A stretch of 64,000 nt of DNA from Streptomyces hokutonensis (GTDB lineage Bacteria; Actinomycetota; Actinomycetes; Streptomycetales; Streptomycetaceae), in assembly GCF_000376565.1 (NCBI RefSeq), contig NZ_BARG01000030.1:124001-188000 (forward strand), written 5' to 3'. A program made the translations under genes and the position numbers. The notes below the pieces were generated by a model. The model made no database searches and was not told the DNA's origin. It was given only the letters and a program-made list of their open reading frames with translations. Numbering within the stretch: position 1 is the stretch's first letter; each line of letters starts with the position of its first letter. Positions 1-64,000 of the stretch are shown one piece after another.

Positions 1-976
1 GCCGCGAAGCCTCCAGGCTGCGCTGGTCGACGAGTGTCCTCGCCATGTCCAGCTCGCCCGCGGCCTCCGCGAACTCGGTCGCGACGTATTCCTGGTCGGC
101 GAGCTTGGCGACGCCGCCCACGGCGCTGGCGACTCGGGTCGCCGACGCGGCCGTCTCCGCGAAGTGGTCCGCCGCGCCCAGGGCGGCGCCGACGGCGACC
201 GCCGCGAACGGGAACCGGCCAGCCGCGGGCCAGGACGACCACAGTGAGTCGAACGTCGGGTGCAGTGCGCGCCGCTGCTCCAGCAGCGGGCGGATCTCAC
301 GCATCGGCAGGATCCGGCGGTCGGGCACGAACACGTCCTCGATCGCCATCGAGCGGCTGCCCGTTCCCCGCAAGCCCGTCGGGAACCAGTCGTCGATCAC
401 CACGGCTTCCTTCTGGTCGACGAGGAACATGTGCCCCTCACCGTTCTCGCCCGCGGGCGCGTTGAACATCAGCCACTTCGAGAAGTCCGAGCCACTGCAG
501 AACCCCCACTGGCCGCTCAGCCGGTAGCCGCCCTGTACCCGCTCCACCTTGGCCTTCGGGTTCAAGTTGATGTTTCCGGCGAGCGTCGCGTACGGGTCCG
601 GCCCCCAGACCTCGTCCTGCACCTCCTCGGGGAAGGCGAGCAGGGCGATGTTGCCGGCACTCAGGACCGAGAAGACCCAGGCGGTGGAGGCACAGCCGCG
701 GGCCAGCGTCAAAGTCACCATCGCGTGCTCGTGATCGGTGAGCTCCAGCCCCTCGTACTTCTTGGGCTTGAGGATGTGGAGGAAACCGGCGTCCTCCAGC
801 CGCCGGTAGGTGTCGCCGGAAATCCGTCGGGAGTCGTCGGTCGCAGCGGCTCCTTCACGCAGCAGCGGCACCAGGTCCTCCGCCGCCCGCAGCACGTCGT
901 CCGCGGTCAGGGAGGAGTCGGGCCCGGGGCGTACGTCCTGTGCGAGGCTGCTCGTCGCGGGGGTCTGGTTCGGCAT
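1..976 (-). CDS. acyl-CoA dehydrogenase-fold flavoprotein (partial, 3' end beyond the left edge)
   Basis: The gene starts at ATG 976 and runs leftward off the window, so only about 325 codons are present. The protein opens MPNQTPATSSLAQDV and contains the helical N-terminal domain of acyl-CoA dehydrogenases, then a beta domain segment (GYRLSGQWGFCSGSDFSKW) of the kind seen in the class D flavin monooxygenases such as HsaA and HpaB-like enzymes. Those enzymes hydroxylate phenols using reduced FMN or FAD from a partner reductase; whether this one is a monooxygenase or a dehydrogenase cannot be settled without the C-terminus. It lies 69 bases downstream of a GMC oxidoreductase on the same strand, so the two are probably co-transcribed. 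No reductase gene is visible in the window. The family call is firm; the reaction is inference. Confidence 0.75.
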   Translation of the reverse strand, partial: MPNQTPATSSLAQDVRPGPDSSLTADDVLRAAEDLVPLLREGAAATDDSRRISGDTYRRLEDAGFLHILKPKKYEGLELTDHEHAMVTLTLARGCASTAWVFSVLSAGNIALLAFPEEVQDEVWGPDPYATLAGNINLNPKAKVERVQGGYRLSGQWGFCSGSDFSKWLMFNAPAGENGEGHMFLVDQKEAVVIDDWFPTGLRGTGSRSMAIEDVFVPDRRILPMREIRPLLEQRRALHPTFDSLWSSWPAAGRFPFAAVAVGAALGAADHFAETAASATRVASAVGGVAKLADQEYVATEFAEAAGELDMARTLVDQRSLEASR

Positions 977-1045
977 TCCGTGGCCTTCTTTCTGGGAAGT
1001 CGTGCTGTGCTGAGTGGTGTGCAAATGGCGCGACGGGCGGGCCCG

Positions 1046-2614
1046 TCACGCGTGCTGGGCCATGAGCTCGCTGCCCCGTTCGCCGATCACGACCGCCGCC
1101 GCGTGCGTCGGGGCTCGGGTGATGTCGGGCATGACGGAGGCGTCGATGACACGCAGACCGTCGACGCCGTGCACCCGTAGCTCGGGGTCGACGACAGAGA
1201 GGCTGTCTGTGCCTGCCCGGCAGGTGCCGACGGGGTGGTTGATGGACACCATGGTTCGGCGGACGAAGTCGAGCACCGCGCCGGAGTCCGCCGCGGAAGC
1301 CAGATCGCGCGGCTGTTCCCCGACATAGACGCGGAACACGGGCGCGGCCGCGATCTCCATGAGCCGGCGGATCCCCTCCACCAGCGTCTGCCGGTCGGAC
1401 GACTCGGTCAGATACCGCGGATCGATCAGAGGCTTCGCCGACGGGTCGACGGACCGCAGGCGCAACTGCCCACGGCTGACCGGGGACAGCAGGCTCACCA
1501 TGCACGTGAGCCAGCGTTCACTGCCGCCGGAGAAGTCGACCGCCGCGGGCAGCACCTGGATGTCCGGTGCACCGGAGACCTCCCCGCACCGAAGGTAGGC
1601 CGCAACCTCCGCCAGAACCGCGAGCGGCCCGCGCCTGCGCTCGGCGTACGTGGCGATGTTCTCCTCGGTCTGTGCGTCGTTCCAGGTACGGCCCCGCACG
1701 ACCGGCCAGGTGACCGGCACTGTCGGATGGTCGTGCAGGTTGGCGCCGACTCCCTGGACGTCTGCCGCCACCTCGATGCCGAGATCGGCAAGGTGCTGCG
1801 CCGGACCGATCCCGGACAGCATGAGGATCTGCGGAGAGCGCAGGGCCCCCGCGCACAGCACCACCGACGCCGTCGACACGGTCCGGTGCCGACCGGCGCG
1901 ATCCAGATACTGCACACCCACGACGCGCTGCCTGTTGAGCAGCACCCGCCGGACCACCGCACCGACCTGCACCGTGAGCTGGGCCCGGTCCATGGCCGGG
2001 ACTAGGTAGTCGCGTGCGTTGCTGCGCTCGCCGTTTCGGATACTGCTGTAGACGAGGCCTGCGCCGTCCAGGTCGCCGCTGTTGAAATCGCGGTTGATGT
2101 CGAGCCCGAACTCCAGGCAGGCCGTGACGAAGGCCAGCGACATGGGGTTGACGTCACGCGGGGTGGTCACCGCGATGGGCCCGCCCCGGGCGTGCGCCTC
2201 GGAGTCGCCGAGTTCGTTGTCCTCGGCGCGGCGGAAGCTGGGCAGAAGGTCATCCCATCCCCAGCCCTTCATGCCGCGTTCCGCCCAGCCGTCGTAGTCC
2301 CCGCGTGTGCCGCGGCACCAGGACAGAAAGTTGATCGCCCCGCCGCCGCCCAGGACGCGCCCCGAGGAGATCGGAACCTTCCGGCCGTGGAGTTCTGGCT
2401 GCGGAACGGTCTCGTCGCACCAGTCGAACTCACCGCGCTGCAGCTGGAACACACCCAGAGGCGGAATCAGGTGACCCGCGGGAGTGGTGTCCAGGGGGCC
2501 GGCCTCCAGGAGCAGGACACGAGCTCCGTCGCGCTCGCTGAGACGCGTTGCCACCACGCTGCCCGCTGCGCCGCCGCCCACGACGACGTGATCAAAGTGT
2601 CTGTCCTGCGTCAT
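1046..2614 (-). CDS. GMC family FAD-dependent oxidoreductase (choline dehydrogenase-like)
   Basis: This 522-residue protein has the complete glucose-methanol-choline oxidoreductase layout. The N-terminal Rossmann motif GGGAAGSVVATRL binds FAD, a GMC signature region follows (SSGRVLGGGGAINFLSWCRG), and the C-terminal catalytic region carries NHPVGTCRAG with its active-site histidine, then APTHAAAVVIGERG. Such enzymes oxidise primary or secondary alcohols to aldehydes or ketones. Two starts are possible, GTG 2617 and ATG 2614. ATG is preferred because GGGAGA lies at a better distance from it. It is the middle gene of a leftward catabolic set and lies upstream of the flavoprotein at the window edge. 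The alcohol substrate is unknown. A conserved catalytic Asn seen in many relatives is His here, as in the choline-oxidising branch variants. Confidence 0.85.
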   Translation of the reverse strand: MTQDRHFDHVVVGGGAAGSVVATRLSERDGARVLLLEAGPLDTTPAGHLIPPLGVFQLQRGEFDWCDETVPQPELHGRKVPISSGRVLGGGGAINFLSWCRGTRGDYDGWAERGMKGWGWDDLLPSFRRAEDNELGDSEAHARGGPIAVTTPRDVNPMSLAFVTACLEFGLDINRDFNSGDLDGAGLVYSSIRNGERSNARDYLVPAMDRAQLTVQVGAVVRRVLLNRQRVVGVQYLDRAGRHRTVSTASVVLCAGALRSPQILMLSGIGPAQHLADLGIEVAADVQGVGANLHDHPTVPVTWPVVRGRTWNDAQTEENIATYAERRRGPLAVLAEVAAYLRCGEVSGAPDIQVLPAAVDFSGGSERWLTCMVSLLSPVSRGQLRLRSVDPSAKPLIDPRYLTESSDRQTLVEGIRRLMEIAAAPVFRVYVGEQPRDLASAADSGAVLDFVRRTMVSINHPVGTCRAGTDSLSVVDPELRVHGVDGLRVIDASVMPDITRAPTHAAAVVIGERGSELMAQHA

Positions 2615-2824
2615 CACTTCTCCCTATGGGGCCGAACTTCGAAGAGGTCCTCGCTCCCGGGGGATGGTGCGGACCTGGATGCCAGCGGCAGTGGAAAGGG
2701 CACGCACCGAGAGCGTCGAGGGTGATGTCTGGGAGTCGGCCCGCCGCGCCGGAGGGGGTGAGCGCGAGCGGGCCGACTCCGGCCAGGGCGGCCACCGATG
2801 GTGAGCCGAGTGAGGCGGAGCGTC

Positions 2825-3745
2825 CTAACTGGCAGGCATCGGTGGCCGCGTCTGCAACCTGCCGCCTGCCCGCAGCAGTTGACTCTCTCCGGGGTGACCG
2901 AGTACGGCTTCGAGCAGGCGCGCCGACCGCATGACCGCGTCGAGATCGAGGCCCGTCGACATGCCGCTGTCTTCGAGGAGGTAGACCAGTTCCTCGGTGG
3001 CGATGTTTCCGGTCGCTCCCGGCGCGAAGGGGCAGCCGCCGAAACCGCCGGCTGATGCGTCGATCATGGACACGCCCGCCTCGATCGCCGCCCAGGCACT
3101 GGCCAGGCCCGTCCCTCGGGTGTTGTGCATGTGGACCGCCAGAGGTGTCCCGGGGACAGCAGTCCGTACGGCGTCGATCGTGCTCGTGACCCGCCCCGGG
3201 ACGACCGTCCCGACCGTGTCCCCCAGCCCGATGACGTCGGCGCCGGCGGCCACCGCGCCGGCGGCCAGTTCGACCGTGCGGCCGGCGCTGGTCCTGCCGT
3301 CGAAGGGGCAGTCCCAGGCCGTCGCGAGGATGACCTCGCAACGGCCTTCGGCCTCATGGACGAGTTCCGTGATCCGACCCACGAGGTCCAGCGACTCGGC
3401 CGTGGAACGGCGCACGTTGGCCTGGCTGTGCCCGTCCGCCACCGAGACGACGTACTCGATGGTGCGGAACCCGGCCCTGATCGCCCTCTCCGCACCACTG
3501 ACGGAGGCCACCAGCGCCGACCACTCGATCCCGGGCCACTGCGTCACGAGTTCGGCGACATACTCCGCGTCGGCCATGCTCGGAACGGCCCGGGGCGAGA
3601 CGAACGCGGTGGCCTCGATGCGCTTGGCCCCGGTCGCGACGAGAGACTCCAGCACCCGCGCCTTGTCGGCGCGGTCGAGTGGCTTCTCGAGCTGCAGTCC
3701 GTCGCGTGGCGCGACCTCGCGAATCGAGACAACCGGCTCAGGCAT
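2825..3745 (-). CDS. hydroxymethylglutaryl-CoA lyase family protein
   Basis: This 306-residue TIM-barrel protein belongs to the HMG-CoA lyase (DRE-TIM) family. Visible landmarks are VAPRDGLQ near the start (the metal-binding Arg-Asp pair), HMHNTRGTG (metal-binding histidines), and the family signature GGCPFAPGATGN with its active-site cysteine. Known members cleave 3-hydroxy-3-methylglutaryl-CoA to acetyl-CoA and acetoacetate; close relatives act on other 3-hydroxyacyl-CoA esters. It starts at ATG 3745 behind GGAG and is 9 bases downstream of the VOC gene, so the two form an operon. The neighbouring CoA-transferase could supply its CoA-ester substrate. It is not next to the methylcrotonyl-CoA-carboxylase-like operon at 20-27 kb, so a role in leucine breakdown is possible but not shown. 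Confidence 0.85.
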   Translation of the reverse strand: MPEPVVSIREVAPRDGLQLEKPLDRADKARVLESLVATGAKRIEATAFVSPRAVPSMADAEYVAELVTQWPGIEWSALVASVSGAERAIRAGFRTIEYVVSVADGHSQANVRRSTAESLDLVGRITELVHEAEGRCEVILATAWDCPFDGRTSAGRTVELAAGAVAAGADVIGLGDTVGTVVPGRVTSTIDAVRTAVPGTPLAVHMHNTRGTGLASAWAAIEAGVSMIDASAGGFGGCPFAPGATGNIATEELVYLLEDSGMSTGLDLDAVMRSARLLEAVLGHPGESQLLRAGGRLQTRPPMPAS

Positions 3746-3754
3746 GTCCGACTC

Positions 3755-4318
3755 CTAGTCGCGCGGGGTCCAGTTGTGGAGGAGCTCCGGCCAGTTCGGG
3801 AACCCGAAGGGGCCACCCATGGGGGTGACCTTGTCCTCGGGGACCTCCTCCCACGTCGTGACCTCGAGGTTGTTGCCGTCGAGGTCACGGAAGTAGATGG
3901 AGACCGCCGACATGCCGCGGTGGCTGCGCGGGCCGTCGAACGGGACGCCCTGGTCCTTGAGGTGGTCGGCGAACTGGAGCAGGCCCTCGGCGGTCGTGCC
4001 GAACGCCCAGTGCGGCTGGGGTTCCAGCGTGGTGAGGTCCGGGTAGGACTTGTCGTCCTTCGGCTTGGCGATCTCGAGCAGCGTCGTTCCGACGTGGTAG
4101 AAGATGTGCTGCGGGCGCCCCAGCCTGATGTCCTCGGCGTCCCAGCCTGCCCGGTAGACCTCGACACCGCCGAGGACCTGCTCGACGAACTTGCCGGCCT
4201 TGTGCGGGTCGCGGACCGCCACTCCGACGTGGTCCAGGCCTGTGAGGCCGACCGAGTTCTTCGGAATGTCGAACCGGATTCCGTGGTCCAGGAATGCCTT
4301 GCTGATCTCTGTGGTCAC
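3755..4318 (-). CDS. VOC family (glyoxalase/extradiol dioxygenase fold) protein
   Basis: The 187-residue protein begins at GTG 4318. It carries the paired beta-alpha-beta-beta-beta modules of the vicinal-oxygen-chelate superfamily: a first module LTGLDHVGVAVRDPHKAGKF with the metal-ligand histidine, and a second with ISIYFRDLDGNNLEVTTW, where the GNxLE glutamate is the usual last metal ligand. Members include methylmalonyl-CoA epimerase, glyoxalase I and extradiol ring-cleavage dioxygenases. The length and single-domain form do not decide between these. Its place between a CoA-transferase and an HMG-CoA-lyase-like gene suggests either an epimerase on a CoA ester or a ring-cleaving enzyme in the same pathway. 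It is the first gene of the 9-base-spaced pair with the lyase. Confidence 0.75.
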   Translation of the reverse strand: MTTEISKAFLDHGIRFDIPKNSVGLTGLDHVGVAVRDPHKAGKFVEQVLGGVEVYRAGWDAEDIRLGRPQHIFYHVGTTLLEIAKPKDDKSYPDLTTLEPQPHWAFGTTAEGLLQFADHLKDQGVPFDGPRSHRGMSAVSIYFRDLDGNNLEVTTWEEVPEDKVTPMGGPFGFPNWPELLHNWTPRD

Positions 4319-4433
4319 GGCTCACGCTCCATTGCGTTTCATTGCTTCACTGAATGTGTTCTTCGGTCTTCTGGCCGTGCGGTGAACGACCAGAGTCTTT
4401 GCCAATCCCTTGGAATTGCCGAAGGGAACGTGC

Positions 4434-5573
4434 TCAGTCGAGCAGATGGTTGTGCTCACCGAGTCTCGGTGCGCCGCGTTCCACCGCTCCCGGAGTGGCG
4501 GAGAGTTTGGGAACGATGCCCGGCATAGGCACCTCTTCGCTGTCAAGGGAGGGATCGGCGACGCGCAGAATCATGTCGCGGGCGCGGAAATGTTCATCGC
4601 TGTGGATATCGGCCGCGTTGTAGATACGGCTCGCCGGAACCCCGGCCTCATCCAGCAGCAAAAGCGCCTTTTGCGAGTCGAGTGACCTCGCCCATTCGGC
4701 GACTTCCTGATCGAGCTCGGTCTGCCGAAGCGCCCGTTCGTTGTGCGTGGCGTAGGAGTCGGGAAGGAGCCACTCCTCGTGACCGGCCGCGCGGGCGAAT
4801 CGCTCGAAGACCGCATCCTGGTTGGCCCCGATCGCGAGCCATACACCGTCGGATGTCTGGTAGACGTTCGACGGCGCGATGCCCGGCAGGATGGATCCCT
4901 GCGGTTCCCGGACGACGCCCATCAGCTCGTACTCCGCCGCGATCGACTCCATCAGGCTCCACATGGCCTCGTAGAGCGCGACGTCGACCATCTGGCCTGC
5001 GCCCGTCCGGTCCCGCACCCGAAGGGCGAGTTGCGCCCCGACGAATCCGTAGATGCCGGCCATCGTGTCGGCGATCGAGATGCCCACCCGCACGGGAGGC
5101 CGGCCGGGTTCGGCGGTCATGTACCGGAAGCCGCTCATCGCCTCACCGATCAGGCCGAAGCCCGGACGGTGTTTGTAGGGGCCGGTCTGCCCGAACCCCG
5201 AGATCCGGATGAGGATCAGGGCGGGGTTCAGCTCGTGGAGCACGTCCCAGCCCAGACCCCATTTCTCCAGGGTCCCCGGGCGGAAGTTCTCGATGACGAC
5301 GTCCGCATCGCCGAGGAGTCGCTTCAGCTGCTCCTGGCCCTCTGCCGTGGCCAGGTTGATGACAACGGAACTCTTGCCCCTGCCGACATAGGACCAGTGC
5401 AGTCCCACCCCGTTGTAGAGCCGACCCCAGTGCCGCATCGGATCGCCGTTCGGCGGCTCGACCTTGATCACGTCCGCGCCGTGATCGGCAAACATGCGAC
5501 CGCAGACGGGACCTGCTATCAGGTGCCCGAGCTCAACCACCTTCAGCCCGGACAACGAACGACCGTCAGACAT
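4434..5573 (-). CDS. CaiB/BaiF family III CoA-transferase
   Basis: The protein is 379 residues when started at ATG 5573 (MSDGRSLSGLKVVELGH). An upstream extension to 5729 would cross the operator and lacks family similarity. The N-terminal segment GLKVVELGHLIAGPVCGRMF and the KVEPPNGDPMRHW motif are typical of formyl-CoA/carnitine CoA-transferases. Asp169, in IADTMAGIYG, matches the position of the catalytic aspartate of the family, and VDVALYEAM follows. It moves CoA from a donor thioester to a carboxylic acid, usually the activation step of a degradation route. A GTAGT-N-AACGACTAC operator at 5605-5629 sits about 32-56 bases upstream of the start, and a GCGGAC/GTCCGC palindrome lies 130 bases upstream. 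This gene is therefore probably co-regulated with genes at 29-41 kb. Confidence 0.88.
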   Translation of the reverse strand: MSDGRSLSGLKVVELGHLIAGPVCGRMFADHGADVIKVEPPNGDPMRHWGRLYNGVGLHWSYVGRGKSSVVINLATAEGQEQLKRLLGDADVVIENFRPGTLEKWGLGWDVLHELNPALILIRISGFGQTGPYKHRPGFGLIGEAMSGFRYMTAEPGRPPVRVGISIADTMAGIYGFVGAQLALRVRDRTGAGQMVDVALYEAMWSLMESIAAEYELMGVVREPQGSILPGIAPSNVYQTSDGVWLAIGANQDAVFERFARAAGHEEWLLPDSYATHNERALRQTELDQEVAEWARSLDSQKALLLLDEAGVPASRIYNAADIHSDEHFRARDMILRVADPSLDSEEVPMPGIVPKLSATPGAVERGAPRLGEHNHLLD

Positions 5574-5604
5574 GCGGCCTCCACGTGGACATGTGACAAG
5601 CAGT

Positions 5605-5629
5605 GCGTAGTTAGGATACGAACGACTAC
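5605..5629 (-). promoter_or_regulatory. operator type 1, site A (upstream of CoA-transferase)
   Basis: Read on the minus strand it is GTAGTCGTT, C, GTA, TCC, TAACTACGC. It matches site D (32128-32152) at 21 of 25 bases; the differences are the tenth base and the central triplet. The ends GTAGT and ACTAC form an inverted repeat, as expected for a dimeric regulator. It lies 32-56 bases before the CoA-transferase start. Confidence 0.75.
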
Positions 5630-5701
5630 CCGGCAAGGCAAGACCGAGGGTGTCGCGTGGTGCGTGGTCGCGAGTCGGACACGCCTCATCGACACCCACA
5701 A

Positions 5702-5717
5702 GCGGACGACTGTCCGC
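5702..5717. promoter_or_regulatory. operator type 2 (GCGGAC-N4-GTCCGC), copy 1
   Basis: The sequence GCGGACGACTGTCCGC is a perfect 6+6 inverted repeat with a four-base centre. The same arms occur in front of the TetR gene at 28945 (two copies) and ahead of the dienelactone hydrolase gene at 29998, which points to that TetR as the binder. Confidence 0.7.
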
Positions 5718-6116
5718 TGGCCTGGACACTACCTTCCCATCGAGGAGACGGGAAGTGCTGCGCGGCGGGAAATCGGGATGAATGCATCATTCGAGGATGT
5801 AAGCCTCTGTAGGGCGGGCAGGGTGAGCAGGGGTGAGCGATCCATGTGCCCAGGTGGCGGACAGTGATCCGTTTTTTCCATGACCAGGACAGTCGATGGA
5901 AACCGTCACTTCGTCGAGCCATCCTCGGCATCCGACCTGGATGGCCATCACTGACGTGACGAGCGGGTCGCTTCCCCTCGTGGCGGTACGCGCCCTCCGT
6001 CGACGGCGTGCGCGCCGGACTCGAAGCGCGGTGTGGGTTTCAGGGCTGTGGTCGATGTCCGACGAATGAGCATGGTCACGCGATGGGGGCCCTCGACCTG
6101 GACCTCGCGGGACTCT

Positions 6117-6139
6117 ATAGTCGTTAGTCGATTCACGGC
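6117..6139 (+). promoter_or_regulatory. operator type 1, site B (upstream of FAH-family gene)
   Basis: The core AGTCGTTAGTC (6119-6129) is an exact 11-base match to the core of site E at 37290-37300 on the opposite strand. Over the 23-base element it matches site A at about 14 positions, so the second half-site is weak. It ends about 40 bases before the GTG start at 6181. Confidence 0.55.
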
Positions 6140-6180
6140 CATGTGTAATGGCCACGGTGATACCTACGACGGGAGACCCT

Positions 6181-7041
6181 GTGAAACTTGCACTGTTCGA
6201 CGGCGGCCGAATCGGCGTCGTCGAAGACTCCGAGATTGTGGATGTGACTTCCGTGGCGCCGGGCTTCGACTCGGGTTACGCACAGAATCACTGGCTGCGC
6301 CTGTGCGCCGATTTCGAAAAGCTCCGGGAACCGCTGGAGCGGGTGGCCGCGACCGGCCCGCGCATCCCGATCGAACAAGTCCGCCTCGACGCCCCCGTGT
6401 TGAATCCGTCGAAGATCGTGTGTGCCGCGGCGAACTACGACGAACATCTCGCGGAAATGGACCCCATCCTCACTGACGCCCAACGCGCATCCGCGGCCTG
6501 GTTCCTCGCCTTCGATGTCTTCCTGAAGGCGCCCAGCAGCATCATCGGGCCGGGCAGTGACATCGAGCTGCCCGACCTGCCCAATGCCATCCACCATGAG
6601 TGCGAACTCGCGCTGGTGATCGGCAAGACCGCACGGAACGTCGACGCCTCACAAGCCCTCGACCACGTCCTCGGCTACACCATCCTCATCGACGTCACCG
6701 TCCGCGGTGACGGCGACCGCACCCGCCGCAAGTCCTACGACACCTTCTGCCCCGTCGGCCCGTGGCTCGTCACCGCCGACGAGATCGGCGACCCCCAGCA
6801 GCTCGACATCACGCTGAATGTCAACGGCCTCAGCCGGCAGTCGGTGAACACCAGCACGATGAAGGTGCCGATCGACCAGATGATCGCCTACGCCTCCAGC
6901 GTCATGACCCTTCACCCGGGTGACCTCCTGACCACCGGCTCCCCTCCGGGCGTCGGCGCCATCAACCCCGGCGACCGGCTGCACGCGTACATCGAGAAGA
7001 TCGGTGAGATGGAGCTGGGAGTCGTCGGCCCCAAGGGGTGA
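6181..7041 (+). CDS. fumarylacetoacetate hydrolase family protein
   Basis: The start is taken as GTG 6181, with GGGAGA seven bases upstream; an ATG at 6148 also exists in frame. The 286-residue protein has the FAH-family C-terminal fold. PSKIVCAAANYDEHL is the usual entry, HHECELALVIGK carries the two metal-binding glutamates, and ILIDVTVRGDGD carries the metal-binding aspartate. LLTTGSPPGVG ends the active-site region. Members hydrolyse fumarylacetoacetate, fumarylpyruvate or acylpyruvates, or decarboxylate or hydrate related diketo acids. A gentisate-dioxygenase-like bicupin gene lies at 38369 under an operator of the same type, so fumarylpyruvate or acylpyruvate hydrolysis after gentisate-type ring cleavage is a reasonable guess. 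The guess rests on co-regulation, not on substrate residues. Confidence 0.85.
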   Translation: MKLALFDGGRIGVVEDSEIVDVTSVAPGFDSGYAQNHWLRLCADFEKLREPLERVAATGPRIPIEQVRLDAPVLNPSKIVCAAANYDEHLAEMDPILTDAQRASAAWFLAFDVFLKAPSSIIGPGSDIELPDLPNAIHHECELALVIGKTARNVDASQALDHVLGYTILIDVTVRGDGDRTRRKSYDTFCPVGPWLVTADEIGDPQQLDITLNVNGLSRQSVNTSTMKVPIDQMIAYASSVMTLHPGDLLTTGSPPGVGAINPGDRLHAYIEKIGEMELGVVGPKG

Positions 7042-7446
7042 GCCGAAGCCCTGCCGGTCGGCGTCCGTCAGCAGCTCTTGCGGTCCGGCAATTGGTCCAC
7101 CGCCATGCTGTCCCGAGTTTCACGGCAAGGGCGGCGATCCGACGGAGAGGCGGCACGGGCCGAATGAGCGGTTCTTTCTCCTTGGGCTCCCAAGCTTCCG
7201 TAACCGCTGGTCGTCTCGATCCGGCAGCTGTCTGAGCAGAATCCGCCGACAGCGCAGGGTGTGCCCGGCGCGTCCGTAGGGCTGCCGTCGAGGAGCTCGA
7301 TCTTTCTGTGGAAGCAGAACGCTCGGCCTCGCTGCGGTTTGCCCTGCCGGACGCCGGCGATCGGCAGCAGGGTTGCGGTCGTCTGGATGTCGAGTCGGCG
7401 AGGCGTCGGCCCTGCCTGGGTGGGAGTGCCCGTGAGCGGCCCTCAC
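7042..7446. other. intergenic stretch with no supported gene
   Basis: Open frames here show no family motifs and no clear start signals. The stretch leads into the frameshifted tautomerase-like remnant. I see no strong terminator after the FAH-family gene. Confidence 0.5.
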
Positions 7447-7764
7447 CTGGCAACCCGTCACAAGCCTGTGAACCCACTGGCGGATGCCGGTCCGGGCGCC
7501 GACGCGATGGTGATCGACGTGACGGTCATGGACGGAGACTGGCGGCAGGAGGCCCGCGGCGAGGTCATCAAGCGCGTCCTGGCCGCGATGGCCGACGCCT
7601 GTGGTGTGGCGGAACCGTTGCCGAGCTGGTGGGGGAAACTTCCGCGTGATCGACGAGGGCGGCTGGGGCTCGCGCGGCGGCGTCTTGTCCATCCTCTCCC
7701 TCCTCGACGGCGGCGTGTTCACCGAGGAGAAGGCTGCCGCCGTCCGCGCCGTGCTCGGCGCATG
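7447..7764 (+). pseudogene. frameshifted tautomerase-like remnant
   Basis: One frame reads MVIDVTVMDGDWRQEARGEV and on to a PLPSWW segment at about 7508-7631, resembling the N-terminus of 4-oxalocrotonate-tautomerase-like proteins (short beta strand, then a helix). Reading then continues sensibly only in another frame, as GNFRVIDEGGWGSRGG and LLDGGVFTEEKAAAVRAVLGA, ending at the stop near 7764. The run of G at about 7630-7635 is the likely place of the shift. The catalytic N-terminal proline expected after the initiator Met is not seen. Either a single-base indel broke the gene or the deposited sequence has an error here. The family is a weak call. Confidence 0.4.
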
Positions 7765-7841
7765 AGAAGCGTCCGGCCAGGCGCAACACGTTCGCCGGGT
7801 GGTGTGCCCGGCCGTGCCTCGGGGAGGCGGCCGACGGCCCC

Positions 7842-8432
7842 TCAGTCCTTGATCGTGGCGGCGATGAGGGTCTGGAGTTGCGTTGCCGTGCGGTCCAGGG
7901 GTTCGGTGCTGCGCTTGGCGCGGCACAGGGCCACGGTGCCCTCGACGGCCGCGACGATGAGCGTGGCGACCTGCACGGCCTGTTCGGCGTCGGCGCCGTG
8001 TTCGTGCAGGGACTCGGCGAGCAGGCTCTCCCACTGGTCGAAGACCTCGGCCGCGGCCACCAGGGCGGGTGGCACCTCGTCAGTGGGGGGTTCCTCTATG
8101 GCCACTGCCAGGACGGGGCATCCGGCGTGGAAGTCGGTGTCGACGACGATCTTGCGCCACAGGGCCAGGAAGGCGCGCAGTCCTGCGGCCGGGCCTGCCG
8201 CGAGTTCCTTGCGCAGAGTGCGGGCGATCCGCTCACCCGTGTAGCGGACCGCTTCGGTGGCCAACTGCCGCTTGCCGCCCGGGAAGTAGTGGTACGTCGA
8301 GCCGAGCGGCGCCTTGGCGTGCTTGGCCATCTCCCGGATGCTCGTGGCGCTCAGGCCGCGTCGGCTGATCATGTCGGCGGCTCCGGCCACGATCTTGACC
8401 CGCGCCGGGCCGTGTTCCGGATCTTTGGCCAT
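7842..8432 (-). CDS. TetR family transcriptional regulator (LmrA/YxaF-like C-terminus)
   Basis: Starting at ATG 8432 gives a 196-residue repressor. The helix-turn-helix is clear: ARVKIVAGAADMISRRGLSA, then SIREMAKHAKAPLGSTYHYF followed by GGKRQLATEAV. The C-terminal region with FHAGCPVLAVAIE resembles the LmrA/YxaF subgroup, which binds small hydrophobic ligands. A palindrome, TATGAC-N4-GTTATA, lies at 8456-8471, just upstream of its own start, and an element with identical arms lies at 14028-14043 before the monooxygenase, alcohol dehydrogenase and thioesterase genes. The regulator therefore probably represses itself and that operon. It is divergent from the AraC-family gene at 8647. Confidence 0.85.
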   Translation of the reverse strand: MAKDPEHGPARVKIVAGAADMISRRGLSATSIREMAKHAKAPLGSTYHYFPGGKRQLATEAVRYTGERIARTLRKELAAGPAAGLRAFLALWRKIVVDTDFHAGCPVLAVAIEEPPTDEVPPALVAAAEVFDQWESLLAESLHEHGADAEQAVQVATLIVAAVEGTVALCRAKRSTEPLDRTATQLQTLIAATIKD

Positions 8433-8455
8433 AAGCCTGTGCCCCTCCCCGCGAC

Positions 8456-8471
8456 TATAACGACTGTCATA
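8456..8471. promoter_or_regulatory. operator type 3, copy 1 (own promoter of the TetR gene)
   Basis: The plus strand reads TATAACGACTGTCATA. Its complement is TATGACAGTCGTTATA, with arms TATGAC and GTTATA identical to those at 14028-14043. Only the four central bases differ between copies. It lies 24-39 bases upstream of the TetR start. Confidence 0.7.
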
Positions 8472-8646
8472 TTCTAGCGCGGGGCAGTGATCGCAGGCTG
8501 CCCCGAATCCGAGTATCGGCGGCAACGTGATGCCAGGCGGGAGTGGGCAGGTGGTAACAAGTTCTCGGGGACGCTCGTCGGCGAGGCGTCCCCCGTCGCC
8601 GGACACCGGGCCGCCGTTGTGTCGGCCGGCCGATACCTTCGAGCGC

Positions 8647-9690
8647 ATGCGAATCCAGATCCGGGCTGCCGCGATCAGAGGCATCGACCGGCTGGTCGAC
8701 GATCTCGGAGGCGACGGGGCAGGGCTGCTGGCCGAGTTCGGTGTGCGCCCCGGTGATCTGGACTCCGATCACGGGTTGCTGCCGGCGGTCACGGCCGGGC
8801 GGATTCTGCGGAGCGCCACCGCGAGGCTGAACTGTCCTGATTTCGGTCTGCGCCTGGCGGCATCCCAGGACATGTCGATGCTCGGGCCGCTGGCCGTGGC
8901 CGTCGGCAACTGCGACACGGTCGGAGACGGCCTCGACTGTGCGTCACGCTTCCTGTTCGTGCACAACCAGGGCCTGCGGCTGTCTCGTGGGCCCGACCCC
9001 GAGCACTACGCGGGAGTGGGCGCGGTCGAGTACCGGCTGGTGCATCCGGATGTTCCCTTCGAGCCGCAGTCGATGGATGCGGGTCTGGGGCTGCTGCACC
9101 GCAATCTCATCACGATGAGCGGCGGATACGAGCTGCTCGGGGTCTACCTGCCCCACCCGCCGCTGGCGAACGAGTCGGTGTACACCGAGTTCTTCGGCGC
9201 GCCGGTGCGGTTCAACACGGACCAGGCCCTGCTGCGGGTGCCGGCGAAGCTGTTCGACCAGCCGATGTCCGCGCCGGTCAATCCCGAACTGCGGCACATG
9301 GTCGTCGAGTACCTGGAGTCGCACTACGTGGACCCGCGCGAGGGGGTCGCCGCCTCGGTGCGGTCGGCGGTCGGCCGCGCGCTGGGCACGTTTCCCGTGC
9401 GGATCGACCTGGTCGCGACGTGGCTGCACATGCACCCCCGGATGCTGCAGCGGCGGCTGGCGGATGAGGGCACCTCGTTCCAGGGCATCGTCGACGACGT
9501 ACGCAAGCACGCCGCGCACAGGTTGCTGACGACGACGGGCATGCCGTTCTCCCAGATCGCGTCATTGGTCGATCTCGCGGGGCAGGCGGCGCTCACGCGC
9601 GCGTCACGCCGGTGGTTCGGCAGGACACCGACGCAGGTCCGCCGTGACGCCAGGGACACCCACCAGCCACCGGGTGTCGCGCAAAGGTAA
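8647..9690 (+). CDS. AraC family transcriptional regulator (VirS/OruR-like)
   Basis: ATG 8647 gives a 347-residue protein. The N-terminal two thirds match the arabinose-binding-like domain of the OruR/VirS group (FGLRLAASQDMSMLGPLAVAV is characteristic), and the last 100 residues hold the AraC double helix-turn-helix, including WLHMHPRMLQRRLADEG and FSQIASLVDLAGQAALTRASRRWFG (split here by the usual linker). These regulators normally activate an adjacent operon in response to a small organic ligand. The FAD-monooxygenase gene starts 56 bases downstream in the same direction. Between them is an inverted repeat, ATACTT/AAGTAT, that could be its binding site. The arrangement recalls virS-mymA of Mycobacterium, although there the two genes are divergent. 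Confidence 0.85.
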   Translation: MRIQIRAAAIRGIDRLVDDLGGDGAGLLAEFGVRPGDLDSDHGLLPAVTAGRILRSATARLNCPDFGLRLAASQDMSMLGPLAVAVGNCDTVGDGLDCASRFLFVHNQGLRLSRGPDPEHYAGVGAVEYRLVHPDVPFEPQSMDAGLGLLHRNLITMSGGYELLGVYLPHPPLANESVYTEFFGAPVRFNTDQALLRVPAKLFDQPMSAPVNPELRHMVVEYLESHYVDPREGVAASVRSAVGRALGTFPVRIDLVATWLHMHPRMLQRRLADEGTSFQGIVDDVRKHAAHRLLTTTGMPFSQIASLVDLAGQAALTRASRRWFGRTPTQVRRDARDTHQPPGVAQR

Positions 9691-9715
9691 ATACTTGTCG
9701 CACAGAGTTAAGTAT
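9691..9715. promoter_or_regulatory. inverted repeat ATACTT-N13-AAGTAT upstream of the FAD monooxygenase
   Basis: The repeat begins right after the stop of the AraC-family gene and ends 31 bases before the monooxygenase ATG. The AT-rich arms stand out in this GC-rich DNA. It could be the activator site or a promoter with coincidental symmetry. Confidence 0.45.
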
Positions 9716-9746
9716 CCGGTGGCGGGCGCTCCCATACTCGGGTGCC

Positions 9747-11267
9747 ATGACGAGTTCCGCGCATCCCGCTCCGCTGCCCGGCCACGTGGACGTGCTGATC
9801 GTCGGCGCCGGGATCTCCGGCATCGACGCCGCGTACCGAGTGCGGTCGCAGTGTCCGGATCGGTCGTACGCCCTGCTGGAGGCCCGTGAGTCCCTGGGCG
9901 GGACGTGGGATCTGTTCCGGTACCCCGGCGTCCGGGCCGACTCCGACATCTTCACGCTGAGTTTTCCGTTCCAGCCGTGGACCGGTGAGAACTCCATGGC
10001 CGACGGGCCAGAGATCCTCGACTACCTGCGCCGAACCGTGCGGCGCTTCGGCATCGACCGGCACCTGCACTGCAACACGAAGGTGGTCGCGGCCGACTGG
10101 TCGGGGGAGACGGCGCATTGGACGGTGACCGTCGAGCGCGGCGGTGAGGACGGGCCGGTCCGGTCGACGGTGACGTGCTCCTTCCTCTACCTGTGCACCG
10201 GCTATTACGACTACGAGCGCGGCCATGAACCGCAGTTTCCCGGTGTCGAGTCCTTCGCGGGTACGGTCGTGCACCCGCAGTTCTGGCCCGACGGGCTCGA
10301 CCACGCCGGCAAGAACGTCGTAGTGATCGGCAGCGGCGCCACCGCGATCACGGTCGTGCCCGCGATGGCGCGCGACGCGGCGAAGGTGACGATGCTCCAG
10401 CGCACGCCGACCTGGATCAGCGTGCTGCCGCGTCGCGACCGCGTCGCCGCCAGGATCCGGCGGTTCCTGCCCGCCGGGCTGGCGCACCGGGTCATCCGGG
10501 CGCGCAACGCCGCCTACTCCAACGGCTTCTACCACTACTGCCGGCGCTTTCCGGACCGGGCGCGGGCGCTGCTGACCCAGGCCGCCGCCCGGCGGATCGG
10601 CCCGGAGGCGGCACGTGAGCACTTCACCCCTTCCTATGCGCCGTGGGACCAGAGGGTATGCATCACGGCCGACGCGGACCTGTTCAAGGCGATCCGGCGC
10701 GAGGACGTCGAGGTGGTCACCGATCACATCGACAGCTTCGTCCCCGAGGGGATCCGCCTGCGATCGGGCCGGGTCCTGCCGGCCGACGTCGTCGTGACGG
10801 CGACCGGACTGCGCATGCTGGCGCTCGGCCACATCGCCGTGAGCGTGGAGGGCCGACCGGTCGACCCCGCGGGTCACATGTTGTGGCGCGGAGCCATGCT
10901 CAACGACGTGCCGAACCTCGCACTGTGCTTCGGCTACGTCAATCTGTCCTGGACGATGCGGGCGGACCTCACCGCGCGGCTGGTGTGCCGGGTCCTCAAC
11001 CACATGCGCCGCGCGGACCTCGCCGCGGTCACCCCTCCCGCGGAGCCCGGTGTCCGGGAGCAGCCCATGATCGAGCTGGCGTCCGGCTATGTCCAAAGGG
11101 GCGTCCAGAGCTTCCCCCGGCAGGGCCACCGCACCCCGTGGCGGATGCACCAGACCTATCTGCTCGACACCGCCGACATCGCGCGCGCGAACCTCCGCCG
11201 CGAGCTGCACGGCGTGCCTCGCGCGTCGGTGCGCCCGGTCGGCGATGACGTCCGGCTGGGAGGCTGA
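9747..11267 (+). CDS. flavin-containing (Baeyer-Villiger type) monooxygenase
   Basis: This 506-residue protein has two Rossmann motifs, GAGISG (residues 20-25, FAD) and GSGATA (about 195, NADPH). Between them is [11 protein letters not shown] at about residue 170. This has the FxGxxxHxxxW spacing that marks Baeyer-Villiger monooxygenases and related class B flavin monooxygenases, including mycobacterial MymA. Such enzymes use NADPH and O2 to insert oxygen into ketones, giving esters or lactones, or to oxygenate heteroatoms. A beta-lactamase-fold hydrolase starts two bases after its stop, and ester hydrolysis is the normal next step after Baeyer-Villiger oxidation. It is probably activated by the AraC-family regulator upstream. 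Ring versus open-chain ketone specificity cannot be told. Confidence 0.88.
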
Positions 11268-11269
11268 CC

Positions 11270-12406
11270 GTGGCGGATCTGGACGGAGTGTGCGACGAGC
11301 GTTTCGCGGAGCTGGCTGCGCGGCTGTCCGGGAACCTCGACGCGGGCGACGAACTCGGCGCCTCGATCGCGGTCATGGTCGACGGGGAGTCGGTGGTCGA
11401 CCTGTGGGGCGGATGGGCCGATCAGGACCGTACGGCGCCGTGGCGGCGCGACACGATCACCAATGTGTGGTCGTGCACGAAGACGGTCACCTCCCTGGCG
11501 GCGCTGCTGCTGGTGGAGCGGGGACTGCTCGACGTCGATGCCCCGGTGGCCCGGTACTGGCCGGAGTTCGCCGCGCGCGGCAAGGCAGGTGTGCTGGTCC
11601 GGCACCTGCTGTCGCACACCTCCGGTGTCTCGGGGTGGGACCGGCCTGTGACCGTCGCGGACGTCCTCGATGTGCCGGCGTCGACGGCCCGGCTGGCCGC
11701 GCAGGCGCCGTGGTGGCCCCCGGGCACGGCGTCCGGTTACCACCTGCTCAACTACGGCCATCTGGTGGGCGAGTTGGTCCGACGGATCGACGGGCGCACT
11801 CTGGGCGGGTTCGTCGCCGAGGAGATCGCCGGCCCGCTCGGCGCCGACTTCCACATCGGTCTGCCGGACTCCGAGTTCGGCAGGGTCGCCGATGTCGTAC
11901 CGCCGCCGTTCCGGTCGAGCGATCTCGCCGGCGCCGATCCGAACGGTGTGGCGATGAAGACCTTCACCGGCCCTCTCGGCGGTGCCGAGGAGTCATGGCG
12001 CCCCGAGTGGCGTCGCTCCGAGATCGGCGCGGCGAGCGGCCACGGCAACGCCCGGTCGCTCGCCAGGATCCACTCCGTCATCGCCTGCGGCGGCACGCTC
12101 GACGACGTACGCCTGCTGTCGCCACAGACCATCGACCTGATCTTCCGCCAGCAGACCAACGGACCGGACCTGGTGCTCGGGATGCATCTGCGCTTCGGCA
12201 TCGGGTTCGGGCTGCCGTCCCCGGCGGTGCCGTATCTCCCGGAAGGACGGATCTGCTTCTGGACCGGATGGGGCGGATCGGTGGTCGTGATCGACACCGA
12301 ACGCCGGGCCGCGATCTCGTACGTCATGAACCACATGGGCACCGGGCTGCTCGGCAGCGACCGCACGACCCAGTACGTCAAGGCCGCTTTCGCGGCCCTG
12401 GATTGA
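11270..12406 (+). CDS. serine hydrolase, beta-lactamase family (EstB-like esterase)
   Basis: The 378-residue protein starts at GTG 11270, two bases after the monooxygenase stop, so it is translationally close-coupled. Ser68 in SCTK forms the SxxK catalytic motif of class C beta-lactamases and the EstB-type carboxylesterases. A conserved tyrosine follows in [18 protein letters not shown], the pattern usual for the esterase branch. No signal peptide is present, so it acts in the cytoplasm, which argues against a role in antibiotic resistance. Placed after a Baeyer-Villiger enzyme and before an acyl-CoA ligase, it most likely cleaves the ester or lactone product to an alcohol and an acid. Substrate range is inferred from context only. 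Confidence 0.85.
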
Positions 12407-12416
12407 AGGTGCGCCG

Positions 12417-14000
12417 ATGACTTTCGTAAGTCCCCATGCCGATGTGGTGCTGCCTGAACGGGGGCTGCACGCCTACCTGTTCGCAGGTCTGGGCCCCGCC
12501 GACCTGGACCGAGTCGCGCTGGTCTCCGCGGAGTCCGGTGACATGCTGACGTACGGGTCCTTGCGTACGAGCGTCGACGAGTTCGCCGCCGAGCTGGCGG
12601 CGCGTGGCGTCCGCCCCGCCGACACGGTGGCGCTGCTGTGTCCGAACGTGCCGGCGTTCGCGGTTGCGTTCCACGGGATCCTGCGGGCCGGCGCCACCGT
12701 GACCACAGTGAACGTGCTGTCGACTGTGGCTGAGATCGCCAAGCAGCTGACCGCCTCCGGGGCGCGGACGCTGGTGACGGTGACGTCCCTGGCCGCGAAG
12801 GCCGGCGAAGCGGTGGGCGCGGCTGGGCTACACCCGGGCGCGACCCTGATTCTGGACGCCGAACGCCCGCCCGTGTCCGGCCCGGCGCCCGCGCCTGACC
12901 GGTTCGACCCGGCCGAGCGAGTGGCCGTACTGCCCTACAGCTCCGGCACCACCGGCCTACCGAAGGGGGTGATGCTGACCCATCGCAACCTGGCGGCCAA
13001 CATCGCGCAGCTCACGCCGGTCCTGGACCTGCGTTCCGACGACGTGGTGCTCGCGGTCCTGCCGTTCTTCCACATCTACGGCATGTCGGTGCTGCTGAAC
13101 TCGACACTGGCCGCACGCGGCCGCGTCGTGACCATGGCCCGGTTCGACCTGTCGGCGTTCTTGGAGGCCGTCCAGCGCCACCGGGTCACCTACCTGTTCA
13201 TCGCGCCGCCGATCGCGGTGGCCCTGGCCAAGCATCCGATGGTCGACTCCTACGACCTGAGCTCGCTGCGGGCGATCGTCAGCGGTGCGGCCCCGCTGGA
13301 CGAGGAGTTGGGCGCGGCGGTGGCCCGGCGGTTGTCGGTGCCGGTCGTGCAGGGGTACGGCATGACCGAGCTGAGCCCGGTCAGCCACCTCGTGCCGGTG
13401 GCCGACGGCGGGGCGGGGGTCGCTGGGTGCCGCGCGCCGATCGAGGCTGCCGGCTGGCCGTTGCCCAACACGGTCAACAAGCTCGTCGCCCCCGCGACCG
13501 GCGCCGAGATCGGTGTGCCCGCCGACGGGTTGAGCGAGCCCGGGGAGCTGTGGGTGCGCGGGCCGAACGTGATGGCGGGCTACCTGGGCAATCCGCAGGC
13601 CACCGCCGAGACGCTCGACGCCGAGGGGTTCCTGCACACCGGGGATCTGGCGAGAGTCGATGCCACCGGATGCGTGTACATCGTCGACCGCATCAAGGAG
13701 CTCATCAAGTACAAGGGTTACCAGGTCGCGCCGGCCGAGCTGGAGGCGCTGCTGCTGACCCACCCGGAGATCACCGACGCCGCGGTGATCGGCGTGGCCG
13801 ACGCCGAGGGCGAGGAGACACCGAAGGCGTTCGTCGTCGCTGCGGATCCCGCGTTGAGCGCCGCGCGGGTGATGGAGTTCGTCGCCGCGCAGGTCGCGCC
13901 CTACAAGAAGGTGCGGGCCGTCGAGTTCGTCGCCGCGATCCCCAAGTCATCGGCGGGCAAGATCCTGCGCAAGGAACTGAGATCCAACCAGCCGCTGTGA
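12417..14000 (+). CDS. acyl-CoA synthetase (4-coumarate-CoA ligase/FadD13-like)
   Basis: The 527-residue enzyme has the full adenylate-forming layout. The P-loop-like motif YSSGTTGLPKGVMLTHRN is at about residues 173-190, the VQGYGMTELSPVS motif near 315, LHTGDLARVD near 405, and the C-terminal swivel region KYKGYQVAPAELE with the catalytic lysine in PKSSAGKILRKEL. It activates a carboxylic acid with ATP to an acyl-AMP and then to acyl-CoA. It starts 10 bases after the hydrolase stop and completes the first three-gene unit. The acid released by that hydrolase is the obvious candidate substrate. FadD13 occupies the same position in the mycobacterial mymA operon. Confidence 0.9.
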   Translation: MTFVSPHADVVLPERGLHAYLFAGLGPADLDRVALVSAESGDMLTYGSLRTSVDEFAAELAARGVRPADTVALLCPNVPAFAVAFHGILRAGATVTTVNVLSTVAEIAKQLTASGARTLVTVTSLAAKAGEAVGAAGLHPGATLILDAERPPVSGPAPAPDRFDPAERVAVLPYSSGTTGLPKGVMLTHRNLAANIAQLTPVLDLRSDDVVLAVLPFFHIYGMSVLLNSTLAARGRVVTMARFDLSAFLEAVQRHRVTYLFIAPPIAVALAKHPMVDSYDLSSLRAIVSGAAPLDEELGAAVARRLSVPVVQGYGMTELSPVSHLVPVADGGAGVAGCRAPIEAAGWPLPNTVNKLVAPATGAEIGVPADGLSEPGELWVRGPNVMAGYLGNPQATAETLDAEGFLHTGDLARVDATGCVYIVDRIKELIKYKGYQVAPAELEALLLTHPEITDAAVIGVADAEGEETPKAFVVAADPALSAARVMEFVAAQVAPYKKVRAVEFVAAIPKSSAGKILRKELRSNQPL

Positions 14001-14027
14001 CCAGCGGCCCGCAACTTCTGCCATGAT

Positions 14028-14043
14028 TATGACGAGTGTTATA
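14028..14043. promoter_or_regulatory. operator type 3, copy 2
   Basis: TATGACGAGTGTTATA lies 18-33 bases upstream of the ATG at 14062. Its arms are identical to those of the element in the promoter of the TetR gene at 7842-8432, which suggests that repressor controls the three genes that follow. Confidence 0.7.
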
Positions 14044-14061
14044 TCGAGAGAGGTGTACCCC

Positions 14062-14385
14062 ATGGCCGAGCCGGTGGTCCTGGTGGCGACGATGGTCGCG
14101 AAGCCGGGCCAGGAAGAGCTGGTCGAGAAGACGTTCAAGGCGGCCATACCCGCGGTGCTTGCCGAACCCGGGTGCCTGCAGTACGCGCTGCATCGCAAGG
14201 CGGGAACCACCGGCGAGTTCGTCATGATCGAGAAATGGGCCTCGCAGGAGGCACTGGGCGCGCACATGAAGGGCGCCGCGATGCGCGAGATCGGCGTCGC
14301 CCTGGCGCAGGCACTGGCCGGCCCCCCGGACGCGCTCTTCCTGGAGGCGATCCCTGTCGGCGCCCCGGAGTCCGGCGCCATCTGA
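14062..14385 (+). CDS. antibiotic biosynthesis monooxygenase (ABM) domain protein
   Basis: This 107-residue single-domain protein has the dimeric ferredoxin-like ABM fold, seen as PVVLVATMVAKPGQEELVEKT, the mid-protein EPGCLQYALHR, and EKWASQEALGAHM. ABM proteins include YgiN-type quinol monooxygenases and many small proteins of unknown role that act without cofactors. ATG 14062 is chosen over 14023 because GAGAGAGG lies about ten bases upstream and the longer form would run through the operator. It is the first gene of a separate transcription unit with the alcohol dehydrogenase and thioesterase. Confidence 0.8.
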   Translation: MAEPVVLVATMVAKPGQEELVEKTFKAAIPAVLAEPGCLQYALHRKAGTTGEFVMIEKWASQEALGAHMKGAAMREIGVALAQALAGPPDALFLEAIPVGAPESGAI

Positions 14386-14456
14386 CCGCACGCGGGACCG
14401 GGCCGACGGACACACCGTGCGGCCCTGGATCCCCCACGCAACCGAGGAGTTTTCCT

Positions 14457-15476
14457 ATGAAGAGCCTGATGTTCGTCGCCCCCGGGCAACTGCGCTTCGA
14501 CGAGATCGACGCCCCCACCCTCGTCGAGGGCGCGGACGCCCTCGTGCGTCCGCTCGCGGCCACGACGTGCGACCTCGACCACCATGTCATCGGAGACAAG
14601 ACGCCGTTCTCCGGATTCGGCCCGTTCCCGCTCGGCCACGAGTGCGTGGGCACGGTGGTCGAGGTCGGCCCCGACTGCACGGACATCGCGGTCGGCGACG
14701 TCGTCGGCGTCGCCTGGCACATCGCCTGCGGCACATGCGCACAGTGCAAGCTCGGCCACACCGCCCGCTGCCTCCTCCACGGTGACGCCCAGTACGGGCT
14801 CCCCGTGAACGGGGCCTGGGGCGGGACCTTCGACGAACTCATCCGCGTCCCCTACGCCGACTTCAACCTGGCCAAGCTGCCCGCCGGAATCGACCCCGTG
14901 CACCTCGCCTCGATCGGCGACAACCTCGCCCTCGGCTGGGAGACGGTGATGCCGACCGTCGCCGGAATCACCGACCCGAAGATCGCGGTCTTCGGCGGGA
15001 CCGGCTCCATCGGCCTGTACTGCGTCGACGTCGCGGTCCACTGCGCCGGCGCCCGCACCGTGTACTACGACGACGACCCAGTCCGGATGAAGGTCGCCGA
15101 GCAGCTCGGCGCCGAGGTCCACGACGTCAACGGCAAGCGAGAGAAGGACTTCCATCTCGCCGTGGACGCCAGCTGCAACCCCGAACGACTTCGCAAGGCC
15201 CTGCTGTCGGTCATGCCAGAGGGCTACGTCAACAGCGTCGGCATCTACTTCGACGAGGTCCAGCTGCCCCTGCTGGCCCTGTACCAGCGCGGAGTCCACT
15301 TCCACAACGGCAAGGGACACGCCCGGCCCAATATGACACCCACGCTGGAAGCCGTGGCCGCCGGGAAGCTCCACCCTGAACTGGTCACCAGCGGGATCTA
15401 TCAATGGGACGAGATCCCCGACATCCTGACCTCCGACCACGCCGGCCACAAGCCGATCTTCCTCTTGGACAATTGA
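14457..15476 (+). CDS. zinc-dependent alcohol dehydrogenase (MDR superfamily)
   Basis: The start ATG 14457 is behind GAGGAG, and the product is 339 residues. A catalytic zinc site is visible as the Cys in TTCDLDHHV and the His-Glu pair in LGHECVGTV. The structural zinc lobe has four cysteines in CGTCAQC and the following GHTARC. A coenzyme motif, GGTGSIGLYC, follows at about residue 180. It oxidises an alcohol or reduces a carbonyl using NAD(P). In this set it would plausibly process the alcohol released by ester cleavage, or make the ketone used by the monooxygenase. It is 71 bases after the ABM gene with no terminator between. Confidence 0.88.
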   Translation: MKSLMFVAPGQLRFDEIDAPTLVEGADALVRPLAATTCDLDHHVIGDKTPFSGFGPFPLGHECVGTVVEVGPDCTDIAVGDVVGVAWHIACGTCAQCKLGHTARCLLHGDAQYGLPVNGAWGGTFDELIRVPYADFNLAKLPAGIDPVHLASIGDNLALGWETVMPTVAGITDPKIAVFGGTGSIGLYCVDVAVHCAGARTVYYDDDPVRMKVAEQLGAEVHDVNGKREKDFHLAVDASCNPERLRKALLSVMPEGYVNSVGIYFDEVQLPLLALYQRGVHFHNGKGHARPNMTPTLEAVAAGKLHPELVTSGIYQWDEIPDILTSDHAGHKPIFLLDN

Positions 15477-15687
15477 GAGCACGGTCGGCACCAGGCCGAC
15501 AGGCTTCACGTCCACGGCGGGGTCGAGAACACCCGCGCCAGGTGACACCCCCGGCTGCTGTGCCTGTGACACCGGCACATCAGCCCGGTGCCAAGCTGGG
15601 CACGGACCCGCCGCCGGCGAGTCGAGCTTCCGCCCACAGGCGCGTACCGGGCCGCGCCGCACCGATCCCCGCACAGAACGAGAGTCG

Positions 15688-16374
15688 ATGAACCCCGACA
15701 CCCCGCAGCCGGCCCAGCGCGGCACAGGCCCCACTGCCCTGGAAGACGATCTGCAGCAGCGTCAACGCGCGGTCACGGCGCTCGGCGACGAACTCCGCGC
15801 CCTTGGCGACGCCGCAGTCGGCGCCGAAGCCCCCACCGAGACGCTGCACCTTGTCGCCGAGGCCGCCCGACGCCTCACCGATCAGCTGGCCACCCCCCGG
15901 CGCCTGCGGGCGAGCGTCCCCGCCATCGACGACTTCGCAACCGGCCGACGCTTCTACAACCCCGTCTCCGGCGAGGGCAACCCCCTCGCTCCCCCCATGC
16001 GCGTGGAAACCACCGCCGATACCGTCACCGGCCACTGCACCCTCTCCCTCGTCCACGAGGGCCCGCCGGGCTACGCACATGGCGGCATGAGCGCCATGCT
16101 CCTCGACGAACTCATGGGCCTGGTCTGCCTGCACAGCGCCCGCCCGTCCATGACCGTGGCCCTCACAACCCGCTACCTGCAGCCCGTCCCGCTCGACACA
16201 CCCCTGCGCGCCCAGGCCCGCATCACCCGCACCGAGAACCGAAAGACCTACGTCCACGGATCGATCGCCACCGAAACGCGCCCTGCCCAGAACCTCGTCG
16301 AAGCAGAGGGCGTCTTCGTCTCCCCCGCCCCCGACAGTCAGCGTGCACTCTTCCCCCACCTCCCCCTTCTATAA
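15688..16374 (+). CDS. PaaI-type hotdog thioesterase
   Basis: The 228-residue protein has an extra N-terminal helical stretch of about 80 residues and then a single 4HBT hotdog domain. The active-site motif is YAHGGMSAMLLDELMG at about residues 130-145, with the HGG and acidic residue normal for PaaI-like acyl-CoA thioesterases. The following TTRYLQPVPLDTPL is the second strand-helix element. It would release free acid and CoA from an acyl-CoA ester. It lies 211 bases after the alcohol dehydrogenase; that gap shows no gene. Its place at the end of the block suggests a CoA-recycling role. Confidence 0.85.
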   Translation: MNPDTPQPAQRGTGPTALEDDLQQRQRAVTALGDELRALGDAAVGAEAPTETLHLVAEAARRLTDQLATPRRLRASVPAIDDFATGRRFYNPVSGEGNPLAPPMRVETTADTVTGHCTLSLVHEGPPGYAHGGMSAMLLDELMGLVCLHSARPSMTVALTTRYLQPVPLDTPLRAQARITRTENRKTYVHGSIATETRPAQNLVEAEGVFVSPAPDSQRALFPHLPLL

Positions 16375-16599
16375 ATGGCTTTGAAGCCGTTTCGGAGCTG
16401 GCCGGATTCGTCGAGCCCGGCCCACGTCGAGCCGGGCCTCCCTGTAGGGACGGATGCGGCCTTCCTCCGCCCCCGACGACGTCTTACTCGCAACACAGAC
16501 CCATGGCCGTACACCAGGCCGTTCCGAACGATCCGCACTCATCGCATTGATTGCTCGAGACCGTGAACCCCCACCCAGGTGGTCGGCGCCAGCCCCGCC

Positions 16600-19026
16600 C
16601 TACGTGGGGGAGCCCTCCAAGGCGCACTCGGCCCAGATCGTCTTGCCTGTTGTGGTGTGGCGGGTGCCCCAGCGCTGGGAGAGCTGGGCGACCAGGAACA
16701 GGCCGCGTCCTCCCTCGTCGAAGGTGCGCGCCCGGCGCAGGTGCGGGGAGGTGGTGCTGGCGTCGGACACCTCGCATATGAGGGCCTGGTCGTGAATCAG
16801 CCGCAGCACGATGGGCGCGTAACCGTACCGGATGGCGTTGGTGACCAGTTCACTGACGACCAGCTCGATGACGAAAACAGCCTCTTCCAGTCCCCATGCG
16901 ACCAGCTGGGCGGCTGCTTGCTTGCGGACCTTGCCGACGGCAGCAGGGTCGGCGGGCAGTTCCCAGACGGCCACCCGGTCGGCGCTGAGGGCACGGGTGC
17001 GGGCGATGAGCAGTGCGACGTCGTCGACGGGGCGCTCGATGAGCATGTTGTCCAGCACGTTGTCACAGATCGTCTCCAGCGACTCGGTGGATCCTGCCAG
17101 GACGTGGCGCAGCCTGTTGAGTCCCAGATCGATGTCTCGATCGTAGGATTCGATCAAGCCGTCGGTGAACAGGACGAGCAGACTTCCTTCCGGCAGTTCC
17201 AGCTCGGTGGTCTCGAACGGCAGACCGCCCAGGCCCAGCGGGGGACCGGTGGGCACGTCGAGGAAGTCGACCGAGCCGTCCGGGCTGACGACCGCCGGCT
17301 GCAGGTGACCGGCGCGGGCGAGGCTGCAGCGGCGGGAAATCGGGTCATACACCGTGTATAGGCAGGTGGCGCCGATCTCGCTTGAGACGTCGCCCCCTTT
17401 GTCGAGCTCGGCGTCTGCGGACCGGCTGATGACCAGGTCGTCCAGCTGGGTGAGGAGTTCGTCGGGGGAGAGGTCGACGTCGGCAAGCGTACGAACCGCG
17501 GTGCGCAACCCCGCCATGGACGCGGAAGCATGGATACCGTGCCCCACGACGTCCCCGACAACCAGGGCGACTCGGGCGCCGGACAGGGGAATGACGTCGA
17601 ACCAGTCACCCCCGACGCCGACCCGGGAGTCTGCGGGCAGATATCGACTGGCGGCTTCCACTGCTGCGTGGCTGGGCATTCGGTGTGGCAGCAGACTCCG
17701 TTGGAGGGCGACCGCTGTTGCCCGCTCGTGTGTGTAACGGCGTGCGTTGTCCACGCAGACCGCCGCTCTGGCCACCAGTTCCCCGGCGAGGAGCAGGTCG
17801 TCCTCAGCGAAGGGGTCCGGCCGTCCCCGGCGTGCGAAGACGGCCACGCCGAGGGGGTGCCCGCGGGCGTGCAGCGGCACCGCCATCAACGAGTCGATGC
17901 CCTGCGCGACCGAAGGTGGGAGTTGCGCGACCCAGCCGTCGAAATCTGCATCCCCCGGTCTCACCAGGACAGGAGCGCCGGAAGCCAGGCAACGACGCGA
18001 AGGGGAGGCATCCGCGCAGGCCTGCACCTGCCCTGGCGTCACGACAGATGGGGCGGCACCTTCAAGGCCGGTCTCACACGCGACCCGCCGCAGCGTCACG
18101 TCACCGGGAAGCAGGCCGTCGGCCGGCTCCTCGCTGCGGAGCACCGATTCCAGAAGATCGATACAGGCGACATCGGCGAACTCTGGAACGGTGACCTCGG
18201 CCAGCTCCCGGGCGGTATGTTCCACGTTCAGCGTGGTCCCGATCCGAGCGCCGGCCCTGTCCAACAGGGCGAGCCTCTCCCGCGCCTGGTACTCGTTGGT
18301 GATGTCGAGCGAGCAGACCCACACGCCCTGTACCGGACCGGATGCCCCCTTGAGCGGCCACACGAAGACGGTCCACGCATGGGGGCGGGATTCACCCGGT
18401 GCCCGCACAAATATCTGCTTCTTCCCCGGCTCACCGGCCCTCAGCGCAGTGAAGATCAGCTCCTCGACCTCGGTATAGGGGGGACCCGGTAGGAATTCCG
18501 TCAGACGCAGCCCGCGTACCTCGTCCTCCCTGACGCCGATCACTCTGGCACCGGCGTCACTGATCCGAAGTAGCCGACCATCCGCGTCGTATATCGCGGT
18601 GGAGAAAACCGACTGTTCGAATGCCCACTCAGTGAGGACTTCGGCCTCACGTCGACAGCGCTTGACTCCCGGAGCAGCCACCAGGGACCACCTTTGGGTT
18701 CCGTCATCCCCGGTCGTGGGAACGGCCAGAAGTTCCACGGTGACGCTACTGCCGTTCCGGTGTCGCAGCTCGATCTCGCTGCTCCACGACGAGCGCGTTC
18801 TCAGAGCTTGCCTGGCCTCTCCGGGCAACCGCCCGGAGAGCAGGTTGGTTGCGGAGTGCCCCACGACTTCTGCGGAGGAGTATCCGAGCAGCCGCTCGGC
18901 GCCGGTGCTCCACTCCGTGAGAACGCCGTGTTCGTCCGACACGGCCGTACTCAGCCAGGACAACGTCGGCTCCCGATCGGCCCGGGCCTCAGCCGGTGTG
19001 ACGCAGTACCGCCCATGGTCACTCAT
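16600..19026 (-). CDS. PAS-PAS-GAF-PP2C (SpoIIE)-ATPase signalling phosphatase
   Basis: The 808-residue protein has no membrane segment. In order it has a PAS domain (residues about 20-120, GVLTEWSTGAERLLGYSSAE), a second PAS domain (about 135-255), a GAF domain (about 270-420), a SpoIIE-type PP2C phosphatase with VGGDWFDV and VGDVVGHGIHAS (about 440-650), and a C-terminal anti-sigma-type HATPase domain (about 680-800, with SELVTNAIRYGY and GRGLFLV). Streptomyces encode dozens of these. They dephosphorylate anti-sigma antagonists and can also phosphorylate them, linking a sensed signal to a sigma factor. No sigma factor, anti-sigma or antagonist gene lies nearby, so its partner is unknown. 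It appears unrelated to the catabolic genes on either side. Confidence 0.9.
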   Translation of the reverse strand: MSDHGRYCVTPAEARADREPTLSWLSTAVSDEHGVLTEWSTGAERLLGYSSAEVVGHSATNLLSGRLPGEARQALRTRSSWSSEIELRHRNGSSVTVELLAVPTTGDDGTQRWSLVAAPGVKRCRREAEVLTEWAFEQSVFSTAIYDADGRLLRISDAGARVIGVREDEVRGLRLTEFLPGPPYTEVEELIFTALRAGEPGKKQIFVRAPGESRPHAWTVFVWPLKGASGPVQGVWVCSLDITNEYQARERLALLDRAGARIGTTLNVEHTARELAEVTVPEFADVACIDLLESVLRSEEPADGLLPGDVTLRRVACETGLEGAAPSVVTPGQVQACADASPSRRCLASGAPVLVRPGDADFDGWVAQLPPSVAQGIDSLMAVPLHARGHPLGVAVFARRGRPDPFAEDDLLLAGELVARAAVCVDNARRYTHERATAVALQRSLLPHRMPSHAAVEAASRYLPADSRVGVGGDWFDVIPLSGARVALVVGDVVGHGIHASASMAGLRTAVRTLADVDLSPDELLTQLDDLVISRSADAELDKGGDVSSEIGATCLYTVYDPISRRCSLARAGHLQPAVVSPDGSVDFLDVPTGPPLGLGGLPFETTELELPEGSLLVLFTDGLIESYDRDIDLGLNRLRHVLAGSTESLETICDNVLDNMLIERPVDDVALLIARTRALSADRVAVWELPADPAAVGKVRKQAAAQLVAWGLEEAVFVIELVVSELVTNAIRYGYAPIVLRLIHDQALICEVSDASTTSPHLRRARTFDEGGRGLFLVAQLSQRWGTRHTTTGKTIWAECALEGSPT

Positions 19027-19282
19027 CCGTTCTCGGGAACCATGCCCACACCAATGTGGTGATTACACCAGGATAGGGTTGGTTCGTCATGTCAGTGAGG
19101 GCTTTGTCGGCTTCAGCTCTACGTCGCGGCCCTACTGGCCGGACGGGCGCTGTCGGCCGCCCTGACCCGAGCTGTCCTGGGAGTCGACATGATCGAATCC
19201 GGGTGCTCTGGGGTTCCCGCCCCCGCCCCCTGCCCTGCTCCCGTCTCCACAGCCAGTCTGCTCGGGCCTGGCGACGGCGGGG

Positions 19283-20545
19283 TCAGGGGCGGCGTACCAG
19301 CACGCGCAGTGGTGCGCGGAAGGAGAGGAGCCCGAGCATCGGCGGGTCCGTCTCCTCGGCGAGGACCGCGTCCGGTATCAGCTCGGCGGCCGTGCGGAGC
19401 GCTACCGCCGGCTCGGTGCGGGCCAGCGACGCTCCTGGGCAGCGGTGCCGGCCCGCGCCGAAGGACAGGTGGTGGCGGATGTTCGCCCGGTACGGGCACA
19501 TCCGGTCCGGCTCGTCGAAGATCTCGGGATCCGAACCTGTGCCCATCAGCATCAGCAGGAGCTGTGCACCCGCGGGCACGCGCACGCCGGACAGTTCGAC
19601 TTCCCGTGCGGCAACCCTTCGCCAAGTGGTGACGGGAGGTTCACGGCGCAGTACCTCCTCGACCCACGCCTGTGCGAAGTCGTGGTCCGTGGCGGCCCGT
19701 GCCCAGACCTGGTGGTCCTCCAAGGCCCGGCGCAGCACCGTGGAGATGAGCTGGCCGGTGGTGGACTGGCCGGCGATGAAGACGAAGAAGCACACGGCTA
19801 CGGCGGTCGGGGCGTCCAGCGGCTCGCCACTCGGCAGGCGGTGCCGGCGCAGCGCGCCGACCAGGCCGTCCGCCGGCGCTGCCCCGGCCACCTGGTCCGT
19901 CAGCCATCGGTGGAAGTCACCGACCAACTCGGCCAAGTGGACCTGCCGTTCGTCCGACGGTCGGCCGTAGAACAACTCCAGCGCGGCGTCGCTCCACTCG
20001 ACCAGCGTGGCGGCGGGCACGTCCGCGATGCCGAGCAGGCGCATCATCACCCGGCACGGCAGCACCTTCGCGTACTCCGTGGCGAGGTCGCAGGGGGCAC
20101 CTGACGTGTATCGATCCCGTAGACGGGCCAGCGTCTCCCGTGCCGTCTCCTCGACCAGCGGTACCGCCGCGGCCACACGGTCGGCGTTGAAGAACCGGGT
20201 GACCAGACGGCGCAGTCCGGCATGGCTGGGACCACCGTTGTTGGCGAGAGCGGGCGGCAGCGAGAAGCGGGCCCGGGCGAGGGCCCTCAGCGCGGGCGTG
20301 GAGAGCAGGGCGACGGCGTGCTGGGCGTTGTCTGGCAGATACGTCACCGGGTCCAGCAGGATCTGTCGCACATCCGTGTACCGGCTCACCAGCCACAGAC
20401 CGGTGTCGGGGTCGTGGTGGACAGGTGCTGTGCGGCGCAGTTCCTCCAGGACAGGGTGCGGATCGCGCGTGAATCGGGCGCCGAAGAGGCTGGGAAGTGC
20501 TGTCGGTCCGGGCCTCGGGCCCGCTGTCATGTCTGCCCTGGTCAC
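19283..20545 (-). CDS. cytochrome P450
   Basis: The start is GTG 20545, overlapping the stop of the CoA-transferase beta gene as GTGA, which gives 420 residues. The ExxR motif is in [10 protein letters not shown]. The haem loop is [16 protein letters not shown] with ligand Cys369. The I-helix reads [11 protein letters not shown], so the acidic residue normally found before the conserved Thr is replaced by Ser. That acid/alcohol pair usually delivers protons for O2 activation, and its loss can mean altered chemistry. No ferredoxin or ferredoxin reductase gene is in the operon. It is the last gene of a leftward carboxylase and CoA-transferase operon and is translationally coupled to it, so it is probably made with those enzymes. 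Its substrate is unknown. Confidence 0.9.
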
Positions 20546-21189
20546 ATCGTCACCGGCTCCCTCACCGTCAGGTCGGCCTCGGTCCTGCTCCGGATCTCCT
20601 CGACGGAGACGCCAGGGGCGGTCTCGGCGAGGACCAGCCCGTGTTCGGTGACGTCGATGACTCCCAGGTCGGTGATGATGCGCTGCACGCACCGCTTGCC
20701 GGTCAGGGGAAGCGTGCACTCCCGGACGACCTTCGGCGTGCCGTCCTTGGCCGAATGCTCCATCAGCACGACGACCTTCCGTGCGCCGTGCACGAGATCC
20801 ATCGCCCCGCCCATGCCCTTGATCATCTTGCCGGGGATGGTCCAGTTGGCGAGGTCGCCGACGGCGGAGACCTGCATGGCCCCGAGGATCGCCGCGTCGA
20901 TGTGCCCGCCCCTGATCATGCCGAAGGACAGGGCGGAGTCGAAGAAGGAGGCGCCCGGCAGTACGGTCACGGTCTCCTTGCCGGCGTTGATCAGGTCAGG
21001 ATCGACCCGGTCGGCCGTGGGATACGGGCCGACGCCCAGGATGCCGTTCTCCGATTGCAGGACCACGTGAACGCCGGGCGGCAGATGGTTGGGCACCAGC
21101 GTCGGCAGTCCGATGCCGAGGTTCACATACGATCCGTCGGTCAGCTCGGCGGCCGCCCGGGCGGCCATCTCGTTCCTGGACCAGGCCAT
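20542..21189 (-). CDS. 3-oxoacid CoA-transferase, beta subunit
   Basis: ATG 21189 overlaps the TAA stop of the alpha-subunit gene by one base, giving 215 residues. The motif [10 protein letters not shown] contains the catalytic glutamate that forms the glutamyl-CoA intermediate in the SCOT/AtoA/PcaJ family, and [11 protein letters not shown] and [13 protein letters not shown] are also typical. With the alpha subunit it transfers CoA, usually from succinyl-CoA to acetoacetate or 3-oxoadipate. In an operon with a methylcrotonyl-CoA-carboxylase-like enzyme, activation of acetoacetate formed from HMG-CoA is the simplest role. No beta-ketoadipate pathway genes lie next to it. Confidence 0.92.
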
Positions 21190-21962
21190 TACTCCCACCC
21201 TCCCGTCGTCTGGTGCACGATCACCTTTTCGATCCGCTTCTCGTCCACTTCGGCCGCGGTGAGGGGAACCACCGACTGCACGAAGACGCCCGGCAGATGG
21301 ACGGTGTCCGGGTCGAGCTCGCCTGGCTCGACGAGCTCCTCGACCTCAGCGACGGTCACCCGTCCCGCCATCGCCGCAAGGGGGTTGAAGTTCCGGGCCG
21401 ACCGGGCGAAGACGAGGTTGCCGTGCCGGTCCCCGCGGACAGCGCGGACGAGGGCGAAGTCGGTGGTGATCGCCTCCTCCAGCACGTATTCCGTCCCGTG
21501 GAATTCGCGCACCTCTTTCGGTGGGGAGGCCGCGGTCACGCCGCCCGCACCGTCGTAGCGCCAGGGCAGCCCGCCTTCGGCGATCTGGGTGCCGACGCCG
21601 GCCGGGGTGAAGAACGCCGGTATGCCGCAGCCGCCGGCACGCAGTCGCTCGGCGAGCGTGCCCTGCGGGACCAGTTCCAGTTCGATCTCGCCGGCGAGGT
21701 ACTGGCGGGCGAACTCCTTGTTCTCGCCGACGTAGGAGGAGGTGGCGCGAGTGATGCGGCCGGCTTCGAGCAGCAGCCCCAAGCCCCAGTCGTCGACTCC
21801 GCAGTTGTTCGATACGACCACCAGGTCCCTCGCGCCCTGCTCGAACAGTGCCTGGATCAGCGCCGAGGGAATGCCACAGAGCCCGAAGCCACCGACGGCC
21901 AGCGACGCACCGTCGAAAACCGCCGCGACCGCCTCGGACGCCGATGCGATGACCTTGTCCAT
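21189..21962 (-). CDS. 3-oxoacid CoA-transferase, alpha subunit
   Basis: The 257-residue protein starts at ATG 21962, overlapping the acyl-CoA dehydrogenase stop (TGATG). It carries the CoA-transferase I alpha signature [16 protein letters not shown] and the segment [14 protein letters not shown]. It pairs with the beta subunit downstream. The one-base overlaps on both sides mean three proteins are made by coupled translation, which fits a stoichiometric complex and a shared pathway. Confidence 0.92.
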
Positions 21963-23140
21963 CAGCGTGCCCCCTCCAACTCGGTGAGGCCGAGCTGCCG
22001 GGCGATGAGCAGCCGCTGGATCTCGCTGGTCCCTTCGCCGATCTCCAGGATCTTGGAGTCGCGCCAGAAACGGGCGACGGCGTACTCGTTCATGAAGCCG
22101 TAGCCGCCGTGGATCTGGGTGGCGTCGCGGGCGTTGTCGACGGCGATCTCGGAGCTGTAGAGCTTGGCGAGCGCGGCCTCCTTCTTGAAGGGCTCACCGG
22201 AGACCAGCTTGGAGGCGGCGTGGTACCAGGACAGCCGCGCGGTGTGTGCGCGCATCTCCATGTCGGCGATCTTGAACTGGATGGCCTGGTTGGCGCCGAT
22301 GGGACGGCCGAACGCCTCCCGCTCACGGGCGTACTTCAGCGACTCGTCAACGCAGCCCTGCGCCAGGCCGGTGGCGAGCGCGGCGATGGCGATCCGGCCC
22401 TCGTCGAGAATGCGCAGGAACTGGGCGTAGCCGCAGCCGCGTTGGCCCAGCAGGTTCTGCGCCGGAACACGGACGTCGGCGAAGGACAGCTCCCGGGTGT
22501 CGGAGGAGTTCCAGCCGACCTTGGAGTACGGTGCCGCCACCGTCAGGCCCGGGGTGCCCGCGGGGACGATGATCGCGCTGATCTCCTTGGCTCCACTCTC
22601 TGTGGTGCCGGTGACCGCGGTGACGGTGATCAGTCCGGTGATGTCGGTGCCGGAGTTGGTGATGAAGCACTTGCTGCCGTTGATGACCCATTCACGCGTG
22701 TTCTCGTCCAGACGGGCGGTCGTACGGGTCGCCCCGGCGTCCGAGCCGCCGCCCGGTTCGGTGAGGCCGAAGGCGCCGAGGATCTCGCCGGCGCAGAGCC
22801 GGGGCAGCCACTCGGCCTTCTGCTCAGGGGTCCCGAAGAGGTGGATGGGCATGGCACCGAGCGAGACGCCCGCCTCCAGAGTGATGGCCACGGAGGAGTC
22901 GACGCGGGCGAGTTCCTCCAGGACCAGGCCGAGGGCGAAGTAGTCGCCGCCCATGCCGCCGTACTCCTCAGGGAACGGCAGCCCGAACAGGCCGAGCTTG
23001 CCCATCTCCTGGACGATCTTGTACGGGAATTCATGCCGTTCGTAGTGGTCGCCGATCACGGGGGCGATCACGTCGCGGGCGAACTCCGCGACAGTACTGC
23101 GAAGTTGTTCGTGCTCATCAGTGAGTCGGTGGTTCACCAT
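21962..23140 (-). CDS. acyl-CoA dehydrogenase (short/branched chain or isovaleryl type)
   Basis: ATG 23140 gives 392 residues. The FAD-binding segments GAFGLTEPGGGSDAG and NGSKCFITNSG, and the C-terminal ILEIGEGTSEIQRLLIAR, are standard for the family. It oxidises an acyl-CoA to the 2,3-enoyl-CoA, passing electrons to ETF. The neighbouring carboxylase subunits resemble methylcrotonyl-CoA carboxylase, so isovaleryl-CoA is a likely substrate (leucine route), but the catalytic base position was not compared in an alignment. It is 108 bases downstream of the carboxylase alpha gene and overlaps the CoA-transferase alpha start. Confidence 0.9.
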   Translation of the reverse strand: MVNHRLTDEHEQLRSTVAEFARDVIAPVIGDHYERHEFPYKIVQEMGKLGLFGLPFPEEYGGMGGDYFALGLVLEELARVDSSVAITLEAGVSLGAMPIHLFGTPEQKAEWLPRLCAGEILGAFGLTEPGGGSDAGATRTTARLDENTREWVINGSKCFITNSGTDITGLITVTAVTGTTESGAKEISAIIVPAGTPGLTVAAPYSKVGWNSSDTRELSFADVRVPAQNLLGQRGCGYAQFLRILDEGRIAIAALATGLAQGCVDESLKYAREREAFGRPIGANQAIQFKIADMEMRAHTARLSWYHAASKLVSGEPFKKEAALAKLYSSEIAVDNARDATQIHGGYGFMNEYAVARFWRDSKILEIGEGTSEIQRLLIARQLGLTELEGAR

Positions 23141-23248
23141 GTCGTCCTCTGTGTCATGACGGTGTGGGTGGAGCATCTGGGGGCCGGACGGCCGGGGCGT
23201 TCGCCGGGGGTGGGTGTGCCGGCCGTGGGCGAACTTCGCCGGTGGGTC

Positions 23249-25276
23249 TCATGCCGGTGGATTCGCGGGTTCGATGACCGCGAGGACCTCGTCCAGGGCC
23301 ACGGTGGCGCCCGGTGCGGCGCGCAGCTCGGTGACCGTGCCGTCGAAGGGCGCGGTCAGGGCGTGCTCCATCTTCATGGCCTCGACGACGAGGACGACCT
23401 GGCCCGCGGTGACGGTGTCTCCGACGGCTGCCTTCACGAGTGTGACCGTGCCGGGCATGGGGGCGGCGAGTGCGCCGCCCGCGATCCCTCCGGCGGCGGC
23501 GCCGGCCGCGGCGACCGGATCGAAGGTCCGGAGCCGCCAGGTGTCGGCGCCGAGGGAGAGCCAGTGCACGACCTCTCCGGTCGGGGTCGTCTCCACCGTG
23601 TGGTCGAGCCCCCGCGTCTCCCTGCCCCAGGTCAGGAGCACCTTGCCGGTCCCGCTGGTGCGCAGGTCGGCCGGCGCAGCCGCGTCGCCCTCGAAGGACA
23701 CCTCATAAGCAGCCGGTCCACGGGGAGCACGGCGGACGCGAATCTCGATGGGCTCACGGTCGCCGTCCAGGAACCGGTGCGTGATCCAGGCCGGGCCGCC
23801 GATCCGCCAGCCGGACGGCACGGAGAAGGGATCCACCCACGCCTGCGGATCCGAGGCAGACTCCATCGAAAGCTGGACGGCGAGCGCCGCGGCCAGTGGA
23901 ACCTCGGGTGGCACCGGAGCATGCACCAGTGAGTCGAGCCGGGCCTCGACCAACCCGGTGTCCACACGTCCGGCGACCACATCGTCGTCATCGAGCAGCC
24001 GACGCAGGAATCCGGCGTTGATGGTCACTCCGTGCACCCGGGTGTCGTCGAGGGCGGCGCGCAGCCTGCGCAGCGCGGTGGCCCGGTCCGGGCCGTGCGC
24101 GATGACCTTGGCGAGCATGGGGTCGTACGCGCTGCCGACCTCGTAACCCTCGACGAGCCCCGAGTCGACGCGCACCCCCTCGCCCGCCGGTTCCCGCAGA
24201 GTCAGCACCCGGCCGCCGCTGGGCAGGAAGTCCCGTTCGGCGTCCTCGGCGTAGAGCCGGACCTCGATGGCATGGCCGTCGAATCCGATCTGCTCCTGAC
24301 CGAAGGGCAGCGGTTCGCCGGCGGCTATGCGCACCTGCCACTCGACCAGGTCCAGGCCGGTCACCAGTTCGGTCACCGGGTGCTCGACCTGGAGCCGGGT
24401 GTTCATCTCCATGAAGAAGTACTCGTCCGGGCGGTCGCTGGAGACGATGAACTCCACCGTGCCCGCGCCGACGTAGCCGCAGGAGCGAGCGGCCTCGACC
24501 GCCGCCGCGCCCATCGCCGCCCGAGTGGCCTCGTCGAGCAGCACTGAGGGGGCCTCCTCGACGATCTTCTGATGGCGGCGTTGGAGGCTGCACTCACGCT
24601 CGCCCAGGTGCACCACGGTTCCGTGCGCGTCGGCCAGCACCTGGATCTCGATGTGGCGCGGACGGTCGATCCAGCGCTCCACCAGCAGGGTGTCGTCCCC
24701 GAAGGCGCCGCGCGCCGTACGCCGGGCAGTGGCGATCTCCTCCAGCAGGGCGGCCGTATCGCGGACCAGCCGCATGCCCTTGCCGCCGCCGCCCGCCGAC
24801 GGCTTGAGCAGCACCGGCAGGCCGACCTCGGCGGCCGCCTCGGCGAGCTGGTCGTCCGTCAGCCCGCTGCCGCTGCTGCCTGGCACCACGGGAACCCCGT
24901 ACGCGCGAACGGTGTCCTTGGCGCGGATCTTGTCGCCCATCAGCTCGATCGCGGCCGTCGGCGGGCCGATGAAGGCGAGTCCGGCGTCGGTGACCGCCCT
25001 GGCGAATTCGGCGTTCTCGGAGAGGAATCCGTAGCCGGGGTGGATCGCCTGCGCGCCGGTACGACGGGCGGCGTCCACGATCTGCTGGATGTCGAGGTAG
25101 CCGTCGGCGGGCCCGCCGGGGCGCAGGGCCACCGCCGTGTCGGCTTCTAGTACGTGCCGGGCCCTCGCGTCCGCTGTGCTGTGGACGGCGACTGCGCGGA
25201 TGCCGAGCCGACGCAGCGTGCGGATGACCCGTACCGCGATTTCCCCACGGTTGGCGATCAGGACGGTGTCGAACAC
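23249..25276 (-). CDS. acyl-CoA carboxylase alpha subunit (biotin carboxylase plus biotin carrier)
   Basis: The 675-residue protein has the biotin carboxylase domain at the N-terminus ([19 protein letters not shown], the ATP-grasp loop [12 protein letters not shown] at about 163, [16 protein letters not shown]), a middle beta-barrel region, and a C-terminal biotinyl domain with the biotinylated lysine in VEAMKMEH. It carboxylates its own biotin with ATP and bicarbonate. The beta subunit is encoded 31 bases upstream. Length and partner fit methylcrotonyl-CoA carboxylase (MccA/LiuD type); propionyl-CoA or geranyl-CoA carboxylase are alternatives. Confidence 0.92.
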
Positions 25277-25307
25277 CTGGAGACTCCTCGGATCTGAGGG
25301 AGGGAGG

Positions 25308-26933
25308 TCACATGCGGAAGACGCCGAACTGCGGTTCGGCCAGAGGGGCGTTGGCGCACGCGGTCAGGGCCAGGCCGAGCACCTGACGGGTGTCGAGGGG
25401 GTCGATGATCCCGTCGTCCCACAGCCGCGCGGTGGAGTAGTAGGCGCTGCCCTGCTGCTCGTACTGCTCGCGGATGGGGCGCCTGAACTCCGCCTCGGCC
25501 TCGGCGGACCACTCCTCGCCGCGGGCCTCCAACTGGTCCCGCTTGACTGTCGCCAGGACGGTGGCGGCCTGTTCGCCGCCCATGACGGAGATCTTGGCGT
25601 TCGGCCACATCCACAGGAAGCGGGGGGAGTAGGCGCGGCCGCACATCGAGTAGTTGCCCGCGCCGTGCGATCCGCCGACGACGACCGTCAGCTTGGGCAC
25701 CCGGGTGGTGGCCACCGCGGTGACCATCTTCGCGCCGTGCTTGGCGATGCCGCCGTTCTCGTAGGCGCGGCCTACCATGAAGCCGCTGATGTTCTGCAGG
25801 AACAGCAGGGGTATGCCGCGCTGGTCGCACAGCTCGATGAAGTGGGCGCCCTTCTGGGCGGACTCGGCGAAGAGGATGCCGTTGTTCGCCACGATGCCCA
25901 CCGGGTGGCCGTGGATGCGGGCGAAGCCGGTGACCAGGGTCTGGCCGTACTCGGCCTTGAACTCGGCGAAGCGCGAGCCGTCGGTGATGCGGGCGATGAC
26001 CTCCCGGATGTCGAACGGGGTGCGGTTGTCCGCCGGTACGACGCCGTAGAGCTCGGCGGGGTCCACGACAGGCTCCTCGACGGGGGCGACGTCCCATGGG
26101 CGCGGCGCTCGCGGGCCGAACGTGGCCACGATGTCCCGGACGATGCGCAGGGCGTGCGCGTCGTCCTCGGCCAGATGGTCCACGACGCCGGAGACGCGGG
26201 CATGCACCTCACCGCCGCCCAGTTCCTCCGCGGTGACCACCTCTCCGGTGGCGGCCTTCACCAGCGGCGGACCGCCCAGGAAGATCGTTCCTTGGTTGCG
26301 GACGATGACCGTCTCGTCGCTCATTGCCGGGACGTACGCGCCGCCGGCCGTGCAGGATCCCATCACCGCCGAGATCTGCGGGATGCCGCGGGCCGACAGG
26401 TTCGCCTGGTTGTAGAAGATGCGCCCGAAGTGCTCCCGGTCGGGGAAGACCTCGTCCTGCCGGGGCAGGTAGGCGCCGCCGGAGTCCACCAGGTAGATGC
26501 ACGGCAGCCGGTTCTCCAGCGCCACTTCCTGGGCCCGAAGGTGCTTCTTGACCGTCATCGGGTAGTACGTGCCGCCCTTGACGGTGGCGTCGTTGGCGAC
26601 GACGACGCACTCGCGCCCGGCCACGCGGCCGATCCCGGCGACCACTCCGGCGGCCGGCGCGTCCCCGCCGTACAGCTCCCACGCCGCCAGCGGCGCCAGT
26701 TCCAGGAACGGTGACCCGGGATCGAGCAGGTTCTCCACACGGTCGCGCGGCAGCAGCTTGCCACGCGCGACATGCCTTTCCCTGGCTCGTCGGCCGCCGC
26801 CCTCGGCGGTCTCGGCCAGCCGCGCCCGCAGCCCCGCGACCTCTGCGGCATGACTGGCCTGGTTGCGCCGGAACGCCTCCGAGAACGGATCGGCCTCGGT
26901 TGTGAGCCGGCGCGCTGTGGCATGGGCGTTCAT
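25308..26933 (-). CDS. acyl-CoA carboxylase beta subunit (methylcrotonyl-CoA carboxylase-like)
   Basis: The 541-residue carboxyltransferase has both crotonase-like halves. The N-terminal half carries [15 protein letters not shown] and [19 protein letters not shown]. The C-terminal half carries [15 protein letters not shown], the [17 protein letters not shown] segment and [15 protein letters not shown]. The SGGAYLP and KGAHFIELC segments are typical of methylcrotonyl-CoA carboxylase beta rather than propionyl-CoA carboxylase. It transfers CO2 from biotin to the acyl-CoA. This is the first gene of the six-gene leftward operon. Overlapping AT-rich palindromes about 55-95 bases upstream of its ATG are the likely control site. 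Confidence 0.92.
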
Positions 26934-26984
26934 GGTGTCTCCTCGCGCGGCCCGCTCGAAGAGAATCGAAGCACGGTCCTGCGT

Positions 26985-27030
26985 GTTAGTTAACGTTAAT
27001 TAACATCGGGGAGGTTAGTGATTGTTAACC
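26985..27030. promoter_or_regulatory. promoter/operator region of the carboxylase operon with overlapping palindromes
   Basis: TTAACGTTAA (26990-26999) and GTTAATTAAC (26995-27004) are perfect palindromes that overlap by five bases. A third, imperfect repeat runs from GGTTA (27013) to TAACC (27030). AT-rich perfect palindromes are rare in this DNA. They lie 52-97 bases before the first gene and probably bind a TetR- or MerR-type regulator of acyl-CoA catabolism. No such regulator gene adjoins the operon. Confidence 0.6.
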
Positions 27031-27185
27031 CAGGCTGTCCAGAGACGTGGGTCACGCGCACAGCCTCGACAGTGGACTCGGCGCCAAAGGGGAAACGCCG
27101 ACCAGGTGAACCGCCGAACTTGTGGCGATCGACATCGAGACCAGGGCCTCCTGAGACTCAACTCGCCGGACACCACAGGGTCGTG

Positions 27186-27358
27186 TCCCGCGGCGTGCTG
27201 CAGAGGATCAAGCGCCGTGGCGCGGAATTCCGCTGTTCGAGCCGGGTCAGCGGACGATGCCGCCGGAAGAGGCGTTCAAGGACGTGACCAGGGATGCGGT
27301 GGAGTACTACGGCACCACGACCACGATCGGCATCGACACCCTAGGGAGCGCGGCATGA
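27186..27358 (+). pseudogene. unidentified coding remnant
   Basis: A frame without good start reads WRGIPLFEPGQRTMPPEEAF and then DVTRDAVEYYGTTTTIGIDT to a stop at 27356-27358. The composition looks like real coding sequence, with high GC at third codon positions, but I do not recognise the family. A start at ATG 27257 would give only 33 residues. Most likely it is the C-terminal end of a gene lost by deletion. The rest of the stretch from 27031 to 27474 shows nothing I can support. Confidence 0.3.
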
Positions 27359-27474
27359 GCACCCTCACGATCTCGGAGCCCCAGCGGGACCCGACCACCA
27401 CCTCACACCCGGCCACAAGGTGACCGGCTGATGTGCGCTTGGTTCGGTGCGCGCTGGGCCGGTGAGGTTCGGCG

Positions 27475-28620
27475 TCAGGCTGCGTCCACGGCCACGGGCT
27501 GTGCCGGGGTGTGGTGGATGGGGGTCTGGGTGTGGGTGAGGGGAACACCGGTGGCGCCGTGTCGGGTGGCGATGATTTCGGCGGCGATGGACAGGGCGGT
27601 CTCTTCAGGGGTGTGGGCGCCGAGGTCGAGGCCGATGGGTGAGCGGAGCCGGGCCAGTTCCTGTTCGGTCAGGCCGGCTTCGAGGAGTCTGCGCTCGCGG
27701 TCGGTGTGGGTGCGGCGGGAGCCCATGGCGCCGATGTAGGCGGCGGGCATGCGCAGGGCCTGCTGGAGGAGGGGGATGTCGAATTTGGCGTCGTGGGTGA
27801 GGACGCACAGGGCGGTGCGGGCATCGGTCTCGGTGTGTCGCAGGTAGCGGTGGGGCCAGTCGACGACGATCTCGTCGGCCTCGGGGAAGCGGGCTCGGGT
27901 GGTGAAGACGGGGCGGGCGTCGCACACGGTGACGTGGTAGCCGAGGAACTTGCCGGCGCGGACGAGTGCGGCGGCGAAGTCGATGGCGCCGAACACGATC
28001 ATGCGGGGTGGCGGGGCGTGTGTCTCGACGAGCAGGGTGATGCCGCCGGGGCAGTGGGAGCCGTCTTCGGAGAGTTCGACCGTGCCGGTGCGCCCGGCCT
28101 GGAGAAGGGCGTGTGCCTGAGCGGCGGCGGCCTGCTCCAGTTCGGGGCGGTCGTCTGCGTACGAGCCTTCGTAGGTGCCGTCGGCGTGGACGAGCAGGGG
28201 CGCGCCGAGGAGGTCGGCCGGGCCGCGGGTGATCCGGGCGAGGGCTGCTGGTTCACCGTGGTTCATGGCGCTCAGGGCGGATTCGAGGACGGCCCGGGCC
28301 GGTGTGGTGGCGGTGACGGGTGTGATGAGGATGTCGAGGATGCCGCCGCAGGTGAGTCCGACGGCGAAGGCGTCGTCGTCGCTGTACCCGAACCGTTCAA
28401 CGAGGCTTGTGCCGCTGGCGAGGGCCTGTCGGCACAGGTCGTAGACCGCTGCTTCGACGCAGCCTCCGGAGACAGATCCGATGGCCGTGCCGTTACGGTC
28501 CACAGCGAGGGCGGCCCCGAGCCCGCGCGGCGCGCTGCCGCTGACGCCGACGACGGTCGCCACCGCGAACTCCCGGCCCTCTTCGAGCCAGCGACCCAAT
28601 TCTCGGGAAATATCAAGCAC
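27475..28620 (-). CDS. XdhC family protein (molybdenum cofactor handling for xanthine-dehydrogenase-type enzymes)
   Basis: GTG 28620 follows AGGGAG by about nine bases and gives 381 residues; the longer frame to 28821 has no family similarity. The N-terminal XdhC/CoxI domain shows VVGVSGSAPRGLGAALAVD and SVSGGCVEAAVYDL. The C-terminal XdhC Rossmann domain shows MIVFGAIDFAAALVRAGKFLGYHVTV (split by its usual glycines) and YIGAMGSRRTH. XdhC proteins bind Mo-molybdopterin, help its sulfuration and insert it into molybdenum hydroxylases. No large or small hydroxylase subunit is present in the window, so it is separated from its target enzyme. It is divergent from the TetR gene at 28945. Confidence 0.88.
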   Translation of the reverse strand: MLDISRELGRWLEEGREFAVATVVGVSGSAPRGLGAALAVDRNGTAIGSVSGGCVEAAVYDLCRQALASGTSLVERFGYSDDDAFAVGLTCGGILDILITPVTATTPARAVLESALSAMNHGEPAALARITRGPADLLGAPLLVHADGTYEGSYADDRPELEQAAAAQAHALLQAGRTGTVELSEDGSHCPGGITLLVETHAPPPRMIVFGAIDFAAALVRAGKFLGYHVTVCDARPVFTTRARFPEADEIVVDWPHRYLRHTETDARTALCVLTHDAKFDIPLLQQALRMPAAYIGAMGSRRTHTDRERRLLEAGLTEQELARLRSPIGLDLGAHTPEETALSIAAEIIATRHGATGVPLTHTQTPIHHTPAQPVAVDAA

Positions 28621-28858
28621 TTGGTTACTCCCTGGACAGGACCCGATCAGTACGGGAGGGGAGAGGGTGTCGGGGGTGACAGACACCTTTGGGGAGTGCC
28701 ACCGCGCCCGCGTTTTCCGAACCCGCCGACGCCGTTGACCGTGACGGGCGCCAGGAGCGGGGGCGTCCATTCGATGTGCCTCGACGGCGGGACCGAACAC
28801 CGGTCGCACGCCGTCCGTCATTCGGCTCCGCTGCGGCCGACGCTATGGTGAACATCAG

Positions 28859-28904
28859 GCGGACTGGTGTCCGCAAGTCGAGAACATAGCGGACAGCTGT
28901 CCGG
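28859..28904. promoter_or_regulatory. two operator type 2 palindromes in front of the TetR gene
   Basis: GCGGACTGGTGTCCGC (28859-28874) and GCGGACAGCTGTCCGG (28889-28904) are spaced 30 bases start to start, about three helical turns, so dimers would bind the same face. They lie 41-86 bases upstream of GTG 28945. This is the pattern of autoregulation. Confidence 0.75.
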
Positions 28905-28944
28905 CTATCAAGGGTTGGTGCGTGAGTCCCGGAAGGAGAGGGAA

Positions 28945-29526
28945 GTGCGATCCAGGAGCGACGGGCCTCAGCGCCCGGACGCGCAGCGCAACCGGGAACG
29001 GATCCTGAAGGTGGCGCTGGCCGAGTTGTCCCGCGACGTGGAAGTCCCGTTGAGCCTGATCGCGAAGAAGGCGGGGGTCGGGCAGGGCACGTTCTATCGC
29101 AACTTCCCCAACCGTGAAGCACTCGTCCTCGAGATCTACCGCCACGAGGTGCAGGTGCTCACCGACACCGCGACGGAACTGCTCAAGACCCGGGCGCCCG
29201 ATCAGGCCCTGCGTGAATGGATGGACCAGCTCGCCCGCTTCGGCATCGCCAAGGTCGGCCTGTCGGACGCGATGCGGCAGATCGTCGGCACGACGGCCGG
29301 CCCGGCCCAGCCGGGCTACGCCCTGGTGGTCGAGGCGCTCGAAGCTCTGCTCGCCGCCAACCATGAGGCGGGCACCATTCGACCGGGGGTGACCGCCGAC
29401 GACTTCATCCTGGCCATCGCCGGCATCTGGCAGATCGATTTCCGCGGGGACTGGCAAACCCAGAGTGCGCGGCTTCTGGACATCGTCATGGACGGGTTGC
29501 GCGCGGGGGCGCCCGGGCGGGGCTGA
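28945..29526 (+). CDS. TetR family transcriptional regulator
   Basis: GTG 28945 lies six bases after AAGGAGAGGG and gives 193 residues. An earlier start at 28867 is rejected because that frame runs through the operator. The DNA-binding part reads RERILKVALAELSRD and then LIAKKAGVGQGTFYRNFPNREALVLEIY, a textbook TetR helix-turn-helix. The C-terminal domain with ALREWMDQLARFG is of the group often found next to oxidoreductases. Two GCGGAC/GTCCGC palindromes precede it, and further copies lie after it, before the dienelactone hydrolase gene, and at 5702 in the first catabolic block. It is probably the repressor that reads these sites. Confidence 0.88.
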   Translation: MRSRSDGPQRPDAQRNRERILKVALAELSRDVEVPLSLIAKKAGVGQGTFYRNFPNREALVLEIYRHEVQVLTDTATELLKTRAPDQALREWMDQLARFGIAKVGLSDAMRQIVGTTAGPAQPGYALVVEALEALLAANHEAGTIRPGVTADDFILAIAGIWQIDFRGDWQTQSARLLDIVMDGLRAGAPGRG

Positions 29527-29997
29527 TGATCCGGAGGTCGACGGCCGAGTGGTCAGCCCTGCCGAGCGGACAGGCGTCTGTCCGCTTGCTTCCGCCGTGC
29601 ATGGCGGACGCCGAGCAGTACCAAGGGCCCGCCTTCCGGGTGCCAGGCGAGTTGGAGCCCCATCCCGCGAACCGCATGGGACTGGACTGGTCGGTATGCC
29701 TCTCTCGATGGACGGCATCGACATCGGCTGCTCACTCCCCCTTGCCAGAGGGATGGCTGTCCCATACGGTCAGTCCTGGCGGACGGCTGTCCGCTTAAGG
29801 TCTGGTATTGCCTGTACAGCAGGTGTGACCGGCGCGCCGAATCGGTGACTTTCACCGCCCACAGAGGCACAAGGCCCCGCGCGCCAGGCGGCACAAGCAT
29901 CGGATGACGGTCTTCGCCGCTACTGCTGCGCCGGTGTTCATCCCTCAGAAGTGACACCACCGCGACCAGGCCGCTCTCGCACAAAATGGAGTTAGCC
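29527..29997. promoter_or_regulatory. 471-base gap with two further GCGGAC/GTCCGC elements
   Basis: No gene is supported here. A perfect inverted repeat GCGGACAG-N4-CTGTCCGC sits at 29566-29585; its GCGGAC/GTCCGC arms are spaced eight bases apart instead of four. A standard copy, GCGGACGGCTGTCCGC, is at 29779-29794, about 200 bases before the dienelactone hydrolase start. A half-site GCGGAC also occurs near 29605. Confidence 0.65.
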
Positions 29998-30762
29998 GTG
30001 ACCCCAGTCGCAGTCCGTGGAACGACCCTGATCCTGCCCACCCAGGACGGAGGCGCCGATGCGTACCTCGCGCGCCCCGACGACGACGCCCCGCACCCGG
30101 CCGTCCTCTTCTACACGGACATCATGGGCGTGCGCCCAAGCATGCAGAAGATGGCGGACCGCCTGGCGGCGGCCGGCTACACGGTCCTGGTACCCAACGT
30201 CTTCTACCGCAGCAGCCCGGCACCCGTCGTGGAGATGCCCGACGTCGTCACCGACGACATCCTCTGGGACGTCGTCGGCAGAGCCGTGCCGGTGGCACAG
30301 TCGCTGACTCCGAAGGACGCGATGCGTGACGCGCTCGCCTGGCTCGACTGGCTGGAGGTCAGTGAGTTCACCACCGGCGGCTCTGTGGGCATCACGGGTT
30401 ACTGCAACGGGGGCATGCTGTGCCTGCGTACGGCGGGTTCCTACCCGGACCGGGTCGCCGCCGCGGCCATCATCCACGGCTCCCACCTGATCACCGACGC
30501 GCCGGACAGCCCCCACCTGGCTGCCGAGCACATCAAGGGCGAGGTCTTCTTCGCCAACGGCGACAAGGACACGATCAACCCGCCCGAAGAGGTCGAGCGC
30601 TTCAACGCGGTCCTCTCCGCGGCCGGCGTCCGCCACCGCAGCGAAATGTACGCCGACGCCCAACACGGCTTCTGCTCAAGCGACCTCCTACCCCTCTACA
30701 ACAAGGAGGCGGACGAACGCCACTGGGCGGGCCTGCTGGACCTGTTCGGCCGCACCCTCTGA
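29998..30762 (+). CDS. dienelactone hydrolase family protein
   Basis: The start is taken as GTG 29998, with GGAG six bases upstream; ATG 29986 overlaps that ribosome site. The 254-residue alpha/beta hydrolase has the dienelactone hydrolase catalytic set: Cys136 in GYCNGG, Asp in NGDKD (about 189-191) and His223 in AQHGF. A Cys nucleophile instead of Ser is typical of this family. Known members hydrolyse dienelactones formed from halocatechols, but many act on other lactones or esters. A type 2 operator lies upstream, so control by the preceding TetR is likely. A further ring-cleavage-lactone step in the nearby aromatic-type pathway is possible. Confidence 0.87.
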   Translation: MTPVAVRGTTLILPTQDGGADAYLARPDDDAPHPAVLFYTDIMGVRPSMQKMADRLAAAGYTVLVPNVFYRSSPAPVVEMPDVVTDDILWDVVGRAVPVAQSLTPKDAMRDALAWLDWLEVSEFTTGGSVGITGYCNGGMLCLRTAGSYPDRVAAAAIIHGSHLITDAPDSPHLAAEHIKGEVFFANGDKDTINPPEEVERFNAVLSAAGVRHRSEMYADAQHGFCSSDLLPLYNKEADERHWAGLLDLFGRTL

Positions 30763-31089
30763 CCAGTGCTGCGCTTCATTGCGGTGTGGTGAGGGCGGCG
30801 GCGAGGCGGCTGCGGCAGATTGATGCACGCCGACGGGCGGTGGGGTGAGCTCCCCACCTTCTCGGCCGTGCCGCCTGGAGCCGGCGGTGTGCGGGGTCGG
30901 AGGTCGCCACTGGCCTCGCGAGGGGAAACTGCAGCGACGGCAGAAGAGCGACGCGTTTGTGCTGTGGATCGCGCCGGCCCCGGCCGGGATACATCTGTTC
31001 GGCAGGGCGATCCGTGGATTCCCGGTCTCAAATCTGCTCCGGGCGGTTTCCCCGGGTTGCTGACCGAGCCGGCCGAGCCGATGGCGCTG
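30763..31089. other. intergenic stretch with no supported gene
   Basis: An open frame from 30820 is continuous with the TrmB-like gene but shows no similarity before 31114 and contains the operator. It is therefore untranslated in my reading. No clear terminator is visible after the hydrolase. Confidence 0.5.
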
Positions 31090-31112
31090 GACGTGTGTTT
31101 GCTAACGACTAC
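31090..31112 (+). promoter_or_regulatory. operator type 1, site C (at the start of the TrmB-like gene)
   Basis: The right half, AACGACTAC at 31104-31112, is identical to that of site A and ends two bases before ATG 31114. The left half, GACGTGTG, is weak. Its position would block transcription or translation initiation of the regulator gene, as in negative autoregulation. Confidence 0.6.
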
Positions 31113-31113
31113 G

Positions 31114-32088
31114 ATGTTCGGTGTGGACGATCTCATCTCGCAGCTTCAGTTCGTTGGTATGTCCGGTTACGAGGCCAAGGCGTATATCGCGCTGATCTCG
31201 GCGGGTGAGGCGCTGAACGGGTATGAGGTGGCCAAGCGCTCCGGAGTCCCGCGCAGCACGGTGTATGAGATTCTCGGCAAGCTCACGGCGAGGAACGCGG
31301 CGTACGAGGTCAAGGGCGAGGGCGGCGCGACCGCCTACGTACCCATGCCGGCGAACATGCTGTTGAGCAGGGTCCGCCGGGAGACCGAGGCCTCGCTGGA
31401 CAGCCTGGAGCGTTCGCTGCGGCATGTGACCACGCAGCAGACCACGCATCTGACGCATCCGCTGGGCGGCCGTAAGCAGTTGATCGAGCGGTGTGAGGAT
31501 CTGATCGGTGCGGCGCAGCAGAGTCTGCTGCTGTTCGCGTGGCCGGCCGAGTACGCGGAACTCGCACCGATGTTGCGGCGGGCGGCCGGCAACGGAATCC
31601 GGGTCGAGACCGTGTACTCCAGTCTGGTTGAGCCGGAGGAGCCGGTCGGTTACACGGTGTTGCACCGGACGACGAACGATGAGGAGGCGCTGGCCAGTCT
31701 GGGCTGTCGGTTGTTGATCGTCGGTATGGACAACGAGCAGGTCGTCATCGGTGGCCTGGTGGAGGACGAGGCCTGGGGCGTCTTCGCGGACGATCCGGCG
31801 ATCGTGCTGGTGGCCACCGAACTCGTCCGCTACGAGCTGAGCATGCAGTTGGTGCTCGGCAAGCTGGGTGTCGAGCGGGAGGCGCGGGAGGTGCTCACCA
31901 CTGATCCCGAGGTCCAGCGTTTCAGGACGCCGGGACGTGCCGCGGCCCTTTTGCAGCGCCTGAACCAGTCGGCCTTCACCGTCGAACCGTCCCGGGAACC
32001 GCTGCGGCCGGCCGGACCCCGCCGCGGCGGCGACACGGCCGGACGGCAGGCAACGGCTCGCCGGAAAGGACCGCGCGCGGGCTCCTGA
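31114..32088 (+). CDS. TrmB-like transcriptional regulator
   Basis: ATG 31114 gives 324 residues; GTG 31123 is also possible. The N-terminal winged helix is typical of TrmB: FVGMSGYEAKAYIALISAGE, then NGYEVAKRSGVPRSTVYEIL and the wing EGGATAYVPMPA. A coiled segment follows (SLDSLERSLRHV), then a phospholipase-D-like TrmB effector domain (QLIERCEDLIGAAQQSLLLF). The last 40 residues are basic and Pro/Gly rich and probably disordered. TrmB proteins bind sugars or other metabolites and repress catabolic genes. A type 1 operator lies at its start, and like sites precede at least four catabolic genes, so it is the best candidate for their regulator. The absence of a Shine-Dalgarno before 31114 suggests a leaderless transcript. 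Confidence 0.82.
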   Translation: MFGVDDLISQLQFVGMSGYEAKAYIALISAGEALNGYEVAKRSGVPRSTVYEILGKLTARNAAYEVKGEGGATAYVPMPANMLLSRVRRETEASLDSLERSLRHVTTQQTTHLTHPLGGRKQLIERCEDLIGAAQQSLLLFAWPAEYAELAPMLRRAAGNGIRVETVYSSLVEPEEPVGYTVLHRTTNDEEALASLGCRLLIVGMDNEQVVIGGLVEDEAWGVFADDPAIVLVATELVRYELSMQLVLGKLGVEREAREVLTTDPEVQRFRTPGRAAALLQRLNQSAFTVEPSREPLRPAGPRRGGDTAGRQATARRKGPRAGS

Positions 32089-32127
32089 AGCAGGCCTTGT
32101 CCGGCATCATCCCCTTGCGTTTGAAGA

Positions 32128-32152
32128 GTAGTCGTTTGTAGGGTAACTACGC
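32128..32152 (+). promoter_or_regulatory. operator type 1, site D (upstream of the NTF2-like gene)
   Basis: It reads GTAGTCGTT, T, GTA, GGG, TAACTACGC and is the closest match to site A (21 of 25). It lies about 95-118 bases before the TTG start at 32246 and after the TrmB-like gene stop. Confidence 0.75.
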
Positions 32153-32245
32153 ATCGACGTGGTGATGGGCGCTGTCGGCGGTGCCTACCACCACGTCGGC
32201 GCTCCATGCTCGGTGCGAACATCTCTGCCCGGAAGGAGCAAACCG

Positions 32246-32752
32246 TTGACTACCTCCGACGGTGTCGGCCAACTGCCCGCGGACCTGCGGGAACGGTTTT
32301 CCGCATTTCTCGACCGCGCCGAAGTGACCGAGCTGGTCCTCCGGTTCCACGCGCATATCGATCGCTGGGACTGGGACGCGGTTCCTTCGATGATCACGTC
32401 CGACTGCAGTCTGGCGACCCATATTGACGGTGTTCCGGTCTTCGTCAACTGGGACCAGGGCGAGAACACCGGACTCAGCAGGAAGACCAACTGGCGTGAG
32501 GCGGCCGGTATCACGGGCCAGCACCAGTGGACCAACGTCGTGGTGAACCTCGACGGGGACTCCGCCCAGGTGATGATGTCGGGCACTCAGACCAACGCCT
32601 GGCCGGACGGCGGCTTCGAAGTCTCCGGGGTGCTGGGGCAGGGAACCTGCCGCCGGACTCCGGACGGCTGGCGCATCGCCTCCTTCATCGGCAACTACCG
32701 CTCCAACCATGCGCGCCTCAGCTCGTATTTCACCACCGAACTCGCGCCGTAA
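32246..32752 (+). CDS. NTF2/SnoaL-like small protein
   Basis: TTG 32246 is chosen because GGAAGGAG lies about eight bases upstream; the protein is then 168 residues. It has the cone-shaped NTF2-like fold typical of SnoaL-like proteins: helix AEVTELVLRFHAHIDRWDWD, VPSMITSDCSL, then beta strands including TNVVVNLDGDSAQVMMSGTQ and GWRIASFIGNY. Such proteins are isomerases, dehydratases, cyclases or ring-hydroxylating beta-subunit relatives. No alpha subunit adjoins it, so a dioxygenase role is unlikely. A type 1 operator lies upstream and the large oxidoreductase gene follows after 284 bases. The exact reaction is unknown. Confidence 0.75.
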   Translation: MTTSDGVGQLPADLRERFSAFLDRAEVTELVLRFHAHIDRWDWDAVPSMITSDCSLATHIDGVPVFVNWDQGENTGLSRKTNWREAAGITGQHQWTNVVVNLDGDSAQVMMSGTQTNAWPDGGFEVSGVLGQGTCRRTPDGWRIASFIGNYRSNHARLSSYFTTELAP

Positions 32753-33036
32753 GGCGACGCGGCCGCCTGAGCGCTCCGCTCGCAGTGCCGATATGCGGCT
32801 CAGCCGCGGGGCCGCAAGTGCATGCAGCCCCGCCCACCGTCGGCGCGCTGCCGCACCGCGGCGGCTTTTCGCCCAACCTGCTCAGCCGCGCGCATTTCCT
32901 GGCCTGATCAGGCAAGAGACAAGCATCTGGCCCACGAGGCTGCCGCGTTCCGGCCGCGCCTCGGCCACACCCCCGCCGAGCAGATGGCGCTGCGCGCGCC
33001 GAGCATGCTCGCCATCGCCCGTGAGGAAGTTCCGCA

Positions 33037-36000
33037 GTGGTCACGTTCACACTCGAAGATCGTTACCTGCAAGAAGACGGAGAGGTCTATCTCACCGGCA
33101 TCCAGGCTCTCGTCCGCGTCCTGCTCGACCGGGCCCGGCATGATCGCCGTAAGGGGAGGGAGACCTCCGCGTTCGTCTCCGGCTATGAGGGGTCCCCGCT
33201 GGGCGGCTTCGACCTGGAGCTGGCGCGGCGCGGTCGCCTTCTCGACGAGTACCGGGTCGTGCATCAGCCCGGCCTGAACGAGGAACTGGGCCTGACCTCG
33301 GTGATGGGCAGCCAGCTGACGGCACGACTCGGCGCGCGCACCGATGGTGTGACCGGGCTCTGGTACGGCAAGGCCCCGGGCCTGGACCGGGCGACCGACG
33401 CCCTGCGCCACGCCAACCTGGTCGGCGCGGATCCGCGCGGAGGCGCGGTGGCCCTCGTGGGTGACGATCCGAACGCCAAGTCCTCCACCGTCCCATGCGC
33501 GTCGGAACGTGCCCTGGCCGATCTCGCGGTCCCCGTGCTCTACCCCGCCGATGTCCAGGACATCGTCGACTTCGGCCTGCACGCGGTGGAGCTTTCCAGG
33601 GCGAGCGGCCTGTGGTCCTCGATGAAGCTGGTCACCAACGTGGCCGACACGGCCGGAACGGCCCTGGTCAGCAGCGAGTGGGCGCCGCCGGAGCTGCCCG
33701 ACTCCGCCTACCGTCATCAGCCCAGTGCCCGACTGCTCGGCAAGGAGCTGGCCGGCCTGGAGGAGAGCCTGTTCCGGACCAGGCTGCCGCTCGCGATGGA
33801 GTACATCCGGGCGAGCGGGCTCAACAGGATCAGCGGCAGCGGCAGCGGTGCCCGGGTGGGCATCGTGGCGGCGGGCAAGACCTACCTGGACGTCCGGCAG
33901 GCCCTGAGCAGCCTCGGGCTCGGCGAGGAGGATCTCGGCCGGTTCGGGATCCGGCTGCTGAAGCTCGGCGCGGTCTACCCACTGGAACCCCAGATCGTCC
34001 GGGAGTTCGCCGCCGGCCTGGACGAGATCGTGGTGGTCGAGGAGAAGCGGGCGTTCATCGAGTCCGCGGTCAAGGAGGTCCTCTACGGCCGTCATGACGC
34101 CCCCGTGGTGCGGGGGAAGGAGTTCTTCGAAGAGTCCGGCGAGCTGGACCCGGACAAGGTCGCCAGGGGCCTGCGCTCCCGGCTCGCGCACTACGCCGAG
34201 CTCGCCCCGGCCCCCGCCCCCCGAGGCCGTATAGATCTCCCGCTGCTGAGCCGAACCCCCTACTTCTGCTCGGGCTGTCCGCACAACTCCTCGACCAAGG
34301 TCCCCGAGGGGACGGTCGTCGGTGCCGGTATCGGCTGCCACACCATGGCGTTGTTCATGGAACCCGAAGCCGTCGGCGACGTGATCGGGCTGACCCAGAT
34401 GGGTGGCGAGGGCACCCAGTGGATCGGGATGGCGCCCTTCGTCGACGCCGAGCACTTCGTGCAGAACATCGGCGACGGCACCTTCACCCACTCCGGCAGC
34501 CTGGCTGTGCGGGCGGCCGTCGCCGCCGGGGTGAACATCACCTACAAGCTCCTGTACAACTCCGCGGTCGCCATGACCGGGGGACAGGACGCGGTGGGCG
34601 GTCTGCCGGTGCACAAGGTCGCTGAACTGCTGCTCCTCGAAGGCGCGGCGAAGGTGGTCATCACCAGCGACGCGCCCCGCCGTATCAGGGCCGTCAAGGG
34701 GGTCGAGGTCCGCCACCGGGACGAACTGCTGAGTACCCAGGAGGAGTTGGCGAAGGTCCCGGGCGTCACCGTGCTCATCCATGAGCAGGAGTGCGCGACG
34801 GAGAAGCGCCGCAAGTGGCGCCGGGGCCTCGAACCTGCCCCCACCGCCAAGGTCTTCATCAACGAGCGTGTCTGCGAGGGTTGCGGTGACTGTGGCGTCA
34901 AGTCCAACTGTCTGTCCGTGCAGCCGGTGGAGACCGAGTTCGGCCGCAAGACCGCGATCCACCAGTCGTCGTGCAACGTCGACCACGCCTGCCTCGCCGG
35001 CGACTGTCCGTCGTTCATGACGGTGACGCCCACCGGCCGACGCGCACACCGGGTCTTCGCCGAGCTGGCGGCGGACGCCTTCACCGACCCCGCCGTCACG
35101 GGCGACTTCACCGTGCGGATCACCGGCGTCGGCGGCACCGGCGTGGTCACCACCACGCAGATCCTGGCCACCGCCGCGTTCCTGGACGGCCGACAGGTTC
35201 GGACCCTCGACCAGACGGGGCTGGCCCAGAAGGGCGGCGCCGTCGTCTCCGACCTCAAGATCACCTCGGCGTCCGTCGAGCAGGCGGCGAAACTCGCGGC
35301 CGGCGAATGCGACCTCTACCTCGTCTGCGACTCCCTCGTCGGTGCCGACCCGGAAAACCTGCGTGTGGCCCACGCGGCCCGGACGACCGCCGTGGTGTCC
35401 ACCACCGAGGTCCCCACCGGGAGCATGATCGTCGACCCGAACGTCTCGTTCCCGAGCGCGTCGTCCCTCAGAACCGCCATCGACGCCGCGACCCGGCACC
35501 AGTACTACCTCGACGCGCGCGGACTGGCCGAAGCGTTCTTCGACGACGACCAGTTCGCCAACATCCTCCAGCTGGGCGCCGCCTACCAGGCCGGGGCCGT
35601 CGGCATCACGGCCGCGAGCATCGAGCGCGCCATCGAGCTCAACGGCACGGCGGTGGCCGCCAATCTCCAGGCGTTCCGGCGCGGCCGCCAGGCCGTCGCC
35701 GATCCCGCAGGCCTGCTGGCGGAACTGTCCGCCACGCCGCCGGCCAACGAAGCCGCCGAGCCCGCCGGTTCCCCGGGCCTTCGGTCCCTGGTCGCAGCTG
35801 AACCCGGTAGCGAACTCGCGCGGCTGCTCGACCTGCGGATTCCCGACCTGGTCGCGTACCAGAGCGAGGCCTACGCCGCGCAGTACGCCCGCTTCGTCGA
35901 ACAGATACGCCGCGAGGCGCCCGACGTCGCCGAAGCGGTCGCCCGGAACCTGTACAAACTCATGGCCTACAAGGACGAGTACGAGGTCGCACGGCTCAGC

Positions 36001-36459
36001 CTGGATCCGCGTCTGCAGGCCGAGATCGACGCGCAGTTCGGTGTCGGCTCCCGAGCGACCTACCACCTCCACCCGCCCATCCTGCGTGCGCTCGGCATCG
36101 ACAGAAAGATCAAGCTCGGCCCGTGGTTCCGCCCGGCGTTCCGCGCGCTGCGCGCCCTGCGCACGGTCCGCGGCAAGTGGCTGGACCCCTTCGGCCACCA
36201 CCCCGTCCGCCGCACGGAACGCGCACTCATCGCCGAATACCGCGAGGCGATCAGCCGCGCGGTGCGGATCGCGCCCGGCGACCCGCTCGTCCGTGAACTC
36301 GCCGAACTGCCGGACATGGTTCGCGGCTACGAGGACGTCAAGCTCGCCAACGTGGCCCGGTACCGAGCCAGGCAGGCCGAAATCCTGGCCGCACTGGAGT
36401 CCGATTCGGCGGAGCACTCGTCCTCCGGCCTGGCGGACACGTTCAGCACCGGACAGTGA
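33037..36459 (+). CDS. indolepyruvate ferredoxin oxidoreductase family protein, fused subunits
   Basis: The 1140-residue protein starts at GTG 33037 behind GAGGAAG. Domain order is a pyrimidine-binding transketolase-like domain (VSGYEGSPLGGFDLEL), a middle domain, and a TPP-binding domain (CSGCPHNSSTKVPEG and VAMTGGQDAVGG). Next come a ferredoxin region with CEGCGDCGVKSNC and the later CNVDHACLAGDC, and a gamma domain (RITGVGGTGVVTTTQILA, QTGLAQKGGAVVSD). The C-terminal 250 residues are specific to the fused bacterial type. The family oxidatively decarboxylates aryl or branched 2-oxo acids to acyl-CoA and reduces ferredoxin. The 4Fe-4S motif is complete. With an LUD protein and gentisate-type genes near, a 2-oxo acid formed in the pathway is the likely substrate, but this is inference. 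Confidence 0.88.
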   Translation: MVTFTLEDRYLQEDGEVYLTGIQALVRVLLDRARHDRRKGRETSAFVSGYEGSPLGGFDLELARRGRLLDEYRVVHQPGLNEELGLTSVMGSQLTARLGARTDGVTGLWYGKAPGLDRATDALRHANLVGADPRGGAVALVGDDPNAKSSTVPCASERALADLAVPVLYPADVQDIVDFGLHAVELSRASGLWSSMKLVTNVADTAGTALVSSEWAPPELPDSAYRHQPSARLLGKELAGLEESLFRTRLPLAMEYIRASGLNRISGSGSGARVGIVAAGKTYLDVRQALSSLGLGEEDLGRFGIRLLKLGAVYPLEPQIVREFAAGLDEIVVVEEKRAFIESAVKEVLYGRHDAPVVRGKEFFEESGELDPDKVARGLRSRLAHYAELAPAPAPRGRIDLPLLSRTPYFCSGCPHNSSTKVPEGTVVGAGIGCHTMALFMEPEAVGDVIGLTQMGGEGTQWIGMAPFVDAEHFVQNIGDGTFTHSGSLAVRAAVAAGVNITYKLLYNSAVAMTGGQDAVGGLPVHKVAELLLLEGAAKVVITSDAPRRIRAVKGVEVRHRDELLSTQEELAKVPGVTVLIHEQECATEKRRKWRRGLEPAPTAKVFINERVCEGCGDCGVKSNCLSVQPVETEFGRKTAIHQSSCNVDHACLAGDCPSFMTVTPTGRRAHRVFAELAADAFTDPAVTGDFTVRITGVGGTGVVTTTQILATAAFLDGRQVRTLDQTGLAQKGGAVVSDLKITSASVEQAAKLAAGECDLYLVCDSLVGADPENLRVAHAARTTAVVSTTEVPTGSMIVDPNVSFPSASSLRTAIDAATRHQYYLDARGLAEAFFDDDQFANILQLGAAYQAGAVGITAASIERAIELNGTAVAANLQAFRRGRQAVADPAGLLAELSATPPANEAAEPAGSPGLRSLVAAEPGSELARLLDLRIPDLVAYQSEAYAAQYARFVEQIRREAPDVAEAVARNLYKLMAYKDEYEVARLSLDPRLQAEIDAQFGVGSRATYHLHPPILRALGIDRKIKLGPWFRPAFRALRALRTVRGKWLDPFGHHPVRRTERALIAEYREAISRAVRIAPGDPLVRELAELPDMVRGYEDVKLANVARYRARQAEILAALESDSAEHSSSGLADTFSTGQ

Positions 36460-36478
36460 CGCGGTGATCCGACGGGTT

Positions 36479-36530
36479 GAAGGGCCCTGCGGGGGCGCAC
36501 CGGTCCAGGTACGCCCCCGCAGGGCCCTTC
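36479..36530. terminator. bidirectional hairpin terminator, perfect 19-bp stem
   Basis: GAAGGGCCCTGCGGGGGCG (36479-36497) pairs perfectly with its complement at 36512-36530 across a 14-base loop. It stands between the convergent oxidoreductase gene and LUD gene and would serve both. It has no U-tract, as is common in high-GC actinobacteria. Confidence 0.85.
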
Positions 36531-36577
36531 GAGAGGCGCACGCCGGCGGAGTGGGGGTGTTCGGCGCGGGGAGGCCG

Positions 36578-37213
36578 TCAGTAGCCGAGGTCCTCGTCCA
36601 CGAGGATCAGCTTGATCCGGTCGGGCAGCGGTTCGTGTTCGACCAGCAGGAGCTTTCCGGCGAAGGCCGGCTGGCCCATGTCTCTGCGCATGCGCTGGTC
36701 CTCCAGCGGAAAGACGTGTGTGCGCACACGGTCGATGGCCTCGGCCAGTGTGGGGGTGATCTTGTTGCGGCCGACCACCCATATGACCTTTCCCGCGCCG
36801 TAGGCGTAGCCGCCGACGCGGGTGCCGCCCGCGTCGAGACAGACGGCCTCACCGGTAGCGGCCAGCGCGTTCACGCTGCCCACCATGTAATCGGCGGTAG
36901 TTGCCCAACGACGTAGCTCCACGCGCTTCTCGGGCTCCTTCGTGGCGTAGATCTCGGCCCGGCGCCAGCGCCAGTGCCGAGAGGACTCCAGTTCGGCCAT
37001 GAGACCGATCTCGCGGAGTGTCACCGAGCTGCCGTTGGTGACGTCCGAGCCGGCCGGGATCAGTTCACGAATCCTCTGCAGTGCCTCTTCGCGATCGGCG
37101 ACCACCTCGGGGTTGAACCCTCGCCGGGCGCAGTGGGCGGCCACGGACTCCAGGTCGTGGCCGGCCGCGACGCGACGGTCTTTGTGCGCAGAGGCGGATT
37201 CTGGCGTCGGCAT
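36578..37213 (-). CDS. LUD domain protein (DUF162, lactate-utilisation type)
   Basis: ATG 37213 (MPTPESASAHKDR) lies about ten bases after GAGAGGG and gives 211 residues. The LUD core is visible as GSDVTNGSSVTLREIGLM, YMVGSVNALAATGEAVCLDA and KVIWVVGRNKITPTLAEAIDRVR. LUD proteins occur in the LutABC/LldEFG lactate oxidation complex (LutC) and as stand-alone proteins of unclear function. No LutA or LutB iron-sulfur partner is present here. It is divergent from the TAXI-type gene, with operator site E in the shared promoter region, and convergent with the ferredoxin-oxidoreductase-like gene. A role in the electron path of that enzyme is possible. Confidence 0.85.
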   Translation of the reverse strand: MPTPESASAHKDRRVAAGHDLESVAAHCARRGFNPEVVADREEALQRIRELIPAGSDVTNGSSVTLREIGLMAELESSRHWRWRRAEIYATKEPEKRVELRRWATTADYMVGSVNALAATGEAVCLDAGGTRVGGYAYGAGKVIWVVGRNKITPTLAEAIDRVRTHVFPLEDQRMRRDMGQPAFAGKLLLVEHEPLPDRIKLILVDEDLGY

Positions 37214-37279
37214 GGGGTGCACACCCTCTCGTTACCCGAAACACGTGTGGCGGGCTGTAGCCACGCGCTGCGGCTCATA

Positions 37280-37302
37280 GTAGTGTACTGACTAACGACT
37301 TA
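37280..37302 (-). promoter_or_regulatory. operator type 1, site E (between LUD and TAXI-type genes)
   Basis: The plus strand runs from GTAGT (37280) through eight bases to TAACGACTTA (37302). The spacing between half-sites is the same as in site A. Core GACTAACGACT is an exact 11-base match to site B. It ends 15 bases before ATG 37318, overlapping the likely promoter of the TAXI-type gene. Confidence 0.65.
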
Positions 37303-37317
37303 AGGGGATGATCATTG

Positions 37318-38316
37318 ATGAGTTCTCCTATCGAGGTACGGCTGCTCACCTCGGGCGCCAACTGGCTGAGGGTCGGGAGCATGATCGGGCTCGGCCTCAC
37401 TGGCTACAACAGCCCGTTGCCCGAGGGTTCGTCGGTCTCGATCCACACCATCGACACCGGCAAATCGTGTATGCGCGGGATGCAGCTGGTGGACGACGGC
37501 ACCTACGACTTCGGCATGACGTCGCCGCCCTGGCTGGCCAAGGCCGCGGCGGACGGTGTCACCGCCTTCGGGCTGACCGACAGGCCGCTCAACCTGCGCG
37601 CGGTCTGCGTCTTCCCCCACTTCGACCAGCTCGCCCTGGCGGTCCGTGCGGATCTGGGGATCACCTCGCTGCGGCAGATCTTCGAGGAGAAGATCCCGTT
37701 GCGCATCTCGACCGGGCCGACGCACCTGGGCCACCCGCTGGGCTGGGTGATGGACCTGCTGTACGACGAGTACGGGGTGAGCGTCGAGGACATCGAGGGC
37801 TGGGGAGGCACCGTCTCCTCCGGCGAACGGCAGCTGAACTTCCTCGAAGTCACCGACGGCGGTCTGACGGGTCGCGCGGCCCTGCTCGCGGACGGAAAGC
37901 TCGACGCGGTCTTCGACGAGGGCATCATGTCGAAGTCGTGGCTGGAGCTGGCGGAGGCCGTGCCCATGACCTTCCTGCCGGTCGAGGACGAGGTGCTGTC
38001 GTCCCTGGAGGCGAAGTACGGCGCCCGCCGGACCGTGCTCCCCGCGGGACGGCTGCCGGGCATCGGGAGTGACGTCCCGACGATCGACTTCGCGGGCTGG
38101 ATGCTCTACTGCCGCGCAGACGTCGACGACGAACTCGTCTTACTGGCGTTGCAGGGCCTGGAGCAGCAACTGCCCCAGATGGAGACCCTCTTCGAGTCCC
38201 AGGGCGCCCACAAGGGCCTGAGCGAGCCCGTCGACCTGGCGAAGACCTGGCAGAACGCCGAGCTCCCGCTGCACCCCGGCGCCGAGCGGTTCTACCGCTC
38301 CCGGGGCTACATGTGA
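37318..38316 (+). CDS. TAXI-family binding-protein-like protein without signal peptide
   Basis: ATG 37318 lies after AGGGGA and gives 332 residues. The fold resembles the TAXI branch of TRAP transporter binding proteins: LRVGSMIGLGLTGYNSPLPE, a mid-protein LAVRADLGITSLRQIFEEKIP, then LGWVMDLLYDEYGVSVEDIEGWGG. TAXI proteins are normally secreted and feed a TRAP permease. Here there is no signal peptide or lipobox and no TRAP permease gene. It may be a cytoplasmic ligand-binding protein or enzyme. An in-frame TTA leucine codon lies at 38140-38142, so expression may need the bldA tRNA if this is a Streptomyces. The bicupin gene follows 52 bases downstream. Confidence 0.7.
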   Translation: MSSPIEVRLLTSGANWLRVGSMIGLGLTGYNSPLPEGSSVSIHTIDTGKSCMRGMQLVDDGTYDFGMTSPPWLAKAAADGVTAFGLTDRPLNLRAVCVFPHFDQLALAVRADLGITSLRQIFEEKIPLRISTGPTHLGHPLGWVMDLLYDEYGVSVEDIEGWGGTVSSGERQLNFLEVTDGGLTGRAALLADGKLDAVFDEGIMSKSWLELAEAVPMTFLPVEDEVLSSLEAKYGARRTVLPAGRLPGIGSDVPTIDFAGWMLYCRADVDDELVLLALQGLEQQLPQMETLFESQGAHKGLSEPVDLAKTWQNAELPLHPGAERFYRSRGYM

Positions 38317-38368
38317 TCGCCGTCGAGAAAGCAGTCGGGAACGAAGCCGAGAAAGAAAGCGAAAGCCG

Positions 38369-39430
38369 ATGAGTATCACCGAAGCCACACCCGAGACCCA
38401 GGCCGCGGAGCGCACCGCCTTCGTCGACGAGGTGCACGCCTTCCACGCGAGCCCGGTCTTCATCACCCAGCCGGGATTCATGCCGGCGGAGCCCTCTTCG
38501 GCCATGGAGCCCTATCTGTGGCGGTGGGCGGACATCCGTCCGGCCATGCTGAGGGCAGCCGAGCTGCTCCCGGTGGGGGCGGACGGGGCGGACCGCCGGG
38601 TGCTCAACCTGATCAACCCCGGCATGGAGCCGAAGATCGGGACCACGCACACGCTCACCGCGTCGATCCAGATGGTGCTGCCCGGCGAGGTCGCGGACGC
38701 GCACCGGCACACCATCAACGCGCTCCGACTGATCCTGGAGGGCCGCGGCGCGTCGACCACCGTCGACGGCGAGATGTGCGAGCTCGAACCCGGCGACGTG
38801 GTGCTCACCTCCGGCTGGCGCTGGCACGACCACCGCAACGACGGGGACGAGCCCGTGATCTGGCTGGACGGGCTGGATCTGCCGCTCACGAGGTCGCTGG
38901 AAGGCATCTTCTACGAGGAGCTGGCCGAGGGCGCGCAGCCGGTCGTGAGCACCGGCGACTCGATCAGGCGCTACGGGGTCGGCCAGCTCCTGCCGACCTG
39001 GACGCGCTGGGAGGGAATGGACTCCCCGCTGTTCAACTACAAGTGGGCCGACACCCGCCGCGCGCTCGACGCCCTGCGCGGCGAGGACGGCGACCCCTTC
39101 GACGGGGTCTCCCTGGAGTTCCGCAACCCCACGACCGGCGGCTCAGTCGGACCCACCATGTCGTGCGGCGTCAACCTGCTGCGTCCCGGGCTGCGAGCCG
39201 AGGAGCACCGGCACACCTCCTCGACCGTCTACCACGTCATCGAGGGCCAGGGCGTGACCGTCATCGACGGCACCGAATTCGCGTGGACCAAGGGCGACAC
39301 GTTCGCCGTCCCCACCTGGGCCTGGCACCGGCACGCCAACACCTCCCAGGCCCAGGAGGCGGTGCTGTTCAACTTCAGCGACAAGCCCCTCATGGACAAG
39401 ATCGGTCTCTACCGGGAGCAGGCCCGGTAA
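38369..39430 (+). CDS. bicupin, gentisate 1,2-dioxygenase-like
   Basis: The 353-residue protein has two cupin domains of the gentisate/1-hydroxy-2-naphthoate dioxygenase family. The first has AHRHTINALRLILEGRG followed by the GDVVLTSGWRWHDH motif, which carries the Fe(II)-binding histidines. The second has EEHRHTSSTVYHVIEGQG and GDTFAVPTWAWHRHAN. Gentisate dioxygenase cleaves the ring between C1 and C2 to maleylpyruvate. The second cupin keeps its HRH motif, which is often degenerate in such enzymes. A FAH-family hydrolase under the same operator type at 6181 would fit the next steps. Substrates such as salicylate or aminohydroxybenzoates remain possible. Confidence 0.82.
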   Translation: MSITEATPETQAAERTAFVDEVHAFHASPVFITQPGFMPAEPSSAMEPYLWRWADIRPAMLRAAELLPVGADGADRRVLNLINPGMEPKIGTTHTLTASIQMVLPGEVADAHRHTINALRLILEGRGASTTVDGEMCELEPGDVVLTSGWRWHDHRNDGDEPVIWLDGLDLPLTRSLEGIFYEELAEGAQPVVSTGDSIRRYGVGQLLPTWTRWEGMDSPLFNYKWADTRRALDALRGEDGDPFDGVSLEFRNPTTGGSVGPTMSCGVNLLRPGLRAEEHRHTSSTVYHVIEGQGVTVIDGTEFAWTKGDTFAVPTWAWHRHANTSQAQEAVLFNFSDKPLMDKIGLYREQAR

Positions 39431-39865
39431 AGGGCGGCCAGGACCGGGAGGGACGGCCCATGAGGGTGGCCAGTTCCTCCCGAATCAGGGAGAGCCCGGT
39501 GGTCGTCGTGCAACGCCTGCCCGGCAGGCCCTGAAGGGCCCGCCACCGCATCGGGCAGGTATACGACCTCCCCACCGGGCCTCCCACACCCGCCTGCACT
39601 CGCCATCCGAAGGGCGACCCAACCACCGGCCCGCGCGCGTGCCAGAACCCCCGGACGCCCAACGACCATCGCCGATATCTGCCCGCGGACACCCACTCGC
39701 GCCAGGCCTCAGCCGTCCATCTCCCTCGAACGCGAAAGGCACTTGCCCGACCGCCCCTCAGCTTCGTTCTTCCGTGCCGGACAGGGCTTCTTCACCGTGC
39801 ACAGCGCACACGTCCCGCACCTGCATCCACAGCGGCGCAAGCTCCTCTCTCCCCAGGAGTAGGTC
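39431..39865. other. 435-base gap with no supported gene
   Basis: Short frames on both strands show biased composition but no motifs. A GC-rich stretch after the bicupin stop (about 39500-39545) has short self-complementary runs but not a convincing hairpin. The ribosome site for the permease, AGGAG, is at 39856-39860. Confidence 0.5.
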
Positions 39866-41182
39866 ATGTCCCTTTCCGCCCGCACCCCCGTCCCCCTGCC
39901 ACGGACACGCTGGACGATCCTCATTCCCATCGTCTTCGTGACCTACGGGCTGCACTACCTCGACCGCACCAACACCGCACAGCTGTTCCCGCACGTCGAC
40001 GACGACATTCCCATGTCAGACACCGCGACCGGGCTCGCGCAGGGGGCGGCCTTCATCGGCTACATGCTCCTTCAGCTACCCGCCGTACGGGCGGCCCACC
40101 GCTTCGGGCCGCGCAGGGTCGTGTTCTGGTGCATGATCCTCTGGGGCCTCGCCGCGACGGGCACCGGCCTGGTGCAGAACATGCCCCAGCTGGTCGCCAT
40201 GCGGTTCCTGCTCGGACTCGCCGAGGGGCCGCTGATCCCCCTCGTCATCCTCCTGCTCAGCAGATACTTCGTGTCCGCCGAGCGGGCCCGGTCAGCGGCC
40301 TGGTTCCTGCTGGTACTGCCGATTACCCAGGTGCTGGGCGCCCCGCTCACCGGGCTGCTGCTGGAACACCTGAACTGGCGCACGGTCTTCCTGATCGAGG
40401 GCCTGCCCCCGCTGGTGTGGGCGTTCGTGTGGCTCTTCGTCGCGGCGGACACCCCCGACCGGGCCCGCTGGCTGAAGCGTTCCGAGGGCGCGGCAGTCAC
40501 CGAACGCGTTGCCGCGGAGGAGGCGGTCAAGGCCGGCGAGGACCGGATGCGCCTCGCCCTGCTGGTCCGGCAGCGTCTCGTCTGGGTGCTCGCGGCGCTG
40601 TACTTCGCCGGCACCGGCGGATCGGTGGGACTGATCCTGTGGCTGCCCACCATCATCGAGGACCTCTCTCCGCACGCGACACCCCTTGAGGTCGGGACGA
40701 TGGCCGCTCTGCCCTCGCTGGTCGGGGCGATCGCCGTGGTGCTGGCCGCACGGTGGAGCGACGCCCACGACAACCGGAGAACCCCGATGCTCATGGGGTT
40801 CGGCATGGCAACAACGGCCCTGCTCGTCGGCACCCAGCTGCCCGACACCCTCTGGGCTCATATGACGGTGCTCGCAGTAGCGGGCGGCGCGGTCATCAGC
40901 ACCGGAGGCGTCCTGGCGTCGATCCCGGGCGCGGCACTTCCCCCGGCAGCGGCCGCCGGGGCCCTGGCGGTGGGGAACAGCTTCGGAGCGATCGGCCAGT
41001 TCCTCGGCGCACTTCTGATCGGAGCGCTCCGTGATGCCACGGACGGCTCGCGGACGGTGAGCTACGCAGTGATCGCCGCTATGTGGGGTGTGGGGCTCGC
41101 CGCGTCGGCACTGATCCCGGAACCGGCACGCGCCGCGGCGTCCAAAGCCAAGGCCTCCGGCCCGCAAGGGAGCCTGGCGTGA
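39866..41182 (+). CDS. MFS transporter, anion:cation symporter (phthalate permease-like) family
   Basis: The 438-residue protein has 12 predicted membrane segments. The N-terminal YGLHYLDRTNTAQLFPHVDDD resembles the start of ACS-family permeases, which usually have LDRxNxG/A there. RFGPRRVVFWCMILWGLAAT is the loop 2-3 motif, and RFLLGLAEGPLIPLVILL marks helix 4. The family imports organic anions such as phthalate, hexuronates, 4-hydroxyphenylacetate and tartrate with protons. It lies after the bicupin gene in a catabolic block, so it probably imports the pathway substrate. The central loop is long and charged (about residues 200-230), as usual. Confidence 0.88.
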   Translation: MSLSARTPVPLPRTRWTILIPIVFVTYGLHYLDRTNTAQLFPHVDDDIPMSDTATGLAQGAAFIGYMLLQLPAVRAAHRFGPRRVVFWCMILWGLAATGTGLVQNMPQLVAMRFLLGLAEGPLIPLVILLLSRYFVSAERARSAAWFLLVLPITQVLGAPLTGLLLEHLNWRTVFLIEGLPPLVWAFVWLFVAADTPDRARWLKRSEGAAVTERVAAEEAVKAGEDRMRLALLVRQRLVWVLAALYFAGTGGSVGLILWLPTIIEDLSPHATPLEVGTMAALPSLVGAIAVVLAARWSDAHDNRRTPMLMGFGMATTALLVGTQLPDTLWAHMTVLAVAGGAVISTGGVLASIPGAALPPAAAAGALAVGNSFGAIGQFLGALLIGALRDATDGSRTVSYAVIAAMWGVGLAASALIPEPARAAASKAKASGPQGSLA

Positions 41183-41361
41183 TGGTGCCGTGCAGGCGGT
41201 CAGCCGTCAGCGAAGTCGGCTGCGCCAGTGGCGTCGCGGTTCGGCCCGACAACCATGTCACCTGGTGCAGCACGGACGCCGCCCGCTCTGCCCGCTGACG
41301 AGACGCCGCAGACCATGCAGCTGCAGACCATACAAACGTTTCTGGAAGGAGGACCGTGGTC

Positions 41362-43674
41362 ATGACGACTCATGCGATCAGGATGGATCTGGAGGCACTG
41401 GCGGCCGTTGAACGTCGGGTGCTGTGGCTGTCCACGGCCATCATCGACCACGCCAACCGGGTCCGTCCGAACCCCACCGGGCTGAAGGTGGGCGGGCACC
41501 AGGCGTCCAGTGCCTCGATGACGTCGATCATGACGGCGCTGTGGTTCCACGAGCTGGCCGCTGAGGACAGGGTGTCGGTGAAGCCGCATGCCTCGCCGGT
41601 GCTGCACGCGATCAACTACCTGCTGGGCGAGCTGGACGTGTCATATCTGCCCACGCTGCGGTCGTTCGGCGGGTTGCAGTCGTATCCGTCGCGGTCGAAG
41701 GACCCCGATCCGGTGGACTATTCGACAGGCTCGGTCGGCATCGGCGCCACGGCCCCGATTTGGGGCGGCATCGCCCGCCGGTATGTGGAGGACCACTTCG
41801 GCGGGGCCGGCTCAGGTCGGCAGTACTCGCTCCTCGGGGACGCCGAGCTGGACGAGGGCGCGATCTGGGAGGCCGTGCAGGATCCGATGGTTCCGTACCT
41901 GGGCGAGGTCGTGTGGATCGTCGACCTCAACCGGCAGTCTCTGGACCGGGTCGTGCCCGGGATGTCGGCGGAAAAGCTGCAGGGCATGTTCGCGGCGGCC
42001 GGCTGGCAGGTGCTCACGCTGAAGTACGGGCGGTTGCTGGAGGAGTTGTTCGCGCGGCCCGGCGGCGATGCGCTGCGCACCCGCATCGACGCCATGGGCA
42101 ACCCGGAGTACCAGCGGCTGCTGCGGTGCAGCGCTGGTGAGCTGCGCGAAAGGCTGCCGGGGACCGGGTCCACGGCCGACCCGATCGCCAAACTGATCGC
42201 CGACCTGGACGACACCACGCTGCTGTCCGCGCTGCGCAACCTGGGCGGGCACGACCTGGAAGCGCTGCTCGGGGCATATGGGGCGATCGACGACTCCCGG
42301 CCGACAGTGGTCTTCGCCTATACGGTGAAGGGCTACGCGCTGCCGGTCGAGGGCCACCCGCAGAACCACTCCTCGCTGCTGTCAGGTGAGCAGATGGAGG
42401 AGCTGGCGAATCGGCTGGGGAGCAACCTGGACGACCCGTGGGCGGGCTTCCCCGCAGGGTCGACGGAGGCACAGCTGTGCGCGGCGGCGGCAGCGCGGCT
42501 ACGACGCCCGATCATCCCGCATCACGCTTCGCCTGAAATCCCGTCGGACCTCGGGCGTCCGGCGCCAACGGGCAACGGCAACACGCAGCAGGCGCTGGGT
42601 CGTACGCTGCTGGATCTGACCCGCAGGGCGCCTGAGGCGGCCGGGCGGATCGTGACGGTCGCGCCCGACGTCAGTTCATCGACCAATCTGGGCGGTTGGC
42701 TGAACAAGGTCGGTGTGTGGTCCTACACCGAACACACAGATTGGTTCGCGGACGATGCCGAGACGATTCTGCACTGGCGGGAGAAGCCCACCGGGCAGCA
42801 CGTGGAGCTGGGCATCGCGGAGACCAACCTGGTCGGTGTGCTGGGGGAGCTGGGAGCGACGTGGTCGAGGTGGGGGCAGCCACTGCTGCCCATCGGAGTG
42901 GTGTACGACCCGTTCGTCAACCGGGCCCTGGAACCCTGGTCGTTCGGGATCTACGCGGGCGGCCAGTCGATCCTTGTCGGTACGCCGTCCGGGGTCACGC
43001 TGGCGCCGGAGGGTGGCGCACACCAGTCGATCACCACGCCGTCCCTGGGTATCGAGCAGCCAGGATGTGTGTCCTACGAGCCGGCCTTCGCCCAGGACAC
43101 AGAGTGGACCCTGCTCGCCGCGCTCGGCAACCTCGGCAAGGAGGGCGGTAGCTCGGCGTATCTGCGGCTGTCCACCCGATCCGTCGACCAGACCCTGGCA
43201 GCAGTGCCCACCGACGTGGCGGCCCGCGAGCGACGACGGCGTCAGGTGGTCGCGGGGGCTTACCCGCTGCGGCGTACGCAGAACCCGACGGTCACCATCG
43301 CCGCGATGGGCGCGATGATCCCCGAAGCTCTGGCAGCCGCCCATCGGCTCACCGCCCTCGGTCACAGCGCCGACGTCATCTGCGTCACCAGCCCAGATCT
43401 GCTGTTCCGGGCGGTCCAGGGGCGTCGCGGTCTGTCGGATGACCCGACATGGATCCTCGACCAGGTCTTGCCCGCGGACCGTGCAACGCCGCTGGTCACT
43501 CTCCTCGACGGCCATCCACACACCCTCGCTTTCCTGGCCACCGTCAACAGGGTGTCCCTCACCGCACTGGGCGTGACACATTTCGGCCAGTCCGGCGCCC
43601 TGGACGAGGTGTATCGCTACCACGGCATCGATACCGACAGCGTCGTCCAGGCTGCCCTCGACCTTGTCGACTGA
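41362..43674 (+). CDS. transketolase/pyruvate dehydrogenase E1 (AceE-like) family protein
   Basis: ATG 41362 lies nine bases after AAGGAGG; GTG 41356 is too close to it. The 770-residue protein resembles homodimeric E1 of pyruvate dehydrogenase but is about 130 residues shorter than typical AceE. The TPP motif is GDAELDEGAIWEA followed by VDLNRQSLD (about residues 158-195), equivalent to GDG-N. The PHASPVLHAINYLLG and HSSLLSGEQMEEL segments are also E1-like. The C-terminal pyrimidine and transketolase-C domains are complete. No E2 or E3 gene adjoins it. It may use a 2-oxo acid such as pyruvate or an aldehyde acceptor in the same catabolic route as the upstream genes, but this is not shown. 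Confidence 0.85.
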   Translation: MTTHAIRMDLEALAAVERRVLWLSTAIIDHANRVRPNPTGLKVGGHQASSASMTSIMTALWFHELAAEDRVSVKPHASPVLHAINYLLGELDVSYLPTLRSFGGLQSYPSRSKDPDPVDYSTGSVGIGATAPIWGGIARRYVEDHFGGAGSGRQYSLLGDAELDEGAIWEAVQDPMVPYLGEVVWIVDLNRQSLDRVVPGMSAEKLQGMFAAAGWQVLTLKYGRLLEELFARPGGDALRTRIDAMGNPEYQRLLRCSAGELRERLPGTGSTADPIAKLIADLDDTTLLSALRNLGGHDLEALLGAYGAIDDSRPTVVFAYTVKGYALPVEGHPQNHSSLLSGEQMEELANRLGSNLDDPWAGFPAGSTEAQLCAAAAARLRRPIIPHHASPEIPSDLGRPAPTGNGNTQQALGRTLLDLTRRAPEAAGRIVTVAPDVSSSTNLGGWLNKVGVWSYTEHTDWFADDAETILHWREKPTGQHVELGIAETNLVGVLGELGATWSRWGQPLLPIGVVYDPFVNRALEPWSFGIYAGGQSILVGTPSGVTLAPEGGAHQSITTPSLGIEQPGCVSYEPAFAQDTEWTLLAALGNLGKEGGSSAYLRLSTRSVDQTLAAVPTDVAARERRRRQVVAGAYPLRRTQNPTVTIAAMGAMIPEALAAAHRLTALGHSADVICVTSPDLLFRAVQGRRGLSDDPTWILDQVLPADRATPLVTLLDGHPHTLAFLATVNRVSLTALGVTHFGQSGALDEVYRYHGIDTDSVVQAALDLVD

Positions 43675-43759
43675 TCTCACACTGCCTGCCCTGGCCGCGT
43701 CGAGTTCCTCGCTGCCGAGTGGACAGGGGGCGACTCAGCCGACCCCGCGGGTGTCAACG

Positions 43760-44020
43760 GAGACTTGGATCTGGCTCTTCGGCACTTTCCGATGCTGTTG
43801 GTGATCTCCGATACGCATCTTCGCCAGCATGGGACAGCGGCAGCGCCGCACGCCGCGGGCGGGGACAGTCTCGGAGATCGTGGCATCGCGGGGCCGCTCG
43901 CGTCGTATAGCGGGCGGGCCGCGCCAGCCCAACTGCCCGTCCGCGTCGTCCCAGTAGTGCTGGACCCACGCATGCCGCAGCACGTGTACCTGCGGCGGAT
44001 CACGAAGCCGTGCCGGACTT
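43760..44020 (-). pseudogene. transposase remnant (IS1182-like, weak)
   Basis: The translated minus strand contains PPQVHVLRHAWVQHYWDDAD and GQLGWRG. This resembles the WVQxYY...G.xRWR segment found before the catalytic domain of Streptomyces IS1182-type transposases. The frame breaks on both sides and no complete domain is present. The surrounding sequence up to 44280 is also eroded coding DNA that I could not assign. Confidence 0.35.
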
Positions 44021-44279
44021 GCAGCACAAGGGCTGCCAGCTTCTCTACGGTTCTGGTCACCCACGGCGCAAGCTGCTCGTCGTCTGCGCGGCGAGCTCCT
44101 CCAGAGCCGTTCGCAGTAGGGCGTAGTTCGCGGCGCGTACAGGATTTTCGTGGGCGTTGATCGCCCATGGGCCAGGAGGCATTGCGCAGGCGGCGAATGC
44201 CGACGCGTCCCGCCACCTGCGGCCGCGGTCGCCGCGTCGAGGTCGTCGAGCAACTAGGTGGTAAGGCTGCCCAGTTGGG

Positions 44280-44785
44280 GACCGCCGCAGGTGCGGACCC
44301 GGTGGATCAAGTCGTCGAGCCGCGCGGGGTGCCGCTTGTTGAGAGGCGGCGATATGTCGCACCGCGGTGGACCGACGAGCCGTCCTGGGACACAGGACGG
44401 ATCTGTGGGTGCGCGCGCAGCCAGTCGGTGATTAGCGCACCGCCGCGTGTGTCCCAGGCCCAACGGGTAGCCGGCTCTCCACGTCGACCATGATCGCGCC
44501 GTAACGGCGGGAGCGGTGCTCATCACGCAGCCAAGCAGGCTGGCCCAGCTCAGGCTCTGATGCAGCCGGTGCAGGAGCCGGGAGCCGGCCGTAGCTACAA
44601 GGACGGTGACCACGGCAATCACCGTCGCCTGCAGCCCTGCGCTGGTAGCGCACCGTGGGTCCGTCGACCTACTCGACGAACGTCGTCTTCACGCATCGCG
44701 GGTTCTCGCAGTACAGCCGACGCACCGACGGACCGATCCGCACCGGGCGGCCACCGACCGCCGCGTCCGCCGGCTGACCTGCCTA
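44280..44785 (-). pseudogene. ISL3-family transposase remnant with nonsense and frameshift mutations
   Basis: Reading on the minus strand from about 44785 gives GGRPVRIGPSVRRLYCENPR followed by CVKTTFVE and a TAG stop where relatives have Gln, then VDGPTVRYQRRAAG. This is the zinc-ribbon N-terminus of ISL3 transposases. Further on, in another frame, LRDEHRSRRYGAIMVDVESR is the DDE-domain entry, and ITDWLRAHPQIRPVSQDGSS follows in a third. At least one stop and two frame changes have accumulated. The C-terminus is missing. Terminal repeats were not found. Confidence 0.55.
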
Positions 44786-44896
44786 GCCATCTGCCGGTTC
44801 GCGGCTCCGCGTTCGATCATCTCGCGGGAGCTGCGGCGGAAGTAGCCGAAGTGCAGGCGGCCGGTCGCCGATGTGTCAGCCGACGGGGGGCATACG

Positions 44897-44931
44897 GAAG
44901 CCGCCGGGTGCGTCTGCGACCCGGCGGCTTC
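44897..44931 (-). terminator. leuB terminator hairpin
   Basis: GAAGCCGCCGGGT and ACCCGGCGGCTTC form a perfect 13-bp stem with a nine-base loop, 24 bases after the leuB stop. It would end leuB transcription before the transposase debris. Confidence 0.8.
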
Positions 44932-44954
44932 GAGGTGTTGCTGGCAGCCGCGGG

Positions 44955-45998
44955 TCAGCCGGCTACTCGTACGGCCAGCGCGTCGCCGATCTCCGAGGTG
45001 GAGCGGGCGGGCTTGCCGGCGCGCTCGCCGAGGTCGGCCGAGACGGCGTCCTCGATGCGGGCGGCCTCGGCCTCGTAGCCGAGGTGACGCAGCAGGAGCG
45101 CGACGGACAGGACCGTGGCGGTGGGGTCGGCCTTGCCCTGACCGGCGATGTCGGGCGCGGAGCCGTGGACCGGCTCGAACATCGACGGGAACTCGCGGGA
45201 GGGGTTGATGTTGCCGCTCGCCGCGACGCCGATGCCGCCGGAGACGGCCGCGGCGAGGTCGGTGATGATGTCGCCGAAGAGGTTGTCGGTGACGATCACG
45301 TCGAACCGGGCCGGGTCGGTGACCAGGTAGATGGTCGCCGCGTCGACGTGGATGTAGTCGGTGGTGACCTCGGGGAACTCCGTGGCCACCTGGTTGAAGA
45401 TGTTCGTCCACAGGTGGCCCGCGAAGGACAGCACGTTGTTCTTGTGGACCAGCGTGAGCTTCTTGCGCGGACGGGCCTGGGCGCGGGCGAAGGCGTCACG
45501 CACGACACGCTCGACACCGAAGGCCGTGTTCACGGAGACCTCGGTGGCGACCTCGTGCGGGGTGCCCTTGCGGATGGTGCCGCCGTTGCCGGTGTACGGG
45601 CCCTCGGTGCCCTCGCGGACCACGACGAAGTCGATGGCGGGCTCGCCCTTGAGGGGCGTCTCGACACCCGGCAGCAGCTTGCTCGGCCGCAGGTTGACGT
45701 GGTGGTCGAAGAGGAAGCGGAGCTTCAGCAGGAAGCCGCGCTCCAGGACACCGGAGGGGACCGACGGGTCGCCGATGGCGCCGAGGAGGATCGCGTCGTG
45801 CTGCTTGAGCGCGTCCGCGTCGGCGTCGGTGAGGGTCTCACCGGTGGCGTGGTAGCGCCGGGCGCCGAAGTCGTACTCCTTCGTCTCCAGCTTCACATCC
45901 TGCGGAAGGACGGCGGAGAGGACCTTGAGACCTTCGGCCACGACCTCCTGGCCGATGCCGTCACCGGGGATCACTGCGAGATCGAGAATGCGAGACAT
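44955..45998 (-). CDS. leuB: 3-isopropylmalate dehydrogenase
   Basis: ATG 45998 gives 347 residues, the normal length of the actinobacterial enzyme; frames extending to 46340 run into eroded DNA. Visible motifs are [13 protein letters not shown] at the N-terminus, [15 protein letters not shown] with the catalytic arginine region, [12 protein letters not shown] with the catalytic lysine, and [20 protein letters not shown] with metal-binding aspartates. The adenine-binding [16 protein letters not shown] comes near the end. It oxidises and decarboxylates (2R,3S)-3-isopropylmalate to 2-oxo-4-methylpentanoate with NAD+ in leucine synthesis. It stands alone between transposase remnants, as leuB often stands apart from leuA and leuCD in Streptomyces. 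Confidence 0.96.
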
Positions 45999-46090
45999 GT
46001 ACGGCACCCTACTCTCGTCATCCCAAAATATGACATACCTTGTCCATGATGCGGACAGCAGGGTTCGCGCATCGACCCGTCGCTCCAGGT
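45999..46090. promoter_or_regulatory. upstream region of leuB
   Basis: Minus-strand promoter candidates lie in the AT-rich stretch CAAAATATGACATACCTTG at about 46023-46041. No leader peptide rich in leucine codons was recognised, so attenuation control is not supported. Confidence 0.4.
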
Positions 46091-46188
46091 TCACCTGTTG
46101 TAGGTGAGGCGGTTGATGCGGATGCCGTAGACGCCGATCGTCAGGCGTTTGGCAGGCAACAGTTCGATGTGGTCGACGGGTTGAGTGA
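46091..46188 (-). pseudogene. C-terminal remnant of a TniA/TnsB-family transposase
   Basis: The minus strand reads [20 protein letters not shown] followed by RLTYNR and a stop. This corresponds to the start of the Mu-type C-terminal beta domain, present as LLPRHKLMIHGRRGVKVKNL in the intact TniA gene at 57056-59470. The fragment is about 30 codons and the domain is cut by a stop. It suggests that another element of the same superfamily once sat near leuB. Confidence 0.4.
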
Positions 46189-47138
46189 GTGTTCTCCAGC
46201 CTCACGAGCCTGCACCATGTCGGTGATCCCGGTGGCGCTGCAGCGGATCTTGGCGTGGGTGCTGTTGTGTCGACGCTGCCACCCGAGTCGGCGCCTCTCG
46301 GAACGACCCCCCGGACAGGGCGGCCGGCGCTCTGGTGCACCCGGTCCGCTCAGCACTTCAGATTCGTCGTGGCGAGCGCGTCGACGATGCCGTGCGTACT
46401 GACGGCGGCCCGTGGATCACGAGACCGCCTTCGCACTGCTCGACTCGGCCCGCCCAGGACGCCGCCCGCCCGCTGCCCGCCGTCGATGTGTCGGTGACCG
46501 GCGACACGGACGCTCGATTGCCTTGACCTCCGCAGCGAGGCGGTTCGGCGCCCGGACCGCCAGGTTGCAGCGCGGAAACGCCTTCCCGAGACGCACCGAC
46601 AGAGTCAGCTGTACCCGAGGCTTTCGCCGCCGACGATCGCCACCTCCTCACTGAGGCTGCTGCCACCGCTCGCGAGCGAGGCGGCGACCTTGAACCAGCG
46701 TCTGCCATGCCGCAGGTCGTCCTCCGTCTAGCTGCGGAGCCGGGTGTCGGCGAGGACGTCGTCCCAACCCGCCGCGTCCTCATGGGGATTGGTGGTCGCT
46801 GTGTCTGCGTCTGAGGTCCGGTAGAGGGTGAAACCGGTGGCGTCGTCGGGCTTGTTCCAGGCGATGACGGCCGTGTCCGCATCGCGCTTCGCCACGTACG
46901 GCAGTAGCGCGCCGTTGGCCATGTCGGGCACACGCAAGCCATGCGTGTGTGGATGCCTGAAGGGCGGTGAACAGGCTAGTGGTGGCGGCAGGTTGAGGAC
47001 GCAGTGGCCTGCCGCGAGCCACGCTGTCCGCTGCCTGCGGGACGGTACTTCAAGTGCCTCGTCTTCTCGGGCGTGCTGCTCGGGTGAGGGCTGAGACGGC
47101 CGGCCATCGTCCGTCACCAACGTCGAGCCCTCACATAC
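46189..47138. other. eroded coding DNA with no intact gene
   Basis: Several frames have coding-like composition without complete domains. On the minus strand, 46728-46922 encodes MANGALLPYVAKRDADTAVI and about 44 more residues up to a stop, and the segment at 46640-46700 contains GGSSLSEEVAIVGGESLGYS. I recognise neither. They look like ends of deleted genes. Confidence 0.4.
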
Positions 47139-47735
47139 CTAGGGCGTATCCGTTCCCTGATGCGCGTCGGTGATCAGGCCGGTCGCGACCTCCAGGACCG
47201 CTCTCCGCTTCTCCTCGTCCGTGCCCGCTAGGTCGGAGAGGGCGAACATGCCGGCGTGCATCGTGAACACCGCGCTGACGCAGCGGACCTGGTCGACGAG
47301 GGCGGCGTCGGGGTCGAGGAGGATGTCGCGCAGCCCCAGCATGCGTGTGCGGAACATCTCGCCGATACGCAGTTCCTTCACCGTCGCCTGGTTCTCCTGC
47401 ATGAAGCGGAAGAAGGGCGCGGCCTCGACCAGGGCGTCGTGGTAGCGGCGGAGGATCTCCTGCTTCGTCTCCAATGACTGCGGCTGCTGTCGGCCCCAAT
47501 CGATCAGTTCGACGATCGGTCGAGTCAGATCCTCGTACACGCTGACGAGGATCTGTTCCTTGGTCTTGAAGTGGTAGTAGAGCGCCGCCTTCGTGACGTC
47601 CAGGCGCTCCGCGATCTCCCGCAGCGATGTCTTCTCGTAGCCCTGCTCGGCAAACAGCTCGAGGGCCACGTCCTGGATGCGCTGGCGCGTGTTGCCGCGT
47701 TGCTGCCGCTTGGTGTCGTCCATGGTGCCGACCAT
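47139..47735 (-). CDS. TetR family transcriptional regulator of the adjacent efflux gene
   Basis: ATG 47735 follows GAGGAG by eight bases; ATG 47723 is a possible alternative. The 198-residue protein has RQRIQDVALELFAEQGYEKT and LREIAERLDVTKAALYYHFKTKEQ, a classic TetR helix-turn-helix. The C-terminal domain with FFRFMQENQATVKEL is of the AcrR-like type. It is divergent from a 14-TM drug exporter gene, and three copies of a 21-base element occupy the gap. Repression of the exporter and of itself, relieved by a drug-like ligand, is the likely mode. Confidence 0.88.
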   Translation of the reverse strand: MVGTMDDTKRQQRGNTRQRIQDVALELFAEQGYEKTSLREIAERLDVTKAALYYHFKTKEQILVSVYEDLTRPIVELIDWGRQQPQSLETKQEILRRYHDALVEAAPFFRFMQENQATVKELRIGEMFRTRMLGLRDILLDPDAALVDQVRCVSAVFTMHAGMFALSDLAGTDEEKRRAVLEVATGLITDAHQGTDTP

Positions 47736-47761
47736 TCTCGCGCTCCTCGCGTCTCCTGCGA

Positions 47762-47860
47762 ACTTACTTGCCGCCCGACTAGATAACTTACTTGACGCCC
47801 GGCTAGTTCCGGGGCTACCTTCCAAGTGTAGCCAACTTGCCGGGCGGCAAGTAAGTAGCT
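47762..47860. promoter_or_regulatory. three operator copies between TetR and DHA2 exporter genes
   Basis: Copies 1 (47762-47782) and 2 (47786-47806) are direct repeats of ACTTACTTG, C or A, CGCCCG, A or G, CTAG, spaced 24 bases. Copy 3 is inverted and near-perfect: ACTTGCCG, GG, CGGCAAGT at 47835-47852, continuing with AAGTAG-like sequence. The repeats cover both divergent promoters. Confidence 0.78.
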
Positions 47861-47923
47861 CGTGGAGACTGATTCGGCAGGAACGTGGCTGGTCAGGGCC
47901 GCAGTCCTGGGAAAGAGGGAACA

Positions 47924-49501
47924 ATGGCGGACACGCTAACCGTCGACACCGTCGACGGCGCCGGGACGGCGAAACAGCCCAGGAGCACTCGGCTCGTGCT
48001 CTTCGCGCTCATGATCGCGATGATGCTCGCGATGCTCGACAACATGATCATCGGTACTGCCATGCCGACGATCGTGGGTGAGCTGGGCGGCACCGAGCAC
48101 CTGTCATGGGTGGTGACGGCGTACACGCTGGCCACTGCGGCGGCCACCCCGATCTGGGGCAAGCTCGGTGACATGTACGGCCGCAAGGGCGTCTTCATGT
48201 CGTCGATCGTGATCTTCCTGATCGGCTCCGCGCTGAGCGGCATGGCGCAGAACATGGGGGAGCTGATCGGGTTCCGGGCCGTGCAGGGCCTCGGTGCCGG
48301 TGGTCTGATGGTCGGCGTCATGGCGATCATCGGTGACCTGATTCCGCCGCGGGAGCGCGGCCGGTACCAGGGCATGATGGCCGGTGTCATGGCGCTGGCG
48401 ATGATCGGCGGACCGCTGGTCGGCGGCACCATCACCGACAACTGGGGCTGGCGCTGGACGTTCTACATCAACCTGCCGCTCGGCGTCGTCGCGCTGGGGC
48501 TGATCGCCGTCGTGCTGCAGCTGCCGAAGAAGCGGGCCAAGGCTGGGATCGACTACCTCGGTGTCGTGCTGCTGACCGTCGGTATCACCGCGATCGTGCT
48601 CGTCACCACCTGGGGCGGCACGGAGTACGCCTGGACGTCCGCGCGGATCATGGAGCTGATCGCCGTCGGCGTCGCCTCGCTGATCGGGTTCGTGTTCTGG
48701 CAGACCAAGGCCGCGGAGCCCGTGCTGCCGCTGCACATCTTCCGCAGCCGCAACTTCACGCTGATGGCGATCATCGGCTTCATCACCGGTTTCGTGATGT
48801 TCGGGGCCACGCTCTACCTGCCGCTCTACCAGCAGTCCGTCCAGGGCGCCTCCGCGACCAACTCCGGGCTACTGCTCCTGCCGATGCTCCTCGCGATGCT
48901 GGTGACCTCGATGCTGGCCGGGCGCATCACGACGAACACCGGCAAGTACAAGGTCTTCCCACTCGTCGGCAGCGTCCTGATGGTCGTCGGACTGTACCTG
49001 CTGTCCACGATGGACACCGGCACCTCACGGGTCACCTCCGGTGTTTTCATGGCGATCGTCGGTCTCGGCATGGGCTGCCTGATGCAGGTCACCATGCTGG
49101 TCGCGCAGAACAGCGTCGAGATGAAGGACATGGGCGTCGCGTCCTCGTCCAGCACCCTCTTCCGTACGCTCGGCTCCTCCTTCGGTGTCGCGATCATGGG
49201 CGCGCTGTTCAACAACCGGGTCCAGGACGTCATGGCCGAGCGGGCCGGGTCGCTGGGATCCAAGGTGACCGAGCAGTCCGCGCAGCTGGACGCGGCGAGC
49301 CTGGCGAAGCTGCCGGAGGCGGCGCGGGAGGCGTACCAGCACGCGGTGTCCGCCGGCACGCACTCGGCGTTCCTGCTCGGGGCCGTGGTGGCCGTGGTCG
49401 CGCTGGTGGCGGCGGTGTTCGTGAAAGAGGTCGCGCTGCGGGGGACGGGGCCGGACGCTGAGGGTTCCTCGGCGCAGCCGCCGGTCGTCGAGCACGTCTG
49501 A
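47924..49501 (+). CDS. MFS drug exporter, DHA2 (EmrB/QacA) family, 14 membrane segments
   Basis: ATG 47924 is behind GAGGGA and gives 525 residues. Helix 1 includes MLAMLDNMIIGTAMPTIVGE, the standard D1 motif of DHA2 proteins. WVVTAYTLATAAATPIWGKLGD and the loop motif MYGRKGVF follow, then the motif C region MALAMIGGPLVGGTITDNWG with WRWTFYINLPLG. Such proteins export cationic dyes, antiseptics or antibiotics in exchange for protons. It is controlled with the divergent TetR gene through shared operators. No biosynthetic cluster adjoins it, so general detoxification is more likely than self-resistance. Confidence 0.92.
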   Translation: MADTLTVDTVDGAGTAKQPRSTRLVLFALMIAMMLAMLDNMIIGTAMPTIVGELGGTEHLSWVVTAYTLATAAATPIWGKLGDMYGRKGVFMSSIVIFLIGSALSGMAQNMGELIGFRAVQGLGAGGLMVGVMAIIGDLIPPRERGRYQGMMAGVMALAMIGGPLVGGTITDNWGWRWTFYINLPLGVVALGLIAVVLQLPKKRAKAGIDYLGVVLLTVGITAIVLVTTWGGTEYAWTSARIMELIAVGVASLIGFVFWQTKAAEPVLPLHIFRSRNFTLMAIIGFITGFVMFGATLYLPLYQQSVQGASATNSGLLLLPMLLAMLVTSMLAGRITTNTGKYKVFPLVGSVLMVVGLYLLSTMDTGTSRVTSGVFMAIVGLGMGCLMQVTMLVAQNSVEMKDMGVASSSSTLFRTLGSSFGVAIMGALFNNRVQDVMAERAGSLGSKVTEQSAQLDAASLAKLPEAAREAYQHAVSAGTHSAFLLGAVVAVVALVAAVFVKEVALRGTGPDAEGSSAQPPVVEHV

Positions 49502-49521
49502 TCCTGATCCGCCACTGAACT

Positions 49522-49557
49522 GAAGGCCCCCGGATGGTGTCCGCCCCGGGGGTCTTC
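49522..49557 (+). terminator. terminator after the DHA2 exporter gene
   Basis: GAAGGCCCCCGG (49522-49533) pairs with CCGGGGGTCTTC (49546-49557) over a 12-base loop. All 12 pairs form, one of them G-U. It starts 21 bases after the stop codon. Confidence 0.8.
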
Positions 49558-49599
49558 GTTGTGCGTGGGTGCCGCCGAGAGAGCGTGCCAGGGCTGTGG

Positions 49600-50080
49600 G
49601 GAAGGAGGCGTCCTTCTACGATCCGAAGGGCACCGACGCGGTCGGAGCTGGCCGCGGGGCAGGGCATCGGAACTTCAGTGGGCGCCTGCACGTGGGCCTG
49701 ATGGTGATCAACGATGCTGAAGGCCCGATCGTCGATCCGCAGCGCTGGGTCTTCTGCACGGCCGACGACGGCCCGTTGACGGCGATCCGGTATGAGTTGT
49801 GTGGCACCTCGGACCGTGCTGAGCACCCGGATCGAAGGAGCAGCAGTCCGCAGCTCAGCCTGTCCTTCCCGGACACCCCGCCCTTGCTGCGGATGCTTAG
49901 CTGGTGTTCGGACTGGAGTTCACCGACATGGTCGGACTGCGATGGCGGCGGTTCGGTAACGCGCAGCCGCCCCGCCTCGTAGGCGACGAAGCCGACGTCA
50001 AGCCGCTGGTCGTTGACCCGAGCCACGAGGAGTCGGAACGTGCTGCGGCTTGCGGAGGGGAGCCGGCGGTCCCTGCCTGA
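49600..50080 (+). pseudogene. possible frameshifted gene of unknown family
   Basis: One frame gives GRLHVGLMVINDAEGPIVDP and RWVFCTADDGPLTAIRYELC at 49680-49802, continuing to LSLSFPDTPPLLR. After about 49895 a second frame reads GLEFTDMVGLRWRRFGNAQP to a stop near 50082. The two parts join naturally as a beta-rich domain ending in a TDxxGxRWRR motif. I do not know the family. A single frameshift would account for the break. Confidence 0.35.
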
Positions 50081-50097
50081 CGGGCGGTCGCAGGTGA

Positions 50098-50928
50098 TCA
50101 GCGCCCCCGGCCGAACATGCGGCGGAGCAGCGACGTTGAGTCGTCACGCGGGCGAGGCACGTTCGGGGTGGGGCGCGAGGGCACCGCTGGGGTAGTGGGG
50201 AGCGAGGCGGAGGCAGAGGGGCGGGGGACGCCTCGCTCTGCGGCGAGTTGGGCCGCGGCGACACCGGGCCGGTCAGCTGCGGCGGGCGGTCGCTTCAGGG
50301 TGATGCCCGCGTCCGTGAGGATGCTCAGGTCCAGCTGCCATGTGACGGCGGAGCGGCGCCGCCACTGCGTGAACGCGGCGTCGATGTGGCGGCGGGCGGA
50401 CACGCCGTCCATCTTCGTCACCTTGACCAGGTGGGCGAAGGCCTTCGACTCCAAGCCGCGGACCTGAGCGTATCCGTAGTGGGTGACGGTGTGGCAGTCC
50501 GTGCACAGGCAGATCAGCCGCTTCAGGCGCTGGATCCGGGCCGCGTCGTCGTACACCCACCGCTCATGCGCCTCCAGCCACCGCTGGGCGGTGCGGTCTT
50601 CGGTGGCGCCGCATGCCTCGCACCGCCTCCCGGCCCGGCTAGTGATCATCCGCCGAAGCCGCTCCCAGTCCCTCGGCGTCACGCAAGACCGCACATTGGT
50701 GAACCAGCAGCTGGAGGGCACCAGGTCAACAAACAAGCCCTGCCCCAGCGTGCGGTCTTCGCCGGGCAGCAAGTCCGGCACGTCCGGAGCGGCAGCCCAC
50801 GCGTCGAGCGCCGCCATACCCCGGCGGGGCGCGTACCAGCGTTTGGCGGCCGGATCCCACCGGGCTCCAGCCGCCTTCGCCTGGTCCTTCTCCGCGTACG
50901 GGACATCCAGCCAGATCCGGTCGACCAC
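50098..50928 (-). CDS. DUF5710 plus zinc-ribbon HNH-like protein
   Basis: The 276-residue protein has a DUF5710 domain at the N-terminus (RIWLDVPYAEKDQAKAAGAR, then WDPAAKRWYAP), a motif shared with TraC-like primase and other mobile-element proteins. Residues about 95-160 hold an HNH-nuclease-like zinc site: CEACGA, LEAHERWVYDD and LICLCTDCHTVTHYG. The last 80 residues are Pro/Ser/Arg rich and low complexity. DUF5710 often contacts DNA or modified substrates. A nuclease role is inferred only from the Cys pairs and the EAHE and CHTVTH histidines. It begins the accessory region that includes the STAND NTPase and the Tn7-like module. Confidence 0.72.
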   Translation of the reverse strand: MVDRIWLDVPYAEKDQAKAAGARWDPAAKRWYAPRRGMAALDAWAAAPDVPDLLPGEDRTLGQGLFVDLVPSSCWFTNVRSCVTPRDWERLRRMITSRAGRRCEACGATEDRTAQRWLEAHERWVYDDAARIQRLKRLICLCTDCHTVTHYGYAQVRGLESKAFAHLVKVTKMDGVSARRHIDAAFTQWRRRSAVTWQLDLSILTDAGITLKRPPAAADRPGVAAAQLAAERGVPRPSASASLPTTPAVPSRPTPNVPRPRDDSTSLLRRMFGRGR

Positions 50929-51094
50929 CAGTGCTCCCCTCCGAAGTGATACGAGGCCTACCCGCGCCCGTCGTCGACGACGCTACCGGCACCCCGGACT
51001 CTCTCAGGCGGACACGTGGCCGGATCGCGTACCTTGCCGTCCCCGGCCCAAGTAGACGTAGATTGACGCGACTTGATCGTCAAGAGGGGGACAT

Positions 51095-53788
51095 GTGGAC
51101 GACCGGGACCTTCGGACCCTGTTCAGTTCGAACGACCGGAGCATCTCCGCGAGCGAGGCGTTCACGAACCGCCAGGCGCAGTGGCAGACGGTCACAGAAT
51201 GCCTGGCGGAGCACCTGAGCCGGGTCAGCGCGCCGGGTTTCGACGCGGAGGACTTGGAAAGCCCCCGCCGCAACGTCCTCGTGTTCCATGGAGTCGGCGG
51301 GATCGGGAAGTCGACGCTCTCGCGCAAGATCGAGGCCGTCCTGGCGCGAGGGGACGACCGGCCGCCGCAGTGGGCGCCGCCGGCGTACCTGCACCGGCAC
51401 CGCGTGATCCCGGTGCGCATCGACCTCGCCCGCTCGGCGAACACCGACTTCGAGCGTGTCATCCTCTCCGTCCGGCTCGCGCTCACCGTCATGGGGCGAC
51501 CGATGCCCGCCTTCGATCTCGCCCTGCGCCGCTACTGGGAGCACAACCACCCCGGCGAGCCGATCGAGGAACACCTGCGCCGCGGCGGACTCCTCGGCCG
51601 GTTCAGCGCCGCGGCCGCGCTGCCGCAGCACATGCAGTCCGTGCTCAGCGACGTCGCCCAGGCCCTCCTGCTGCCCGGCACGGTCGGCAGCGCTATGGGG
51701 CACGGCACCGGCGCCCTAGTCAGGGCGCTGCGCGAGCGGCGGCAGGCCGTACGCGCCCTCGCCGGCTGCACGCGCCTCGCCGACCTCCTCGAAGCCGAGC
51801 CCGGTCCGGACGCCCTCAGCTTCTACCCGCACCTCCTCGCCTGGGACCTCGCACAACTCCCGACGGCTAAGCGGACGTTGCCCGTGGTCCTGCTCGACAC
51901 GTTCGAGGACATCGGTGACCGCACACACCGCGACGTAGAACGGCTGCTCCAGCGGCTCGTCTGGCTCATGCCGAACGCGTTCTTCATCGTCACCGGACGC
52001 AACCGGCTGCAGTGGGGCGACGAAGCGCTCGCCGGCCAACTCGACTGGGCCGGGCCGGGAGCCTGGCCTGGCCTGCAACCGCCCGTCGCCTCACAGGCCC
52101 GCACAAGCATCAACGTGACTGAACCGGCGTCCCGCCAGATCCTGATCGGCGACTTCTCTCCCGAAGACTGCGAGGACTACCTCGCCCGTCGCCTCGTGAA
52201 GGACCGACAGCCGTTGATCGACATGCCGATACGCCGGGTCATCGCCGAACGCTCCCACGGCCTGCCGCTGTACCTGGACCTAGCGGTCATGCGCTACCTC
52301 GAACTGCGCCGGGGCGGCGCACAGCCCCAACTCGCCGACTTCGACCACGACTTCCCGGCACTGATCACCCGCACCCTGAGCGACCTCACCCTCGACGAGC
52401 GGCATGTGCTGCGGTCGGTCAGCCTGTTCAACGCCTTCTCCGTCCCGCTCGCCGCCAAGGCCTCCGGCCTGGAGTACGACGCTCCCGTCCTCCGTCTGGT
52501 CGAGCGGCCCTTCGTGCGGGAGACCGTCAACGAGCGGTGGCCCTTCCACCTGCACGACGTCATACGCGCCGCCATCCGCAACGCATCCGACACCGGTGAC
52601 GACCGCTGGTCGCAGCGGGACTGGCAGCGCGCCGCTCAGCGTGCTTTCACAGCTCTGGCCGACGAATGGCGCCACGGCCCGCGACGGGACCGCGCGCTGC
52701 TGCTCGGCTGCCTTCGACAAGGCCTTTGGCTCGCCCGCGAGTTCCAGCTGGAGCTCGATTGGCTCATCGACGCCGCCTTCCAGTACGTAGCCGACTCCAT
52801 CTGGGAACCACTCGTCCTGCCGGATGCTGATGACGCCCTGGGAGTTGGCGCGGGCACGCCGGCCGCCGCCCTGGTGGACACGCTCAGCGCGGTCGCACGT
52901 CGCCAGCACGAGCACCGTGAACGTACGGTCAGTCGGCTGTCGGCGGTCCTCACGTCGGGACTGCTGCCCGACGAACTCGCGGATCTCGCCCTGTACTACC
53001 GCTCCAAGGCGCAACGCGATCTCGGTCTGACCGACGCCTCACGTGACGGCATGAGACACGTCGTCGCGGGTCAAGGGCGGTTGGCGCCGGCCGCGCGGCG
53101 CGGCCTGGCGCATCTGAGCCGCTTGGCCGGAGACTTCCCTGCCGCCCTGGAGGCCGCCGGGGAACTCGGATGGGAAGGACGGCACCACCGGGTCATGGGC
53201 GACGTGTGGTGGGTACAGGGCGATATCGACCGTGCGGTCGCGGCCTACCGGGCCGGACGCGACGAAGCGGAACAGCACGGGGTCGTGGGCGAGACAGCCG
53301 TAGCGCAGGCCCACCTCGCCTTCGCCGCGGCCCTGGCCGACCCTGCGCGCGCGGATGATGAACTCGACCTGGCCGAACGGATGCTGGAGTCCCTCAGCCT
53401 GCGCTCCAACGAGATCACCGCCCGCATCGCCGGTCTCGTACGCGATGCCGGACGGGGCGCTGACGTCCTCGATCGGGGTGCGGTGCTGCGTGCGGAGATC
53501 GATGTCTCGGGGATCGCCTACGCGGCCGCCAAACTCCAACTGGCCCTGTGCTTTCACCACGCGGTACTCGGCGATGACGCGGGGCTCCAGCTTGCGATCG
53601 ATCAGTTGAGAGGGCTCACCCGCCGAGGCGGTTACGCGTACTACGTCGACATCGCGTACTTCATGGGCGACCTGCCGCTGCCCGTGGCCGCCCCTGGGCC
53701 GCGGTGGGTGGATGGACAGCGGAGGACGCGGCAACGGTGGAGAGGGCTGGTGACGGCACGCCGTCGACTGCTGGGGTTGCCGGCCTGA
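51095..53788 (+). CDS. STAND-type P-loop NTPase with C-terminal helical repeats
   Basis: GTG 51095 is behind AGAGGGGG. The 897-residue protein has Walker A GVGGIGKST at residues 66-74 and a Walker B-like VVLLDTFED at about 265. A sensor-like FIVTGRNRLQWG lies near 295 and the NB-ARC type SHGLPLYLDLA near 389. A winged-helix region follows (LSDLTLDERHVLRSVSLFNA). From about 560 to the end it is helical, with TPR-like repeats. Only about 60 residues precede the P-loop, so no known N-terminal effector domain is present. STAND proteins are signal-triggered oligomeric switches and many bacterial ones act in phage defence, but this one has no visible effector or partner. It ends 59 bases from the Tn7-like module's tniQ stop. 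Confidence 0.8.
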   Translation: MDDRDLRTLFSSNDRSISASEAFTNRQAQWQTVTECLAEHLSRVSAPGFDAEDLESPRRNVLVFHGVGGIGKSTLSRKIEAVLARGDDRPPQWAPPAYLHRHRVIPVRIDLARSANTDFERVILSVRLALTVMGRPMPAFDLALRRYWEHNHPGEPIEEHLRRGGLLGRFSAAAALPQHMQSVLSDVAQALLLPGTVGSAMGHGTGALVRALRERRQAVRALAGCTRLADLLEAEPGPDALSFYPHLLAWDLAQLPTAKRTLPVVLLDTFEDIGDRTHRDVERLLQRLVWLMPNAFFIVTGRNRLQWGDEALAGQLDWAGPGAWPGLQPPVASQARTSINVTEPASRQILIGDFSPEDCEDYLARRLVKDRQPLIDMPIRRVIAERSHGLPLYLDLAVMRYLELRRGGAQPQLADFDHDFPALITRTLSDLTLDERHVLRSVSLFNAFSVPLAAKASGLEYDAPVLRLVERPFVRETVNERWPFHLHDVIRAAIRNASDTGDDRWSQRDWQRAAQRAFTALADEWRHGPRRDRALLLGCLRQGLWLAREFQLELDWLIDAAFQYVADSIWEPLVLPDADDALGVGAGTPAAALVDTLSAVARRQHEHRERTVSRLSAVLTSGLLPDELADLALYYRSKAQRDLGLTDASRDGMRHVVAGQGRLAPAARRGLAHLSRLAGDFPAALEAAGELGWEGRHHRVMGDVWWVQGDIDRAVAAYRAGRDEAEQHGVVGETAVAQAHLAFAAALADPARADDELDLAERMLESLSLRSNEITARIAGLVRDAGRGADVLDRGAVLRAEIDVSGIAYAAAKLQLALCFHHAVLGDDAGLQLAIDQLRGLTRRGGYAYYVDIAYFMGDLPLPVAAPGPRWVDGQRRTRQRWRGLVTARRRLLGLPA

Positions 53789-53847
53789 GCGCAGACGTCA
53801 CCGACTTGAAGGGCGGCCGGGAGGTGTGGGCAACGCCGGGGCAGCGC

Positions 53848-55815
53848 TCATGCCCATCGCGAGTTGCGCTGGGCGACGGCGACCGGCAAGCCTCCCCGAT
53901 CCCCATCTTCCTCCCCGAGCCGCGCGGCGTAGCGTGCGATGCGGTGACGCAGTTCGAGGCGGCCGCCGCGGTGGTTGGCCGGCGTGAAGAAAGCGGAGAG
54001 TTCGTCGATCAGCCGGGCGATGCCGGTAGGGCCGCTGCGCATTCTGTCCAGCAGTGGGCACAGGTGATAGTCGGCCTGGGTGGCTTCGGTCCATGCCAGC
54101 ACGGTGCCGAGAGTTGTGCCGTACTGGGCGGTGAACCGGTCCGCCTGCCGCACGTCGGAGCAGAGCGCGGTCCAGTCCTCGTCTGGCATCTGCCATTCAG
54201 CCAGGGCGCGGCGGCGCCGGGCGTAGTTGATGCGCTCGGGAAGGACGTCTAGGTGGTGGGCGAGCGCTTCGGTGACGTCCTCGAAGCGTGTCCATAAACC
54301 GCTGTCGCCGAACTGGTGGCGGAGCTTGACGAGTGCGCTGTGGGCTTGACCGACAGGGATGTCGAGGGCTTCGGCACAGTTCCGCCATGATCCACCGGCA
54401 GCCATTTCGGCGAGTTTCAGGGAGGCCGCGCGCCGCAGGTGGCGCACCGTGTACAGGTTGGCCAGGGGAACGTGGGCGGCGAAGTCGCCGAAGTACTTGT
54501 CGTACCAGGACGTCGGGAGATGGGAGGGTACCTCTTCGACGGTGAAGCGGCAGGCGCGAGAGGGAACCCGCAGGGTGGCGTACTCCAGGGGGCCGGCGGC
54601 GTAGAAGCCGTGCACGCGGCGGGCCATGGCCCGCGCCAGGCCTGGTGAGAAGTCCGGCCGGCTGAAGAAGGACCGGCACGCGCTCGCGGGTGCGTTCTCG
54701 AAGGCGAACTGCGCCAGGGGGCGGACGCGTTCCCGCAATGCGGCCTCGTCGGGAGCCTCGTCCAACAGGGCCTTCGCGCTCAGGAGCAGCGCCCCGCATT
54801 GAGCACTGTCCTGCGGTGCGGACCACAGGAGCCGGAGCTGAGCGTTGCGCCGGGCGGGCGCCTTGAGGAGGTGCGCGTGAATGGGGGCCGCGTACTCGTC
54901 GATGAGCGAAGCGAGCCCGTCCGATGGGGCGAGATTTCTCCCAGCGGGCCAGCTCAGGGTGAGTAACTGGGCGATGGGGATGAGCTCTTGGATGGTCCAG
55001 CCACGAGGTTGCTCCTCATCCACGGAAGCTGCTGCGGGGAACAGGAGCTGATCGAGCTGGCGCTGCAGCTCGATGAGGTGCGCGTGGTCCGCAGGGGAAA
55101 CCTGCGTCTGCACGTCGTGGTCGGTCGGCTGGTCGAGGCGCGCGCCGCAGAGGCGTACGCGAGAGACGCGATCGCCCGATCCGGGGACAGTGTTGCGGCA
55201 CTGGACAGGATGCAGGCGAACACTGTTCGAGGGCTGGGTGATCAATGTGGCGCGGCCCGCGTAGGACTGGTTGATCGGCTTGCGGCAGGAGGGGCACCGT
55301 ACGTCTAGGAGCCGTTGGTGCTGCGAGCAAGCGAAGACGACCGGCAGGTGCCAGCGCAGACTCCACGCGCCGCCGTACGCGACTTGGACCGCACTGCTGT
55401 CGCCGACGAGACAGTCGGGGCAGTAGCGGCTGGAGAAGTTCACGCTCCAGGACGCCGAATAGAAGTGGCTGACGCTGCCGAAGTATCCCTTCCGACCCGT
55501 CTGAGGGGATTCAGCTCCTCGCTTCACCCGTAGCGCCGGATAGGTCCTCGCGTACCGCATCAGCGCGAGGCCTCGTACTTCGGCTTCCGACAGGCCACTC
55601 TCCTGCGCGAACGCGGTGGCCGTGTCTGCGGGCAGTTCGAGCAGGTGGTCGGCGACGAGGCGACGCTGGCGACCGTCGCTGATCCCGCACAGCTCGGCGA
55701 TGCGCCCTGGGGAGCGGCCGAGCCGGTAGGCGAGCCGGAGGAGATACCCCGGCAGGGACTCCTCCGGCAGCGGGTCCATGGAGCGGGCCAGCACACGACG
55801 CCGTACCTCGCTCAT
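53848..55815 (-). CDS. tniQ: TniQ/TnsD family target-selection protein, operon copy
   Basis: ATG 55815 overlaps the TniB stop (ATGA) and gives 655 residues. The N-terminal TniQ domain reads PLPEESLPGYLLRLAYRLGR, then ELCGISDGRQ. Zinc-binding motifs are CPDC (132-135), CSQH (163-166) and CPSC (174-177), after the conserved GGAWSLRWHLPVVFACSQHQ. The long C-terminal half (about 400 residues) includes helix-turn-helix-like stretches such as GGSWRNCAEALDIPVGQAHS, as in TnsD proteins that bind a specific attachment site. TniQ/TnsD proteins connect the TniB/TnsC ATPase to the target DNA. It is the last gene of the leftward transposition operon. A paralogue is encoded divergently at 60622. Confidence 0.88.
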   Translation of the reverse strand: MSEVRRRVLARSMDPLPEESLPGYLLRLAYRLGRSPGRIAELCGISDGRQRRLVADHLLELPADTATAFAQESGLSEAEVRGLALMRYARTYPALRVKRGAESPQTGRKGYFGSVSHFYSASWSVNFSSRYCPDCLVGDSSAVQVAYGGAWSLRWHLPVVFACSQHQRLLDVRCPSCRKPINQSYAGRATLITQPSNSVRLHPVQCRNTVPGSGDRVSRVRLCGARLDQPTDHDVQTQVSPADHAHLIELQRQLDQLLFPAAASVDEEQPRGWTIQELIPIAQLLTLSWPAGRNLAPSDGLASLIDEYAAPIHAHLLKAPARRNAQLRLLWSAPQDSAQCGALLLSAKALLDEAPDEAALRERVRPLAQFAFENAPASACRSFFSRPDFSPGLARAMARRVHGFYAAGPLEYATLRVPSRACRFTVEEVPSHLPTSWYDKYFGDFAAHVPLANLYTVRHLRRAASLKLAEMAAGGSWRNCAEALDIPVGQAHSALVKLRHQFGDSGLWTRFEDVTEALAHHLDVLPERINYARRRRALAEWQMPDEDWTALCSDVRQADRFTAQYGTTLGTVLAWTEATQADYHLCPLLDRMRSGPTGIARLIDELSAFFTPANHRGGRLELRHRIARYAARLGEEDGDRGGLPVAVAQRNSRWA

Positions 55816-57059
55816 CCGGCGTCTTTCTGGGCCGGGCCGTCGTCGTCGAACACGGTGTTGCGGCCTTGGGAGTTCTTCTTCTGCGTCGGCTCGTGGGGCG
55901 GGATGTGGGGCTGTTCGCCTGACCCGGCGTCGAGGTCGGGCATGTCGTCCGGGGTGACCGTGAACTGGTTGAGCAGCCCCTTGGTCAGGCGCTCGCTCTT
56001 GTCCTCCATGGCGCGGCGGCAGCCGTGCTGGATGAGCTTCTCCAGGATGCCGACGACGCCCTTGGTGCGGTTGAACAGGTACTCGGGCATGTCGCCCTCG
56101 GTGAGCATGCCGGTGGTGTCGCTCAGCAGGCGCAACTCGCCCTCCAAGCGGCGGAGATGGACCATCCAGGCCTCCATCTGCGCTGGTGTCTTGTACCTGA
56201 ACGGGTCGAGGTCGACGACCTGGAAGCGGCGTTCGTGCTGGCTTGCGGCGTGGGCGTTGGGGCTGCGGCCGGCGTCCTTGACCGGCTCGTAGATCCACTC
56301 CTGGGTCTTGGGGTCGCGGCGGCCTTCGCGCAGCAGGCCCGAGGTGGGGATGCCGACGCCGACGAGGATGAGGGTGACGGGCATGCTCATCATTTCGCGG
56401 ATCAGGTCGAGGACGTCCTGGTCGGCTTCGCGATGCAGCTTGAGGCGGGTGATGTCGTCGATCACGAGGGCCTTCGTGGCGTGCTCGACGACTGCGGTCT
56501 TGACGGTGCGCACGAGGTCTTCCAGTCGCATGCCCTTGTAGTCCTCGCCGTAGAAGTCGAGGATGCGCTGGCAGGTGGAGATGGGGGTGGCCTTGACGGG
56601 GCAGCGTACGTAGGCGACGGGGGCGACCAGGTCGCGGGTGCCGGGCATGGCGTCGGGGTTCGCGTAGTTGTTCAGGGCCAGCCACTCTTCCTGGAAGATG
56701 GCCAGGGCCTCGCAGATGGTCTCGGTCTTGCCCTGGGCGCCGTCGCCGTTGACCATGATGCCGCCGCGGGTTCCGGCCTTGTGGCTGAAGGCGCCGTCCT
56801 CGACGCGGGCGAGGACGGCGTGGGCGACGCGTTCGCTCATGGGGGTGGCCTGGATCGGCAGGGAGCTGTGCGTCGCGAGGCGATGCAGATCGTGGATGCG
56901 TTTCTGGCGCTTCGTGAGGCGTTTGTACTGCTCAGCGGTGAGGATCGGCGCAGGGACGAAGGCGTCGCGGGTCTCGCACCATCGGTTCCAGCCTTCGAAG
57001 GTGGTGCGGTCCACCGCCGGGCCGGGAAGGAACGACAGCGGGTTCTGCTTCGAGGTCAC
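55812..57059 (-). CDS. tniB: TniB/TnsC-family AAA+ transposition ATPase
   Basis: The 415-residue AAA+ protein overlaps both neighbours by four bases. Walker A is GDGAQGKT (105-112), Walker B is ALVIDDITRL (Asp201-Asp202), and a sensor region TLILVGVGIPTSGLL follows. An N-terminal helical part with YKRLTKRQKRIHDLHRLA resembles the TniB entry. The C-terminal 60 residues are acidic and polar. In Tn7 and Tn5053 relatives this ATPase forms filaments on DNA, receives the target signal from TniQ/TnsD and activates the transposase. The coupled order TnsA-TniA-TniB-TniQ is that of Tn7-like elements. Confidence 0.9.
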   Translation of the reverse strand: MTSKQNPLSFLPGPAVDRTTFEGWNRWCETRDAFVPAPILTAEQYKRLTKRQKRIHDLHRLATHSSLPIQATPMSERVAHAVLARVEDGAFSHKAGTRGGIMVNGDGAQGKTETICEALAIFQEEWLALNNYANPDAMPGTRDLVAPVAYVRCPVKATPISTCQRILDFYGEDYKGMRLEDLVRTVKTAVVEHATKALVIDDITRLKLHREADQDVLDLIREMMSMPVTLILVGVGIPTSGLLREGRRDPKTQEWIYEPVKDAGRSPNAHAASQHERRFQVVDLDPFRYKTPAQMEAWMVHLRRLEGELRLLSDTTGMLTEGDMPEYLFNRTKGVVGILEKLIQHGCRRAMEDKSERLTKGLLNQFTVTPDDMPDLDAGSGEQPHIPPHEPTQKKNSQGRNTVFDDDGPAQKDAG

Positions 57060-59470
57060 TGACTGGCCTCTTCCTCGGCCTCGCCGGCCGTGATGGTGGA
57101 GTCGTCATCGTCAAAGTCGTCGTCCAGCAGCGCCATCAAGCTCGACGAGCGCAGCCGTTCGGACAGATCGGGGGACGTGGGCAGCTCGTCGGGGACCGCT
57201 GCCTCGCGACGGCGCCGACGTTCGCTGTTCACCGCGTCGTGTACTTGCTGAGCGCGGTCCTTCGGGCGCAGGGGGACGACCTTGCTGTCAGAGAAACCTG
57301 CCCGCGCAGAGGGAACGGGGGCGGGTTGCGGCGACTTCCTCTCGGTCGCGTCTGCGGGGCGGTCGGCGGCCGCCGCGGCCCGCTGGGCGACTTCGCGCGC
57401 GTGCTCGGTGCGCTTCCTCTTGGAGAGCTGTGTCGGCCACTTCTCGACCGGGATGTTGCCACCGATCAACTCCAGGAGCACCGGGAGGAGTTCGGTGTCC
57501 GACTTCGGGGCAAGGCCTGTCTTGCGTAGTTCTCGCATGGCTTCACGGACGCGGGCGTCGCTGAACGCGGGAACCTCGCCTTCTTCGGGCAGTCCGGTCC
57601 AGCGCAGTGTGTGCCAGTCGTGCGTATTGGGGTCCTGGAAGAAGACGAAGCATGGGTCACGTGGGTCGCGGTGGACGACGTATTTGTTCTTGTCCGTCCC
57701 GCCGCGGTGGGAGAGCTTGCCGCGGTAGGGATCCAGGGCGGGGCCGTCGTACCAGAGGTTCTTGACCTTCACCCCGCGCCTGCCGTGGATCATGAGCTTG
57801 TGCCGCGGCAGGAGCTGATAGTACAGCTCGGCGGGCGGAATCCGAAGGGCGAAGCCGCCCTGGGACATGGCCGCCGTGAACAGGCTGTTGGGGCTGTGAT
57901 CGCCACGCGGGTCCCAGCTCGGGGCGTACGAGCCGAAGCGCCGGTTCTGCCAGGTCTCGACAACCCAGGTGGCGATAACGTGTTCCATCTCCGTCACGGT
58001 CAGGCAGGCGTCGGCCTCAGGGTCCACGCCCCGGTCGGCGACGTCCGTGCCCTGGTAGCCGAGCAGGAGGGCGAACAGCAGCGACCTGATGGCGCCGAAC
58101 GTCCGCTCCACGGAGTGCTTGTCGGTCGGACGCAGAACGCGGCTGGGCTTGATGTTCGCCTTGATGACCCGCTGCACCTCGACGAGGTGGTGGTTGCGGT
58201 AGACGGAGCCGTGGTCGGTGGTGACCGTCTCGGGAGGGAAGAACGGCAGCCCGGCGACCTCGTACCCGGCGAACTCCGCGACCACCATGTTGGGGACGCC
58301 GGGGTAGGCCCACTCCACATTCTTGCCCCACTCCGGGCGCATCGGCAGCGGCATCATCATGTCCCGCAGCACCATCGCGACGTCGATCGACTTGTCGGAG
58401 ACAAGACTGAGCCGGAACGCCACGATCGAGCGGGTGTAGACGTCCAATGCCAGCGTCAGATGTACGGACACCGGGTCGCCGAACACGTTGTCCAGTACTT
58501 TCACCGGCAGCACCGTGCTGTCCAGGGCCACCACCTGGCCGGGGCGGTGCACCACGACGTGCCGTCCTGTCGCGTACTGCTGGGCCTTCGCCGCCGAGCG
58601 TGCGTAGCGCTGCCGCGCACCGTTGGAGCCGAACCACTCCTTCCAGATGGCCCGTAGGGTGTCGTAGTTGGGGATCTGCACGCGCGGCTTCTCAGCGGGT
58701 TCAGCATCTGTAGCTTTACCCTCCGTGCCTCCTGTTGCATCGCCGTCTTTGGGCTTGGTATCCGGGGCCTCGAAAACCTCGCGCACGTACTGGTGGATGA
58801 GACGCTGTTTGTCCCGCATGGTCAGCTTCGAGCGGCGAGTCGTCGACTCCGCGTACACCGCGAACAACGCCTCGCGCACTTCGGGGGTGATCGTGTGCCC
58901 GGTCGCCTCGCGCAGCCAGCGGTCGTCCGCGACGCCGATCGGGCCGTATTTCGCCCGCGCAGTGTCCCAGCGGATCAGCGTGCGCACACTCACCCGGTGC
59001 AGCCCGTTCGCTTTCGCTTGGGCGGGAGCTTCGGCCGCGGTCTTGCGAAGTTCGTTCTCCTTGGCGTGGCGGCGATCGGTCAGCGTCGTGGTGTCCGGGT
59101 TGTACTGCGGTCGTGGTTCATGCGGCAACGCGTCACACGGATCGCCGCTGCGAAACCCCGTTTCGGCCTCCCGCAAGTGCTCCATACGGAGCATGACGAT
59201 CTCGCGCTGATGCTCCGTAAGGTCGTCCATCGACTTGGGCTGACGGCCCCGGTCCGCGGCGGGCAGGTCCGTGCGGGTTCGCGTGGAGGGGCGACAGTCC
59301 GGGCGATGCATCAGTTCGCTGATCGAGGTCTTCCACGTCTCGCCATCCTCGTCGACGAGCGTGACCCGGCCGAGGTGCGGCAGGCAGGACTGGATCCGCC
59401 ACGCGCTGCCGTTGATGATCAGCTCGGCGCCGGTCGACAGATTCCACATGGGATCGAGGGAAGTGCTCAC
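57056..59470 (-). CDS. tniA: TniA/TnsB-family DDE transposase
   Basis: GTG 59470 overlaps the TnsA-like stop (GTGA) and gives 804 residues. The catalytic triad is complete: Asp317 in VVALDSTVLPV, Asp419 in TVTTDHGSVY and Glu455 in DKHSVERTFGA, with the canonical 35-residue D-E spacing. N-terminal helix-turn-helix segments that bind the element ends precede it. The Mu-type C-terminal beta domain (LLPRHKLMIHGRRGVKVKNL) follows. The last 150 residues are charged and end in a very acidic tail, where TnsB-type proteins contact their ATPase. It cuts and joins the 3' ends of the element. No frame damage is seen. Confidence 0.92.
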   Translation of the reverse strand: MSTSLDPMWNLSTGAELIINGSAWRIQSCLPHLGRVTLVDEDGETWKTSISELMHRPDCRPSTRTRTDLPAADRGRQPKSMDDLTEHQREIVMLRMEHLREAETGFRSGDPCDALPHEPRPQYNPDTTTLTDRRHAKENELRKTAAEAPAQAKANGLHRVSVRTLIRWDTARAKYGPIGVADDRWLREATGHTITPEVREALFAVYAESTTRRSKLTMRDKQRLIHQYVREVFEAPDTKPKDGDATGGTEGKATDAEPAEKPRVQIPNYDTLRAIWKEWFGSNGARQRYARSAAKAQQYATGRHVVVHRPGQVVALDSTVLPVKVLDNVFGDPVSVHLTLALDVYTRSIVAFRLSLVSDKSIDVAMVLRDMMMPLPMRPEWGKNVEWAYPGVPNMVVAEFAGYEVAGLPFFPPETVTTDHGSVYRNHHLVEVQRVIKANIKPSRVLRPTDKHSVERTFGAIRSLLFALLLGYQGTDVADRGVDPEADACLTVTEMEHVIATWVVETWQNRRFGSYAPSWDPRGDHSPNSLFTAAMSQGGFALRIPPAELYYQLLPRHKLMIHGRRGVKVKNLWYDGPALDPYRGKLSHRGGTDKNKYVVHRDPRDPCFVFFQDPNTHDWHTLRWTGLPEEGEVPAFSDARVREAMRELRKTGLAPKSDTELLPVLLELIGGNIPVEKWPTQLSKRKRTEHAREVAQRAAAAADRPADATERKSPQPAPVPSARAGFSDSKVVPLRPKDRAQQVHDAVNSERRRRREAAVPDELPTSPDLSERLRSSSLMALLDDDFDDDDSTITAGEAEEEASQ

Positions 59471-60348
59471 TGCGGCAGCTGCCGGTGATGCTGCTGAGGA
59501 GCGAGCCGCACCAGGCTCGCGTCCCCGAACGGCCCGGAGAGATCCACGCCGAGGTGACGGTGCCACAGCAGGTGGATCGCATGGGCCCGGGCGATCGCCG
59601 GGATGCGGCAGCGCTGCGCCAACTCGCCGAACGGCAAGGGGCCTTGTGCCGCCACTTCCTGTAATTGCTCTTGGATTCCCAGCACATCCGGCAGCGGACG
59701 CCGCTCTGCGGAGAGCGCGTCCACGTTTGTCCATACGTGCTGGCGCCAGCCCACCACGACGCCGTACTGCCAGCCCGCCGACAATGCCGCCTCCGCCGCC
59801 GCGGCGAACTTCAGCGCGTCTTCCCGCTTGATCCGGCCGTCCGGACGTACGTCGATCAGGACGAGCCCAGACTCCGTCACGAGCAGGAAGTCCGGGGTGT
59901 GCCGGATCACCTTGCCGCCGGAGAAGAACCGCAGCAGGAAGGGCTGGCACAGGGCCTCAATCAGGCCGGCGGCGAAGTCGGCCACCAGCAGCAGCCGCTC
60001 CTCCTCATGGCTCTCGAAACCGTGGTGCCGGTCCGTCGCCATCAGGTACTCGAGACCCGGGCGGTGGAACTGGTCCGTGCGCCAGGTGAAACGGCGTACT
60101 GGAACGCTCCGCCGGAGATCCACCTTGTCCAGGTCACGCACCGGGCTGGTGACCGGAGTCTGGCCGAACTTCCACATCGTGCTCCAGCGCTCGGGCCACG
60201 CCCCATCCAGGTCCAATGCTTGTGCGTAGTCCGTGAAACCGGAATCCAGCACGGCGAGGTCTTCCAGGGCGCACACGTCCGACCACGTGCCCCCATGGGA
60301 CGGTGTCGATCCGGTGCGCCAGCCCTGCCCCAAAGCTGTCGAATTCAT
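59467..60348 (-). CDS. tnsA: TnsA-like endonuclease
   Basis: ATG 60348 gives 293 residues; the open frame extends upstream without similarity. The nuclease core shows ESHEEERLLLVADF (candidate Glu116 or Glu117), HTPDFLL with Asp153, and LVLIDVRPDGRIKRED with Asp166. This is the E...D...DxR/K pattern of TnsA-type restriction-like nucleases, with Arg168 where many have Lys or Arg. TnsA cuts the 5' ends, so that the element moves by cut-and-paste instead of by cointegrate. The C-terminal 90 residues include a winged-helix-like part (LPFGELAQRCRIPAIARAHA) as in TnsA. Overlap with the transposase gene supports joint function. Confidence 0.82.
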   Translation of the reverse strand: MNSTALGQGWRTGSTPSHGGTWSDVCALEDLAVLDSGFTDYAQALDLDGAWPERWSTMWKFGQTPVTSPVRDLDKVDLRRSVPVRRFTWRTDQFHRPGLEYLMATDRHHGFESHEEERLLLVADFAAGLIEALCQPFLLRFFSGGKVIRHTPDFLLVTESGLVLIDVRPDGRIKREDALKFAAAAEAALSAGWQYGVVVGWRQHVWTNVDALSAERRPLPDVLGIQEQLQEVAAQGPLPFGELAQRCRIPAIARAHAIHLLWHRHLGVDLSGPFGDASLVRLAPQQHHRQLPQ

Positions 60349-60621
60349 CCGAGAGTGCCTGCCTCCGCACCGTGATGGGTAAGCCCAAAAGCGCATTGAC
60401 CGTACGGCGCTCAGCCCGCCCCGAGTGGCCGCCCGTTCGCAACTCACGCGTACGAGTGAAAATCTGACCGTTTCCCTGTTGCCACAGACGGCCGGCTGAT
60501 TCGTTACGCGGAGTTCCAGATGGCCACTGTGGTTACGGCGCACGGATTCCGTCGATCTCAAGTTCCCAAGGGGGGCTCCCATAGTGGCGTCGGTGTCGGG
60601 CATGGCGGCAGGAGGAATGGT
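60349..60621. promoter_or_regulatory. divergent promoter region between tnsA and the second tniQ
   Basis: No gene is supported in these 273 bases. ACTCACGCGTACGAGTGA at about 60441-60458 has ACTC/GAGT symmetry and could be an operator or a transposase site. I could not identify repeated 20-base TnsB-type sites here by eye. Confidence 0.45.
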
Positions 60622-62679
60622 GTGGTCACTGATCGACTTGCGCGCAGCCTGACACCGCTGCCTGAGGAGTCCTTGCCCGGATTCGTGCTGCGTCTGGCGT
60701 ACCGTCTGGAGCGGTCCCCTCTGCGGATCGGCGAACTATGCGGTCTTGTCGACCAGGGGCGGCTCAACAGTCTGTACCTCAGGGCTATTCCGGACGATGT
60801 CCTGGCCGTCTTCGCCTCGGTGACACACCTGGCGCATGAGGAGGCTGAGCGGCTCACTTTGCGCCGTTTTAAGCGGGTTTACCGCCCTCTGGCTAGGGTG
60901 CGCACGAACACGGCGCGCATCGGAGCCAGTGCATCCACTAATTGGGCCGTGAACCAGTCGAGCCGCTACTGTCCCGACTGCCTGCGGGGTAACGGCAGTC
61001 AGCAGGAGAGCCTCTATGGAGGCGCATGGCGGTTGCAATGGCACCTGCCGATCGTCTTCGCTTGCCTGCCCCACCGTCGCCTCCTGGAATACCTCTGCCC
61101 GGATTGCGGGCTTCCCGTGAACGGTCCAACCAGTGGGCGTCGCGACCTGGTGAAGAACGCCGGGATGCCCGGACAACATCCCGCCGAATGCCGCAACAGG
61201 CCCGGAGCGGAACGCAGCCACACGGTTCATTGGAGGGGAATTCCACCGTGCCCCGGCAGGCTCGATCAGCGAGGCGACGGGATGTGCGCTCGCCCAATAC
61301 TGCAGACCGATGACCTTGAACGTCTCTTGTCATTGCAGCAGCGCATCTGGCGCCACTTGAATCCGGACCCGGCTGCGTCGAGCATGAGCGGTGCCGCGGA
61401 GTCGGATGCGACGTACTTTCCGGACCTCATTGCGATGACGCATCTGATCAAGATGACGTGGCCGCTGGGAGCTGAGCTCCTTCCCTCCTCCTGCCTTGTC
61501 GATCTCGTCGGCACCCACGCGGAACCCGCCGCAGCGCTCATCAGCGCAGATCGTAAGGAAAGGCGCAGCCTGAGTCTGGTCGGGACCAAGGCACCTCCGA
61601 GTGATCCGGACGTGTGTGGGGCCTTGCTCCTCGCGGCCGACACGCTGCTGGGCGATCGCCAACTTGCTTCTCTCCGCAGTCGCGTCAATCCGCTTGCGCG
61701 CGAGGCCTATCGACGCTCTCCCCCCTACGCCGGAAGTGTCCTGCGGAAGCAGGACATTTCAAACACATTGTCACGAGCGGTCGCCCGGCGCCTTCATGGC
61801 GTCCCGACTCTCGCCCGCCATCGTGAAATCCGCCCCTCACACCAATTTCGCGCGGAGGACATTCCCGCTTACGTGCCCCGCGTGTGGTTCCAGCGGCACT
61901 TCGCTGGAATCGTTGAGGCGTTGCCGAGGAGGGACTGGCAGACCGAGCGTTGTCTGCGGCGGGCCGCCTCACTGCGCCTCGCTGAACTCCTCACCGGGAA
62001 GCGCTGGATCGAGTGTGCGCCCCTACTCGGGATGCCCAATGGGAGTGCGCAAAGCACGCTCCTTCGGATTGGGCCCCGTCTGGACGCCGCAGGTCTGTGG
62101 CCGTCTTTTGAAGACGCTGCCGAGCGCGTCGCTCAGGATCTGAGTGGGGCGGTGTTCCGCGTGAACTTTGCTAACAGGCGTCGGTTAATGGCAAATTGGC
62201 GCATGCGAGCGAGCGATTGGAACGTCATGCGGGAGGGACTCCCTGGCCTTACTGAGCACGGGGCCCATGCGGATCCACGCCTCGCCTCGATCTGTGTCTG
62301 GAGTGAAGTCACGCAAGGTGAGCACATCTACAGTCCTACAGTGCTTGAACTGCGCAGCCTAGGCAGTACCAGCGAAGCCCGTCGGCTTGGCGGATGTGCC
62401 GGCAAATTCATGAACGTCGATCACGATGGCGCGACTTTGAGGCTGCGTCGGAGGCTCTACCTGTACGCGGACCGGCTGGCGCTTGCGTGTGATCTCGACC
62501 GAGAGCAGAGCATTCCGGTCGACGAGATCGTCCGAGAAGAGACGGAGTCCGAGACCGTGCCCCATGTCCGGCCGCTAGTCGAGGCTTACCAAGCCGAACT
62601 TGAGCTCTGGCGGCGCACTGTACGGGATGGGCGGCGTGGCCGCGCCGCCCGGAAGGCACTGCGCGCCCCAAGCGTTTGA
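60622..62679 (+). CDS. tniQ: second TniQ/TnsD family protein, divergent copy
   Basis: GTG 60622 lies five bases after GGAGGA and gives 685 residues. It is clearly paralogous to the operon copy: LTPLPEESLPGFVLRLAYRL and RSPLRIGELCG align, zinc motifs are CPDC (117-120), CLPH (148-151) and CPDC (159-162), and GGAWRLQWHLPIVFACLPHR is shared. The C-terminal halves are related but strongly diverged, as expected if they recognise different target DNA. Codon use is less GC-biased than in its neighbours, and a TTA leucine codon occurs at 62185-62187, so it may have come from another source or be bldA-dependent. It probably gives the element a second targeting pathway. Confidence 0.88.
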   Translation: MVTDRLARSLTPLPEESLPGFVLRLAYRLERSPLRIGELCGLVDQGRLNSLYLRAIPDDVLAVFASVTHLAHEEAERLTLRRFKRVYRPLARVRTNTARIGASASTNWAVNQSSRYCPDCLRGNGSQQESLYGGAWRLQWHLPIVFACLPHRRLLEYLCPDCGLPVNGPTSGRRDLVKNAGMPGQHPAECRNRPGAERSHTVHWRGIPPCPGRLDQRGDGMCARPILQTDDLERLLSLQQRIWRHLNPDPAASSMSGAAESDATYFPDLIAMTHLIKMTWPLGAELLPSSCLVDLVGTHAEPAAALISADRKERRSLSLVGTKAPPSDPDVCGALLLAADTLLGDRQLASLRSRVNPLAREAYRRSPPYAGSVLRKQDISNTLSRAVARRLHGVPTLARHREIRPSHQFRAEDIPAYVPRVWFQRHFAGIVEALPRRDWQTERCLRRAASLRLAELLTGKRWIECAPLLGMPNGSAQSTLLRIGPRLDAAGLWPSFEDAAERVAQDLSGAVFRVNFANRRRLMANWRMRASDWNVMREGLPGLTEHGAHADPRLASICVWSEVTQGEHIYSPTVLELRSLGSTSEARRLGGCAGKFMNVDHDGATLRLRRRLYLYADRLALACDLDREQSIPVDEIVREETESETVPHVRPLVEAYQAELELWRRTVRDGRRGRAARKALRAPSV

Positions 62680-62822
62680 GGCATGACGGCGTCCCGTCGG
62701 GGACATCGAAGGGCTCGCAGTGCCGGTACACCAGCTTTTGTTGTGTCTGCGGACGGCGAGAACGCCAAGAGTGAGAGCGGTGTTCCCGGAGGCGGGAGAG
62801 CATTGCTGCCGTCGGTAGGCGA
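62680..62822. other. gap between the second tniQ and the AlbA-type gene
   Basis: This is where a right end of the element might be sought, since the next gene is convergent and of another type. I saw no TGT-starting terminal repeat that is matched near 53790-53847. Confidence 0.35.
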
Positions 62823-64000
62823 TTACCGCAGCGTATGCCGGTAGCCCTCGAGTCGGTTGATCAGGATCTCCCCGTCGGGGGTCAGGACGTGAGGCTCGTG
62901 CACTCCCATGTCGGCCAGGAGGTCGGAGACGAGTGCGCAGGCCACGACAACGGCCTCTCGCTGGTCGGTGACAATGGCGGAGAGATCGCCAGTGGTCTGC
63001 GCAGGAGCTGCTGGGAGCGGCGTCGCAGGGCCGTGGTGGAAGGTGTGCTCCGACGCGATCAGGTGCACGGGCTTGTCTCTGTTGTCGAAGCGGTGGAGTG
63101 CGGCGGACAGCATCAGGTCGCCGGCCGATCCGGTCTCCGCCGCCCAGGCTGCGGCAGCCTGTACCAGGGCCACGACGTCGAGTTCGAGTCCGCGCTGGAA
63201 CAGCCGCTTGGGGCCGTCGTCGTTGGTGTGGTCGCTCTGGAGGTTGATGGGCACCGCCGCGTAGAAGCTGCCGTCCTGGTGGAGTTGGCCGGTCGGTACG
63301 CCCTCGAAGCGGACCTGGCGGCGGCCAACCAGCACGGGGCGGGCCGGTTGCACGTTGGTGGTCACACCTTCGCCGGCGAGCTTGACGAAGCGGTCGAACG
63401 CCGCGTCCCGATCCACTCGTGTGGTCACGGGATAGGCGCCGCGGACGGCCGGAACGGCGGCCATGCTGACCCAGCCCGGGTAGTAGGTCACCTTGGGGCT
63501 GCCGCCGTGGGCCGTGCTGGTCAAGTAGCCCGAGAGGTAGCCGAAGCCCGCGTCAGTGACCTGGTGGAGACGGTCGATGTCGTCGGAGGCGGCCTGGAAG
63601 CGGTCACGGTAGCGCTGGGCGATCTCGGACTCGGCAAGGGTGCGGGTCGTGGTGCCGTGCCGGACGTAGACACGGAAGTGGTAGTCGTTGCCTGGGGCTG
63701 CGACCGCGTGCGGGGCCTGGGTGCTCGCGGGCACGGTGAGGACCCAGTAGATCTTGCCCACCTTGCTCTCGGACTTCAGCGGTCGTACGCCGACGTTGGG
63801 TACGACGGGCTGGATCCAGTTCGCGAGCACGGAGCGGATCCATTCCTCGCCGTGGCCTTGGACCGGGTCGAAGGGGGCCAAGTCGTGGGCGTGGTCCTGA
63901 TTGCCGTCGTCGACGCCGATGACGACCATGCCGCCGGCGGTGTTGGCCATGGCGGACACGTCCTTGGCGAGTTCCTTCTTGCCCGCGTCGGTGCCCTTAT
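62823..64000 (-). CDS. AlbA_2/Schlafen-type putative DNA-binding protein (partial, 5' end beyond the right edge)
   Basis: About 391 codons are present; the start lies outside the window. The N-terminal part visible is KELAKDVSAMANTAGGMVVI followed by GVDDG, the signature of the AlbA_2 (Slfn AAA_4) domain, in which the NTxGGxxxIGVxD motif binds nucleic acid or nucleotide. A longer beta-rich middle (YHFRVYVRHGTTTRTLAESEIA) and a C-terminal unknown part follow. Streptomyces carry many such proteins, often in mobile or defence regions, but their function is little known. It is convergent with the second tniQ. Confidence 0.75.
   Translation of the reverse strand, partial: KGTDAGKKELAKDVSAMANTAGGMVVIGVDDGNQDHAHDLAPFDPVQGHGEEWIRSVLANWIQPVVPNVGVRPLKSESKVGKIYWVLTVPASTQAPHAVAAPGNDYHFRVYVRHGTTTRTLAESEIAQRYRDRFQAASDDIDRLHQVTDAGFGYLSGYLTSTAHGGSPKVTYYPGWVSMAAVPAVRGAYPVTTRVDRDAAFDRFVKLAGEGVTTNVQPARPVLVGRRQVRFEGVPTGQLHQDGSFYAAVPINLQSDHTNDDGPKRLFQRGLELDVVALVQAAAAWAAETGSAGDLMLSAALHRFDNRDKPVHLIASEHTFHHGPATPLPAAPAQTTGDLSAIVTDQREAVVVACALVSDLLADMGVHEPHVLTPDGEILINRLEGYRHTLR

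Follow-up and report, generated by a model that had tools for sequence, protein, structure and literature searches.

What would a TAXI-type binding protein do inside the cell, with neither an export signal nor a TRAP permease? This question is raised by a gene of Streptomyces hokutonensis at positions 37318–38316 (+ strand) of the window, the whole stretch of 64,000 nucleotides analysed here. The gene encodes a TAXI-like protein of 332 aa that is predicted from its sequence to be cytoplasmic and is referred to below as cTAXI (type A). The original prediction left its role open between a sensor, a chaperone and an enzyme. The clade to which it belongs, the gene clusters in which this clade is found and a set of new invariant residues would favour an enzyme.

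A TAXI-like gene without an export signal

The cTAXI ORF is exact, with the ATG at 37318 and a stop codon that ends at 38316. It is a real gene, with a coding-type GC3 of 0.93, and it is under purifying selection (dN/dS of 0.086 against its S. blattellae ortholog). Pfam family NMT1_3 (PF16868) matches the protein at 4.1e-20 (73 bits; cut-off 27), and the seven PDB chains among the sequence matches listed are named as TAXI subunits, an 'immunogenic protein' or a GluR0-like binding core. The predicted TAXI-like nature of the protein is thus borne out at the sequence level. NCBIfam TRAP_TAXI also matches (4e-16) but its 58.8 bits fall under the cut-off of 84.35, as do the scores of the four other clade members tested. 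An unrelated known enzyme, structural similarity to which the original prediction had named as contrary evidence, was not found in PDB sequence searches with the protein and the clade profile. A viral-contig scan yielded no relative.

The N-terminus had been described as lacking a signal sequence, and this description holds. Its peak 12-residue mean hydropathy is 1.23 versus 1.62–2.61 in all ten permease-linked TAXIs, and a signal-like stretch is absent from 17 of 17 clade rows. A secretion signal could still have come from a corrected upstream start, and it was looked for. An in-frame TGA (37309–37311) ends 6 nt 5' of the ATG, and the sole alternative start is a TTG at 37315 that adds one residue. 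As the TGA closes the frame, a signal peptide hidden upstream is excluded.

No TRAP permease at the locus or in the genome

That no permease genes adjoin cTAXI was confirmed both at the locus and genome-wide. No match to DctM (PF06808) was obtained anywhere in the genome (11.8 Mb, 99.9% complete), and the same search gave matches in seven of the 14 genomes of a control panel. A TRAP permease adjoins none of the 16 cTAXI loci versus all ten permease-type control loci, with ~8–12 kb of flank searched at most cTAXI loci and 4 kb at eight of the controls, so that the cTAXI side was searched longer. At L011, L016 and L029 one of the two flanks was shorter, and that of L016 was later extended. DctM is absent from six of the eight actinomycete genomes with cTAXI, and its distance from cTAXI is ~96 kb in G253 and some 0.86 Mb in G360. 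A distant TRAP permease as a partner was rejected for the six genomes from which DctM is missing. In Aminobacter, a DctPQM system with a DctP of its own comes after the cTAXI cluster. In Phaeobacter, an ordinary TAXI directly adjoins a fused TRAP permease, and both TAXI types are found on one plasmid. These plasmid-borne TRAPs were likewise rejected as partners, as they have their own binding proteins.

An MFS transporter is encoded at 39866–41182 (+; MFS_1 5.3e-53, with aromatic-acid MFS subfamily matches under cut-off) and likely serves as the importer instead of a TRAP permease. We consider it very unlikely that cTAXI itself is still a transport protein that uses an unusual export route or docks to an MFS or ABC permease. 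MFS genes are present in the window and close to the Aminobacter cTAXI, ORFs at L028 were read by eye as an ABC transporter, and TAXI-GltS shows that TAXIs can switch membrane partner, according to the available part of its description (PMC12344293). However, the clade lacks a signal-like stretch throughout, the window frame is closed upstream and the nearby TRAPs possess their own binding proteins.

A clade of signal-less proteins, rare among actinomycetes

S. justiciae and S. blattellae carry orthologs of cTAXI (99.7% and 95%, respectively), and gene order is kept in both. S. blattellae has a second copy elsewhere (85%). This paralog (L011 1300–2298) shows a dN/dS of ~0.33 against both orthologs, four times the 0.086 of the ortholog pair, and, with its different neighbourhood, suggests relaxed or altered function after duplication. 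Further relatives (42–43%) lie inside a catabolic cluster on two Aminobacter plasmids. This cluster contains wrbA, VOC, cTAXI, CaiB, HMG-CoA lyase, RraA and VOC in its first part, and DLH, MFS, an extradiol-like VOC, FAH, IclR and an MhpA-type hydroxylase in its second part. Plasmid pP128_c of Phaeobacter gallaeciensis carries two relatives around MhpA, FAH, VOC, IclR and DLH, not far from a gentisate operon, and Hymenobacter psoromatis has one relative. The hosts of the clade are thus actinomycetes, Alphaproteobacteria and one Hymenobacter, where the proteobacterial search covered plasmids. The plasmid searches matched 24, 76 and 43 records, and the 15 match regions examined comprised ten controls and five that are clade members or the truncated Cupriavidus remnant.

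The cTAXI type is uncommon among actinomycetes. Searches with the window protein found matches in six of 392 Streptomyces genomes (E <= 1e-20) and in two of 396 genomes sampled from across the phylum (E <= 1e-15), own genome included in both cases, and a type-B query (L030) gave seven of 392 and two of 396, respectively. Several genomes contain two or three copies. L028 has a tandem pair of type A and type B, L029 has two cTAXIs, and the Streptomyces chromosome G244 has three (L047, L048 and L049) within 65 kb, of which the L048 copy is degenerate with an unclear start. On the Cupriavidus plasmid pMTS3, an N-terminal cTAXI fragment follows wrbA (L018 8001–8171; 51% over 57 aa), with the remainder missing. 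These two sequences, one truncated and one with no clear start, would fit the view that cTAXI is what remains of a TAXI gene that is decaying and no longer functional. For the window gene this is extremely improbable, given its low dN/dS against the S. blattellae ortholog and residues that are invariant across phyla.

In a maximum-likelihood tree of 28 proteins, 16 signal-less proteins fall on one side of a single branch (support 100/99), the comparison rows being ten permease-linked and two kinase-linked TAXIs. The signal-less state amounts to a single change in all 200 bootstrap trees. L048 was dropped from the tree and from the residue counts, L018 was left out of all counts, and the near copies L009 and L013 were counted as loci but not placed in the tree, in which L015 is a long-branched row. 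The permease-type row nearest to the clade, with modest support (85/93), is Natrinema L050, which adjoins UbiD/UbiX genes and a fused permease.

The genome of S. hokutonensis also contains two stronger TAXI matches, L001 (1486–2646, −) and L002 (1372–2364, +), each beside a HAMP/HisKA histidine kinase. No permease was found beside either of them, and the N-terminus of L002 looks signal-like. They are probably secreted, sensor-linked TAXIs. L001 was trimmed for the tree, and as its ORF is over-long its hydropathy value is void. PF16868 matches as strong as these two occur in seven of the eight genomes examined.

Operon, neighbouring genes and promoter

The upstream LUD-domain gene (36578–37222, −; PF02589 3.7e-26; kept in L009 and L010) is divergent from cTAXI, and 53 bp downstream begins a gentisate 1,2-dioxygenase-like bicupin (38369–39430, +; TIGR02272 3.1e-100, 335 bits, under the cut-off of 442). 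cTAXI thus heads its unit, as predicted, and the bicupin is probably in the same operon. A second group comprises a fumarylacetoacetate hydrolase (FAH) family protein (6148–7041, +; PF01557 1.1e-58), a CaiB-type CoA transferase (4434–5729, −; PF02515 5.5e-123), a VOC/glyoxalase family protein (3755–4318, −; PF00903 9.9e-14) and an HMG-CoA-lyase-like protein (2825–3745, −; PF00682 3.1e-40). These four genes lie 30–34 kb from cTAXI in the window versus 6–9.5 kb in S. blattellae, where the FAH gene is 6.2 kb away. Three of the products resemble proteins of the Aminobacter cluster: CaiB is 48% identical to the product of the gene adjoining the Aminobacter cTAXI, the VOC protein is 36% identical to Aminobacter VOC1, itself 58 bp from its cTAXI, and the HMG-CoA-lyase-like protein is 40% identical to an Aminobacter cTAXI neighbour. 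A dienelactone hydrolase (DLH) family protein is encoded at 29986–30762 (+; PF01738 1.8e-39). In several of the compared genomes, gene calls were ORF-based and GC3-ranked, without a gene finder.

The unit is flanked by a fused indolepyruvate ferredoxin oxidoreductase-type enzyme and a stand-alone AceE/transketolase-like protein (33037–36459 and 41356–43674). An mdeB-type gene near the cTAXI cluster on the Aminobacter plasmid is 25% identical to the latter.

The cTAXI promoter contains a GACTAACGACT box at 37290–37300 (+), and a second box (6119–6129, −) precedes FAH, in the divergent promoter region of FAH and CaiB. No further copy occurs in the window at <=1 mismatch, and both of these are perfect, with 0.40 expected and at least two found in 6 of 100 shuffles. 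Both boxes are kept in S. blattellae. The original prediction placed cTAXI directly under what it termed a 'type 1 operator'. There is indeed a box at this position, but as two copies arise in 6 of 100 shuffles, its reading as a promoter element is suggestive only. An idealised palindrome was also tried and occurred no more often than by chance (7 times, with 6.94 expected), and the 19-base cTAXI promoter sequence is unique in the window.

The position of cTAXI at the head of a unit and the shared promoter box are also what one would expect of an intracellular sensor, which would bind a substrate or intermediate and signal to an IclR, TrmB or AraC type regulator of the catabolic genes. IclR genes are found near several cTAXIs, and the probably secreted TAXIs that adjoin histidine kinases in the same genome indicate that TAXIs may serve sensing. 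We nevertheless regard a sensor as unlikely. A domain search found no DNA-binding or signalling domain fused to cTAXI, the nearby regulators vary from locus to locus, and clusters with two or three copies, as well as tandem pairs (L028, L029, L016 and G244), fit successive reaction steps better.

Association with aromatic catabolism

cTAXI genes are members of catabolic clusters of the gentisate/extradiol type. tblastn searches with marker genes, over the stretches examined at the 16 cTAXI loci, found FAH at 12, DLH at ten, an MhpA-type hydroxylase at seven, a gentisate-dioxygenase-like cupin at seven and a Pht5-like gene at two, the FAH of the window being among the genes 30–34 kb from cTAXI. 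None of the markers was found by tblastn in the flanks of two of the 16 loci, L015 and L049.

A TIGR02272 search of the eight cTAXI genomes gave matches in four, with nine full-length genes, and none in the other four. Seven of the nine lie <=10 kb from cTAXI where 0.045 are expected (Poisson P ~7e-14); as this family was picked after its sighting in the window, the gene of the window's own genome is not independent, while the other six are. A partial tenth match in the own genome was left out. No TIGR02272-matched protein reaches the curated cut-off, and 'gentisate-dioxygenase-like' is the furthest name that this allows. At four loci, a protein with two cupins that no family matches above cut-off is encoded 1.1–1.6 kb from the cTAXI genes (L016 5711–6673; homologs in L028, L030 and L031). 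It may be an undescribed ring-cleaving dioxygenase.

Two actinomycete cTAXI clusters contain Pht5-like genes (L029 10514–11524 and L032 5212–6204). The L032 protein matches PDB 9jp7, a 4,5-dihydroxyphthalate decarboxylase, at 2.1e-68, and the L029 protein shares 45% identity with it. Among eight genomes, Pht5-like relatives of at least 46% are found solely at the cTAXI loci of G253 and G631, and G360 has a relative of 33% away from cTAXI.

In a cluster of Sagittula MA-2, gentisate dioxygenase, an FAH-type hydrolase, HMG-CoA lyase and CoA transferase are likewise combined, and the TAXI there is an ordinary one that has its permease, as far as the available part of that report goes (PMC11705938). 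An o-phthalate TAXI-TRAP is reported in EbN1 and proposed in Pseudomonas PTH10 in the available sections of two papers (PMC13040137, PMC6362003); we take the o-phthalate TAXI of Aromatoleum aromaticum EbN1 to be our L017. As some TAXI-TRAPs import aromatic acids, going by these same sections, aromatic acids are plausible as ancestral cTAXI ligands.

As a member of a binding-protein family in an operon with a ring-cleaving enzyme, cTAXI might also act as a holder or chaperone, binding a labile or toxic intermediate in the cytoplasm until it is passed on. This is decidedly unlikely in our judgement, as a holder would be required in near-stoichiometric amounts and searches of open-licence PMC papers yielded no precedent.

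Clade-specific residues

We compared 16 cTAXIs (L048 dropped) with 12 ordinary TAXIs. Residues P70, D103, E201, W208 and L227 are invariant in all 16 cTAXIs, and the same letters occur in 1, 1, 0, 1 and 2 of the ordinary TAXIs, respectively. Asp at position 257 is found in 15 of 16 cTAXIs versus none of the 12 ordinary TAXIs, and H319 of the C-terminal signature is common to both groups. Profile alignment to TtGluBP places E201 at Thr187, and S69 at Gln78, beside the inserted P70. In VcGluP, the ligand contacts include M201 and Q93 (the equivalents of these TtGluBP positions) as well as H123 and E125, according to the available part of the structural report (PMC11574862). The P[HQ]xD segment (window protein 100–103) falls in the loop of VcGluP E125, with an alignment uncertainty of one residue, by which D103 could be shifted. 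W16 (by eye) and S69 align at VcGluP Y45 and Q93, the latter of which varies among ordinary TAXIs (PMC11574862, same part). An AlphaFold2 model of cTAXI built from three sequences was unusable (pLDDT 31.9), and the pocket positions rest on sequence alignment. They suggest that the cTAXI ligand pocket has been rebuilt, although the invariant acidic residues could serve binding alone.

A proposed enzymatic role

With moderate confidence, we read cTAXI as a TAXI-derived cytoplasmic enzyme that was recruited into aromatic ring-cleavage catabolism and lost its export and transport partner. In the cytoplasm, the two lobes of the binding-protein fold would close around either a hydroxylated aromatic carboxylate or an acid formed by ring cleavage, and the clade-specific acids D103 and E201, perhaps with D257, would carry out acid/base chemistry. 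The likeliest single reaction would be a cofactor-free decarboxylation feeding the neighbouring dioxygenase, and the next choice an isomerisation or hydration of the ring-cleavage product. The enzymes of the window that would then receive the product are, in turn, the gentisate-dioxygenase-like cupin (38369), the FAH hydrolase (6148), and the CoA transferase (4434) and HMG-CoA-lyase-like enzyme (2825). A cofactor-free acid/base enzyme seems the best reading because of the analogy with Pht5 and because the invariant acids appear to lie in or near the cleft. From sequence, we infer this cleft position and the location of the protein in the cytoplasm in vivo, as well as the catalysis and the substrate.

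We give an even chance to the broader view that cTAXI represents an undescribed enzyme family, the first from TAXI binding proteins, of decarboxylases, isomerases or hydratases in gentisate-type or extradiol aromatic catabolism. The family would span Actinomycetota, Alphaproteobacteria and Bacteroidota. A published description of a cytoplasmic TAXI clade was not found in open-licence PMC papers, which is a weak negative. The Aminobacter and Phaeobacter members are annotated as 'TAXI family TRAP transporter solute-binding subunit', which is very probably not their function. If the clade is enzymatic, it would fill an unassigned step of aromatic degradation clusters and offer another lineage in which to study the evolution of enzymes from binding proteins.

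Comparison with known systems

Cytoplasmic enzymes with a binding-protein fold include the desulfinase DszB, MqnA/MqnD and THI5. No sequence relation between these and cTAXI was shown here, and in our sequence searches DszB was a weak match of the Pht5-like protein only. The Pht5-type 4,5-dihydroxyphthalate decarboxylase (PDB 9jp7) is an enzyme of aromatic catabolism that is encoded inside two cTAXI clusters, and its family presumably has a binding-protein-like fold. It could be a functional model for cTAXI, but the two belong to different sequence families. Membership of cTAXI in the Pht5 family was rejected, as 9jp7 is not among the PDB matches of the protein or the clade profile and the profile match is weak (hhalign probability 34%).

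Cyclohexadienyl dehydratase, which evolved from a solute-binding protein, is a precedent for the transition from binding protein to enzyme, but it arose from another lineage (an arginine binder) and catalyses another reaction than that proposed for cTAXI, as described in the available part of PMC7683729. The TAXI-GltS of Bordetella pertussis is, like cTAXI, a TAXI without a TRAP permease; unlike cTAXI, it is a secreted lipoprotein with a membrane partner, according to the same part of PMC12344293 as above. The TAXI-TRAP binding proteins VcGluP and TtGluBP share a Pfam family and the C-terminal PLHPGA signature with cTAXI, and the solved TAXIs align with the clade from approximately profile position 36 to the C-terminus. 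cTAXI differs from them in having no signal peptide and no permease, in missing the TRAP_TAXI cut-off, and in its new invariant residues P70, D103, E201, W208 and, nearly, D257.

Follow-up and report, generated by a model that had tools for sequence, protein, structure and literature searches.

Tn7 carries TnsABC together with two target selectors, TnsD and TnsE, and inserts at attTn7 after glmS. Its size is about 14 kb. Among 6,549 Tn7-like elements found by scanning 125 kb around tnsB, median sizes were 14–29 kb and the longest element was 140 kb (Benler et al. 2021, PMC8649781). One clade in that survey is dominated by Actinobacteria and has no experimentally characterised member (PMC8649781). 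Faure et al. 2023 (PMC10293859) reported 1,048 dual TniQ-TnsD loci, in which usually one protein is longer than 400 aa and the other is substantially smaller. Tn7706 of Rhodococcus erythropolis is 19.4 kb long, multicopy and mostly located on plasmids (PMC12915292).

In this study, a window of 64,000 bp (contig C149:124001-188000) from the 11.83-Mb genome of Streptomyces hokutonensis (G000) was analysed. The element in it resembled Tn7 in encoding a TnsA-like nuclease, a DDE transposase (TnsB), an AAA+ ATPase (TnsC) and TniQ/TnsD proteins together, in its terminal TGT with subterminal repeats, and in the 5-bp target duplication. As in Tn7, insertion occurred a short fixed distance past a conserved gene, which was left intact. 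It differed from Tn7 in its size (~143 kb), in the sites used by it and its relatives (potD or an acyl-CoA dehydrogenase gene) and in having three TnsD-size TniQs; no TnsE was seen in the S. hokutonensis element. Tn7706, likewise an actinobacterial Tn7-like element, was similar in its set of tnsA, tnsB, tniB and tniQ (PMC12915292). Its three TniQs, all encoded within a single pair of ends, place it among elements with at least two TniQ/TnsD proteins and modular target selection (PMC10293859). However, the proteins of those loci are usually unequal in size, whereas the three TniQs here were all TnsD-size (647–685 aa), some of them 125 kb apart or divergent. The element very likely falls into the Actinobacteria-dominated clade of PMC8649781, taken as a broad group and not as a position in that tree; here tnsB was 130 kb from the left end and homing sites were defined. 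Tn5053/Tn402-like elements (TniABQ) have no TnsA, unlike the present one. The original prediction of protein-directed, CRISPR-free targeting agreed with the scans: no CRISPR-like repeats were present in the 190-kb contig C149, Rfam gave none for 44–64 kb, and no Cas match was obtained among the proteins scanned, which covered part of the cargo.

Dual TniQ systems are already known; the sites, the triple TniQ set, the mobile composite and the correlation between selector and site appear to be new. In a literature search of incomplete coverage, no description was found of the site pair, of three full-size TniQs, of a composite moved as a unit or of a TniQ-site correlation, nor any report treating Streptomyces, Tn7, TnsA and acyl-CoA dehydrogenase together.

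The genes of the module and its surroundings were as follows (window positions unless a contig is given).

51095-53788, plus strand: 897-aa cargo protein beside TniQ1, with a Walker-A-like GVGGIGKST motif
53848-55815, minus strand: TniQ1, 655 aa, TnsD-size and TnsC-adjacent (PF06527, 1e-19)
55812-57059, minus strand: TnsC, AAA+ ATPase, 415 aa (AAA_22, 1e-9)
57056-59449, minus strand: TnsB, DDE transposase, 797 aa (PADLOC TnsB, 2e-19)
59467-60396, minus strand: TnsA-like endonuclease, 309 aa if translation begins with the ATG at 60396, a start that is not certain
60622-62679, plus strand: TniQ2, 685 aa, divergent from tnsA (PF06527, 2e-20)
62823-64000, minus strand: SLFN/AlbA_2-domain cargo protein (PF04326, 1.5e-7), between TniQ2 and the right end
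C149:51012-52955, outside the window: TniQ3, a third full-length TniQ at the left end of the element

Family matches confirmed the five genes predicted originally (TnsA, TnsB, TnsC and two TniQs), all with open frames. TniQ1 and TnsC overlapped by 4 bp, as did TnsC and TnsB, and the gap between TnsB and TnsA was 17 bp. TnsB matched solved TnsB structures (9e-20). Its DDE triad was intact as predicted and invariant in nine homologues; the residues are D310/D412/E448 when counted from MWNL, the earlier numbering (D317/D419/E455) having started 7 residues upstream. TnsC contained the Walker A motif GDGAQGKT and the Walker B motif ALVIDD. The TnsA-like protein scored 132.9 bits against NCBIfam TnsA_like_Actin NF033179 (cut-off 110) and slightly below the cut-off for the Pfam TnsA N domain. 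At the position where Tn7 TnsA would lead one to expect the catalytic lysine it had DVRP, a family-wide feature seen in 66 of 68 loci. The Cys/His positions of TniQ were invariant across 23 proteins. The strong C-terminal difference proposed between TniQ1 and TniQ2 was overstated: identity was 45% over residues 1–230 and 32% over residues 231–655. The 897-aa cargo protein gave no match in Pfam or PADLOC, and the SLFN/AlbA_2 gene continued to contig position 188130, just beyond the window. The results supported the identification of the module as a Tn7-like, CRISPR-free, multi-TniQ element, with three TniQs instead of the two first proposed. Two or more TniQs were usual in its clade and not special to the S. 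hokutonensis genome.

The boundaries were located by TnsB-type inverted end repeats of the pattern TGTGAC[C/G]AGGA....TAGTTG[G/A]CAC, repeated at ends that start with TGT. The left end followed a potD-like gene, 18 bp past its intact stop codon. It read TGTGACGAGGATTTTTAGTTGGCAC, with a second motif, TAGTTGGCAC, 20 bp further on. The right end, at C149:189351-189375, was inverted and read TGTGACCAGGAACGCTAGTTGACAC; it had fewer motif copies than the right end of a related element in genome G068. These two sites were the only good end-motif matches in the contig. The element between them (element B) was C149:50770-189375, 138,606 bp between its outer bases. Counted from the first base of the window, it runs from about -73230 to 65375, so that the extent of 53848-62679 originally proposed was far too small and the whole window, 1-64000, was element interior. 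TnsABC, TniQ1 and TniQ2 were at the right side of element B, and TniQ3 was 242 bp inside the left end, 125 kb from them. The left part of the window was accessory cargo, which was sampled, with some of its genes scanned, and was patchy among relatives.

Element B alone was considered as the mobile unit and rejected, its outer 5-mers being different (TGCCC and CGGCT). Its right end was followed by CGGCT and then, at a distance of 5 bp, by the left end of element A, a non-autonomous element of 4.1 kb with the same type of ends and a TerD-domain gene. A right-end motif closed element A 4.1 kb on, and the sequence beyond it was syntenic with the chromosome downstream of potD in relatives. Treating B and A as a unit resolved the mismatch: the composite, which spans contigs C149 and C43, was flanked by TGCCC on both, a perfect 5-bp duplication. 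Its length was about 142,711 bp, assuming an 11-bp gap between the contigs as deduced from a second copy in Streptomyces justiciae. In transposition of this unit, B probably supplied the left end and A the right end of a single pair.

When 393 Streptomyces genomes were scanned with up to 3 mismatches allowed, 61 contained the left-end motif and none a reversed control pattern. Outside sequence could be read for 46 ends: 26 were at the acyl-CoA dehydrogenase gene, 9 at potD, 3 abutted another element and 8 were elsewhere. Ends at the dehydrogenase site lay 5–8 bp past the stop of the gene, and those at potD 15–18 bp past it; such fixed spacing behind a conserved gene is typical of Tn7-like elements. 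For the remaining places, tblastx gave no clear common gene. A clade TniQ was absent at E <= 1e-40 from 26 of 38 left-end-motif genomes searched, so that many of the ends are those of satellites or remnants. The left-end sequence was also observed on Streptomyces linear plasmids, with neither potD nor the dehydrogenase gene annotated alongside. Several relatives likewise had matching 5-mers at their outer ends. The following related elements were delimited.

G068: 66.0 kb, at potD, 5-mers TGCAC/CGCAC (4 of 5 match)
G322: 82.3 kb, at the dehydrogenase gene, 5-mers CGCCT/CGCCT
G317: 84.8 kb, at the dehydrogenase gene, 5-mers GCGTG/GCGTG
G361: 96.7 kb, at the dehydrogenase gene, 5-mers GCGAG/GCGAG
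G193: 88.7 kb, at the dehydrogenase gene, 5-mers unmatched

A direct comparison of flanks showed none in common between the S. hokutonensis and G068 elements, because the left end of the latter is 66 kb away.

The relation between TniQ and site was then compared. The comparison covered 80 loci with a related TnsB; two TniQs near tnsC were usual in the close group (three in L126), and more distant loci mostly had one. TnsC was 92–93% identical between the S. hokutonensis element and loci L122, L123 and L132, whereas the TniQs of these loci were only 35–40% identical to those of S. hokutonensis, which suggested that selectors were exchanged against a constant core. In a tree of 38 TniQ proteins, one clade (100/100, 12 proteins) contained exactly one TniQ from each of the eight intact dehydrogenase-site elements (L122, L123, L125, L132, L134, L167, G176 and G322). 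The potD-site elements of S. hokutonensis and G068, the two potD lineages with intact machinery, had no TniQ of this clade; instead, their TniQs encoded next to tnsC formed a separate pair (100/100, 58% identical). Fisher's exact test of clade against site gave p 0.022, with shared ancestry ignored. Other TniQs crossed sites: TniQ3 was 89% identical between S. hokutonensis (potD) and G176 (dehydrogenase), and the upstream TniQ was 61% identical between G068 (potD) and L132 (dehydrogenase). TniQ2 grouped with a TniQ of G324. The site label taken over all TniQs together was unclustered on the tree (12 changes for the dehydrogenase label; 201 of 500 shuffles needed no more). The signal is confined to the sub-clade pattern, and the selector claim therefore rests on that pattern and on the two crossed pairs. 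Locus L124 had a clade TniQ, yet its element was inside a methyltransferase gene; this would fit a second route and is also a partial counterexample to the match between clade and site.

We consider it probable that the S. hokutonensis element is a ~143-kb Tn7-like composite of the actinobacterial branch, mobile between species, in which TniQ1 is the potD selector and TniQ2 and TniQ3 serve other targets. By analogy with Tn7, TnsB with TnsA would cut and join the ends, and TnsC would connect them to target-bound TniQ. The TnsC-adjacent TniQ1 may recognise the 3' end of potD, as Tn7 TnsD does on glmS, and TniQ2 and TniQ3 may steer other insertions. In related elements a different TniQ in the role of TniQ1 would make the acyl-CoA dehydrogenase 3' end the homing site, and a swap of the TnsC-adjacent TniQ would change the chromosomal address. 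The AlphaFold2 (AF2) model of TniQ1 (pLDDT 80) was in keeping with such a role. Residues 1–381 aligned with TnsD of the TnsD-TnsC-DNA complex (8v32; Z 12.8, rmsd 5.6, 234 aligned) and residues 424–526 with the DNA-binding domain of DnaA (Z 5.3, rmsd 4.2, 85 aligned); other PDB matches were weak and were disregarded. The model fits a C-terminal half that reads DNA and is no proof of it.

More broadly, we lean slightly towards a family of giant Streptomyces Tn7-like elements with an exchangeable address protein. One TniQ swap would shift homing between potD and the dehydrogenase gene, extra TnsD-size TniQs would keep separate, possibly plasmid-directed routes, and non-autonomous satellites would stack at these sites and be co-mobilised with the main element as a ~143-kb unit. 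Two natural attachment sites, exact ends, duplications and candidate selectors are now defined for a very likely member of a clade that has none characterised experimentally, so that the pairing of TniQs with sites can be tested directly. If these readings are true, two protein-guided insertion sites are native to Streptomyces, and a load of accessory genes exceeding 140 kb can pass between species as a single transposon.

Two other assignments of the TniQs were weighed. The proteins may be partly redundant or act jointly, the site preference being the shared history of whole elements; every TniQ is TnsD-size and independent potD lineages are few, as this would allow. It is nevertheless unlikely, since the nearly constant TnsC (92%) beside divergent TniQs in L122, L123 and L132 points to selectors swapped on a constant core, and accessory TniQs cross sites but the clade protein does not. 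Only slightly less plausible is that TniQ3 selects potD and that TniQ1 and TniQ2 have other targets. In the two species with TniQ3 at potD, the gene is beside the junction. However, the 89% identical TniQ3 of G176 is beside the left end of a dehydrogenase-site element, an 86% identical TniQ3 remnant is beside the left end in G329, and the potD element of G068 has no close TniQ3. The comparison thus favours TniQ1 as the candidate potD selector.

Mobility of the composite was examined with S. justiciae 3R004 (G150, locus L121), which had the same element at the same potD site. Between the two species, identity of the element was 99.2% across an 80-kb stretch, 99.8% across 28 kb and 99.9% across 20 kb. 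For the adjoining chromosome on the potD side it was 85.9%, a value by which S. justiciae counts as a separate species. Just within the left end, the first 600 bp were 100% identical, no ungapped alignment was obtained just outside the terminal TGT, and similarity likewise stopped at the other end of the composite. The S. justiciae composite was flanked by CGACT and CGACT, again a perfect 5-bp duplication. Since the 5-mers matched within each species and differed between them, and element identity was 99.2–99.9% against about 86% for the chromosome, the composite appears to have been inserted as one unit, independently, at the same site in two species. Arrival by homologous recombination at potD, to which the shared chromosomal position would correspond, is very improbable given the fall from 100% identity to none at the terminal TGT, the stop at both ends and the different duplicated 5-mers.

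The original prediction also stood when end repeats and empty sites were sought: inverted repeats and duplications were found as described, at this very junction the 138.6 kb were missing from one relative, and others had potD without the element. In the former (G001), potD and 43 bp of the left end were joined straight to element A (95% identical), with 138,568 bp absent. G001 was rejected as a clean empty site, as it retained the 43 bp and its outer 5-mers were unmatched (TAATG and GTCCG). The junction between B and A, made up of right end, 5 bp and left end, is of the kind expected from tandem insertion at a single site. Its inner 5-mer, CGGCT, was one base off CGACT, and with this difference, the 43 bp kept in G001 and the unmatched 5-mers there, the history of the tandem could be traced only in part. 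The same spacing at the inner junction was found in S. caniscabiei (L123).

Among the more distant single-TniQ relatives of the window's element (loci L137–L199), clear ends and matching 5-bp flanks were found together in the same locus, as in L139, L146, L165, L170, L176, L177, L181 and L199. Many of the relatives with both ends were shorter than 15 kb. The wider family of the element therefore looks mobile.

Two short elements without tnsABC carried the left and right ends of the same family and are candidate non-autonomous satellites:
G150 (Streptomyces justiciae 3R004), C19:91399-95499, 4.1 kb, with a TerD gene
G247 (another compared genome), C1:8014767-8018637, 3.9 kb, with a TniQ fragment

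Three contigs of 7.0–7.5 kb (L136, L143 and L145), from Streptomyces, Catenulispora and Nonomuraea, started at a terminal TGT or at most one base away, which is the pattern expected if a multicopy element breaks the assembly. In a related element (L059, on contig C14 of genome G085), tnsC was in two pieces with other genes, roughly 5.5 kb, between them (contig positions 18325-23807), an apparent insertion into its machinery.

Three gene sets of the molybdenum-hydroxylase type, encoding 2Fe-2S and MoCo domains, were part of the cargo to the left of the window, where further catabolic genes were also repeated:
C149:60866-65750, 81306-84990 and 121581-122153, all outside the window

A stretch of roughly 3 kb, also left of the window (C149:57160-60131), belongs to the element in the window's genome but was mostly missing from the S. 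justiciae copy.

Within the window, ARAGORN called a tRNA inside the 897-aa cargo ORF (51095-53788), away from either element end:
52009-52095, minus strand, tRNA-Gly (ccc)

This call is probably spurious.
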